Part shown: positions 1 through 36,463 of the stretch, in pieces
Layout of the letters: each line of letters opens with the position of its first letter
How positions within the stretch are numbered: position 1 is the stretch's first letter
Origin: an uncultured Lachnospiraceae bacterium
GTDB taxonomy: Bacteria > Bacillota > Clostridia > Lachnospirales > Lachnospiraceae
Length of the DNA stretch: 36,463 nucleotides
Direction: 5' to 3'
Assembly: GCA_944376425.1 (NCBI GenBank)
Contig: CALWCS010000164.1
Location: 1 to 36,463 of the forward strand
Translations under genes and position numbers: made by a program
The notes under the pieces: model-generated
Seen by the model: the letters and a program-made list of their open reading frames with translations, nothing else
Databases searched by the model: none
What the model was told of the DNA's origin: nothing

Positions 1-260
1 TCATAGAGGGACTATGGGGAAGGTGTTAGACCGAAGCTTTAATAAAATGCAGTTTTAAAGCGGTCAGTTCTACAAACGGGGAGGTTCCCCTCCCCATAAA
101 ATTTTTCTGAAAAACTTACACAAAAAACTTGACAAACCCTGAAATCGAAAAAGTTCAACGAGTTCAGCACACTTTTCTTATAAAAACTCTATTTTTGTTT
201 TTAGGGTGGCAAATGGGTGGCAATTCCACCATTTTCTTTTCTTTATTTTCCCTAAAATCC
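1..260. other. Gene-free left edge with short repeats
   Basis: No convincing gene lies between the window edge and the 3' end of rlmD. The overlapping short plus-strand reading frames here have no ribosome site and no recognisable protein features. The stretch holds a plus-strand terminator (78-106), a 9-bp direct repeat GGGTGGCAA at 204-212 and 214-222, and a small hairpin GGTGG/CCACC at 216-230 followed by T-rich DNA. Transcripts entering from the left would be stopped before running antisense into rlmD. The repeats may mark the end of an element lying outside the window, but this is only a suggestion. Confidence 0.5.
78..106 (+). terminator. Intrinsic terminator at left edge
   Basis: The stem GGGGAGG (78-84) pairs with CCTCCCC (89-95) across a TTCC loop and is followed by an A/T-rich tail. 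It would end a transcript arriving from the left of the window. Confidence 0.6.
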
Positions 261-1616
261 TTATTTTTTCCTATTCAAAAGAGCAACTGTCTCCACATGC
301 ACCGTTCCCGGAAACATATCCACACAGCATACTTTTTCCACCTGATATCCTCTTGCCTGCAGCACTTCTAAATCTCTTGCCAGACTTGTCGGTTTACAGG
401 AAATATATACCAGATGATCTACTCCATATGCAATAATTTTTTCCAGTGCTTTCGGATGAATTCCATCTCTTGGAGGGTCTAAAACAATCAAATCTGGTTT
501 TTCTTCAATGGTATCGATTACTTTTAACACATCTCCTGCTATAAATTCACAGTTATGCAGTCCATTTCTTTGGGCGTTCTTTTTTGCCGCTTCCACTGCC
601 TCTTCCACAATCTCAACTCCAATTACCTTTTTTGCAACTGGTGCCAGCATCTGCGCAATTGTTCCGGTTCCGCTGTATAAGTCGAAAATTATTTTATCTT
701 TTGTTGTTCCGACATATTCTCTTGCTGTCTCATATAATACTTCTGCTCCCAGGGAATTCGTCTGAAAAAAGGAAAATGGAGAAATCTTAAATGTTAAGCC
801 TAACAATTCTTCTTCAAAATAATCTCTTCCATATAAAATTTCTGTCCGGTCATTTTGCACGATATCTGCAAGGCTGTCATTTTCCGTATGCAAAATTCCT
901 ACTATGTTTCCTTCCAGATTTAACGATAAAATTGCATCTTTCATAGGATTAAGATCTGCCGTTTCTTGTGTGCTGGTCACAAGATCTACTAGAATTTCTT
1001 TCGATTTTGCTCCTTTTCTCACGAGTAAATGTCTAAAATATCCCTTGTGAGACAGTTTATGATAATAAGACAGATGTAATTTTTGGGCTTCATCTAATAC
1101 ACATCTTAAAATTTTTCCATAATCTTCATCCACAATTTTGCACTGATCCACTGTCAAAATGTCATAAAAACTTCCTTTTTTATGCATTCCAAGAGAAAGG
1201 GGACCGTCTTTATATTCATCTCCAAAGGAAAATTCCATCTTATTCCGGTATACAAACTGTTTTGGACTTCTCTTTATCCCTTCAAATGTATAATCTGCGC
1301 AAACTTGATCTAGTAAATCCTGCACTTGATTTGCTTTCATTTTTAATTGATCTTCATATTCTAAGTTCTGATAAGTACATCCTCCGCAGTTTCCAAAATG
1401 AGGACAGATCGGTTCTATCTCATTGTCTGCTTTTTCCAGTACTTCTAAAATTCTTCCTTCACATTTTCCTTTTCTGACTTTTTGAATCATCACTCTTACT
1501 TTCTGACCTGATACCCCGTCTTTCACTATAATCTCTTTTTCTTCTGTCCGTATGATCCCTTTATTTGGAAATGCCACTTTAGTGATGATTCCTTCAACAA
1601 TCTGTCCTTTTTTCAC
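261..1616 (-). CDS. rlmD: 23S rRNA (uracil-5-)-methyltransferase, RlmD/RumA family
   Basis: This enzyme uses S-adenosylmethionine to make 5-methyluridine in 23S rRNA. The 451-residue protein has an N-terminal TRAM-type RNA-binding domain (about 1-58), then the iron-sulfur cluster cysteines in CPHFGNCGGC (Cys71, 77, 80) with a fourth in VDQCKI. The C-terminal Rossmann methyltransferase has DLYSGTGTIAQ, LDPPRDG and the catalytic-cysteine motif SCKPTSLARD. The reading frame is open further upstream but overlaps another gene there. I chose the GTG at 1616 because GAGGAG sits just before it and the length then fits the family. It lies 64 bp downstream of the small membrane protein gene and probably shares its transcript. 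In Gram-positives one enzyme may modify two sites (RlmCD), so the exact target is not settled. Confidence 0.93.
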   Translation of the reverse strand: MKKGQIVEGIITKVAFPNKGIIRTEEKEIIVKDGVSGQKVRVMIQKVRKGKCEGRILEVLEKADNEIEPICPHFGNCGGCTYQNLEYEDQLKMKANQVQDLLDQVCADYTFEGIKRSPKQFVYRNKMEFSFGDEYKDGPLSLGMHKKGSFYDILTVDQCKIVDEDYGKILRCVLDEAQKLHLSYYHKLSHKGYFRHLLVRKGAKSKEILVDLVTSTQETADLNPMKDAILSLNLEGNIVGILHTENDSLADIVQNDRTEILYGRDYFEEELLGLTFKISPFSFFQTNSLGAEVLYETAREYVGTTKDKIIFDLYSGTGTIAQMLAPVAKKVIGVEIVEEAVEAAKKNAQRNGLHNCEFIAGDVLKVIDTIEEKPDLIVLDPPRDGIHPKALEKIIAYGVDHLVYISCKPTSLARDLEVLQARGYQVEKVCCVDMFPGTVHVETVALLNRKK

Positions 1617-1680
1617 ACTTTTCTCCTCTCTGTTCCGCAAAAAAGACAGGTGCGAAAACACATCTGTCTTTTTCTTGATT

Positions 1681-1971
1681 TTATTCTTCCTCTGATTTTT
1701 CTTCGGCTTGTGTCTCTTCTTCTTGCTCTTCTTGTTTTTCAGCCGTTTCTTCTTGCTCATCTGCATCTTCAAAATAGTCGTCGAAATCATCGTCAAAATC
1801 ATCATCAAAGTCTTCCAGATAATCTGGTGTGAAATAACGATATACTGCATATGCAATTCCTGCAACGGCTGCTACTGCTCCAATGACGGCAAGAATCCAA
1901 AGTACTCGATTCTTGCTTTTCTCCTCATCTCTTTTTTGCAGAGCTGCCATAAAATCTTCAATTTTACTCAT
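1681..1971 (-). CDS. Small membrane protein with long acidic tail
   Basis: I know no assigned function for this 96-residue protein. A charged N-terminus (1-20) is followed by one hydrophobic segment (about 23-45, VLWILAVIGAVAAVAGIAYA). From residue 50 the protein is almost entirely Asp and Glu, first as three DDDFDD-like units and then as a Glu/Gln-rich end. It starts with an ATG after AAAGGA and has its own probable promoter at 2007-2012. It precedes rlmD on the same strand, and the rlmD frame overlaps it in another frame, which supports the later rlmD start. The layout suggests a single-pass protein, with the acidic tail on one side of the membrane binding a basic partner or metal ions. That role is inference. 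Confidence 0.8.
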   Translation of the reverse strand: MSKIEDFMAALQKRDEEKSKNRVLWILAVIGAVAAVAGIAYAVYRYFTPDYLEDFDDDFDDDFDDYFEDADEQEETAEKQEEQEEETQAEEKSEEE

Positions 1972-2006
1972 TCCTGCTCACGTCCTTTCTAGATTTTCTT
2001 TTGTTT

Positions 2007-2012
2007 AGTATA
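2007..2012 (-). promoter_or_regulatory. Probable extended -10 promoter
   Basis: On the minus strand TATACT is preceded by TGT, an extended -10 (TGnTATACT). No good -35 is visible. It lies about 36 bp upstream of the small membrane protein start and would drive that gene and rlmD. Confidence 0.45.
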
Positions 2013-2053
2013 ACACCAAAAGGGGAAATTTACTATTAAAAATTAATAAATTT

Positions 2054-4276
2054 TTACAATTTCTTTAGTTTTGCAAAAGCTGCATACAATTTCTTGATTC
2101 CCGCTTTTTCAAAATTTACAGTAACAGCGTAATCTCGTCCGCCGTCTTCAATCTTTTCTACGATTCCCACCCCATATTTAATATGTTTTACTGTATCGCC
2201 TTCAGAATATCCCAATTCTCCTTTTTTCTGTTTTTCTAAATTTTTCGGCATAAAAATTTTCTGCTTAAATGCTTGTCTTGCCTGAGCATGAATATTCTGC
2301 TTGGCAGCTTCTCTTTCTTCTCTCGTCACTTGATTTCTTTTTCTTTCATTCCCAATCTCTACCATTTCTTCTGGTATCTCTTTTAGAAATCTCGAAGGAC
2401 GGCTGTATTGTGTTTCACCGTGTACCATTCTCTGCATAGCGCTCATTACTGTCAACTCTTTCATTGCTCTTGTCATTCCAACATAGCAAAGTCTGCGTTC
2501 CTCTTCTAAATCGGTCGGATCTTCTGAGACAATTGCCATGTAACTCGGAAATAATCCTTCTTCCATTCCTGCCATATAAACATATGGAAATTCCAATCCT
2601 TTCGCACTGTGCAAAGTCATCATCACTACATAATCGCTCTGTTCATTGAGATTATCAATATCAGCCACCAATGCCACTTCTTCCAAAAATTCGCTTAAGC
2701 TTGGATGTTCTGCACTTTCTTCATAAGCAGCTGCCTTATTGATCAATTCGTCAATATTTTCGATTCTAGACAGTGCCTCATCCGTTCTCTCAGCTCTTAA
2801 TTCTTCTATATATCCTGTCTGTTCCAAAATATCTTCAATCAGTTCTTTTACCGATAATATCTCTGCTTTACTTTTCATAGACTGAAGAAATGTAACGAAT
2901 GGTTCTACCTTTGACACTCCCCGTCCAATTCCCGGTATCTCAGAAGCATAACGCAAAGCATTATAAAAACTGATATTATTTTCCGCAGCATAGTCCTGAA
3001 CCCTCGTTAAAGTCGTAGCTCCGATTCCTCTTTTGGGCACATTGATAATTCTTCGCACTGCAAGGTCGTCTCGGGAATTGTCAATTGTTTTTAAGTAAGC
3101 CAGAATATCTTTGATCTCTTTTCTTGCGTAGAAATTAATTCCTCCGATAATTTTATACGGAATATTTGCATTTAAAAATTTTTCTTCAAACATACGTGAC
3201 TGTGCATTTGTGCGGTACAAAATGGCAAAATCTTTATAAGCTGCTTCTTCGCACTCTACTTTTTTTCTCACGCATGCCGTCACATAATCTGCTTCTTCAA
3301 ATCCATTCAGAAACTGTTTATATTTTACTTTTTCTCCTTCTTCATTCTGTGTCCAGAGCGTTTTTTCTTTTCTGTGGACATTATTTTTGATCACTCCATT
3401 TGCTGCATTTAAAATATTTTGAGTGGACCGATAATTTTGCTCCAGCTTCACAATTTTTGTATTAGGAAATACTTTTTCAAAATTTAAAATATTTTGAATA
3501 TTTGCGCCTCTAAATTTATAGATCGACTGATCATCATCTCCGACTACACATAAATTCTGATATTTTCCTGCCAAAAGACTGACAAACTGAAATTGTGCCG
3601 TGTTGGTATCCTGATATTCATCAATCATAATATAGCGGAATCTCTCCTGATAACTTTCCAAAACATCCGGATTTTTTTGAAACAGTTCTACCGTCTTCAT
3701 CAAAAGATCATCAAAGTCCAGTGCATTGCTGCTTTTTAACTGTTTTTGGTATTCCCAATATGCCTGAGCAATTTTTTTCTTATAATAGTCTCCTCCTATC
3801 AGCTTTTCATATTTTTCAGGTGTTAAAAGTTCATTTTTTGCCGAAGAAATTGCAGCTAAAATGGCTTTCTCTTTATATGTTTTTGTATCGATTGAAAGTC
3901 GTTTACATACATCTTTCATTACGGATTTCTGATCATCTACATCATAAATTGTAAACCGGTTTTCATATCCCAATCTATCGATATATCTTCTCAAAATTCT
4001 CACACAAGTCGCATGAAAAGTCGCCACCCAGATGCTTTCCGCTCCAAATCCAACCAGATTATCGACACGCCCTCTCATTTCCTGAGCTGCTTTGTTTGTA
4101 AATGTGATTGCCATAATATTCCACGGATTTACTTGTTTTTCTTCTATTAAATAGGCAATTCGATGGGTCAAAACTCTCGTTTTTCCGGAACCTGCTCCTG
4201 CTAAAATCAAAAGCGGTCCTTCTGTGTCATAGACAGCCTCCTTCTGCTTTTCATTCAATGTATCGTATCTACTCAT
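2054..4276 (-). CDS. pcrA: ATP-dependent DNA helicase PcrA/UvrD
   Basis: This is a superfamily 1A 3'-5' DNA helicase for repair and rolling-circle replication. The 740-residue length is normal for PcrA. In order I see the Q motif (LNEKQKEAV), Walker A GAGSGKT (27-33), motif Ia ITFTNKAAQEM, Walker B/motif II DEYQDTN, motif III GDDDQSIYKFRGA, motif IV QNYRST, motif V TLHSAKGLEFPYVY and motif VI YVGMTRA. The C-terminal tail (GDTVKHIKYGVGIV) is the Tudor-like domain that contacts RNA polymerase in PcrA. The ATG at 4276 is preferred over the GTG three codons upstream because AAAGGTG lies six bases before it. No terminator hairpin is evident after the gene. Confidence 0.96.
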   Translation of the reverse strand: MSRYDTLNEKQKEAVYDTEGPLLILAGAGSGKTRVLTHRIAYLIEEKQVNPWNIMAITFTNKAAQEMRGRVDNLVGFGAESIWVATFHATCVRILRRYIDRLGYENRFTIYDVDDQKSVMKDVCKRLSIDTKTYKEKAILAAISSAKNELLTPEKYEKLIGGDYYKKKIAQAYWEYQKQLKSSNALDFDDLLMKTVELFQKNPDVLESYQERFRYIMIDEYQDTNTAQFQFVSLLAGKYQNLCVVGDDDQSIYKFRGANIQNILNFEKVFPNTKIVKLEQNYRSTQNILNAANGVIKNNVHRKEKTLWTQNEEGEKVKYKQFLNGFEEADYVTACVRKKVECEEAAYKDFAILYRTNAQSRMFEEKFLNANIPYKIIGGINFYARKEIKDILAYLKTIDNSRDDLAVRRIINVPKRGIGATTLTRVQDYAAENNISFYNALRYASEIPGIGRGVSKVEPFVTFLQSMKSKAEILSVKELIEDILEQTGYIEELRAERTDEALSRIENIDELINKAAAYEESAEHPSLSEFLEEVALVADIDNLNEQSDYVVMMTLHSAKGLEFPYVYMAGMEEGLFPSYMAIVSEDPTDLEEERRLCYVGMTRAMKELTVMSAMQRMVHGETQYSRPSRFLKEIPEEMVEIGNERKRNQVTREEREAAKQNIHAQARQAFKQKIFMPKNLEKQKKGELGYSEGDTVKHIKYGVGIVEKIEDGGRDYAVTVNFEKAGIKKLYAAFAKLKKL

Positions 4277-4587
4277 GTTGTTCACCTTTCTTTTATCGTT
4301 CTATCGAAATCTTTATTCCATTATGCCATGGTACTTTAAGGAACCGAAAATTTCTGCTATTTTTATCTCTCTTTTTTCGTATCCTTTTCCCATTTTCTAA
4401 AATTGGCAGCTTAGTAAAAAACATTTTCTGCTTGATTTTCTATTTATACTTTTATCTCAGCTAAATATTTTTACTGTAAATTACAGATCACCTCTTGTTT
4501 CCCTTTTATTACATAAAATATTCTTTTTTAAAAATCTCTTGTCATCTAGTATTAAAAACTATATAATGTAATGAAGAGGTGAATAAA
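4277..4587. promoter_or_regulatory. Divergent intergenic region pcrA / DUF1836 gene
   Basis: This 311-bp stretch holds no gene. It contains the strong plus-strand promoter at 4539-4567 and a palindrome CTGTAA-A-TTACAG at 4474-4486 on the pcrA side. TTTACAGTA on the minus strand here matches the -35 region of the yerC promoter. A clear -10 for pcrA could not be assigned. Confidence 0.5.
4539..4567 (+). promoter_or_regulatory. SigA-type promoter of DUF1836 gene
   Basis: TTGTCA (4539-4544), a 17-bp spacer and perfect TATAAT (4562-4567). The expected start is near 4574, giving a leader of about 14 nt that is little more than the ribosome site. Confidence 0.85.
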
Positions 4588-5196
4588 ATGAAAATTGATA
4601 CACAAGATATGATATCTAGTATTTTGGAAAGTATTTCCAGAATTGACTATATTAAGCCCGAAGAGATTCCGGGCATTGATTTGTATATGGATCAGGTCAC
4701 AACTTTCATGGAAAAAAAATTGCAATCTTCAAAACGATATGAGACAGATAAAATTCTGACCAAAACCATGATTAACAATTACGCCAAAAATGACCTGCTT
4801 CCTCCCCCGCTTAAGAAAAAATACTCTAAAGAACATGTTCTTCTTTTAATTTTTATCTATTATTTTAAAGGAATTCTTTCTTTTAATGATATTCAGTCAC
4901 TCCTCAATCCTATTACGGAGAAGTACTTTCAGGCACAGGATTCCTTTTCCTTGGAAGATGTCTACCGTGAAGTCTTTCGCTTGGAAAAAACACAGGTTGA
5001 AAAATTAAAAGATGATTTAGTGGATAAATATAATACCTCTTCTTCTACTTTTTGCTCGGCTCCAGAAGAAAGTCGGGAAATGCTTCAGCGTTTTGCATTT
5101 ATCTGTCTGCTCAGTTTTGATGTCTATGTTAAAAAACAACTAATCGAAAAATTAATTGACTCTGAAAAAGCTCTGCATGAAAAGCCCAAAAAATAA
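4588..5196 (+). CDS. DUF1836 domain protein (MerR-like putative regulator)
   Basis: This 202-residue protein belongs to the DUF1836 family, common in Firmicutes and thought to be MerR-like DNA-binding proteins. The diagnostic stretch LTKTMINNYAKNDLLPPPLKKKYSKEHVLLLIFIYYFKGIL (about residues 57-97) reads as a winged helix: a helix, a 'wing' PPPxKKKYS and a hydrophobic helix. The rest is helical with a charged Lys-rich end. I chose the ATG at 4588, which has AGAGGTG six bases upstream, over the GTG at 4579 that is itself part of that ribosome site. It has its own strong promoter and terminator, so it is a single-gene unit. Its target is unknown. The nearest candidates are its own promoter and divergent pcrA. 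Confidence 0.85.
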   Translation: MKIDTQDMISSILESISRIDYIKPEEIPGIDLYMDQVTTFMEKKLQSSKRYETDKILTKTMINNYAKNDLLPPPLKKKYSKEHVLLLIFIYYFKGILSFNDIQSLLNPITEKYFQAQDSFSLEDVYREVFRLEKTQVEKLKDDLVDKYNTSSSTFCSAPEESREMLQRFAFICLLSFDVYVKKQLIEKLIDSEKALHEKPKK

Positions 5197-5221
5197 GCTG
5201 CTTTTTTAGATAATGAAAACA

Positions 5222-5350
5222 TCGAAAAATTGCCATTATTTACATGAGGGATGCTTTATTTTCAGCATCCCTTTTTATTTTTTTGAATATTTTATTTTTT
5301 CGATATTCAATGACAATTTTTCGATATTTTTTATCTTATATTTCGATATT
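5222..5350. repeat. Nested inverted repeat and three TTTCGATATT repeats
   Basis: TCGAAAAATTGCCATT (5222-5237) is inverted at 5309-5324 with 15 of 16 bases matching and encloses the DUF1836 terminator. TTTCGATATT occurs three times, at 5298-5307, 5319-5328 and 5341-5350, spaced 21-22 bp, about two helical turns. The region lies between convergent genes. Confidence 0.7.
5248..5285 (+). terminator. Terminator of DUF1836 gene
   Basis: The stem GGGATGCT (5248-5255) pairs with AGCATCCC (5264-5271) and a long T-run follows. The hairpin lies inside a larger inverted repeat (5222-5237 with 5309-5324). Confidence 0.9.
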
Positions 5351-5385
5351 ACAGCCTGATTGCTGCAAAAACCTGTTTTTGACTT

Positions 5386-5694
5386 TTAGTTTTCTTCTTT
5401 CTGTTCTTTCTTTTCCATTCTCTGGAATACCATTTCATATCCGTCATTTCCATAGTTCAAAGAACGGTTGACACGGCTGATCGTCGCAGTGGAAGCCCCT
5501 GTCTTCTCAGCGATCTCCAGATATGTCTTTTTCTCTCTTAACATCTTTGCTACTTCAAAGCGCTGTGAGAGGGAGAGCAATTCATTGACTGTGCAGACAT
5601 CCTCAAAAAATAAATAGCACTCTTCTTTATTTTCTAAATTTAAAATTGCTTCAAATAAATTATCTACTGCTTCTGTTCTTATTTTCTTACTCAT
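5386..5694 (-). CDS. yerC: TrpR-like YerC/YecD family DNA-binding protein
   Basis: This 102-residue protein matches the YerC/YecD group of the Trp-repressor superfamily. Residues about 37-85 carry the TrpR-type helix-turn-helix: FFEDVCTVNELLSLSQRFEVAKML, then TYLEIAEKTGASTATISRVNRSL. The ATG at 5694 has AAAGG seven bases upstream; an in-frame ATG six codons earlier has no ribosome site. The promoter (5729-5757) is overlaid with inverted CTGTAAA-type half sites, which suggests self-regulation. The ligand and regulon are unknown. In Bacillus subtilis yerC lies in the neighbourhood of pcrA, as it does here. Confidence 0.9.
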   Translation of the reverse strand: MSKKIRTEAVDNLFEAILNLENKEECYLFFEDVCTVNELLSLSQRFEVAKMLREKKTYLEIAEKTGASTATISRVNRSLNYGNDGYEMVFQRMEKKEQKEEN

Positions 5695-5728
5695 CTTTCT
5701 GCCTTTCTGCATTCAATTTGATGATATT

Positions 5729-5768
5729 ATTTTATCACAGTAAAGATGTACTGTAAAGAAATTTACAG
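5729..5768 (-). promoter_or_regulatory. Promoter and palindromic operator of yerC
   Basis: On the minus strand TTTACA (5757-5752), a 17-bp spacer and TAAAAT (5734-5729). Two inverted repeats overlap it: ACAGTA (5737-5742) with TACTGT (5749-5754), inside the spacer and -35, and CTGTAAA (5751-5757) with TTTACAG (5762-5768). A repressor bound here would block RNA polymerase. Confidence 0.75.
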
Positions 5769-5815
5769 ATTTTCTCTGTTTTCCTCTTTCTTTCAACAGG
5801 TTCAATCAAAATATT

Positions 5816-6541
5816 TCACATTGCAGTCCGATAATAATTGATATATTTTTTTAATTCCTCCACTGACCGATTTACAATCAGCTCTTCTGGAAAATCAATA
5901 CATTTGATGATTGGATCTGAATATTGACTGTTTCCGATATCATAGATACAGTGAGCATCACTGCTCATAATAATCGGTACTTCATATTTTTTGCAAAGAT
6001 CCAGCATTATCATATCATTTGGCAGCGGATCTACTCTTCCTCCATTAGGATTTAAAGAATTATTGTTTAATTCCAACAGTACTTGATGTTCTTTTGCGCC
6101 TTTTACTAAAGCTTCATAATCAACCGGATATCTGCTGTCGTCGGGATGTCCGATCATGTTGACATACGGATTTTCCATTGCTTTTAAATACGCCCTGGTA
6201 TTTTCCTCCTTTGTCCCAGGCTGAAGACATGGGGTATGGAGACTTGCAATCACAACATCCATTTTTTCTAATAAACTATCTTCCAGATCCATCTTTCCTT
6301 CATAACTGATAATATTGACTTCTGCTCCAAAAAGAACTGTTATCCCATACATAGAACGCGGCATCACTTTTAAATTTGTAAAATAAAATTTATGGCATGT
6401 TCCCGGCATAGCAGGTGCGTGCTCTGTAATTCCAAGTACTTTTAACCCTTTTTCCGATGCCTGTTTTGCCATCTCCATAATCGTATTATATGCATGTCCG
6501 CTTGCTAACGTATGTGTATGGATGTCTAATATATTTTTCAA
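5816..6541 (-). CDS. PHP-domain phosphatase, YcdX-like
   Basis: This is a polymerase-and-histidinol-phosphatase (PHP) family metal-dependent phosphoesterase of the YcdX type, 241 residues. Metal ligands are visible in order: DIHTHT near the N-terminus, EHAP, GAEVN, SLHTP, GHPDD and the final SSDAH. The first in-frame ATG (6583) lies inside the promoter -10, so it cannot be the start. A TTG at 6541 with AAGAAGG seven bases upstream gives MKNILDIHTHT, the usual start of this family. The physiological substrate is unknown. It is divergent from the ferredoxin gene. Confidence 0.88.
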   Translation of the reverse strand: MKNILDIHTHTLASGHAYNTIMEMAKQASEKGLKVLGITEHAPAMPGTCHKFYFTNLKVMPRSMYGITVLFGAEVNIISYEGKMDLEDSLLEKMDVVIASLHTPCLQPGTKEENTRAYLKAMENPYVNMIGHPDDSRYPVDYEALVKGAKEHQVLLELNNNSLNPNGGRVDPLPNDMIMLDLCKKYEVPIIMSSDAHCIYDIGNSQYSDPIIKCIDFPEELIVNRSVEELKKYINYYRTAM

Positions 6542-6578
6542 TGTTTTTCCTTCTTTCTTCCTGCTTTTTTGCGCTTTT

Positions 6579-6607
6579 ATCATATCATAAGATCAAAAAA
6601 ATAACAA
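6579..6607 (-). promoter_or_regulatory. SigA-type promoter of PHP phosphatase gene
   Basis: On the minus strand TTGTTA (6607-6602), a 17-bp spacer and TATGAT (6584-6579). The predicted start near 6572 lies downstream of the first in-frame ATG and upstream of the TTG at 6541, so it helps decide the translation start. Confidence 0.75.
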
Positions 6608-6642
6608 TATACGACATTTTGCTAGCAATTTTCTCTCCGATT

Positions 6643-6651
6643 TGTTATAAT
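6643..6651 (+). promoter_or_regulatory. Extended -10 promoter of ferredoxin gene
   Basis: TGTTATAAT is an extended -10 (TGnTATAAT) 39 bp before the start codon. There is no recognisable -35 at 17 bp. Confidence 0.65.
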
Positions 6652-6689
6652 TTTTTTGTAAATGATTAATATTTAATGGAGGATAAACC

Positions 6690-7079
6690 ATGAAAAAATT
6701 AGTACTGACTGACAAAACAGCTTGCAAAGCATGCCTTGCATGTGTAGATGCCTGCTCCACTGCATTTTACAAAGAATTTGATCCTGACAAATCCTGCATT
6801 CAGATCAATGCCAAACCAGACGGATCGCCAAAACCTGCTCTTTGTATTCAGTGCGGAAAATGTGCAAAGGTCTGCGAAGCCGGCGCTATCACTCAAAATG
6901 CAAAAGGTGTTTATATGATCAATAAAAAGAAATGTACACACTGCGGAAAATGTGTGGAAGTCTGTCCAATGGGTGTTATGGTCAAGGTATCAGAAGAGGC
7001 GGCGCCTTCCAAATGTATTGCGTGCGGTATTTGCGCAAAGGCATGTCCGATGGGAATTCTGGAGATCAAAGAATCCTAA
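6690..7079 (+). CDS. Four-cluster 4Fe-4S ferredoxin-type protein
   Basis: This 129-residue soluble electron carrier has cysteines for up to four [4Fe-4S] clusters: CKACLACVDAC (12-22), CIQCGKCAKVC, CTHCGKCVEVC and CIACGICAKAC, each usually followed by Pro, Glu-Ala or Ser. The pattern resembles the electron-transfer subunits (HycB/CooF type) of hydrogenases and dehydrogenases. No catalytic partner is adjacent, so it is an orphan carrier. It has a strong GGAGGA ribosome site, its own promoter and a terminator, so it is monocistronic. Its partner enzymes cannot be named from this window. Confidence 0.9.
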   Translation: MKKLVLTDKTACKACLACVDACSTAFYKEFDPDKSCIQINAKPDGSPKPALCIQCGKCAKVCEAGAITQNAKGVYMINKKKCTHCGKCVEVCPMGVMVKVSEEAAPSKCIACGICAKACPMGILEIKES

Positions 7080-7121
7080 TTTTTGGTACTGTTTCATATC
7101 ATACCCTTATTTCTGCGATAG

Positions 7122-7160
7122 GGCGCTGCAACTTACTAATTTGCAGTGCCTTCTTTTTTC
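7122..7160 (+). terminator. Terminator of ferredoxin gene
   Basis: The stem GGCGCTGCAA (7122-7131) pairs with TTGCAGTGCC (7141-7150), including one G-U pair, and TTCTTTTTT follows. Confidence 0.9.
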
Positions 7161-7301
7161 TCATTTTATTTTTGCCTAGACAAACACCTTTTTTTATTTT
7201 TTTCGTACACTATTATTATCGGATACAGAAATAGCAAAAAGGGATCATCTTTTTTCTCTCTGTGTCACAGTATAAAAAAATAGAAAGGATCATCATTATT
7301 T

Positions 7302-8300
7302 ATGAAGAAAAAATTAGGTATCTCACTGCTTTCTCTTACCTTGCTGTTTTCTCAGATGACTGTCTTTGCCTCAGAAAACGAAGAGGAGCTGACTTTGGTC
7401 ACACTGAATGAAGTTGCTCATTCCATCTTCTATGCGCCTCAGTATGTTGCCATCGAACTTGGATATTTTGAAGAAGAGGGCATCGAGCTTGATCTTGTGA
7501 CAGGATATGGCGCCGATAAAACCATGACCGCTGTGATATCCGGAAATGCTGACATTGGATTTATGGGCGCGGAAGCTTCTATCTATGCATACGCTCAAGG
7601 TGCTGACGACTATGTCGTCAATTTCGCTCAGTTGACTCAACGAGCCGGAAATTTTATTGTCGCGCGGGAAGAAATGCCTGATTTTGAATGGAGTGATCTA
7701 AAAGGAAAAGAAGTTCTTGGAGGAAGAAAAGGCGGAATGCCTGAGATGGTCTTTGAATATATCTTAAAAGCTCATGGCATCGATCCTTCTACTGATCTTT
7801 CTATTGACCAGAGTATTGATTTTGGATCCACCGCTGCCGCTTTTTCTGGAGGAAAAGGAGATTTTACCGTTGAGTTTGAACCGTCTGCCACCGCTTTAGA
7901 ACAAGAAGGCGTTGGATACGTCGTGGCTTCTTGCGGTGTGGAATCAGGATATGTTCCCTATACGGCATATAGTGCAAAGAAAAGCTATCTGAAAGAAAAT
8001 CCGGAGATTATCCAGAAATTTACAAATGCACTGCAAAAGGGCATGGATTATGTCAGCACCCACTCCCCTGAAGAAATTGCCGAAGTCATCTCGCCTCAGT
8101 TCCCTGAAAATGATTTAGAGACTATTATCTCTATCGTAAAACGGTATCAGGAACAAGATACCTGGAAAGAAAACTTAATCTTTGAAGAAGAAAGTTTCTT
8201 ACTTTTAGAAGATATTCTAAAAAGTGCCGGTGAACTGGAAGAGCTGGTAAATTACAGCGATCTTGTCACAACTCAGTTTGCTGAAAATGCCGTATCCTAA
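7302..8300 (+). CDS. ABC transporter substrate-binding protein, NMT1/SsuA/ThiY-like
   Basis: This 332-residue secreted binding protein belongs to the nitrate/sulfonate/thiamine-precursor (NMT1/THI5-like) group. After the signal peptide the fold begins TLVTLNEVAHSIFYAPQYVAIELGYFEEEGIELDLV, typical of the family, then MTAVISGNADIGFMG and the hinge KGKEVLGGRKGGMPE. The signal peptide (1-23) ends ...TVFA-SE and looks like a signal peptidase I site. There is no lipobox cysteine, which is odd for a Gram-positive binding protein. No permease or ATPase gene is next to it. The ligand cannot be assigned. It converges on the gene at 8414-9310, with an inverted repeat between them. Confidence 0.88.
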   Translation: MKKKLGISLLSLTLLFSQMTVFASENEEELTLVTLNEVAHSIFYAPQYVAIELGYFEEEGIELDLVTGYGADKTMTAVISGNADIGFMGAEASIYAYAQGADDYVVNFAQLTQRAGNFIVAREEMPDFEWSDLKGKEVLGGRKGGMPEMVFEYILKAHGIDPSTDLSIDQSIDFGSTAAAFSGGKGDFTVEFEPSATALEQEGVGYVVASCGVESGYVPYTAYSAKKSYLKENPEIIQKFTNALQKGMDYVSTHSPEEIAEVISPQFPENDLETIISIVKRYQEQDTWKENLIFEEESFLLLEDILKSAGELEELVNYSDLVTTQFAENAVS

Positions 8301-8350
8301 AAAGAAGCATCTGTTCACTTAATCACAAAGTCCAGATTCCAGTCTTTCTC

Positions 8351-8395
8351 AGGCGCACATACAGTCCAGGTGTCAGATTTTCTGTATGCGCGCCT
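8351..8395. terminator. Bidirectional hairpin between convergent genes
   Basis: AGGCGCACATACAG (8351-8364) is inverted at 8382-8395 with 13 of 14 bases matching. It lies between two convergent binding-protein genes. T-runs are weak on both sides, so termination efficiency is uncertain. Confidence 0.65.
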
Positions 8396-8413
8396 GTATG
8401 ATTCTCTTTTCTG

Positions 8414-9310
8414 TCATTTCTTTTTATAATAATAATACGTCTGTGCTACATTTTTATATCCTTCCTCATCTCCGTCTGCCCCTTCATTCAAAATAATAAT
8501 CTCTTCTTGTTTCAGCATACTGCTGATCTCATTGATTGCGTCTACTGCATCTTGTTCCTCTTTGGCAAGATCGCTTTTCATAACAGGAAAAATAAAATTG
8601 GGAATCCAAAAGTTCTGATCATCCTCTAAAAGAGTAAACTCTTCTTCCTTTAACTGTGTATCTGCTGCATACACCGGTATGCAATCTACCTCTTGATCTT
8701 GTAATTCCTCATACCTTCTGTCACTTTCAATGTTCTTTATTTCCTGAAATTCAAAGTTGCCGTAAACTTGCTCTAAACTAGCAAGCTCTTCTTGTTGTTC
8801 TATCCATTCAGGCGTCATTCCAAATACAAACTGATCTGCATTTGCCTGCAGCTGTGAAATCGTCCATATTCCATATTCTACTGCCGTTTCCGTCCGAATC
8901 CCGATTCCCTTTTGATAATTCACGTTTGAATATTCTAAAACTTCTAAATGATATAATCTTTCATATCCATTTTTTATCGTCTGATATACTTTATCAAAAT
9001 CTGTACTCGGTTCTTCTCCCAATCTCCAAAGCAATGCCGTCTCGGTATATTCGGGATAGACATCAATCCTTCCTTCTCTTAACTCTTCATGAATGTCCAA
9101 GTCTGAAATTCCAAACTTTCTTTCTACCTCAAATCCGGCATCTTCCAAGGCAAGTGCATATAATTCGCCTAAAATCTTATTTTCTGTAAAATCTTTTGCA
9201 CCTACTACAATCTTTTGTTCTCCTGCTTCCTTTTCACACGATGACAGCAAAAATGTTAAGCATAGAGATACTGCTATAATTTTTGCTTTTTTCCTTCTCA
9301 CCTTTTTCAC
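8414..9310 (-). CDS. Glycine betaine/choline-type binding lipoprotein (OpuBC/OpuCC/ProX-like)
   Basis: This is a quaternary-ammonium-family substrate-binding lipoprotein of about 298 residues. The lipobox LLSSC (Cys25) follows a basic, hydrophobic leader. The mature protein opens with IVVGAKDFTENKILGELYALALEDAGF and RIDVYPEYTETALLW, both typical of OpuBC/OpuCC. It is the third gene of an operon behind a response regulator and a histidine kinase, starting 7 bp after the kinase stop. No permease or ATPase accompanies it. It may therefore present a ligand to the kinase rather than feed a transporter, which is inference. Two GTG starts are possible (9310 and 9301); the second has AAGGTG well placed. 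Confidence 0.88.
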   Translation of the reverse strand: MKKVRRKKAKIIAVSLCLTFLLSSCEKEAGEQKIVVGAKDFTENKILGELYALALEDAGFEVERKFGISDLDIHEELREGRIDVYPEYTETALLWRLGEEPSTDFDKVYQTIKNGYERLYHLEVLEYSNVNYQKGIGIRTETAVEYGIWTISQLQANADQFVFGMTPEWIEQQEELASLEQVYGNFEFQEIKNIESDRRYEELQDQEVDCIPVYAADTQLKEEEFTLLEDDQNFWIPNFIFPVMKSDLAKEEQDAVDAINEISSMLKQEEIIILNEGADGDEEGYKNVAQTYYYYKKK

Positions 9311-9319
9311 CTTTTTCTC

Positions 9320-10759
9320 TTATTTTCCGTCTTTTTGCATTGCCGGAATACGAATCCAAAATTCTACCCCTCTTTCTCTATTTTTCACTCCGCATTGTCC
9401 GTTATGTGCCTGGACAATGTCTCTTACAATATACAGTCCCAGTCCTACTCTGCTTTCGTTTTCTTTTTGCTGACTGAGCTGGCTGAATCTTTCCCATATC
9501 TTTTCTATCTCTGTTTCAGAAATTTTTTCTCCTTCATTATACACAGACAGATACAAATCGTCTCCTTCTTTTTTCAAAAGCAAACTTACTTTCTTTCCGG
9601 GATCTGTATGATTGTACGCATTCATAATATAATTTCCAACTGCTTGTTCTATTTGTGCCGGATCAACCTTTCCATAACAGTCCGCTTCAATTTCAGAAAG
9701 AAATTCTATTTTTTTTGTAGAAAGCCATGCCTTATATTTCGGCATCATATTTCGAATTACTTTTGATACATCTAATCGTTCCATCTCTTTTTTTCTCAGC
9801 TTATCTTCCATAAAAGAATTCCCTAAAAGCTGACTGATCATTTGGCTCATCTTATCAATTTCTTCCATAATCGATTCGCAATAATAGTCTTTTTTTGATT
9901 CATCATACTGCAGCATCTCTACCTGACTGGAAATAATTGCAAGAGGTGTCTTTAATTCATGCGTCACATTCGTCACAAATATTTTTCTCATATCTTCAAA
10001 CCGCGCCAAATCTCTGTTTTTCTTCATCAGCAGATAATTATAATTATTCAGCTCGTTCATATCTCTTTGAATTTTTTCCGCCATGTGGTTAATATTGCGT
10101 GCCAGACATCCCAACTCATCATCAGAGACAGGCGTTTCCACCCGAACTGAAAAATCATTTTCTGTAATTTTTTTTGTCACATCATTGATTTTCTCAATTG
10201 GTTTTACGATACTGACTGCCGCTGCATAAGCGAAGATCCCGCCTAAAATTATTAAAATCAGCAGAACATAGATAAGGAAATGATTGGCATAATAGACGCT
10301 CTTTCGGATAATATCCGTGTTTTCATAAATATAGACATAGTATGTCTTGTCTTTTTGGACAATTTTTCCTTTTAAGCTTACTTTCGCTCTGACATCATCT
10401 TTGTCAATCACTGCCTCTGCCTCTTCTAGATACTCTTCTTTCTGGTCTCTCATCTGATGTTTTACCATCTTCTCTTTTGTTCTGCTTCCCGATACATAGA
10501 TCGTCTGAAAGTTCTCATCACAAATCATAGTAAAAAAACTTTCTTCCTCCGATGTCTGAAAAAAATTGTTATTTTCCAGAGAATCATCATCTAGCTCCAT
10601 TGTCTTTAAAGTTTGAAAAGACTCATCCATGATTCTTTTTTTTCTAAACATATAAAAATCTTCTGCAAACAGATAGTAAAACAGACACGTGCCTCCTACT
10701 ACCAGAAATAAAAAAACGCAAAAAGCAAAGACCGCCTTATTCCTTAACTTTTTAAACAT
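9320..10759 (-). CDS. Membrane sensor histidine kinase
   Basis: This 479-residue kinase has two membrane segments (about 9-31 and 160-185) flanking a roughly 130-residue extracellular sensor. A HAMP linker (about 183-235) and the catalytic core follow. The phospho-acceptor motif VTHELKTPL puts the histidine near residue 267. The N box is NYIMNAYNHTDPG and the G box VGLGLYIVRDIV. It overlaps the response regulator by 8 bp and is followed at once by a binding lipoprotein. The sensor sequence does not identify the signal. The lipoprotein next door is the best candidate partner. Confidence 0.95.
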   Translation of the reverse strand: MFKKLRNKAVFAFCVFLFLVVGGTCLFYYLFAEDFYMFRKKRIMDESFQTLKTMELDDDSLENNNFFQTSEEESFFTMICDENFQTIYVSGSRTKEKMVKHQMRDQKEEYLEEAEAVIDKDDVRAKVSLKGKIVQKDKTYYVYIYENTDIIRKSVYYANHFLIYVLLILIILGGIFAYAAAVSIVKPIEKINDVTKKITENDFSVRVETPVSDDELGCLARNINHMAEKIQRDMNELNNYNYLLMKKNRDLARFEDMRKIFVTNVTHELKTPLAIISSQVEMLQYDESKKDYYCESIMEEIDKMSQMISQLLGNSFMEDKLRKKEMERLDVSKVIRNMMPKYKAWLSTKKIEFLSEIEADCYGKVDPAQIEQAVGNYIMNAYNHTDPGKKVSLLLKKEGDDLYLSVYNEGEKISETEIEKIWERFSQLSQQKENESRVGLGLYIVRDIVQAHNGQCGVKNRERGVEFWIRIPAMQKDGK

Positions 10760-11441
10760 CTTTCACCTCAAACCGATAGCCGATTCCATAGACAGACTGA
10801 ATATACGGAGCTGTTTCTGTCATCTTTCTGCGCAGCTGTTTTACTACGGTATCAACAGTCCGGATATCTCCGTTATAATCAAACCCCCACACTGCATTTA
10901 AAATGGATTCTCTCGACAAAACAATGTTTTCGTTTTCAATAAAATAGACCAGTAAATCGTATTCTTTTGGGGTTGTCACGAGCATCTCCCCATTTAGATA
11001 AACTTTTCGGAATTCTTTTTCAATCTCAATCTTTCCTCTTTTTATTTTTTTATTTTTCTTTCGATTACTCCGTTTTAGCAACACTTCCATATGTGCTTTT
11101 AATACCTTTAACAGAAACGGTTTTGTGATGTAATTATCGGCGCCATTTTCCAGTCCCTGAAGCTGCTCTTCTTCTGATTCTCTTGCTGTCAGCATAATGA
11201 TAGGAACCTCTGAATATTCCCGAATCTGTTTGAGCACATCATATCCATCTACCTTCGGCAACATTCCATCTAACAGGATCAGATCAATTTTCTGATTATT
11301 CGCAAAGTAGATATCCAACGCTTCTTGTCCATCTTTTGCTGCCATTACGCAGAAACCGGTTGCCGCCAAAAAATCTTCCAGTGTTTTGCACAGTTTCTTG
11401 TCATCTTCTACCACTAAAATCATGTACTTTTCCTTTTCCAT
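10752..11441 (-). CDS. OmpR/PhoB-family response regulator
   Basis: The receiver domain (about 5-118) has the acidic pair EDD, the phosphorylated aspartate in LILLDGMLP (Asp58), LTAR and the lysine in TKPF. The C-terminal winged helix has TPKEYDLLVYFIEN, RESILNAVWG and RTVDTVVKQLRRK, ending in GIGYRFE. It is the first gene of the regulator-kinase-lipoprotein unit. An alternative ATG at 11423 (MILVVEDD) with AAGGA upstream is equally plausible as the start. No clear promoter was found in the 45 bp after the amidohydrolase gene, so read-through from that gene is possible. Confidence 0.95.
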   Translation of the reverse strand: MEKEKYMILVVEDDKKLCKTLEDFLAATGFCVMAAKDGQEALDIYFANNQKIDLILLDGMLPKVDGYDVLKQIREYSEVPIIMLTARESEEEQLQGLENGADNYITKPFLLKVLKAHMEVLLKRSNRKKNKKIKRGKIEIEKEFRKVYLNGEMLVTTPKEYDLLVYFIENENIVLSRESILNAVWGFDYNGDIRTVDTVVKQLRRKMTETAPYIQSVYGIGYRFEVKDV

Positions 11442-11486
11442 CTGTCACCGTTCTCCATCTTTCTGCCCAAATAGCCATGTTAAGTC

Positions 11487-12386
11487 TTAGTGTACCGTAT
11501 CCTTCGAAAATCTTTTTTTTATTTCCTCTTCCCCTGTCTTTAAGCGTTGTTTCATCGCTTCTTTTTCTTCTCCTATCATATCGCAAAAAGCGTTCCATTC
11601 ATCGTAGATTCCTTGACCGTGAGGTACCGCATAGGCACCGGCATCGCTTCCAAGCGCCAGTATTACCTTTTTATCCCATGCTTTTTTGATCCTTTCTTTT
11701 TGAATTGCATAAATTTCTTGTATCACTTGGTCGTCATAGCGTCCTTTTCCTTCCAGATTTTTTATCGTTGCAATCGTAGGAACCCATATGGTGTGATATT
11801 CTCTCATTGCCTCGATCGCTTCCTCTTCGATATAATTTCCATGTTCAATACTGTCAATTCCTTCTTCTGCTGCAATCGTCACCGTCTCATTCCCGTTTAC
11901 ATGTCCCATAACAGAAAATCCTTCTTCATGTGCAATGTGAATCATCTCATGAATTTCCTCTCTTTGCAGAGGAGAACTTGTCACGACTCCTACTGTGTGA
12001 AAGTCTACAATGCCTGTCAGCATTATTTTTATAAAATCTCCTTTTTGCCTTTTTACTTCCTTTACAAGCAATGCATATTCTTTTAAATCTGAAAATTCTC
12101 TTCCTACAATTTTTCCATAATGTCCCTTTTTATGAATTGCAAAAATCGGCGTCCGGTAATCAATCCCGTATTCCCATGCAATCTCCTTTGCTTTTTTTGA
12201 CACGCCCAGAGCATCTCCTCCATCTCTTATAAATGGGATGTCCATCTTCTGATATACCTCCAGCCATCTTCGCACAGCGTCTTCTTGCACTCCTTTTTCA
12301 TGAATCGATACCGCATGTTTATAATTTTCTCCGTCCATAACCAAATGCGCATGACATTCCCCAAACATCTCTTCATCTTCTTTCAT
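11487..12386 (-). CDS. Amidohydrolase family metal-dependent hydrolase
   Basis: This cytosolic enzyme of the amidohydrolase superfamily has about 299 residues. Metal-site motifs are HAH in ECHAHLVMDG near the N-terminus, a lysine in FIKIMLTG, HVNG, EHGNY and the late aspartate in LGSDAGAYAVPHGQG. These match imidazolonepropionase/prolidase-like members. The protein begins directly at the HAH motif, so the usual N-terminal beta-sandwich segment of these enzymes is absent. This makes it shorter than the typical 380-420 residues. The C-terminal beta-sandwich return is also short. Whether this is a compact natural form or a trimmed gene is unclear. The start at 12386 is the best ATG, but its ribosome site is weak. 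The substrate is unknown. Confidence 0.82.
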   Translation of the reverse strand: MKEDEEMFGECHAHLVMDGENYKHAVSIHEKGVQEDAVRRWLEVYQKMDIPFIRDGGDALGVSKKAKEIAWEYGIDYRTPIFAIHKKGHYGKIVGREFSDLKEYALLVKEVKRQKGDFIKIMLTGIVDFHTVGVVTSSPLQREEIHEMIHIAHEEGFSVMGHVNGNETVTIAAEEGIDSIEHGNYIEEEAIEAMREYHTIWVPTIATIKNLEGKGRYDDQVIQEIYAIQKERIKKAWDKKVILALGSDAGAYAVPHGQGIYDEWNAFCDMIGEEKEAMKQRLKTGEEEIKKRFSKDTVH

Positions 12387-12410
12387 CTTTGCTTCATTTT
12401 TTATAAACAA

Positions 12411-12472
12411 AAAAGACCTGTATTCTGTTTGCCTTTCCAGACTATTATACTGAATACCGGTCTTTTCGTAAA
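12411..12472 (-). promoter_or_regulatory. Promoter nested in an inverted repeat (terminator-like)
   Basis: AAAAGACCTGTATTC (12411-12425) is inverted at 12452-12466 with 14 of 15 bases matching, followed on the minus strand by TTTTTTG. It would terminate transcripts from the HAD gene. A promoter is laid over it: TTTACG (12472-12467), a 17-bp spacer and TATAAT (12449-12444). It could start the amidohydrolase transcript within the hairpin loop. Confidence 0.65.
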
Positions 12473-12539
12473 GTCTTCGTTTCTATCCTATTTTCTTTTT
12501 TAGTCTTCCAATTTCGCTGTATACAATCCGTATCCGCTG

Positions 12540-13214
12540 TCAGTTCCACTTTACGCCATCCATTAATAGTTTCTGCAATTCTTCTACTGTAGCCGCAACA
12601 GCAATAGCGCCTGCTTTCTCCAATTCCCCTTCCTCTGCATATCCAAATTTTACTCCGATTCCGTCAAGACCACATTTTTTTGCTCCTAAAATATCGTGTT
12701 TTCGATCTCCGATCATTACTGCATCATTTGTGTTTTTTGTAAGTCCTAACTGGTTTAATGCTTCTAAAATAACTTCTTCTTTTGCGTCTCTTGTTCCATC
12801 TAATTCACTTCCAACCACGACAGAAAAATAGGGATTCAGTCCATATTTTTCTAAAATCTGCGTTGCAAACACAAAAGGCTTTGACGTTGCAACCGCCATG
12901 ATCTTTCCTGCTTTTTTAAGTGTCTCTAGCATTGGAAGAATTCCCGGAATCACATTGTTTTCAAATTTTCCGATTTCTGAAAATCTCTCTCTGTACTTAC
13001 TGACAGCTGTTTCTGCCTCGGACTGACTCATACCGTAGTATTTCTGAAACGATTCTCTAAGAGGAGGACCTATAAAGCAGACAAGCTGATCCAGGTTTGG
13101 CGCCTCAATTCCAAAACTTTTCAGTGCATACTGTACGCAGCGTGTGATTCCTTCTTTTGGATCTGTCAATGTTCCATCAAGATCAAACAGTAAATAAGAA
13201 TATGTTCTGTTCAT
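12540..13214 (-). CDS. HAD-superfamily phosphatase, phosphoglycolate phosphatase-like
   Basis: This 224-residue HAD subfamily IA hydrolase resembles Gph/PpaX. Motif I is FDLDGTLTD with the nucleophile and acid/base aspartates. Motif II is the threonine/serine in AVATSKP. Motif III is the lysine in RDAKEEVI, and motif IV is MIGDRKHDILGAKKCG. The helical cap lies between motifs I and II (about 16-80). The ATG at 13214 has GAGGA upstream and is preferred over one four codons earlier. The gene starts 17 bp after nrdD and is probably cotranscribed with it. The substrate (phosphoglycolate, pyrophosphate or other) is not determined by sequence. Confidence 0.9.
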   Translation of the reverse strand: MNRTYSYLLFDLDGTLTDPKEGITRCVQYALKSFGIEAPNLDQLVCFIGPPLRESFQKYYGMSQSEAETAVSKYRERFSEIGKFENNVIPGILPMLETLKKAGKIMAVATSKPFVFATQILEKYGLNPYFSVVVGSELDGTRDAKEEVILEALNQLGLTKNTNDAVMIGDRKHDILGAKKCGLDGIGVKFGYAEEGELEKAGAIAVAATVEELQKLLMDGVKWN

Positions 13215-13231
13215 CTTTTTCCTCATTTCTT

Positions 13232-15364
13232 CTACATTGATTTTCTCTCTGCAATTTCTGCCATTTTTGCCGCATTGAGGCGAGTGTCTCCATGCACTCG
13301 GCTATAAGAAAGATAGCCATTCATTCGATCGATTTTCGTCAGATTTCTGGAACCGCAGACAGGGCAGACATCCATCTCCAGTTCCTGATGTCCACAGTCA
13401 CCACAGTATGCAAGTGACAGATTGACTCCCTCATAATATCCCAGTGCCATGGCTCTGCGTATCAAACTTTTGATTGCTTCAATATTATAATCAATCGGAT
13501 ATCGAACATACTGAATTTTTCCCCCATTGCAAAGTTCCCAAAATCTTCCTTCTAAATCCTGTTTTTCAATAGGAGTTAAGTTTTCTGTCACATGGCAGTG
13601 AAAACTGTTGCTTACATACGGACGATCTGAAACATGCTCTATAATTCCGAATTTTTTTCTGAACTGTTCTACCTGAAGACCGCAAAGACTCTCGGCAGGT
13701 GTTCCGTAAATCGCATACAAATGCCCGTCCTCTTCTTTAAATTGATTGACCTTTTGGTTGATATAGGTCAGGACATCCAGTGCAAACTGTCCATCCTCGG
13801 CAATTGATTTTCCATTATATAATTCTTGGAGCTCATTTAATGCCGTGATTCCAAATGACGCGGTCATTGGCTTTAAAAGCGGTTTAATTTTTTCTGACGG
13901 TTTTAAATGTCCGCCGTAAAATCCTCCCTCACAGTATGCAAGAGGATTTGTCGATGCTTTCATCTCTCCTAAATATTCATAAGTGCGGATATGAAGATTC
14001 CGTATCATTTCCAGATAGTAATCCAGAACTTCATAAAAATCACGGTCCTCCATCCTTGCCTTTGCTAAAATCATTGGCAGGTGAAGACTGACAGCTCCTA
14101 TATTAAATCTGCCCACAAAAACAGGGGTATCTTTCTCATCTGCAGGATACATTCCTCCTCTTTCATACCACGGGCTTAAAAAAGCACGGCATCCCATTGG
14201 ACTGATCACTTTTCCGTATTGTTTGTACATACTGGAAATATATCCTTTTCCACTCATCGAAAGCCAGTCCGGATACATTGTCTTTGCCGAACATGACACT
14301 CCTTCCTCAAACACATCTTCGTTGATTTTCCCAATGCCATGAATATTTTCATCATACAAAAATACAATTTTAGGAAACAGAACTGGTTTCCGGTTTTCCG
14401 GTTTTCCCTGTCCTTTTTTATGTACCTGGAGAAGCGAGATAGAGGCCATTTTTTCAAATTCTGACGTTCCAAGACCAAGTGTCACTGTCACAAACGGATA
14501 ATCTCCTCTGGAAGATCCGACCGTATTTAGTTTATACTCGATTCCCTGCCATCCCTGTTCAAAATCTCTTTGAATCTTGTCATATGCATACCGGGTCGCC
14601 TGTTCTTCATATCCTTCCCATTCCGGTCTGCCATATTTTTTAAATTCCTCTATGTATCGCAAAAAACTTTTTTTGGCATACGGTGCCAGCACTTTATCTA
14701 CTTCCGGCACAGTAAATCCTCCATATTGCTGTGCAGCTGTACTTAAAATAATATCTCCCATAACGTCAAAAGCTGTATCTAGTGACTTTGGCTCATTATA
14801 CCAGACATTTCCCATCTCAAATCCGTCTTTTAAGACACTAGCTATGTCAAACAGACAGCAATTCATCGTGTCGAGTCTTGCCGATTCATCGTGGATATAA
14901 ATATAACCGTCTTTGCATGCCTGCAGTTCGCTGCGTGTCATAAAAAATTTTCGGTAGAGATTTTTATTTAACTCATTAAAAATCAGGCTCCGTTTTGTCG
15001 CTACTAATGCACTGTCTGTATTTGCATTACTTTTGTCTCCAATATAGCGGATTGACTGGCTCTTTGTATAGACATCATCCATCATATGGATAAAATCCTG
15101 CTTATAGTTTCGATAATCCCGATAGCTTTTTGCTACGTTCGGATTCACATTTTCCAGAGCGCCCTCTACAATATTATGCATTTCCGGAATCGATATCCCC
15201 TCTTTGTGCATTGACTCTGCACGTTCCTTGGCAAAAGTACACAGATACTGAATTTCTTCATCTGAAAATTTATAAAGAATACGTGCCGCTGACTTGTTAA
15301 CTGCTGCAATAATCTTATCTACATTAAATTCTTCTCTCGTCCCATCTTTTTTTATTACATACAT
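13232..15364 (-). CDS. nrdD: Anaerobic (class III) ribonucleoside-triphosphate reductase
   Basis: This glycyl-radical enzyme makes dNTPs without oxygen. The 710-residue protein starts with an ATP-cone (VIKKDGTREEFNVDKIIAAV). Near the end are the zinc cysteines CGDCGHQELEMDVCPVCGS and the glycyl-radical loop SRVHGDTRLN, with the radical glycine about 692. I chose the ATG at 15364 because MYVIKKDG is the normal family start and GAAGGAG precedes it; the ATG 16 codons upstream has no ribosome site. The activating radical-SAM partner nrdG is not next to it. A HAD phosphatase follows instead. Confidence 0.96.
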   Translation of the reverse strand: MYVIKKDGTREEFNVDKIIAAVNKSAARILYKFSDEEIQYLCTFAKERAESMHKEGISIPEMHNIVEGALENVNPNVAKSYRDYRNYKQDFIHMMDDVYTKSQSIRYIGDKSNANTDSALVATKRSLIFNELNKNLYRKFFMTRSELQACKDGYIYIHDESARLDTMNCCLFDIASVLKDGFEMGNVWYNEPKSLDTAFDVMGDIILSTAAQQYGGFTVPEVDKVLAPYAKKSFLRYIEEFKKYGRPEWEGYEEQATRYAYDKIQRDFEQGWQGIEYKLNTVGSSRGDYPFVTVTLGLGTSEFEKMASISLLQVHKKGQGKPENRKPVLFPKIVFLYDENIHGIGKINEDVFEEGVSCSAKTMYPDWLSMSGKGYISSMYKQYGKVISPMGCRAFLSPWYERGGMYPADEKDTPVFVGRFNIGAVSLHLPMILAKARMEDRDFYEVLDYYLEMIRNLHIRTYEYLGEMKASTNPLAYCEGGFYGGHLKPSEKIKPLLKPMTASFGITALNELQELYNGKSIAEDGQFALDVLTYINQKVNQFKEEDGHLYAIYGTPAESLCGLQVEQFRKKFGIIEHVSDRPYVSNSFHCHVTENLTPIEKQDLEGRFWELCNGGKIQYVRYPIDYNIEAIKSLIRRAMALGYYEGVNLSLAYCGDCGHQELEMDVCPVCGSRNLTKIDRMNGYLSYSRVHGDTRLNAAKMAEIAERKSM

Positions 15365-15437
15365 AACAATCTTCTCCTTCACCAGATGTAGTATCTCTTC
15401 CTTTGATACCATTGTTTTTTTACAACATGTAGTTCAT

Positions 15438-15466
15438 AGTATATACCGAAATACTCATTTCGTAAA
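15438..15466 (-). promoter_or_regulatory. SigA-type promoter of nrdD
   Basis: On the minus strand TTTACG (15466-15461), a 17-bp spacer and TATACT (15443-15438), 74 bp upstream of the nrdD start. No clear NrdR box pair was recognised. Confidence 0.65.
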
Positions 15467-15515
15467 GACAATTTTTTTATTTCAGCGACATGACTTTTTT
15501 CCGTCAAAACAATTT

Positions 15516-16847
15516 CTATTGAAAAGCTGGTCTTGTTGCATCTAAAACTTCATCAGGCTCAAAAAATTCTGTCTGATATTCTCCGTTATAATGCATGGTA
15601 TACCCGTCAAAATTTCTTCTTGACTGACGTACATAATCTCCGTCAATGTATAAAAACTCTTCTGTTCCCCACACACCGCAGAAGAACCGAAAACCTGCTT
15701 CTTGCAGCAATTCCAGTTTTTCTCCCGGATATTCTACTTCTGACCCATATGGATAGATAAAAATATCTGTCTCTCCTACCAAACTTTCTACTTCTGCTTT
15801 CCAATTCTGAATATCTTCCAGTGTCTCTGTTGAGGTAATGACTCCAAAATCACTGTGAGTATAACTGTGGCTTGCGATTTCCCAGCCCGTCTTGCGCAGC
15901 CTTTTTGCAATTGCTCTTACTTTTTTGCAGTCTTCTTCATATGTCTTAGAATCCTTTTGATTCGTCCGATAACCAAATGCTCCTTCGTATCCTGTCTCTC
16001 CTACAATGCCTTTGGCTCCTCTGAGCGAAAAATCCGGGTGTTTCTTTACAAATTCATCTAAAATCGGAATTGCATCGTAATTTCCAATCCATTCTTTTCC
16101 CTCTGCATCCACATATAAATTTTTTACTTCGCCATTTTCATCTAAAACGAGGCATTTGGCAAAACCGTCATTTTTCATATAATCATAGTAATTGATATCA
16201 TCCAAAGAAAGTACAAATGGAATTTTTCCTTTTGGCACGAGAGGATAATTCCGCACGAAAGTGACTTCTCCCGTTTCCTCATCTACCACTTCTGTGACCA
16301 ATTCATGGATATTGATTAAAACGTATCCTTTCTGATACATGCTTTCTAAAATCGCCTCAAACTCCCCAATCGTTGTCATCCATTCATTGTATCCTTGCTC
16401 CATCGCGTCCCCGTCAAATGCTCTTTCTGTATCTACAATCAGAGAATGGAAAAAAATATGTGGTATATTTCCTGTATATTCTCTCATCTGACCTCTGCCT
16501 TGCTGGCATTTTATTTTTGCCTCAATGACGCGCTCATCCTCTTCTTTTTCTTTCGGGACAGTTTCTAAAATTGCCATCGCTCTGTCATAGTCCATTTCTT
16601 TCGTTTCCTGTGTCGCCTGAGCAAGCGTGGCTAAAAGAGCGTTTTCTTCCTTCTGTGCAATTTCTCGAATTTTTCTCTCTGATTTCATTTTCGGTGTCTC
16701 TACTGGCTCATTGTTTTCATACATTCCTGTCGTTCCGATTGCCTCTGCAATCTGTCGGTTGATGGTTGCTTTACTGCATCCTCCCAGCATCACCAAAGAC
16801 AAAACAAGTATCCCGGCGAACATCTTCTTCTTTTTTCTTTTGTTCAT
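15516..16847 (-). CDS. Polysaccharide deacetylase (NodB-type) lipoprotein
   Basis: This 443-residue cell-surface lipoprotein starts MNKRKKKK, then a hydrophobic leader ending LGGC (Cys24). The first 150 residues are helical and charged. The deacetylase region begins IPHIFFHSLIVDTERAFDG and contains the NodB-type FVLSLDD, the metal-binding SHSYTHSD, the FIYPYGSE motif and a C-terminal FFCGVWG. It should remove acetyl groups from N-acetyl sugars of wall or capsule polysaccharide. It is unrelated in position to the split deacetylase at 24-32 kb. The start at 16847 follows a G-rich ribosome site. It has its own promoter. Confidence 0.88.
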   Translation of the reverse strand: MNKRKKKKMFAGILVLSLVMLGGCSKATINRQIAEAIGTTGMYENNEPVETPKMKSERKIREIAQKEENALLATLAQATQETKEMDYDRAMAILETVPKEKEEDERVIEAKIKCQQGRGQMREYTGNIPHIFFHSLIVDTERAFDGDAMEQGYNEWMTTIGEFEAILESMYQKGYVLINIHELVTEVVDEETGEVTFVRNYPLVPKGKIPFVLSLDDINYYDYMKNDGFAKCLVLDENGEVKNLYVDAEGKEWIGNYDAIPILDEFVKKHPDFSLRGAKGIVGETGYEGAFGYRTNQKDSKTYEEDCKKVRAIAKRLRKTGWEIASHSYTHSDFGVITSTETLEDIQNWKAEVESLVGETDIFIYPYGSEVEYPGEKLELLQEAGFRFFCGVWGTEEFLYIDGDYVRQSRRNFDGYTMHYNGEYQTEFFEPDEVLDATRPAFQ

Positions 16848-16900
16848 TTTCCCCACCCCTTTTTTACTGTGCACTCCTTTCTTTTTGCATCTCTAACGTC

Positions 16901-16929
16901 ATTATATCCAAGCATTTTTTAAAACACAA
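16901..16929 (-). promoter_or_regulatory. Promoter of deacetylase lipoprotein gene
   Basis: On the minus strand TTGTGT (16929-16924), a 17-bp spacer and perfect TATAAT (16906-16901). It shares the 218-bp divergent region with the asnA promoter. Confidence 0.7.
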
Positions 16930-17001
16930 CCTTATTTTACTATTTTTGTTGTTATTCGACACTTTTTTCATCAGGTGCCGTACAGACTAGATATTTTTTC
17001 C

Positions 17002-17030
17002 TTGGCAAAACGATTTCTTGTTGATATAAT
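17002..17030 (+). promoter_or_regulatory. SigA-type promoter of asnA
   Basis: TTGGCA (17002-17007), a 17-bp spacer and TATAAT (17025-17030). The leader to the start codon is about 30 nt. Confidence 0.85.
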
Positions 17031-17065
17031 GGTTCCATATTATGAAAAAGGAAGGATGACATTTT

Positions 17066-18076
17066 ATGGAAACATTTCAGATTCCAAGCAACTATAAGTC
17101 ACAGCTGAATCTGCATGATACACAGATTGCAATTAAGACTGTCAAGGACTTTTTTCAAAAATCGATCTCGGATAATTTAAATTTGCTGCGTGTCTCTGCG
17201 CCTCTTTTTGTCACTCCTCAGTCTGGTTTAAATGACAATTTAAATGGTGTGGAGCGCCCTGTCACTTTTGGTATTAAAGAACAAAATGACGCACCGGCTG
17301 AGATTGTGCATTCTCTTGCAAAGTGGAAACGCTATGCTCTGAAAAAATATGGTTTTTCTTACGGCGAAGGTCTTTACACAGATATGAGTGCTATCCGCAG
17401 AGACGAGAGTACCGATAATATCCATTCTATCTATGTAGATCAATGGGATTGGGAAAAAATTATCAGAAAAGAAGAGCGCAATGTAGAAACTCTTAAGTCT
17501 GTCGTTCGTCAGGTCTATAAGTCTTTAAAGAAAACAGAAAAATATATGGCGATTCAATATGATTATATTGAAGAAATTCTTCCAAAAGATATTTTCTTTA
17601 TCACTTCTCAGGAATTGGAAGATAGGTATCCAGACTGTACTCCAAAGGAACGTGAATACAAAATTGCGAAACTTAAAGGAGCTGTCTTTATTATGCAAAT
17701 CGGCGGAATGCTTGCATCCGGTCAAAAACATGACGGACGCGCCCCTGATTATGATGATTGGAAATTAAATGGTGATATTATCGTCTATTACCCGGTTCTT
17801 GATATTGCTCTTGAATTGTCCTCTATGGGAATCCGTGTAGACGAAAATTCTCTGGCTGAACAGTTAAAGCTCAGCGGCTGCGAAGACAGAAGAAGTCTGC
17901 CGTTTCAAAGCTCTATTTTAAATTGTGAGCTTCCTTATACAATCGGCGGCGGAATCGGTCAGTCCCGTATTTGTATGTTCTTCCTCAGAAAAGCGCATAT
18001 CGGTGAAGTTCAGGTTTCTCTTTGGCCTGATGACGTAATGAAACTGGCCGAGGAACAAGGAATTCAGCTTTTATAG
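17066..18076 (+). CDS. asnA: Aspartate-ammonia ligase (asparagine synthetase A)
   Basis: This enzyme makes asparagine from aspartate, ammonia and ATP. The 336-residue protein is the usual AsnA length and has the class II tRNA-synthetase-like fold. Landmarks are LLRVSAPLFV, GVERPVTFGIK, LAKWKRYALKKYGF, GLYTDMSAIRRDE, HSIYVDQWDWEK and the late YTIGGGIGQSRICMFFL. It stands alone with its own promoter. It shares a bidirectional terminator with the convergent dapL operon. Ammonia use fits the neighbouring glutamine synthetase operon. Confidence 0.97.
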   Translation: METFQIPSNYKSQLNLHDTQIAIKTVKDFFQKSISDNLNLLRVSAPLFVTPQSGLNDNLNGVERPVTFGIKEQNDAPAEIVHSLAKWKRYALKKYGFSYGEGLYTDMSAIRRDESTDNIHSIYVDQWDWEKIIRKEERNVETLKSVVRQVYKSLKKTEKYMAIQYDYIEEILPKDIFFITSQELEDRYPDCTPKEREYKIAKLKGAVFIMQIGGMLASGQKHDGRAPDYDDWKLNGDIIVYYPVLDIALELSSMGIRVDENSLAEQLKLSGCEDRRSLPFQSSILNCELPYTIGGGIGQSRICMFFLRKAHIGEVQVSLWPDDVMKLAEEQGIQLL

Positions 18077-18118
18077 ATCAAAAAGCCTACTTCTTTCATA
18101 GCTGCAGGATTTTTATTG

Positions 18119-18166
18119 AAAAAGCCTCCGTCTGCATTTTAATGTAAAACGGAGGCTTTTTTCTTT
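18119..18166. terminator. Bidirectional terminator asnA / dapL
   Basis: AAAAAGCCTCCGT (18119-18131) is perfectly inverted at 18149-18161, with A- and T-runs on both sides. It terminates both asnA (+) and the glnA-dapL operon (-). Confidence 0.93.
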
Positions 18167-18210
18167 CTTTTAATGATAAGCTGTGAGATTTTTTCTTTGA
18201 TTGTTATAAA

Positions 18211-19425
18211 TTATAAATTTTTTATTCTCTCGACTGCTTCCACTGTATTTTCATACGTTCCAAATGCGGTCAGCCGGAAATATCCTTCTCCGCCCGGACC
18301 AAATCCAGATCCTGGAGTTCCGACTACGTTTGCTTTTTGCAGCAGATAATCAAAAAACTCCCACGAATTCATCTGATCCGGTGTCTTTAACCAGATATAC
18401 GGTGCATTGACGCCGCCGGTTGCCTGAAATCCTGCACTTTTTACTCCTTCGAGAATGACTTTTGCGTTGCGCATATAATAATGAATCTGTTCTTTTACCT
18501 GAGTTTGTCCTTCTTCCGTATAAACGGCCTGTCCTGCTCTTTGAATAATATACGGTGCTCCGTTATATTTCGTTCCATGACGTCTCGCCCAAAGAGAATG
18601 CAAAGAAGCTCCTCCACGTACCAGATCTTTCGGGATGACTGTGTATCCCAGACGTACTCCTGTAAATCCTGCATTTTTTGAGAATGATCTCAATTCGATT
18701 GCACATGTTCTTGCCCCTTGACACTCATAAATAGAATGAGGAACATTTTCTTCGGTAATATATGCCTCATATGCTGCATCATAGATAATAACAGATCCCA
18801 TTTTATTTGCATAGTCAACCCATGTCTGGAGCTGTTCTTTTGTGATTGCTGATCCGGTCGGATTGTTTGGAAAGCATAAATAGATTAAATCCGGTGTTTC
18901 CTTTGGAAGTTCCGGAACAAAATGATTCTGTGCACTGCATGGCAGATAAATCACATCACTCCACTGTTCTGTCTCTTTGGAATAACTTCCTGTTCTGCCT
19001 GCCATTACATTGGTATCTACGTAGACAGGATAAACCGGATCACAAACTGCAATGCGATTTTCCAGTCCGAAAATCTCCTGAATATTTCCAGAATCACTTT
19101 TTGCGCCGTCTGATACGAAAATCTCATCTTCTGAAATATCGCAGCCACGTTTTTCATAATCATTTTTTGCAATCGCACTGCGCAAAAATTCATATCCCAA
19201 GTCCGGTGCATATCCATGAAAGCTTTCTTTTTTTCCCATTTCATCTACTGCTTTATGCATTGCCTCAATGATAGCAGGAGCAATCGGAAGTGTCACATCA
19301 CCGATGCCAAGCCGGATTAAGCGGCTTTGCGGATGTGCATTTTGGAAAGCATTTACTTTTTTTGCAATCTCAGAAAACAGATAATTTCCCGGAAGTTTCA
19401 AAAAATTTTCATTAATTTTTACCAT
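18211..19425 (-). CDS. dapL: LL-diaminopimelate aminotransferase
   Basis: This PLP enzyme converts tetrahydrodipicolinate directly to LL-diaminopimelate, the one-step branch of lysine and peptidoglycan precursor synthesis. The 404-residue protein has RLGIGDVTLPIAPAI, the substrate loop HGYAPDLGYEFLR, CDPVYPVYVDTNVMAG, FPNNPTGSA, IIYDAAYEAYI and the PLP lysine in SFSKNAGFTG (Lys250). The ribosome site is AAAGGAG. It is the last gene of the operon led by glnA and lies next to dapF, the following step in the pathway. Confidence 0.97.
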   Translation of the reverse strand: MVKINENFLKLPGNYLFSEIAKKVNAFQNAHPQSRLIRLGIGDVTLPIAPAIIEAMHKAVDEMGKKESFHGYAPDLGYEFLRSAIAKNDYEKRGCDISEDEIFVSDGAKSDSGNIQEIFGLENRIAVCDPVYPVYVDTNVMAGRTGSYSKETEQWSDVIYLPCSAQNHFVPELPKETPDLIYLCFPNNPTGSAITKEQLQTWVDYANKMGSVIIYDAAYEAYITEENVPHSIYECQGARTCAIELRSFSKNAGFTGVRLGYTVIPKDLVRGGASLHSLWARRHGTKYNGAPYIIQRAGQAVYTEEGQTQVKEQIHYYMRNAKVILEGVKSAGFQATGGVNAPYIWLKTPDQMNSWEFFDYLLQKANVVGTPGSGFGPGGEGYFRLTAFGTYENTVEAVERIKNL

Positions 19426-19487
19426 TTTTCTTCTCCTTTTTCTTTTTCTCTATCCGTATCTCATTCCAGTATACTGCCGCACTGATT

Positions 19488-20327
19488 CTAGTCTTCCAAC
19501 TCAATTTCTCCTTCAAAAACAACTTGAGCAGGTCCTGTCATGAAAACATGGTTTGTCGTACGATCCCATGTAATATCGAGATCTCCTCCTAACAGATGAA
19601 TCTTGACATCTCCTTGTGTATAACCGTTCAGTACCGAGGCAACTGCCACTGCACAGGCTCCTGTTCCACATGCCAAAGTCTCTCCGGAACCGCGCTCCCA
19701 TACTCTCATTTCTATTGTATGAGCATCTGCGATACGGCAAAATTCTGTGTTCATCCGATCTGGAAAATCCTTATAATGTTCAAACTTAGGTCCTATTTTT
19801 TCAAGATCCAGATTTTTGATATCGTCCAGAAAAACAACTGCATGAGGATTTCCCATTGAAACAGCTGTGATATGATATTCTTTTCCATCTATCTTTACCG
19901 GCTCTGCAATGATCTGAGATTTCTCTGAAAGAACTGGAATTTTAGAAGCCTCCAAAATCGGTTCTCCCATATCGACTGTAATCTTTTTAGCTTTTCCGTC
20001 TTCCACCTCTAATTCCAGCGTTTTAATGCCCGCACCAGTGGCAATCTGAAGCTTTGTTTTTCTTACAATTCCATAATCATACACATATTTTGCTACGCAT
20101 CGTATCCCATTGCCGCACATTGCTCCTTTGCTTCCATCTGCATTATACATCTCCATCTCACAGTCCGCAATGACGGAGGGTTTAATTAAAATCATTCCAT
20201 CTGCTCCGACTCCAAAATGGCGATCGCTGATTCTCTTTGCTGTCTGTGACGGATTTTTTACAGTTTCCTGAAAACAGTTGACATATACATAGTCATTTCC
20301 TATTCCCTGCATTTTTGTAAATTTCAT
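19488..20327 (-). CDS. dapF: Diaminopimelate epimerase
   Basis: This enzyme turns LL-diaminopimelate, the DapL product, into meso-diaminopimelate for lysine and cell wall. The 279-residue protein has the two catalytic cysteines, in AMCGNGIRC (Cys71) and TLACGTGACA (Cys220). It starts with the family signature MKFTKMQGIGNDYVYV. The start has GGAGAAG upstream. The gene is 24 bp after the ANTAR regulator gene and 62 bp before dapL. Confidence 0.97.
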   Translation of the reverse strand: MKFTKMQGIGNDYVYVNCFQETVKNPSQTAKRISDRHFGVGADGMILIKPSVIADCEMEMYNADGSKGAMCGNGIRCVAKYVYDYGIVRKTKLQIATGAGIKTLELEVEDGKAKKITVDMGEPILEASKIPVLSEKSQIIAEPVKIDGKEYHITAVSMGNPHAVVFLDDIKNLDLEKIGPKFEHYKDFPDRMNTEFCRIADAHTIEMRVWERGSGETLACGTGACAVAVASVLNGYTQGDVKIHLLGGDLDITWDRTTNHVFMTGPAQVVFEGEIELED

Positions 20328-20350
20328 CTTCTTCTCCTATAACCATTTGT

Positions 20351-20902
20351 TTATCCTAAAAATTTATTGAGACTAAAAATCATCTGTGCCGTCTCTACCA
20401 GACTGTTGCCGCTGTCCATACTGCACTTCTGCAAATATCGGTGAGCCTCTGCTTCTGTCATATGATTTCGTTCCATTAAAAGTTCTTTCGCTTCCTTTAA
20501 TATCTTTTTTTCTTCCTCAGTTCGTTCTCTATGCTGTTTCTTTTTTTTTCTCTTTCTGATAAAATCAGAATGAATCATTCCCACTGTGTTGAGCAAATCA
20601 TTTACTTTCAAAGGAACACTTAACGAAATCACTCTTCCGTCGCTGTAATCACTTAATACTTGTTTGGAAGCAATCAAAATCATCTCAAAATCAGGCGGAA
20701 GAGCTTCTTTTAATTCGGAATAGACCATATCACTCATTCGATATCCGCAAATAATCAGTCCTTCTCCTAACTGATCTGCATAGCTTAGAGCTTGGGCACC
20801 GCTTGTGCAAATTGCTGTCACCGGATAACCTCCTCGCTGTAAAACAGCCCGGATATTCTTTGCGTCTTCCAGTTTTGAAAATACTACGATAGCGGATACC
20901 AT
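20351..20902 (-). CDS. ANTAR-domain RNA-binding antiterminator (NitR-like)
   Basis: This 183-residue protein has a receiver-like N-terminal half (SAIVVFSKLEDAKNIRAVLQRGGYPV...) that lacks an obvious phosphorylatable aspartate in the usual setting. A basic stretch (RKRKKKKQHR) and a C-terminal ANTAR domain follow: EAKELLMERNHMTEAEAHRYLQKCSMDSGNSLVETAQMIF. ANTAR proteins bind a pair of RNA hexaloops and prevent termination. In Clostridium the glnA-linked member NitR does this for glutamine synthetase. It lies 40-46 bp behind glnA, and the glnA leader holds a matching two-hexaloop target (22436-22475). The ATG at 20902 is better spaced from GGAG than the one two codons earlier. Confidence 0.9.
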   Translation of the reverse strand: MVSAIVVFSKLEDAKNIRAVLQRGGYPVTAICTSGAQALSYADQLGEGLIICGYRMSDMVYSELKEALPPDFEMILIASKQVLSDYSDGRVISLSVPLKVNDLLNTVGMIHSDFIRKRKKKKQHRERTEEEKKILKEAKELLMERNHMTEAEAHRYLQKCSMDSGNSLVETAQMIFSLNKFLG

Positions 20903-20947
20903 TTCCATCGCTCCTTTCTCCTTTTTGAGTTGTGATTTACAGCGACG

Positions 20948-22279
20948 TTAAATCTTATACAGATACTGCTCAACTTCCCAGTCTGTTACAAAGTTTGTAT
21001 ATGCGTCCCATTCCTTTTCTTTTGCTTCCTTATATTTTTCAAAGATATGATCTCCTAAGACTTCCCGAATCATAGAGTCTTTTTTCATCTCTTTTAGAGC
21101 TTCCTCCAAATTCAGAGGCATGGCTTCAATGTTCTCTGCTGCTCTTTCTTCCTCTGTCATTGTAAAAATATTGCGTCTGATCAGCTTTGGAGGAAGAATT
21201 TTATTTTTAATTCCGTCCAGCCCTGCCTCCAGGCAAACTGCAAACATCAAATAGGGATTTGCCGAAGGATCCGGGCTTCTTAATTCAATCCGGCTCCCCA
21301 CGCCTCTTGCAAACGGAATTCGTATCAGAGAACTTCTGTTATTTTCTGACCATGCAATATACCGCGGCGCATCATAGCCGGAAGTCAGTCGTTTATAAGA
21401 ATTGACAAGAGGATTTGCAATTGCTGTGATCGCTTTGCAATGCTTTAGCAGTCCTCCAATAAAATAGTAAGCTTCTTTGCTTAATCCCATCTCTCCTTGC
21501 GGATCGTCAAACACATTTTTTCCGTCTTTAAACAGTGACATATGTGTATGCATTCCAGAACCGTGATGTTCGATTCTGGGTTTAGGCATAAACGTCGCAT
21601 GAAGTCCATGACGTCTGGCGATCGTTTTTACTGCCATTTTAAAAGTCATAATATTATCTGCTGTATTTAATGCCTTATCATACCGAAAATCAATCTCATG
21701 CTGGGCAGGTGCTTTTTCATGATAAGAGGCAAGCACTTCAAATCCCATCTCTTCCAATGTCAGTACCATATCTCTTCTGGCATTTTCTCCAAAATCAACC
21801 GGCCCGATCTCAAAATAACTTGCTTTTTCTGTTGTTATGTTTGTCGGTTGTCCCTCGTTGTCCATATGGTACAAAAAGAATTCACATTCCGGTCCTACAT
21901 AGAATTCATATCCCATGTTTTTTGCCCGCTCCACAGCTCTTTTTAATATCTGTCTGGAATCTCCCTCGAAAGGTTCTCCATTTGACCGGTATACATCGCA
22001 GATCAGTCTTGCAACTTTTCCCTGCTGCGGACGCCACGGAAAAATAGTAAACGTATTCAGATCCGGATGAAGGTACATATCCGATTCCTCAATCTGTACA
22101 AAGCCGTCAATTGCAGCTCCGTCAAATACGATTTTATTATCCAATGCTTTCTCTAACTGACTCGATGTGATAGCAATATTTTTGAAAGTTCCAAATACAT
22201 CCGTAAATTGCAGACGGATAAACTCTACATCTTCTTCCTCTACAAGATTTAAAATGTCTTGTTTTGTATAGTTTCCCAT
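20948..22279 (-). CDS. glnA: Glutamine synthetase, type I
   Basis: This enzyme makes glutamine from glutamate, ammonia and ATP. The 443-residue protein has the GSI landmarks: VEFIRLQFTDVFGTFKN, VFDGAAIDGF, GPECEFFLY, the active-site HEIDFRYDKA, the HHGSGMHTHMS nucleotide and metal region, NSYKRL, and SSLIRIPFARGVGSRIELRSPDPSANPYL. The length matches the short GSI-alpha type of Firmicutes, which is feedback-inhibited rather than adenylylated. I chose the ATG at 22279, seven bases after AAAGGAG. It leads an operon with the ANTAR antiterminator, dapF and dapL. Its long leader carries an attenuator. Confidence 0.97.
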   Translation of the reverse strand: MGNYTKQDILNLVEEEDVEFIRLQFTDVFGTFKNIAITSSQLEKALDNKIVFDGAAIDGFVQIEESDMYLHPDLNTFTIFPWRPQQGKVARLICDVYRSNGEPFEGDSRQILKRAVERAKNMGYEFYVGPECEFFLYHMDNEGQPTNITTEKASYFEIGPVDFGENARRDMVLTLEEMGFEVLASYHEKAPAQHEIDFRYDKALNTADNIMTFKMAVKTIARRHGLHATFMPKPRIEHHGSGMHTHMSLFKDGKNVFDDPQGEMGLSKEAYYFIGGLLKHCKAITAIANPLVNSYKRLTSGYDAPRYIAWSENNRSSLIRIPFARGVGSRIELRSPDPSANPYLMFAVCLEAGLDGIKNKILPPKLIRRNIFTMTEEERAAENIEAMPLNLEEALKEMKKDSMIREVLGDHIFEKYKEAKEKEWDAYTNFVTDWEVEQYLYKI

Positions 22280-22405
22280 ATTTCTGCTCCTTTCTTTTTT
22301 TCTCTCTATGTATCGATGTGCCATCTTTACATACCGTCTGTTCCACCTGAAGTTTTATACTCAGATCAATTGACAAAAGAGTAATTCTGCGAAGTGTTTT
22401 GCTGT

Positions 22406-22426
22406 ATGGGAGATCAAACTTCCCAT
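22406..22426 (-). promoter_or_regulatory. Second hairpin in glnA leader
   Basis: ATGGGA (22406-22411) is inverted at 22421-22426 with a 9-base loop, just downstream of the attenuator. Its role is unknown; it may stabilise the processed leader. Confidence 0.4.
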
Positions 22427-22431
22427 GAATT

Positions 22432-22475
22432 AAAAAAAGCGCTCTTTCCCCTTGTTTTAAGAACGCCTTTGCTCT
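22432..22475 (-). promoter_or_regulatory. ANTAR two-hexaloop target overlapping a terminator in the glnA leader
   Basis: On the minus-strand RNA, hairpin P1 is AGAGC (22475-22471), loop AAAGGC, GUUCU (22464-22460). P2 is AAGGGG (22453-22448), loop AAAGAG, CGCUUU (22441-22436), with one G-G mismatch. Both loops have six bases with A at position 1 and G at position 4, the ANTAR signature. The competing terminator pairs GCGUUCUU (22466-22459) with AAGAGCGC (22446-22439) and is followed by seven U. It uses parts of both P1 and P2, so the structures exclude each other. Confidence 0.78.
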
Positions 22476-22482
22476 GTTATTC

Positions 22483-22511
22483 ATCATAACAGCGCCGTTT
22501 CTTTTTGTCAA
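22483..22511 (-). promoter_or_regulatory. SigA-type promoter of the glnA operon
   Basis: On the minus strand perfect TTGACA (22511-22506), a 17-bp spacer and TATGAT (22488-22483). The predicted start near 22476 places the first ANTAR hairpin at the very 5' end of the RNA. Confidence 0.88.
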
Positions 22512-22532
22512 TCCCTTCTATTTAAAATCCTC

Positions 22533-22561
22533 TTGACTTTCTTTCTTTGCTATGATACATT
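22533..22561 (+). promoter_or_regulatory. Promoter of the glycine riboswitch-symporter unit
   Basis: TTGACT (22533-22538), a 17-bp spacer and extended -10 TGA-TACATT (22553-22561). It is back to back with the glnA promoter; the two -35 boxes are 21 bp apart. Confidence 0.65.
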
Positions 22562-22584
22562 TTTTTCAGTCGGTAGATAATACT

Positions 22585-22746
22585 GATCTCTGGAGAGTCT
22601 CTTGTTTAAGAGCGCCGAAGGTGTACGGCAGATTTTTTCTGCCAATCTCTCAGGCAAAAGGACAGAGCATTTTATTCCTAACGGATGAAAAATTAAATGC
22701 ATGTTCCACTCTTTGGAGAGCTGATGATTCATCAGCTCTTTTTTTT
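22585..22746 (+). promoter_or_regulatory. Glycine riboswitch (single aptamer) with terminator
   Basis: The conserved core reads CTCTGGAGAG, GCGCCGAAGG, TCTCAGGCAAAAGGACAGAG, characteristic of glycine aptamers. P1 is CTCTG (22588-22592) with CAGAG (22663-22667). A variable P3 hairpin lies around 22628-22643. Only one aptamer is present. It is followed by a short 'ghost' stem, GCATTTTATT (22667-22676) with AATTAAATGC (22691-22700). A terminator then pairs GAGCTGAT (22718-22725) with ATCAGCTC (22731-22738) before eight T. It controls the symporter gene, so glycine transport should respond to glycine. For a transporter an OFF switch is expected, but the sequence does not prove the direction. Confidence 0.93.
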
Positions 22747-22834
22747 CGCAACAGTCAAAAAAATCATCTGGCTGTTTCTGTATGAAAAGTGGGTTTTGTA
22801 ATCCTCTTTAAGAAAAAAGAATGGAGAGAGAAAA

Positions 22835-24241
22835 ATGTTGAATCAATTGAATTCATTTCTGGAAACTGTCGATAATCTTGTGTGGAATATTCCTCTGATC
22901 GCACTGATCTTGATCGTCGGAATCTTTCTGACGATTCGTCTTAAAGGACTGCAGATCACTCAATTACCGCGTGCACTCAAATTTATGGTCAAAAATGAAG
23001 AAGGCGGACATGGAGATGTCACCAGCTTTGCAGCGCTGTGCACAGCGCTTTCTGCTACGATCGGTACCGGAAACATTGTAGGCGTTGCAACTGCTATTGT
23101 AGCTGGAGGTCCCGGAGCCTTATTCTGGATGTGGGTTGCCGCTTTACTTGGAATGGCTACAAAATATGCCGAAGGTGTCCTAGCTATTAAATACCGCGTA
23201 ATTAAAGAGGATGGTCATGTTATCGGCGGTCCTTTCTACTACATCCAAAATGGAATGGGAAAAAACTGGAAATGGCTTGCCAATATCTTTGCCTTTTTCG
23301 GAGTTGGAGTCGGTCTTCTTGGAATCGGAACTTTTACTCAGGTAAATGGAATTACCAGTGCGATCAACAACTTTTTTGATCCCTCTAATGAATGGACGAT
23401 TACTCTTTTTGGCAGATCATATTCCTGGACGGTTGTGATAAGCGGTATTCTCTTAACGATCTGTGTCGGTCTTGTTATTATTGGGGGCATTCAGAGAATT
23501 TCCAGCGTATCTCAGATTGTTGTCCCGTTTATGGCTATTTTGTATGTCTTAACGGTTATCATTTTACTTGTCTGTAACTACCAAAAAATTCCGGAAGCGC
23601 TTTCTTCTATTGTCTCTGGAGCTTTTGGACTGCGTGCCGTAGGAGGCGGTGCTTTAGGCGCAATGATGGTTGCAATGCAAAATGGTATTGCCCGCGGTAT
23701 TTTTTCAAACGAAGCAGGACTTGGAAGTGCCCCGATCGCTGCTGCCGCTGCTCAGACAAAAGAACCTGCTCGTCAGGGATTAGTATCTATGACAGGAACT
23801 TTTATTGATACGATCATTATCTGTACTATGACAGGACTTAGTATTGTCATCACCGGGGCATGGGATATAGGACTGGAAGGCGTTGCTGTCACCACAAAAG
23901 CCTTTCAGACAGGACTTCCTTTCTCGTCAAGTATCTCTTCTGGAATTTTAATGATATGTCTTGTGTTTTTTGCATTTACTACGATTATCGGATGGGATTA
24001 TTACAGTGAACGTTGCCTGGAATATCTCGTAAAGGGAAATCAGAAAGTTGTCCGCGGCTATCGCTGGCTTTATATTTTCGCTGTCTTTATCGGACCGTTT
24101 ATGACCGTATCTGCTGTCTGGACAATCGCTGATATTTTTAACGGACTTATGGCTCTGCCAAATTTGATTGCTATTATCGCCTTAAACGGTGTTGTCGTTG
24201 CAGAGACAAAATTATTTTTAGACAAAATCAGGAAAAAATAA
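22835..24241 (+). CDS. Alanine/glycine:cation symporter (AGCS family)
   Basis: This 468-residue membrane protein imports alanine or glycine with sodium or protons. The family signature is clear: ATIGTGNIVGVATAIVAGGPGALFWMWVAALLGMATKYAEG (about residues 74-114) and GIFSNEAGLGSAPIAAAAA. About ten to eleven hydrophobic segments follow the first at 20-36 (LIALILIVGIFLTI). The upstream glycine riboswitch makes glycine the likely main substrate. The gene is monocistronic, with its own promoter and strong terminator. Its ribosome site is GGAGAG. Confidence 0.95.
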   Translation: MLNQLNSFLETVDNLVWNIPLIALILIVGIFLTIRLKGLQITQLPRALKFMVKNEEGGHGDVTSFAALCTALSATIGTGNIVGVATAIVAGGPGALFWMWVAALLGMATKYAEGVLAIKYRVIKEDGHVIGGPFYYIQNGMGKNWKWLANIFAFFGVGVGLLGIGTFTQVNGITSAINNFFDPSNEWTITLFGRSYSWTVVISGILLTICVGLVIIGGIQRISSVSQIVVPFMAILYVLTVIILLVCNYQKIPEALSSIVSGAFGLRAVGGGALGAMMVAMQNGIARGIFSNEAGLGSAPIAAAAAQTKEPARQGLVSMTGTFIDTIIICTMTGLSIVITGAWDIGLEGVAVTTKAFQTGLPFSSSISSGILMICLVFFAFTTIIGWDYYSERCLEYLVKGNQKVVRGYRWLYIFAVFIGPFMTVSAVWTIADIFNGLMALPNLIAIIALNGVVVAETKLFLDKIRKK

Positions 24242-24252
24242 TTTGTCTTTTC

Positions 24253-24298
24253 AATCCGGCAGATGACCTCTTTTTTGCGTCGTCTGCCGGATTATTTT
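24253..24298 (+). terminator. Terminator of symporter gene
   Basis: AATCCGGCAGATGAC (24253-24267) pairs with 24279-24293 (15 bp, one G-U) and is followed by ATTTTTG. The minus-strand deacetylase piece ends at 24302, so it may serve both strands. Confidence 0.9.
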
Positions 24299-24301
24299 TG
24301 A

Positions 24302-24613
24302 TCATTTCTGAATCTGTCTGCCGCTGCTGTCAATCTGATAATTTTCATGATAAATCAGTTCCCAAACCGGTACGATTTGATATCCTTGTTCCATTAATCT
24401 GATAATGACCTGTTCTAAGGCTTCTGCCGTATATTTTGCATCACTGTGCATCAAAATAATTGCTCCATTTTCCAATGCCTGGTGTTCGCTGATAGTTTGA
24501 ATGATACTTTGAACTCCATAATCCCTCCAGTCAAGAGAATCGACTGACCATCCAATTGGATAATATCCGCAGGATTGAACCGTTTCCATTGCTTCTTTAT
24601 CATAGTCTCCATA
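24302..24613 (-). pseudogene. Split polysaccharide deacetylase, C-terminal piece
   Basis: This is the third and last exon-like piece of one PdaB-like deacetylase gene. The true frame reads SPYGDYDKEAMETVQSCGYY from the junction, then the motif WSVDSLDWRDYG and the late ILMHSDAKYTAEALEQVI. It ends VPVWELIYHENYQIDSSGRQIQK and a normal stop. No frameshift or stop is present. The in-frame ATG at 24589 is an internal methionine, not a start. Upstream of codon TA (24612-24613) the frame runs into unrelated DNA of element A. The missing upstream part of the protein is at 29433-29701 and 32088-32308. Joined at the TA dinucleotide the frame is continuous. Confidence 0.92.
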
Positions 24614-24634
24614 GGGAGAGCATATGTTGTGATA
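24591..24634. other. Element A left attachment junction
   Basis: The probable crossover dinucleotide is TA at 24612-24613. To the left is deacetylase sequence (plus strand ...ATAGTCTCCA). To the right is the element arm GGGAGAGCATATGTTGTGAT. This arm is an imperfect inverted copy of the arm at the right end, 16 of 22 positions matching. Confidence 0.8.
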
Positions 24635-24660
24635 ACACCATCTCTTTTTTAGGAGTTTTT

Positions 24661-24840
24661 ATGAAATCTTTCCATCCCCCTGCCGATTCTCTAAATAAAT
24701 GCTCTGATGATAGTTCTCCTTCTTCTGTCGCCACTGTTTCAGGATATCAGATTGCCCGATTTCACAGACAGGACATATCTGCTGAAGAATTATTAAAGCA
24801 AATCATACAGACTCACTGTCATAAAGGAGAACCGATATGA
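24661..24840 (+). CDS. Small protein upstream of serine recombinase
   Basis: I do not recognise this 59-residue protein. A Ser/Pro-rich N-terminal third (MKSFHPPADSLNKCSDDSSPSS) is followed by VSGYQIARFHRQDISAEELLKQIIQTH, which looks like a short helix pair. AGGAG precedes the ATG by five bases. Its stop overlaps the recombinase start (ATGA), so the two are translationally coupled. It is the first gene inside element A, only 48 bp from the junction. Position and coupling suggest a helper of the recombinase, for example in directing excision; this is inference. Confidence 0.75.
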   Translation: MKSFHPPADSLNKCSDDSSPSSVATVSGYQIARFHRQDISAEELLKQIIQTHCHKGEPI

Positions 24841-26393
24841 TATCTTATCCTATTTCTCAGATTTCCAAATCCTCTTTTCGAACCGTATTTTATCTTCGCC
24901 TTTCAAAAGAAGATAAAAAAACAGGAGAATCTGACTCTATTTCCAACCAGCGTCTGATTCTTCAGCATTTTCTTAAGTCTCATCCGGATCTTCAATTTTT
25001 TCGGGAATATATTGATGATGGAAAAAGCGGCACTCATTTTAATCGTCCCGGCTTTTCCAAGATGATGGAAGACTTAGACCACAAACTGTTCGACTGTATT
25101 TTATGTAAAGACTGTTCCAGATTTGGCCGTGATTATATTGAATGCGGTTCCTACATCCGTTCCTTTGATCAGTCTGGCATCCGTTTTATTGCTGTGAATG
25201 ATCAATATGATTCTTTTGATCCTAATCGGGATGATACGATCTTTGCCATTAAAAATGTAATCAATACACAATATTCTCAAAATAAAAGCAAAGAATTAAA
25301 AAAACTGTTTAAAGAAAAGCAGTACAGTGGTCAATATATGGGGGCTTTCTCTGTTTACGGCTATCAAAAAGACGCACAGGAAAAGCACCGTTTTCTTATC
25401 GATCCCTATGCTGCTTCTGTAGTTCAGCGCATTTTTTCTTTATTTTGCAGCGGCATGAAACAACAGTCCATCGCTCGTCTTTTAACGGATGAAGGAGTCT
25501 TACCCCCTGAAGAATACAAACATGCCTCAGGTTCTCGTTTCTGCACTGGCCGGTCAGGTACCTTCCATGGCTGGAGTTATGGAACGATTCATACTATGTT
25601 AAGTAATCCCGTTTATCTTGGCAGTACCGTTCAGAATAAAACGTACCGCAGGTCTCTGCGAGGAAAAGCGCATAAAACTTCTGTTCAGGACTGGATTATT
25701 GTAGAACATACTCATGAACCGATTATTGACATGACTACCTGGGAAAAAACACAGAGGCTTTTAAAGCAGAGAAATGGAAGATCTCCGGATTTTTCTTCCG
25801 TTTCTGCATTCGCAGGATTTTTAAAATGTGCAGACTGCGGAGCGAGTCTTTCTTCCGGTCACTGGGGAAAACAGTCCGTTTTTCTGTGCGGAACGTACAA
25901 ACGTTTCGGCAGATCTTACTGTTCTCCGCATCTTGTTCCCAAACAGCTTCTCTATGATTTCGTTTTAGATGATATTAACCAGTTTTTGCAGTCATATCCT
26001 GACTTTTCCCAAAAACTTATCTTTTTTGCTGATCATTTTTCTCAAAAAATGGCGCTTCCTCCTGATTCTGCTTTCTATGAAAATGCAAATATAGAAGCCC
26101 GTTATGAAAAAATTACAGCTTATAAGAAAAAAATTTTCGAATTATACAGCGATCATTTGATTTCTCTTTCTGACTTTTTACAACTGCAAAATCAGTATGC
26201 CCAAGAAGAACGTCAGCTTGAGCAAAGGAAAAAAAATCTGCCCTCTTCCACGGTCAGGACTTCTTCTCCTTGGATCTGTGAATTTCTTCAGTCCCAAAAG
26301 CTAACTGTCCTTGACCGCAGCATCGTTGCAGATACGATTGACTCTATCTTAGTCTCTGAGGGAAACAAAATTTCCATTTTCTATCGTTTTTAA
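24837..26393 (+). CDS. Large serine recombinase (TnpX/SpoIVCA-like)
   Basis: This 518-residue site-specific recombinase has the resolvase catalytic domain (about 15-160): the nucleophilic serine is in FYLRLSKED (Ser23) and catalytic arginines are in CSRFGRD (Arg95, Arg98). A recombinase domain (about 165-310) has GAFSVYGYQKD and SYGTIHTMLSNPVYLG. A zinc ribbon uses Cys331, Cys334, Cys351 and Cys362. A coiled, charged C-terminal region follows (about 400-490). Such enzymes join attP and attB by a double-strand break with a 2-bp overlap. Excision needs a partner protein. It lies at the left end of element A, next to the junction. It is the obvious agent of integration and excision of the element. 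Confidence 0.95.
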   Translation: MISYPISQISKSSFRTVFYLRLSKEDKKTGESDSISNQRLILQHFLKSHPDLQFFREYIDDGKSGTHFNRPGFSKMMEDLDHKLFDCILCKDCSRFGRDYIECGSYIRSFDQSGIRFIAVNDQYDSFDPNRDDTIFAIKNVINTQYSQNKSKELKKLFKEKQYSGQYMGAFSVYGYQKDAQEKHRFLIDPYAASVVQRIFSLFCSGMKQQSIARLLTDEGVLPPEEYKHASGSRFCTGRSGTFHGWSYGTIHTMLSNPVYLGSTVQNKTYRRSLRGKAHKTSVQDWIIVEHTHEPIIDMTTWEKTQRLLKQRNGRSPDFSSVSAFAGFLKCADCGASLSSGHWGKQSVFLCGTYKRFGRSYCSPHLVPKQLLYDFVLDDINQFLQSYPDFSQKLIFFADHFSQKMALPPDSAFYENANIEARYEKITAYKKKIFELYSDHLISLSDFLQLQNQYAQEERQLEQRKKNLPSSTVRTSSPWICEFLQSQKLTVLDRSIVADTIDSILVSEGNKISIFYRF

Positions 26394-26578
26394 GGTTTTT
26401 CTTCCGTCTCTTTTTCCATCTCAAGAAAAAGATGTGCCATTTTTTTTGCCATCTCGGAAACGGAAATTTCTTTTTTAAATTCTCTTTTGATTTTATACTC
26501 TTTTTGATGAAAAAACAGCTTCTCTTCTTTTTCTATAAGAGAAGCTGTTTCTTGATCTTTCTTTTGCTTCAGACTCAT
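26390..26578 (-). CDS. Small charged protein in element A (62 aa)
   Basis: I do not recognise this 62-residue Lys/Glu-rich ORF. It reads KKDQETASLIEKEEKLFFHQ, then a basic segment and SVSEMAKKMAHLFLEMEKE, mostly helical. An excellent ribosome site (GGAGG, seven bases before ATG 26578) supports it. It follows the siroheme reductase on the same strand, and its stop overlaps the recombinase stop. A 14-bp inverted repeat that looks like a terminator lies inside it, so full-length expression is doubtful. A small basic protein beside a serine recombinase could be a directionality factor, but nothing in the sequence proves this. Confidence 0.5.
   Translation of the reverse strand: MSLKQKKDQETASLIEKEEKLFFHQKEYKIKREFKKEISVSEMAKKMAHLFLEMEKETEEKP
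26507..26556. terminator. Terminator-like hairpin inside the 62-aa ORF
   Basis: AAACAGCTTCTCTT (26513-26526) is perfectly inverted at 26537-26550 with a 10-base loop. The minus strand continues with a run of T, and the plus strand has a weaker T-rich tail. It could end both the recombinase transcript and the reductase transcript. Confidence 0.75.
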
Positions 26579-26658
26579 TGTTTTTCCTCCAAGCTTCTTT
26601 TTTTCTTTACTGTATGCAGCTTTTCCTAAAAACAGCACTGTCTGAATTCATTTTCTTT

Positions 26659-27612
26659 TTAGCACGTTGCTCCGCCTGTCAGATGCAGCTTTGCATCTAA
26701 AATCTCTTGTTTTCTTTCTAAAAGGTCATCGGATAACAGCTGAGATTCCACATTGTCAAAACCAAGTCTTTCAATTGTCTTTGCAAAGCGTTCTCCTGTT
26801 TTGCCTTGTTCACGGAATAATAAAATTGCTTTTTCAATAACGTTTAAAGCTTCTTCTTGATCCGTAAAAATTTTTTTCAAAGCCTGTCCCTGTGCAATTT
26901 TTTTGCCCCATCTTCCTCCGATATAAATCTTATATCCTGTCTGTCCGTCCTCAATTGCATCAAAATGGCAGTTTCCGATACATCGTCCGCAGTTGTTGCA
27001 GATTTCTTTGTCGATTTCCAAAATCCCATCTACTACTTTTGCAGCTCCCATCGGACAGGCAGTCTGGATAGAACATTTTTTGCATCCATTACAGCAATCT
27101 TCATCAAAATTCGGTATTTTCTGTCCGATGATTCCAATATCATTTAAGTCCGGTTTTACACAGTTATTTGGACATCCTCCTACCGCAATTTTAAATTTAT
27201 GCGGTAATTTAACATCGCTGTATCCCTCATAAAATCTATGATGAATTTCTTCAGAGAGAGCAAAGGTGTCAATCAGTCCATACTGGCATGTTGTTCCTTT
27301 ACAGGAGACAACAGGCCGTACTTTTGATCCTGTTCCTCCCGTCACTAATCCCTCTTGTGCTATATAAGCGCGAAACTCTTCAATTTTGTCGTACGGAATT
27401 CCTTGCACTTCCACCGTCAGTCGCGTCGTAAACGTTACGGTTCCATTTCCGAATTTTTCTGCTGCCTCCGCAATACATTTTTGCTGCCGTGCAGTGATTT
27501 TTCCATTGACGGTAATGATTCGTCCAGAGAAGTTGTCCGTTCCTTTGTTGCTTAAAAATCCAATTGCTTTCACTCTTTTTTCATCTTCTTTGCTGATTGT
27601 TAATGTTGCCAT
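26659..27612 (-). CDS. Siroheme/4Fe-4S sulfite (or nitrite) reductase, AsrC-like
   Basis: This 317-residue protein combines a small siroheme reductase with a ferredoxin-like insert, like the AsrC subunit of anaerobic sulfite reductase. The siroheme-[4Fe-4S] cysteines are in SCKGTTCQYG (Cys104, 109) and GGCPNNC (Cys147, 151). Two more clusters are suggested by CCNGCKKCSIQTACPMG and CNNCGRCIGNCHF. The family reduces sulfite to sulfide (or nitrite) with six electrons. AsrA and AsrB are absent, so electrons must come from elsewhere. The FAD oxidoreductase gene lies 21 bp upstream in the same operon and is the natural candidate. Both lie inside element A. Confidence 0.9.
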   Translation of the reverse strand: MATLTISKEDEKRVKAIGFLSNKGTDNFSGRIITVNGKITARQQKCIAEAAEKFGNGTVTFTTRLTVEVQGIPYDKIEEFRAYIAQEGLVTGGTGSKVRPVVSCKGTTCQYGLIDTFALSEEIHHRFYEGYSDVKLPHKFKIAVGGCPNNCVKPDLNDIGIIGQKIPNFDEDCCNGCKKCSIQTACPMGAAKVVDGILEIDKEICNNCGRCIGNCHFDAIEDGQTGYKIYIGGRWGKKIAQGQALKKIFTDQEEALNVIEKAILLFREQGKTGERFAKTIERLGFDNVESQLLSDDLLERKQEILDAKLHLTGGATC

Positions 27613-27633
27613 TGCACCCTCCTGATTTTTTTT

Positions 27634-29259
27634 CTATTGTTCTTCTGTTTCTATCTCATTGAATGTTGTTCCGCCTTCCAGAACACGCGTGTTTCTGTAT
27701 CCGTAATATTTCAGTCTGTTCTGCGTCATATAAGCGCGTTTTCCCTTTGCACATACAAGCAAAATAGGTTCTTCTTTTCCGATTCCTTCCACTTCTCCAT
27801 GAATCTTTGTCAGATCCAGATACATCGCCCCTTCGATCGATGGAGAAACAGAAGCATCGATGATCCGATATCCCTGTGCTTTTCCCTCCTGATATTGTGC
27901 CGGTGTAATTGTCTCAAATGCTCCGTTCATTTTATTCATCAAAATATTGACGGCATGTTCAAATGGATGAATTGCCGTAGAAAACGGAGGCGCATATGCA
28001 AAATCCAGATTTTCCATATCTTCCAACGAGGTCTGTAACGATAAGGCCGTCACTGCAATATCCACTATCTTATCTACTGCGCCTTTTCCGAGAACCTGAA
28101 TTCCCAAAAATTTATGCGTCTTTCTGTCTGCAATCATCTTTATGATAAAATTACCAGCTCCCGGATAATAGTGTGCCTTATCATCTGCGACTGCAACCAC
28201 TGTCTCCACGTCATACCCTGCCTCTTTTGCCGCAGCTTCCGTAAGTCCTGTTCTTCCTACATTTAAGTCCGGCAGTTTTGCCATTCCTGTTCCCAAGACA
28301 CCAGGGTATTTAACCTTTCCTCCTGCGATATGTCTTGCTGCAATTCTTCCTTCTATATTTGCAGATGATCCCATTGCAGACCACTGAGGAGCTTTTGTCA
28401 TACGGTTTGTCACACATGCACAGTCGCCGATTGCGTAGATATCTTCATCGTTTGTCTGAAGAAATTCGTTTACCTTTACTGTTTTATTCGGCATCAGTTC
28501 GATTCCGGTATCGGCAAGAAATGACGTATTGGGACGAATGCCCAGCGACAATACTACTGCATCTGCTTTCATAGCACGTTTTTGTGTCTTTACTTTCTCT
28601 ACTTTCTCTGTTCCTATGATTCCTTCCAGTTTCATTCCTGTAAAAGTCATAATACCATGATCTGCCAGATGATTTTCCACATACTGTGCCATCTCGGGAT
28701 CAAATCCTGGAAGGATATGATCCGCCATATCAATGACAGATACCTTGACTCCTCTTCTGGCAAGATTTTCTGCTACTTCCAGCCCAATAAAACCTCCTCC
28801 GGCTACCACAGCGCGTTTCATCTGTCCTGATTCTGCTGCCTCTCTTAGAGTAATCGCATCTTCTGGTGTGCGCATAAAAAATACGCCCTTTAAATCCATT
28901 CCCTCTATTGCAGGGTGAATCGCACAAGCGCCCGTAGCAATGATTAATTTATCATAACCATACGTATTTTTTTCTCCTGTTTTTAAATCTACTGCTTCGA
29001 CACTCTTAGAGGCACGGTCTAATCCTATTACTTCTACTTCTGTCTTTACTTCCACGCCAGTCAATGCAAAAAAACTTTCAGGAGTATTCACAATCAGCTG
29101 TTCTTTTTCGTGGATTACATCACCGACATAATACGGCAGACCGCATCCTGCATAGGAAATCTCTTTTCCTTTTGTCAAAATAGTCACTTCATATCCACGA
29201 TTCTCTCTTTTTAACTTTGCTGCTGCTTTTGTTCCGGCTGATACACCGCCGATAATCAA
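27634..29259 (-). CDS. FAD-dependent CoA-disulfide/NADH oxidoreductase with rhodanese domain
   Basis: This 541-residue pyridine-nucleotide disulfide oxidoreductase has the FAD site IIGGVSAGTKAAAK, the redox cysteine in SYAGCGLPYY (Cys39), the NAD(P) site VVAGGGFIGLEVAE and AIGDCA. The dimerisation domain is followed by a C-terminal rhodanese domain with its cysteine in LLVCAKGKRAY (Cys503). The relatives are CoA-disulfide reductase-rhodanese fusions and Npsr-type enzymes acting on sulfur, CoA persulfide or polysulfide. The gene is cotranscribed with the siroheme reductase, which suggests a small sulfur-redox module. No ATG is available; the only in-frame start is TTG at 29259 without a good ribosome site. 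Upstream codons (K V K I) still match the usual N-terminus. Confidence 0.9.
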   Translation of the reverse strand: MIIGGVSAGTKAAAKLKRENRGYEVTILTKGKEISYAGCGLPYYVGDVIHEKEQLIVNTPESFFALTGVEVKTEVEVIGLDRASKSVEAVDLKTGEKNTYGYDKLIIATGACAIHPAIEGMDLKGVFFMRTPEDAITLREAAESGQMKRAVVAGGGFIGLEVAENLARRGVKVSVIDMADHILPGFDPEMAQYVENHLADHGIMTFTGMKLEGIIGTEKVEKVKTQKRAMKADAVVLSLGIRPNTSFLADTGIELMPNKTVKVNEFLQTNDEDIYAIGDCACVTNRMTKAPQWSAMGSSANIEGRIAARHIAGGKVKYPGVLGTGMAKLPDLNVGRTGLTEAAAKEAGYDVETVVAVADDKAHYYPGAGNFIIKMIADRKTHKFLGIQVLGKGAVDKIVDIAVTALSLQTSLEDMENLDFAYAPPFSTAIHPFEHAVNILMNKMNGAFETITPAQYQEGKAQGYRIIDASVSPSIEGAMYLDLTKIHGEVEGIGKEEPILLVCAKGKRAYMTQNRLKYYGYRNTRVLEGGTTFNEIETEEQ

Positions 29260-29316
29260 AATTTTAACTTTGCTTCGCTTCCTTTATCCTTTATTTTACA
29301 AGCCTTACCTGTTTTT

Positions 29317-29325
29317 TTTATTATA
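29317..29325 (-). promoter_or_regulatory. Extended -10 promoter of the oxidoreductase operon
   Basis: On the minus strand TATAAT (29325-29320) is preceded by TGA, an extended -10. No good -35 is seen. It lies inside element A, so the operon is transcribed without host flanking DNA. Confidence 0.6.
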
Positions 29326-29411
29326 TCATTTTTTAGAGTCCTCGAAAAATACTAATTTCTTATTAAGCTGATAGGTAATCTTTATCAGTTTGTACCGTTC
29401 ATCTGCATATT

Positions 29412-29455
29412 TTTCACATTTTATGCCCTCCGTACGGAGACCGAAATAGTCTCAT
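29412..29455. other. Element A right attachment junction
   Basis: The probable crossover dinucleotide is TA at 29433-29434. To the left is the element arm (plus strand TTTTCACATTTTATGCCCTC then CG). To the right is deacetylase sequence CGGAGACCGAAATAG. In the middle piece the joined codons read TCT CCG TA-, matching TCT CCC TA- at the other junction. Confidence 0.8.
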
Positions 29456-29701
29456 CTCTACTCCTGTCAAAGCTTTCACCTTTTGATGTAATTCCATAAT
29501 TTCTCTTCGGCATTCTTCTTTTCCAAGTTCACTTATGTTTTTATAGTTTTCTGTATAATTTCCAATATCATGACCTGCTTGTGCAATTTTTTTTACTTCT
29601 TCCGGATACTCGTCAACCCATCCGCCTGTCACAAAAAACGTTGTTTTTAAATCATATTTTGCTAAAATTTCTAAAATTTTCTGTATCTCTTCGTTCCCCC
29701 A
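29433..29701 (-). pseudogene. Split polysaccharide deacetylase, middle piece
   Basis: This piece encodes the second section of the deacetylase: WGNEEIQKILEILAKYDLKT, then FFVTGGWVDEYPEEV, AGHDIGNYTENYKN, ECRREIMELHQKVKALTG and LFRSPYG. It runs from the element B junction (CA, 29700-29701) to the element A junction (TA, 29433-29434) without a stop or frameshift. Residues outside these limits in the surrounding frame (MAKKKRIHDP at the start, GHKM at the end) come from the elements. The usual metal-binding His-x-x-x-His appears as Tyr-Thr-Glu-Asn-Tyr, as in PdaB-type proteins, which have degenerate metal sites. The piece has no ribosome site of its own that would make sense. Confidence 0.92.
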
Positions 29702-29721
29702 CCGCGGATCATGAATGCGCT
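29681..29721. other. Element B left attachment junction
   Basis: The probable crossover dinucleotide is CA at 29700-29701. Left of it is deacetylase sequence ending GTTCCCC. Right of it is the element arm CCGCGGATCATGAATGCGC. Confidence 0.7.
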
Positions 29722-29737
29722 TCTTTTTTGCCATCCC

Positions 29738-29766
29738 TTGCCTTTTTTTGTTAAAATAGATATAAT
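29738..29766 (+). promoter_or_regulatory. SigA-type promoter of the LysR gene
   Basis: TTGCCT (29738-29743), a 17-bp spacer and TATAAT (29761-29766), 33 bp before the start codon and wholly inside element B. Confidence 0.75.
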
Positions 29767-29799
29767 AAAAAAAAGATTTACAGAAGAAGAGGAATCACT

Positions 29800-30747
29800 A
29801 TGACACTGCGTCACCTTAAAATTTTTTTAGAAGTTGCAGATACCGGAAAAATGAGTACTGCGGCCAAAAATCTATATATCACTCAGCCTTCCGTTACTCA
29901 GGCAATTCATGAATTGGAAAGTCATTTTCATGTTCTTTTGTTCGAACGACTTTCCAGAAAACTTTATATTACAGAAGCCGGAAAGCTTTTTTACGGATAC
30001 GCAAGGCAGGTAGTCTCTCAGTACGACCAGCTGGAATCTCATATGTCTGATCATTTTCTCACAGAGACGATCCGGATGGGAGCAACTATTTCTGTCGGTG
30101 GAAGTATTCTCCCTGATCTCATAAACCAATTTGAAAAAGAAAATCCTTCTACCAACCTTTTTGTCCGTGTTACCAACACAAGAGATGTAGAAAAAAAACT
30201 TTTAGATATGGAGCTTGATGTAGGACTGGTAGAAGGAAATATAAAAAGTCCAGATCTCGTGGTGCTTCCTATGATCTCAGACTTTCTTGTGCTTGTCTGT
30301 CACAAAGATCATCCTTTTGCCCAAAAAGAGATTCTCTATACTCATGAACTTAAAAATCAGCATTTTGCAATGAGAGAACCCGGAAGCGGAACACGTGAGC
30401 TGTTTGAGCAGTATTTAGAACAGTATCATATTCCTATTCAGACTGTTTTAGAAGGTAATACCCCGGAAACCTTAAAAAACGCAGTGATACACAACCAAGT
30501 ACTCTCTGTCTTATCTTTTCGTCTGATTGAAAAAGAATTAAAACAAGGACTTGTCCATATTTTCACCCCTGTGGAACATAACTGGAATCGCTCCTTTAGT
30601 TTTGTATATCATAAAGATAAATTTTTAAGTTCTTCTATTCTTTCTTTACAAAATTTAATAAAGATCTATGGTGAAAATGAAAATTTGAACGAAGTCGAAA
30701 CTGCCAAGCTGATTGCTGATCCCGAAAGCTTTTCATCATCCTGCTGA
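29800..30747 (+). CDS. LysR-family transcriptional regulator
   Basis: This 315-residue protein has the LysR winged helix at the N-terminus (TLRHLKIFLEVADTGKMSTAAKNLYITQPSVTQAIHELESHF, residues 2-44). A periplasmic-binding-like effector domain follows, from about residue 90 (IRMGATISVGGSILPDLINQFEKENP). It lies 56 bp upstream of the exporter genes on the same strand, inside element B. It probably controls them or itself, perhaps in response to an amino acid. It is oriented away from the oxidoreductase operon of element A. Confidence 0.94.
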   Translation: MTLRHLKIFLEVADTGKMSTAAKNLYITQPSVTQAIHELESHFHVLLFERLSRKLYITEAGKLFYGYARQVVSQYDQLESHMSDHFLTETIRMGATISVGGSILPDLINQFEKENPSTNLFVRVTNTRDVEKKLLDMELDVGLVEGNIKSPDLVVLPMISDFLVLVCHKDHPFAQKEILYTHELKNQHFAMREPGSGTRELFEQYLEQYHIPIQTVLEGNTPETLKNAVIHNQVLSVLSFRLIEKELKQGLVHIFTPVEHNWNRSFSFVYHKDKFLSSSILSLQNLIKIYGENENLNEVETAKLIADPESFSSSC

Positions 30748-30803
30748 TAGACGTTATGATACTTATGACCAATATTTTCAATTAAAAGGGAGGTTATTTG
30801 AAT

Positions 30804-31592
30804 ATGCCGCTTAATCCCTTCTCCGTCGATTATCATCTGATTGCCGATACAGCAATGCTGGCAGGTGAAATTATGCTGGTAGCGGGTGCGGAGACTTATC
30901 GTGTAGAAGATACTATGATACGGATTCTAAAGACATCTCAGTTTGACCGGTGTGATGCTTTCGTTGTTCCAACCGGCATCATGCTTACCTTAGAAGACTG
31001 GCGAATCGGTACGATCAGTCTGAACAGACGGATCGGTGAGAAACAGACGAATCTCGGAAACATTGAAAAAGTTAATGATATCTCCAGAAAATACTGCTGC
31101 GAAGAACTTACTTTAAAAGAAACCTTTCACCAATTAAAATATATGCAGTCTGTTTCTTACCCTCACTGGGTCACATATCTTGCCATGATCATTTGCGCTC
31201 CTTGTTTTGTCCTGATTTTGGGCGGAAGATTCAGAGAACTTTTCATTGCTGCTTTTAATGGACTTTTTATTATTTTAAGTAAGATGATGAATCAAAAATT
31301 AAAAATAAACAATTTTGTTCTGAATCTGTTTGCCAGTTATCTGATTGCCTTTACAAGCTCCCTTTTTCAGCATTTGCTTTATGAAGATCTGCTTTTGGAG
31401 CCTTTAATCACCGGTTCTGTTATGGTTCTTCTCCCGGGCGTAGCAATGACGACCGGTATCCGGGATACTCTGGAAGGAGATTTTATGTCGGGAGGCGCAA
31501 GAATGATTGAAGCATTTGTGATCGCTGCATCGGTTGCAGTTGGAATCGGGATTGGTCTTTCTAGCTGTAATCTTATATTTTCCTTATTTTAG
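30804..31592 (+). CDS. Threonine/serine exporter family, large (ThrE N-terminal) subunit
   Basis: This 262-residue membrane protein matches the first domain of ThrE-type exporters. The N-terminal cytosolic part has DTAMLAGEIMLVAGAETYRVEDTMIRIL, then VVPTGIMLTL and the TISLNRRIGEKQTNLGNIEKVNDIS segment. About five membrane segments follow from residue 120, including ITGSVMVLLPGVAMTTGIRDTLEGDFMSGGARM. The ATG at 30804 is preferred over TTG at 30798, with GGGAGG upstream. It is paired with the small subunit gene 11 bp downstream. The expected job is to pump out threonine, serine or similar small amino acids. Confidence 0.9.
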   Translation: MPLNPFSVDYHLIADTAMLAGEIMLVAGAETYRVEDTMIRILKTSQFDRCDAFVVPTGIMLTLEDWRIGTISLNRRIGEKQTNLGNIEKVNDISRKYCCEELTLKETFHQLKYMQSVSYPHWVTYLAMIICAPCFVLILGGRFRELFIAAFNGLFIILSKMMNQKLKINNFVLNLFASYLIAFTSSLFQHLLYEDLLLEPLITGSVMVLLPGVAMTTGIRDTLEGDFMSGGARMIEAFVIAASVAVGIGIGLSSCNLIFSLF

Positions 31593-31603
31593 GAGGAAGA
31601 TTT

Positions 31604-32038
31604 ATGATAATTTTACATGCGCTCGGCGCTTATGGCTCTGTAATTGCTCTGTGTATTATTTTTTGTGTTCCAAAAAAATATTTAAATCTCTCAGGAATGG
31701 TTGGAACTGTCGGATGGCTGATCTATATTTTATTAAGCGGCAATACCTCTACTGAAATGTTTCCTATGTTTTTGGCCGCTCTTATCGTCTCTGTTATTTC
31801 TCATATTTTTGCAAGATGGAAGAAAGCCCCGGTTACCTTATTTTTGATACCAGGTATTTTACCGCTTGTTCCCGGAGTCGGGATGTATCGAATTGTATAC
31901 TATTTCATGCTGGAGGGCAGTCAGTCTAATATGACTTCTTACTATTTCGTCTATACTCTTCAAATGGCCGGGATGATTGCTATTGCAATTTTTATTACAG
32001 ATACATTTTTTAAAGTGTTCTTTCGTCATCCGCGCTAA
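31604..32038 (+). CDS. Threonine/serine exporter family, small (ThrE C-terminal) subunit
   Basis: This 144-residue integral membrane protein has four to five hydrophobic segments and the conserved FLIPGILPLVPGVGMYRIVYYFMLEG stretch of the second ThrE domain. In Corynebacterium the two domains are one protein; in many Firmicutes they are two adjacent genes, as here. The ribosome site AGGAGG is strong. The gene ends 50 bp before the element B right junction. No hairpin terminator of its own was recognised. Confidence 0.88.
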   Translation: MIILHALGAYGSVIALCIIFCVPKKYLNLSGMVGTVGWLIYILLSGNTSTEMFPMFLAALIVSVISHIFARWKKAPVTLFLIPGILPLVPGVGMYRIVYYFMLEGSQSNMTSYYFVYTLQMAGMIAIAIFITDTFFKVFFRHPR

Positions 32039-32067
32039 GTATCCTTTTGCCAAAAAGACAGGCATGG

Positions 32068-32108
32068 TGCGCAGTCAACCGCCGCCCCATGCCGCGTCAA
32101 ATGTCAGT
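32068..32108. other. Element B right attachment junction
   Basis: The probable crossover dinucleotide is CA at 32088-32089. Left of it is the element arm GCGCAGTCAACCGCCGCCC. Right of it is deacetylase sequence TGCCGCGTCAAATGTC. A 7-bp inverted repeat GGCATGG/CCATGCC (32061-32067, 32087-32093) spans the junction. Confidence 0.7.
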
Positions 32109-32308
32109 GCTACATTTGCCTGTTCTGTATCGACACAGCAGATCGGTCTGTTTTTCTCTTCTATCTGTGCGCTCGCCGGCAAACTGCTTTTTTCCTGCCC
32201 ATTTTCAAAATAATAAAATCCTGTGATAAACAGCAAAAGACAAAGACTCAGCAGTCCCGCACCTCTGAATTTATGAATCCACTGATCTAGTTTCTTTTCG
32301 TTCTCCAT
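32088..32308 (-). pseudogene. Split polysaccharide deacetylase, N-terminal piece
   Basis: This piece starts the deacetylase: MENEKKLDQWIHKFRG, a membrane anchor (GLLSLCLLLFITGFYYF), a short linker and CVDTEQANVALTFDAAWG. The last shared codons are GCA TGG GG, continued at 29700. A good ribosome site (GGGGGA) precedes the ATG at 32308; an in-frame ATG four codons earlier (32320) is possible, and the open frame reaches 32392. After the junction the frame adds a few residues and stops. The TFDxxWG form of motif 1 and the anchor fit PdaB-like sporulation deacetylases. Total joined length would be about 265 residues, normal for the family. Confidence 0.92.
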
Positions 32309-32475
32309 ATTTTCCCCCATCAATCTATTTCCCTGTATCTTATGAGTTTTTCCAAAAAAAGAGAACGCTGCTTTTTCTTTTTTCTTTTGCATGATATACT
32401 ATTGGAAGCATAACAGAATATTGTAACTTGTAATACAAAATTTTTTGATTTAGTTGAAAGGAATAAAATTAAGAA

Positions 32476-33279
32476 ATGAGATTAGATATGATGTACGATT
32501 TTTCTGAAATCGTTCACTATGATTCCCCCGGGATTCCTCTTTTTATCCGTGAAATTGATCTCTCTTCCTATGCAAACTCCCATGTGTTATGCCATTGGCA
32601 TGAAGATATCGAATGTATCCGTGCTCTTACCGGACATATGTACTATTCGGTCAACGGAAAACAAATTTATATTGAACCTGTCATAAAAAACAGTACTATT
32701 GAATTTTATCATCTGCATCCGGACTCTCCCAAAGAATCCGCGATTCTTTCTTATATGAATAAAATACATGACTTAAAACGTGCCGGAAGCCCTGGTTATG
32801 AATTAGATATCGTCGGACAGTTTCATTCTCTCTGGGCTAATTTTTTTCATCTGCTTTCTGCGCAATCTCTGATCCTTCCGCATACCGATCATGTCGATCA
32901 CGAGATGAGTATTCAAAAGAAAATGGTTTCTTTTATCTATGAAAATTATGCCGGTAAATTAACTCTTGATGAAATTGCTGCTTCCGGGGGTGTATGCCGA
33001 AGCAAATGCTGCCAGATTTTTAAAAAATATCTAAACAACTCTCCGATTGGCTTTCTCAATCTCTATCGTCTGGAAGTCAGTCAGTACCAGCTAATCCATA
33101 CGGATATCCCTGTCACAGAGATTGCTCTTTCCTGCGGATTTAATCATTTAAGTTATTTTTCAGAAATATTTCGAAAATACTCAGGCTGTACTCCTCAGCA
33201 GTATCGCGCGGAGCATCGAACGAATCCAGAATCAGAAAGGAAGATGAAAAATGATGAAATTTTTGAAAATAACAGGTAA
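32476..33279 (+). CDS. AraC-family regulator with shortened sensor domain
   Basis: This 267-residue protein has a C-terminal double helix-turn-helix of AraC type (about residues 150-250: KLTLDEIAASGGVCRSKCCQIFKKYLNNSP and VTEIALSCGFNHLSYFSEIFRKYSGCTPQQYR). The N-terminal cupin begins normally (HWHEDIECIRALTGHMYYSVNGKQIYI). It then jumps to IKNSTIEFYHLHPDSP, apparently missing about 45-50 residues of the beta-barrel core. Ligand sensing may therefore be altered. Its 3' end overlaps the next gene by 29 bp, so the two are cotranscribed. The ribosome site at 32476 is weak; the ATG at 32488 is an alternative start. Confidence 0.88.
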   Translation: MRLDMMYDFSEIVHYDSPGIPLFIREIDLSSYANSHVLCHWHEDIECIRALTGHMYYSVNGKQIYIEPVIKNSTIEFYHLHPDSPKESAILSYMNKIHDLKRAGSPGYELDIVGQFHSLWANFFHLLSAQSLILPHTDHVDHEMSIQKKMVSFIYENYAGKLTLDEIAASGGVCRSKCCQIFKKYLNNSPIGFLNLYRLEVSQYQLIHTDIPVTEIALSCGFNHLSYFSEIFRKYSGCTPQQYRAEHRTNPESERKMKNDEIFENNR

Positions 33280-34345
33280 AATCTTGTTGTTGTTAATTCT
33301 TCTCGTTGCTGTCTATGCGCTCTATGTTGTTTTTTCCTATCATCGCATTGAAGATCATCTCGGCTTAGAAATTTATCCTCCAAAGGAAACGGAAACTCTC
33401 TCTTCCGTATCTGCCAAGACCGATACCGATTATCGAATCATCAGCTATAACATTGGATTTGGCGCATACTCTCCTGATTTTACATTTTTTATGGACGGCG
33501 GAAAAAGTTCTGTTGCAAAAAACCGCGAAAGTGTCATTGAACTTGTGACAGGTGCTGCGAAAACTGCCCAGGTACAAGATGCAGATTTTGCTATTTTTGA
33601 AGAAGTTGATTTAGATTCCACCAGGAGCTATCATGTCAATCAGATAGATTTGCTTTCCCAGACTTTTCCCGATTATTATTACCAGTATGCCATTAACTAT
33701 GACTCAGCCTTTTTGATGGTGCCTCCATGGGAGCCTCACGGAAAATCGCTCTCATCGATTGCCTTTTATTCCCGTTTTCCTATCACTTCGGCAATCAGAC
33801 GCAGTTTTCCCGTTGCTTCTGGATTTGGCAAATTTTTGGATTTGGACCGATGTTATTCTGTCTCAAAAATTTCTGTCTCTGACAGCAGTGATCTATGTAT
33901 CTATTCTGTTCATATGTCAGCATATGGAAATGATGAGTCTGTCAGAGAAGGTCAGATGAAAATGTTAATGGAAGATATGAAATCCGAACGGGACGCAGGA
34001 AATTATGTTATCTGCGGCGGTGATTTTAATCATAATATGAATGGGGATGCACAGGAAACAGATTCCACTCCTTCCTGGGCACATCCTTTTCCGTCTGAAT
34101 ATCTTCCGGAAGGTTTTGCCAATGTCATGGATCTGCTTTCCGCAGAAGAACAGAAAAATATGGTAAAAAGTTCCCGTAATGCAGATATTCCTTATGATCC
34201 GGAAGAGTCTCTGATGGTTACTTTAGACGGCTTTCTGATTTCTGACAACGTTACCTGCAAGACATTTGAAGTTCTCGATACGGGTTTTGCTTATTCTGAT
34301 CACAATCCGGTTGTGATGACTTTTTCTTTGAACAAACTATCGTGA
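33251..34345 (+). CDS. Membrane-anchored endonuclease/exonuclease/phosphatase family protein
   Basis: This 364-residue protein starts with a signal anchor (about 8-30, ILLLLILLVAVYALYVVF). An extracellular DNase I-like fold follows. Visible motifs are ISYNIGFGAYSPD, the metal ligand in IFEEVD, YSVHMSAYG, CGGDFNHNM and the final SDHNPVVMTF. The fold serves nucleases, sphingomyelinases and inositol or lipid phosphatases. The extracellular location favours a phosphodiesterase acting on lipid or nucleic acid outside the cell. Starts at 33251 and 33254 are both possible after AGGAAG. It overlaps the AraC gene, which may regulate it. Confidence 0.88.
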   Translation: MMKFLKITGKILLLLILLVAVYALYVVFSYHRIEDHLGLEIYPPKETETLSSVSAKTDTDYRIISYNIGFGAYSPDFTFFMDGGKSSVAKNRESVIELVTGAAKTAQVQDADFAIFEEVDLDSTRSYHVNQIDLLSQTFPDYYYQYAINYDSAFLMVPPWEPHGKSLSSIAFYSRFPITSAIRRSFPVASGFGKFLDLDRCYSVSKISVSDSSDLCIYSVHMSAYGNDESVREGQMKMLMEDMKSERDAGNYVICGGDFNHNMNGDAQETDSTPSWAHPFPSEYLPEGFANVMDLLSAEEQKNMVKSSRNADIPYDPEESLMVTLDGFLISDNVTCKTFEVLDTGFAYSDHNPVVMTFSLNKLS

Positions 34346-34433
34346 TTTTATTGATACCAATAGATAAAAATATTCTGTATTTTTATTTTCCTTATCGTTA
34401 CGACCCAAATACACCAAATTATCATTGAAATAA

Positions 34434-34500
34434 ATGCTCTAAGGATATTTTTCTGCCAATCATAAATCGTTATGACAAAAAATTCCTTAGAGCATCTTTT
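34434..34500. terminator. Bidirectional terminator with a nested hairpin
   Basis: ATGCTCTAAGGA (34434-34445) is perfectly inverted at 34484-34495. Its 38-base loop holds a second hairpin, TCATAA (34460-34465) with TTATGA (34470-34475). T-rich DNA follows on both strands, so it can serve the gene ending at 34345 (+) and the ABC operon ending at 34516 (-). Confidence 0.75.
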
Positions 34501-34515
34501 GTTAGATATTTTTTC

Positions 34516-35490
34516 TTATTTTCCCTCATATAAGTGACAGGCAACACAATGTCCAGGTTCTGCCTCTCTTAGTTTCGGTTTTTCTGCTTGACATCGTTTT
34601 GTTGCATGAGGACATCTCGGCGCAAATTTACATCCTGTCTCAGTTCTTTTTTGTTCTCCATAATCCGGCACAATCGCATCTAGACTCTTTACTCTTGGGT
34701 CTGGAACTAAAATAGAAGAAATCAGCATCTTAGTGTATGGATGAAGCGGATTTGCATACAGTTTTTCAGAGGAAGAAATCTCTAAAATATTTCCAAGATA
34801 CATTACTCCGATTTCATCGCAGATCTTTTGTACAACCTGAAGCTGATGACTGATAAAGAGATACGTCAATTTATACTTCTCTTGAAGTTCTTCCAGCATA
34901 GATACGATCTGTGCCTGCAGCGACACATCCAGAGCTGAAATTGGTTCATCACACAATACAAAGCTTGGCTGAATTGACAATGCTCTTGCAATAGAAATAC
35001 GCTGTCTTTGTCCGCCGCTGAATTCATGAGGATATTTTAAGAGATCTTTCTGTTCCAGTCCTACGATCTGGATCATCTCTTTTGCACGTTCTTTTCTTTC
35101 TGCTTTTGTATACAGATTATGAATCTCCATAGGCTCACAGATAATGTCCATAACCGTTTGACTTGGATCCAGAGAAGAATATGGATCCTGAAATACAGAC
35201 TGCATCTTTTTTCGAATTGGCAACAGCTCTTTTTCTTTCTTTTTTCCTATTTCTTCTCCTTCAAAATAAATTTCTCCTCCTGTAAGAGAATGGTATCGCA
35301 AAATTGCTTTTCCAACTGTCGATTTTCCGCTTCCCGATTCTCCGACCAGTCCAAACGTTTTTCCCTTTTCAATGGAAAAATTGACATGATCTACTGCTTT
35401 TAACCAATTTGGACGGAAAGAAAACGGTTTATCGGATTTTATTTTGAAATGAACCTGTAAATCTTTTACTTCAATTAAATGTTCTGACAT
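34516..35490 (-). CDS. Oligopeptide ABC transporter ATP-binding protein (OppF/DppF type)
   Basis: This 324-residue ATPase powers peptide import. Walker A is GESGSGKST, the Q loop is FQDPYSSLDP, the signature is SGGQRQR, Walker B is VLCDEP and the H loop is FISHQL. The C-terminal oligopeptide-family extension has conserved cysteines in CKFAPRCPHATKRC and HCVACHL. An insert FSFRPNWLK between strand and Walker A is typical of the F subunit. The ATG at 35490 is preferred, with AGGGGGA seven bases upstream; it overlaps the upstream D-subunit gene by 16 bp. Opp versus Dpp cannot be decided without the binding protein and permeases, which lie outside the window. Confidence 0.94.
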   Translation of the reverse strand: MSEHLIEVKDLQVHFKIKSDKPFSFRPNWLKAVDHVNFSIEKGKTFGLVGESGSGKSTVGKAILRYHSLTGGEIYFEGEEIGKKKEKELLPIRKKMQSVFQDPYSSLDPSQTVMDIICEPMEIHNLYTKAERKERAKEMIQIVGLEQKDLLKYPHEFSGGQRQRISIARALSIQPSFVLCDEPISALDVSLQAQIVSMLEELQEKYKLTYLFISHQLQVVQKICDEIGVMYLGNILEISSSEKLYANPLHPYTKMLISSILVPDPRVKSLDAIVPDYGEQKRTETGCKFAPRCPHATKRCQAEKPKLREAEPGHCVACHLYEGK

Positions 35491-36463
35491 GATTCCATCC
35501 CCCTGACATGACATAATACAAAATGTCCCTTCTCTGCCTCATATCCTTCCGGCAATGATTTGGCACATTCTTCTGTGGCATGACGGCATCTGCGATAAAA
35601 CGGACAAAGACCGTCTGCTCCGTCTTCTGAGACATTTCTCTCCAGGAACTGTTCCATTTTTCCGCTTCCTACTTTTGGCATACTTGCAATTAATGCCTGT
35701 GTATAAGGATGACAAGGGCGGTAAAAAATATCCTCTGCACTTCCTTGTTCCACTACATATCCTCCGCACATTACCGCTATGCGGGAACACATCTGTGCAA
35801 CAACTCCCAGATCATGGGTAATGATAATAACACTCATCCCTGTCTTTTTCTGGATATCTCTGATTAAGTGCAGAATCTGCGCCTGAATTGTCACATCAAG
35901 TGCCGTTGTCGGTTCATCTGCAATCATCAGTTTCGGGTTACTGCTGATCGCCATTGCGATCATCACTCTCTGGCGCATTCCTCCTGACAATTCATGAGGA
36001 TAGCTTTTCATACGTTTTCTTGCATCTGAGATTCCGACAGAAGTCAACAGTTCTACTGATTTTTCGTATGCTTCTTTTTTTGACATAGAACTGTGAAGCC
36101 GCAGCAGTTCTATCATCTTGGAACCAATTGTGTAAACCGGATTTAATGCGGAAAGAGAATCCTGAAATACAATCGAAATATCCTTTCCCCGGATCTCTCT
36201 TAATTCTTTTCCCTTTTTTTCTAATATGGAGGTTCCTTCAAATACAATAGAACCGCCGATAATTTTACAGTTCTCCGGACCTAATTTTAAAATGGATTTT
36301 GTTGCTACGCTCTTGCCGCTTCCCGATTCTCCGACAATGCCGAACACTTCTCCTTGATCTACATAAAAACTTGCATTTTTAACTGCTTTTGTTTCTCCCA
36401 AATCTCCATAGAAGGAAACAGCAAGATCTTTCTCTTTTAATAATTGTTTCTTTTCTTTTCCTC
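35475..36463 (-). CDS. Oligopeptide ABC transporter ATP-binding protein (OppD/DppD type), partial
   Basis: This is the partner ATPase of the OppF-type protein. The frame is open to the window edge, where it reads LLKEKDLAVSFYGDLGETKAVKNASF, so the N-terminus and start codon are outside the window. Visible motifs are Walker A GESGSGKSV, the Q loop FQDSLSALNP, the signature LSGGMRQR, Walker B LMIADEPTTALD and the H loop IITHDLG. The C-terminal CPFYRRCRHATEEC and HFVLCHV form the peptide-transporter cysteine motif. Permease and binding-protein genes are expected just outside the right edge. Confidence 0.93.
   Translation of the reverse strand, partial: GKEKKQLLKEKDLAVSFYGDLGETKAVKNASFYVDQGEVFGIVGESGSGKSVATKSILKLGPENCKIIGGSIVFEGTSILEKKGKELREIRGKDISIVFQDSLSALNPVYTIGSKMIELLRLHSSMSKKEAYEKSVELLTSVGISDARKRMKSYPHELSGGMRQRVMIAMAISSNPKLMIADEPTTALDVTIQAQILHLIRDIQKKTGMSVIIITHDLGVVAQMCSRIAVMCGGYVVEQGSAEDIFYRPCHPYTQALIASMPKVGSGKMEQFLERNVSEDGADGLCPFYRRCRHATEECAKSLPEGYEAEKGHFVLCHVRGMESCQNI

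Follow-up and report, generated by a model that had tools for sequence, protein, structure and literature searches.

Two elements with predicted sporulation excision in a PdaB-like deacetylase gene of an uncultured Lachnospiraceae bacterium

Why should a single deacetylase gene lie in three separate pieces, and could it ever be read as one? The question is raised by the window, the whole 36,463-nucleotide stretch of contig CALWCS010000164.1 (assembly GCA_944376425.1) analyzed here. The pieces lie in collinear order on the minus strand, as the initial annotation had proposed. Piece A (32088..32308), which is conserved in two other genomes of the genus (G001 and G002), runs from the anchor helix to TFDAA and the TG core. 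Piece B (29433..29701) begins at WGNEE and extends to RSP with the TA core, includes motif 2 (here YTENY), and matches Polysacc_deac_1, and piece C (24302..24613) runs from YGDYD to the stop codon, covering positions 103 to 191 of the profile TIGR02764. Cutting core to core, with the TG at 32089/32088 joined to the TG at 29701/29700 and the TA at 29434/29433 joined to the TA at 24613/24612, takes out 2,388 and 4,821 bp; the remaining 798 nt form 265 codons and a stop, with no internal stops and no frameshifts. The exact abutment and the intact 798-bp frame claimed earlier were reproduced, as was the position of the inserts in conserved motifs, with element 1 in motif 1 (TFDAAWG, core TG) and element 2 in motif 3 (RSPYG, core TA). 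No second intact deacetylase copy was found in the window's genome, where the remaining matches of piece B are only 31% and 35% identical.

Element 1 (29702..32089; 2,388 bp core to core) carries, on the plus strand, domain matches to a LysR-type regulator (29800..30747) and to the first and second parts of a ThrE exporter (ThrE, 30798..31592; ThrE_2, 31604..32038). The exporter parts are retained in the corresponding elements of G001 and G002, from which the regulator is missing, and no recombinase was found in element 1 in any of the three genomes of the genus. Element 2 (24614..29434; 4,821 bp core to core) encodes on the plus strand a large serine recombinase of 518 amino acids (24837..26393) with Resolvase, Recombinase, and zinc-ribbon (Zn_ribbon_recom) domains and an N-terminal serine, S23, that is invariant in all eight aligned recombinases and that we take to be the catalytic serine. 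The start of this gene is overlapped by one for a 59-amino-acid protein of the YxIEREF kind (24661..24840, plus strand; profile E value, 2.5e-5), a candidate directionality factor; a second small protein of this kind (26390..26614, minus strand) has an E value of 9e-4 in the window and 9e-8 in its G002 counterpart. The two redox genes of element 2, both on the minus strand, are a sulfite-reductase-like cargo gene (26659..27612; NIR_SIR and ferredoxin clusters), which is missing from element 2 of G001, and a CoA-disulfide-reductase-like cargo gene with a rhodanese domain (27634..29259), whose G001 homolog lies on another contig. Pfam and NCBIfam searches of the open reading frames of both elements recovered recombinase and cargo genes and no phage structural or replication genes. 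A phage origin of element 2 is unsupported, since 391 phage records match its recombinase at below 60% identity throughout (best listed, 34%) and no phage genes were found in the element.

The ends of both window inserts are symmetric and of the serine recombinase type, flanking a common dinucleotide, TG for element 1 and TA for element 2. The left arm of element 1 (32065..32084; CGGCGGTTGACTGCGCACCA on the minus strand) is symmetric with the inverted right arm (29705..29724) at 12 of 19 positions, and the left arm of element 2 (29410..29429) is symmetric with its right arm (24617..24636; GCATATGTTGTGATAA on the plus strand) at 14 of 19. The latter arm is also present in G001 with one difference, and the G001 element 2 arms are weakly symmetric (8/19; p 0.06). 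One exact, stringent attP pattern had no matches in viral contigs. The sequence shows that the pieces abut exactly, that the arms are symmetric, that element 2 carries a recombinase, and that splits at these codons recur in numerous genera. The reading that we prefer, with a probability of roughly 0.7 as judged from sequence, is that the deacetylase gene is split by two elements with serine-recombinase-type ends whose predicted excision during sporulation would rejoin the 265-codon frame.

Comparison within the genus bears on the age of the breaks. G001 has both splits at the same codons as the window and G002 has the first, in elements whose cargo differs from that of the window. Chance is excluded as the cause of the breaks, since a second genus member is interrupted at both of these codons and the first break is found again throughout the family. 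The earlier suggestion of recent insertion is not supported: the pieces of G001, with both breaks in common, differ from those of the window at 70 to 79% of synonymous sites, and the first break is also common to G002, so that a single event confined to the window's strain is rejected. Nine within-genus comparisons of pieces A, B, and C gave pN/pS values of 0.18 to 0.43, with synonymous sites near saturation, and a stop-free frame was obtained without selection in 1 of 2,000 simulated runs at 0.25 changes per site.

The best profile for the joined protein is PdaB (TIGR02764), matched along its full 191 positions at 206.2 bits; this falls short of the curated cut-off (237.4 bits), as do the scores of two intact relatives (214.7 and 213.6 bits). 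The interrupted gene is likely a spore wall gene. In metal-dependent CE4 deacetylases, an aspartate and two histidines serve as metal ligands. The window protein does not have this ligand set. The second aspartate of motif 1 is alanine in all 50 aligned rows, and the two histidines of motif 2, present as HSENH in most relatives, are both tyrosine in the window and G002. Among 90 otherwise conserved columns, 17 are changed in the window and 18 in G002, against at most 9 in 43 other rows; G001 has 4 changed. Given the lost motif 2 histidines and the changed columns, the description of a complete deacetylase holds only in part, and the product in the window's lineage may, to judge from these residues, no longer be a deacetylase.

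Such losses would also fit ordinary integrative elements stuck in a dying gene, with element 1 unable to leave for want of a recombinase and the deacetylase decaying in the window's lineage. The absence of a recombinase from element 1 in all three genomes and the asymmetric arms of the G002 element 1 (7/19; p 0.22) point in the same direction. This explanation is unlikely, however, given that G001 has the same breaks and a recombinase-less element 1 yet retains canonical motifs, that the element 1 arms of the window are still symmetric, and that the three pieces have stayed open and constrained between the window and G002 after the changes common to both (pN/pS of 0.43, 0.23, and 0.33 for pieces A, B, and C, respectively). 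The proposal of continuing selection for the rejoined form is weaker for the window's own copy, in which the open frames and low pN/pS values are set against the lost histidines; in relatives it is well supported.

Within the family, the deacetylase gene is split in 11 of the 83 genomes bearing an ortholog, and the ortholog co-occurs with SpoIVA in 79 of the 83, including all 11 with a split. Related recombinases were found at 80 named loci, 42 of them in or beside the deacetylase gene and 31 beside Amidase_3 (CwlD/CwlC-like) genes. Some recombinases in deacetylase genes are 96 to 97% identical to ones in amidase genes. Four distinct insertion sites were recognized in the PdaB-like deacetylase gene. 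In 21 of the 42 named deacetylase loci, the two gene halves share a strand and flank a recombinase of the family; in L152, pieces A and B are on opposite strands. In other genera, 21 distinct splits at the first site rejoin in frame, 17 of them with a continuous rest of 187 to 193 codons, and canonical motifs are retained to the left and to the right of the break. Of 37 left halves, 7 no longer have the tryptophan codon at the break, but all 32 right halves retain it, a pattern that would be predicted only for halves that come to be joined. It thus argues, as do the canonical motifs on both sides and the distribution of active-site motifs over the pieces, against the pieces serving as separate proteins that are never rejoined, which we consider very improbable even though piece B and piece C each have a possible start codon. 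An assembly or binning artifact is unlikely as well, as collinear splits with a recombinase between them occur in two records not titled as metagenome-assembled genomes, Anaerosacchariphilus polymeriproducens MCWD5 (L108) and Bacterium 1xD42-87 (L165). Inserts in dozens of related bacteria, in deacetylase or cell wall amidase genes, likely represent DNA-level introns that have spread among sporulation genes.

The YxIEREF small protein precedes the recombinase in 78 of 84 loci. It has no convincing match in Pfam, PHROGs, or solved structures, the YotN fusion included, and its top structure match is a 14-residue stretch repeated three times. We take YokA and YotN of SP-beta to be the proteins also called SprA and SprB. 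The nearest solved relatives of the recombinase family are YokA with YotN, and TnpX (PDB 9dxd, 9dxh, and 2mhc).

The inserts are best read as skin- or gin-like elements with predicted sporulation excision, using a recombinase and directionality factor common to several loci. The recombinase and the YxIEREF protein, as directionality factor, would pair the ends of each element, and the gene would be joined at the dinucleotide in the middle of the site (TG in element 1, TA in element 2). With unlike cores, recombination between the two sites would not take place, and piece B would be protected; TA is its own reverse complement, so TA alone would not set the orientation of element 2. Element 2 would be excised by its own recombinase and element 1 in trans, most likely by the amidase-gene recombinase of the same genome (G000:C17). 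In favor of such sharing, the sole small protein identified in G002 lies within the deacetylase element and the nearest recombinase within the amidase gene. Against it, the window's element 1 arms match the arms of amidase loci at 7 to 10 of 19 positions and those of element 2 at 5 to 8 of 19, only a slight edge. By analogy with known skin-type systems, excision is predicted to be limited to the mother cell, in which case the spore would retain the inserts.

Excision could instead be real but lie outside the sporulation program, as a switch, random or stress-induced, through which some of the cells turn the gene on. Inspection by eye upstream of the recombinase revealed no convincing promoter for a sporulation sigma factor, sequence cannot reveal timing, and the yin element was reported to be excised at all time points in cultures (PMC10747680). 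Such a switch is nevertheless distinctly unlikely: given the co-occurrence with SpoIVA and an amidase target that includes CwlD-like proteins (205.9 bits to TIGR02883), loss of the gene in growing cells would be cheap and would bring no obvious gain.

The sporulation excision that we favor has precedents. In Bacillus cereus ATCC10987, gerE is interrupted by the gin element, which is 28.6 kb long with three recombinases and a 42-amino-acid small factor, GirX, and its excision was demonstrated (PMC5595907). Like gin, the elements reported here are nonphage inserts in a probable sporulation gene, with a serine recombinase (in element 2), a candidate small factor, and a short common core at the predicted rejoining point. 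Whereas gin occupies a regulator gene in a few Bacillus strains (PMC5595907), these elements, of 1.6 to 11.5 kb, occupy cell wall genes in many genera, there are two per gene here, one of them without a recombinase, and their excision is a prediction. Other known inserts are skin in sigK, SP-beta in spsM, vfbin in spoVFB, and yin in yabG (PMC10747680, PMC4191935, PMC5025042). These combine an insert in a sporulation gene with a serine recombinase and restoration of the gene by predicted or shown excision, much as proposed here, but they are described as prophages or prophage-like (PMC10747680), whereas no phage genes were found in either element here and the target genes are different. Among titles and abstract openings in the literature searched, which was largely open access, none concerned inserts in pdaB, in cwlD, in the gene of a spore amidase, or in Lachnospiraceae, and such inserts may be in print elsewhere.

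Sporulation gene inserts, in the reports cited above, are described as one element in one gene in a few strains, whereas here one recombinase family appears repeatedly in cell wall genes of many genera; some of these genes hold two inserts, targets have been switched, and parts appear to be shared. A broader proposal, which we put forward tentatively and at slightly less than even odds, is that these elements form a clan of DNA-level introns in spore wall genes of Lachnospiraceae and allied anaerobes. One serine recombinase family would home on catalytic-residue codons of PdaB-like deacetylases and CwlD- or CwlC-like amidases, moving between genes, and in the mother cell the introns would be spliced out of the DNA by a recombinase together with a previously unnamed small directionality factor. 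Two introns in a gene would be kept apart by their dinucleotides, and in the window's genus the recombinase-less deacetylase intron would rely on the recombinase of the amidase intron. If excision is real, programmed DNA rearrangement would be a routine step of sporulation in many anaerobes, automatic annotation would be showing such genes in fragmentary form only, and a toolbox would open up of dozens of natural recombinases whose attachment sites are mapped, together with a candidate family of directionality factors. The system would also allow tests of how mobile DNA comes to be tolerated inside useful genes by a bacterial cell undergoing terminal differentiation.

The three deacetylase pieces described in the initial annotation (A, B and C) proved to be real and collinear on the minus strand of the window, whose assembly comprises 190 contigs. 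Each break is marked by a core, the dinucleotide common to both ends: TG in motif 1 (TFDAAWG) between pieces A and B (site 1), and TA in motif 3 (RSPYG) between pieces B and C (site 2). Removing element 1 (2,388 bp) from site 1 and element 2 (4,821 bp) from site 2, core to core, leaves 798 nt including the stop, or 265 codons, with no frameshift. The description of the product as PdaB-like holds in that the joined protein spans the whole TIGR02764 profile, but its 206.2 bits fall short of the 237.4 cut-off; two intact relatives are likewise PdaB-like rather than PdaB proper, because their 214.7 and 213.6 bits also lie below it. Among solved structures, the closest are polysaccharide deacetylases. 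Another deacetylase-like protein, uninterrupted and with a weak Polysacc_deac_1 match (E = 1.2e-10), is encoded at 15516-16874 (minus strand) of the window.

We consider excision that rejoins the gene to be a probable feature of this system (probability of about 0.7). Two elements with different core dinucleotides in one gene would both be excised during sporulation, in the manner of skin and gin, which are cut out of sporulation genes by serine recombinases, and the recombinase and a small factor would be parts shared between the deacetylase loci and loci in a second kind of host gene, an amidase (Amidase_3).

Element 2 carries a 518-aa large serine recombinase with Resolvase, Recombinase and zinc ribbon domains, a 59-aa open reading frame (ORF) overlapping the recombinase start, a second small ORF on the opposite strand, and sulfite-reductase-like and CoA-disulfide-reductase-like genes (26659-29259, minus strand). 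Element 1 contains a LysR regulator and a two-part ThrE exporter. A recombinase is absent from element 1 in the window and in the other two genomes of the genus, G001 and G002 (0/3), whereas all 26 listed elements outside the genus carry one of the family; no phage genes were seen among the Pfam and NCBIfam domains of the ORFs of either element. Within the genus, a comparison of three genomes, G001 has both breaks in the same places, with an element 2 lacking the two metabolic genes (a CoA-disulfide-reductase-like homologue, 58% identical, is on a different contig) and an element 1 lacking LysR, and G002 has the first break only. The breaks are kept and gene content differs, and cargo therefore turns over while breaks persist. 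In another genus, a deacetylase element (L084, G171:C56, 7694-8753) holds a ThrE pair 30-32% identical to that of the window, as if this cargo had been gained twice or long retained.

The arms of the attachment sites, counted from the core dinucleotide, keep one register whether the core is TG (site 1), TA (site 2) or CA (the amidase site). Outside the genus, the left arm has the form GGCGGTAACTTGCGGTAA at many site-1 loci, with the same sequence inverted as the right arm. Positions 16-19 are TGCG or TGTG in most arms. The register was spotted by inspection before symmetry was tested, so that the following p-values are after the fact: for element 1, 12/19 in the window (p = 0.0004), 13/19 in G001 (p = 0.00005) and 7/19 in G002 (p = 0.22); for element 2, 14/19 in the window (0 of 20,000) and 8/19 in G001 (p = 0.06); for site 2 of L104, a locus outside the genus, 11/19 (p = 0.001); and for the amidase elements of the window's genome (G000), G001 and G002, 9, 10 and 6 (p = 0.007, 0.03 and 0.12). 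Element 1 arms match same-genome amidase arms at 7-10 (G000), 8-12 (G001) and 6-13 (G002) of 19 positions and element 2 arms at 5-8 (G000) and 4-7 (G001), which is suggestive, not decisive, of a closer relationship to the amidase arms. The junction codon was counted with patterns that left the first three bases free, taking the first match per locus after removal of seven twice-fetched loci. All 37 left halves start with TG, but in 7 of them the third base has changed so that the codon is no longer Trp; all 32 right halves have TGG. The left half is therefore coding up to TG and less constrained beyond it, and the right half is coding from TG, a pattern to be expected if selection acts on the gene as rejoined at TG.

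The breaks recur across the Lachnospiraceae. With orthologues defined by at least 44% identity (matches of 41% and below being treated as paralogues), the gene is present in 83 of 200 sampled genomes and split in 11 of the 83; these 11 were inspected individually, and the other 72 were called intact from an open frame of at least 243 codons alone. Two of the split genes (G125 and G162) are broken solely near VDSLDW. The sporulation marker SpoIVA scores above cut-off in 134 of the 200 genomes; 79 of the 83 orthologue-bearing genomes have it, a co-occurrence with a Fisher p of 3e-14, as do all 11 with a split gene. The recombinase family is found at E = 1e-90 in 18 of the 200. Outside the genus there are 21 distinct site-1 splits with both ends (26 listed minus five loci fetched twice). 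The rest of the gene is continuous for 187-193 codons in 17 of them and is broken again in 4, at motif 3 in G084 (with different ends), at VDSLDW in G028 and at FFMTGGW in L128 and L148. Six genes, including those of the window and G001, have two breaks, and four different break sites are represented. The second break of G084, Anaerosacchariphilus polymeriproducens (G084:C49:303200-342860; L092 and L093), holds about 40 kb and a different serine recombinase. L104 has its break at site 2 and an intact site 1, and among the best 80 of 534 matches its recombinase is the closest to that of the window outside the genus (52%). L109 (1207-4596) has additional deacetylase C-terminal fragments beyond a full B+C part.

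Named genomes were scanned with eight recombinase queries, all from the deacetylase gene, and the best 80 of 534 matches were retained; such queries favour that gene, and the locus proportions are not a population estimate. On this basis 42 loci were assigned to the deacetylase gene, 40 of them because a piece is no more than 3 kb away; L108 lies in the same gap of the gene, 4.2 kb from a piece, and L137 was assigned through its left half. In 21 of the 42 the recombinase is flanked by the two site-1 halves, which share a strand, and the others include 12 with the left half only (one being L104, the site-2 case), 5 with the right half only and 2 with neither; the recombinase of L103 (G001) sits in element 2. 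The assignments of L122, whose recombinase is past piece C, and L142 are doubtful. In L152 (Bacterium 1xD8-48, 9031-11649), pieces A and B flank the recombinase but are on opposite strands, as after an inversion. An Amidase_3 gene lies within 3 kb at 31 of the best 80 loci and farther off at two more, at L125 and L168 there is an amidase left stub, and three are without a target assignment.

The amidase core, CA, belongs to the codon for the first His of DPGHGG. Search patterns that fixed part of this core in advance found a left stub in 18, a right half in 34 and both in 15 of 43 loci examined. Against CwlD, one right half reaches 205.9 bits, below the 221.55 cut-off, with the first six profile positions absent, and that in the window's genome comprises Amidase_3 and SPOR. 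An Amidase_3 + SPOR gene is split in all three genomes of the genus (L102, G000:C17, 277-1924; L189/L021, G001:C5; L101, G002:C44). The break falls at the His codon that follows DPG, and the inserted element, about 1.5-1.8 kb long, consists of hardly more than the recombinase gene. In L189 (G001:C5:14000-21000, offset 2808), the recombinase lies in a 522-codon open frame with the amidase start codon (MAKIVIDPGHG...), and because the two share one frame, the start of the host gene would drive the recombinase.

In the IQ-TREE phylogeny of 81 recombinases, several long branches of which leave parts uncertain, the target label changes 9 times (the starred branches force 8) versus 27.2 in shuffles, and the site-2 recombinases of the window, G001 and L104 form one clade (100/100). 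Near-identical enzymes occur in different targets (L127 in the deacetylase and L114 in the amidase gene, 97.1%; L145 and L150, 96.5%), and the recombinases of L123 and L124, from one assembly (Clostridiales MO.6_4), are identical in two different amidase genes. One enzyme type must therefore act at both deacetylase and amidase genes, which makes it plausible that element 1 is excised by an amidase-locus recombinase. The recombinases of L107 (Emergencia sp. 1XD21-10) and L115 (Mediterraneibacter agrestimuris), both in amidase genes, are 98% identical, which suggests recent horizontal spread across families.

With an HMM grown from two members, 78 of 84 loci show a small ORF of the YxIEREF kind directly upstream of their recombinase; among the six without a match are all three amidase elements of the genus. 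An HMM built without genus members matched the ORF at 24661-24840 of the window (E = 2.5e-5) and its G001 equivalent (3e-7); of the second small ORFs it matched those of the window (9e-4) and G002 (9e-8) but not that of G001, and it had no match in the genus amidase loci. Profile comparison links the two types moderately (probability, 64-74%). Searches of the three genomes gave a single copy of the second type per genome, whereas the first type turned up in G000 and G001 but not in G002. In G002, then, the deacetylase element holds the sole candidate factor found, and the amidase element holds the nearest recombinase (37%). The proposed excision of element 1 would act in trans. The small protein has 140 relatives among public proteins, and none of the 120 listed has a Pfam domain. 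Its position, size and conservation suggest a directionality factor, a role with a precedent in the 42-aa GirX of gin (PMC5595907).

Pieces A, B and C have pN/pS values of 0.18-0.43 in nine comparisons within the genus, at synonymous differences of 0.58-0.90, several of them near saturation. In simulations without selection, with 2,000 runs per divergence level, the frame stayed free of stops 25 times at 0.1 changes per site, once at 0.25 and never at 0.5. The gene had been called a complete deacetylase, which is correct for its one whole rejoined frame but not for motif 2, both histidines of which are Tyr in the window (YTENY) and G002 (YSEHY). Both are kept in G001, in 19/19 split genes of other genera having that stretch and in 26/26 intact genes. 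At 90 columns that are 95% conserved among 43 other rows (a count excluding four rows shortened by a further break), the departures number 17 in the window, 18 in G002 (two being gaps) and 4 in G001, the largest count among the 43 being 9. Several changes common to the window and G002 point to a single ancestor.

These losses are what would be seen if, in the window's own strain, ordinary integrative elements were stuck in a decaying gene; we regard this as unlikely, since piece B still shows a pN/pS of 0.23 between the window and G002 despite the loss of motif 2. The product is probably still used in the window/G002 lineage but may not be a metal-dependent deacetylase. Metal use is doubtful across the whole deacetylase group, because the second Asp of motif 1, which with the motif-2 histidines we take to be a metal ligand, is Ala in every aligned row.
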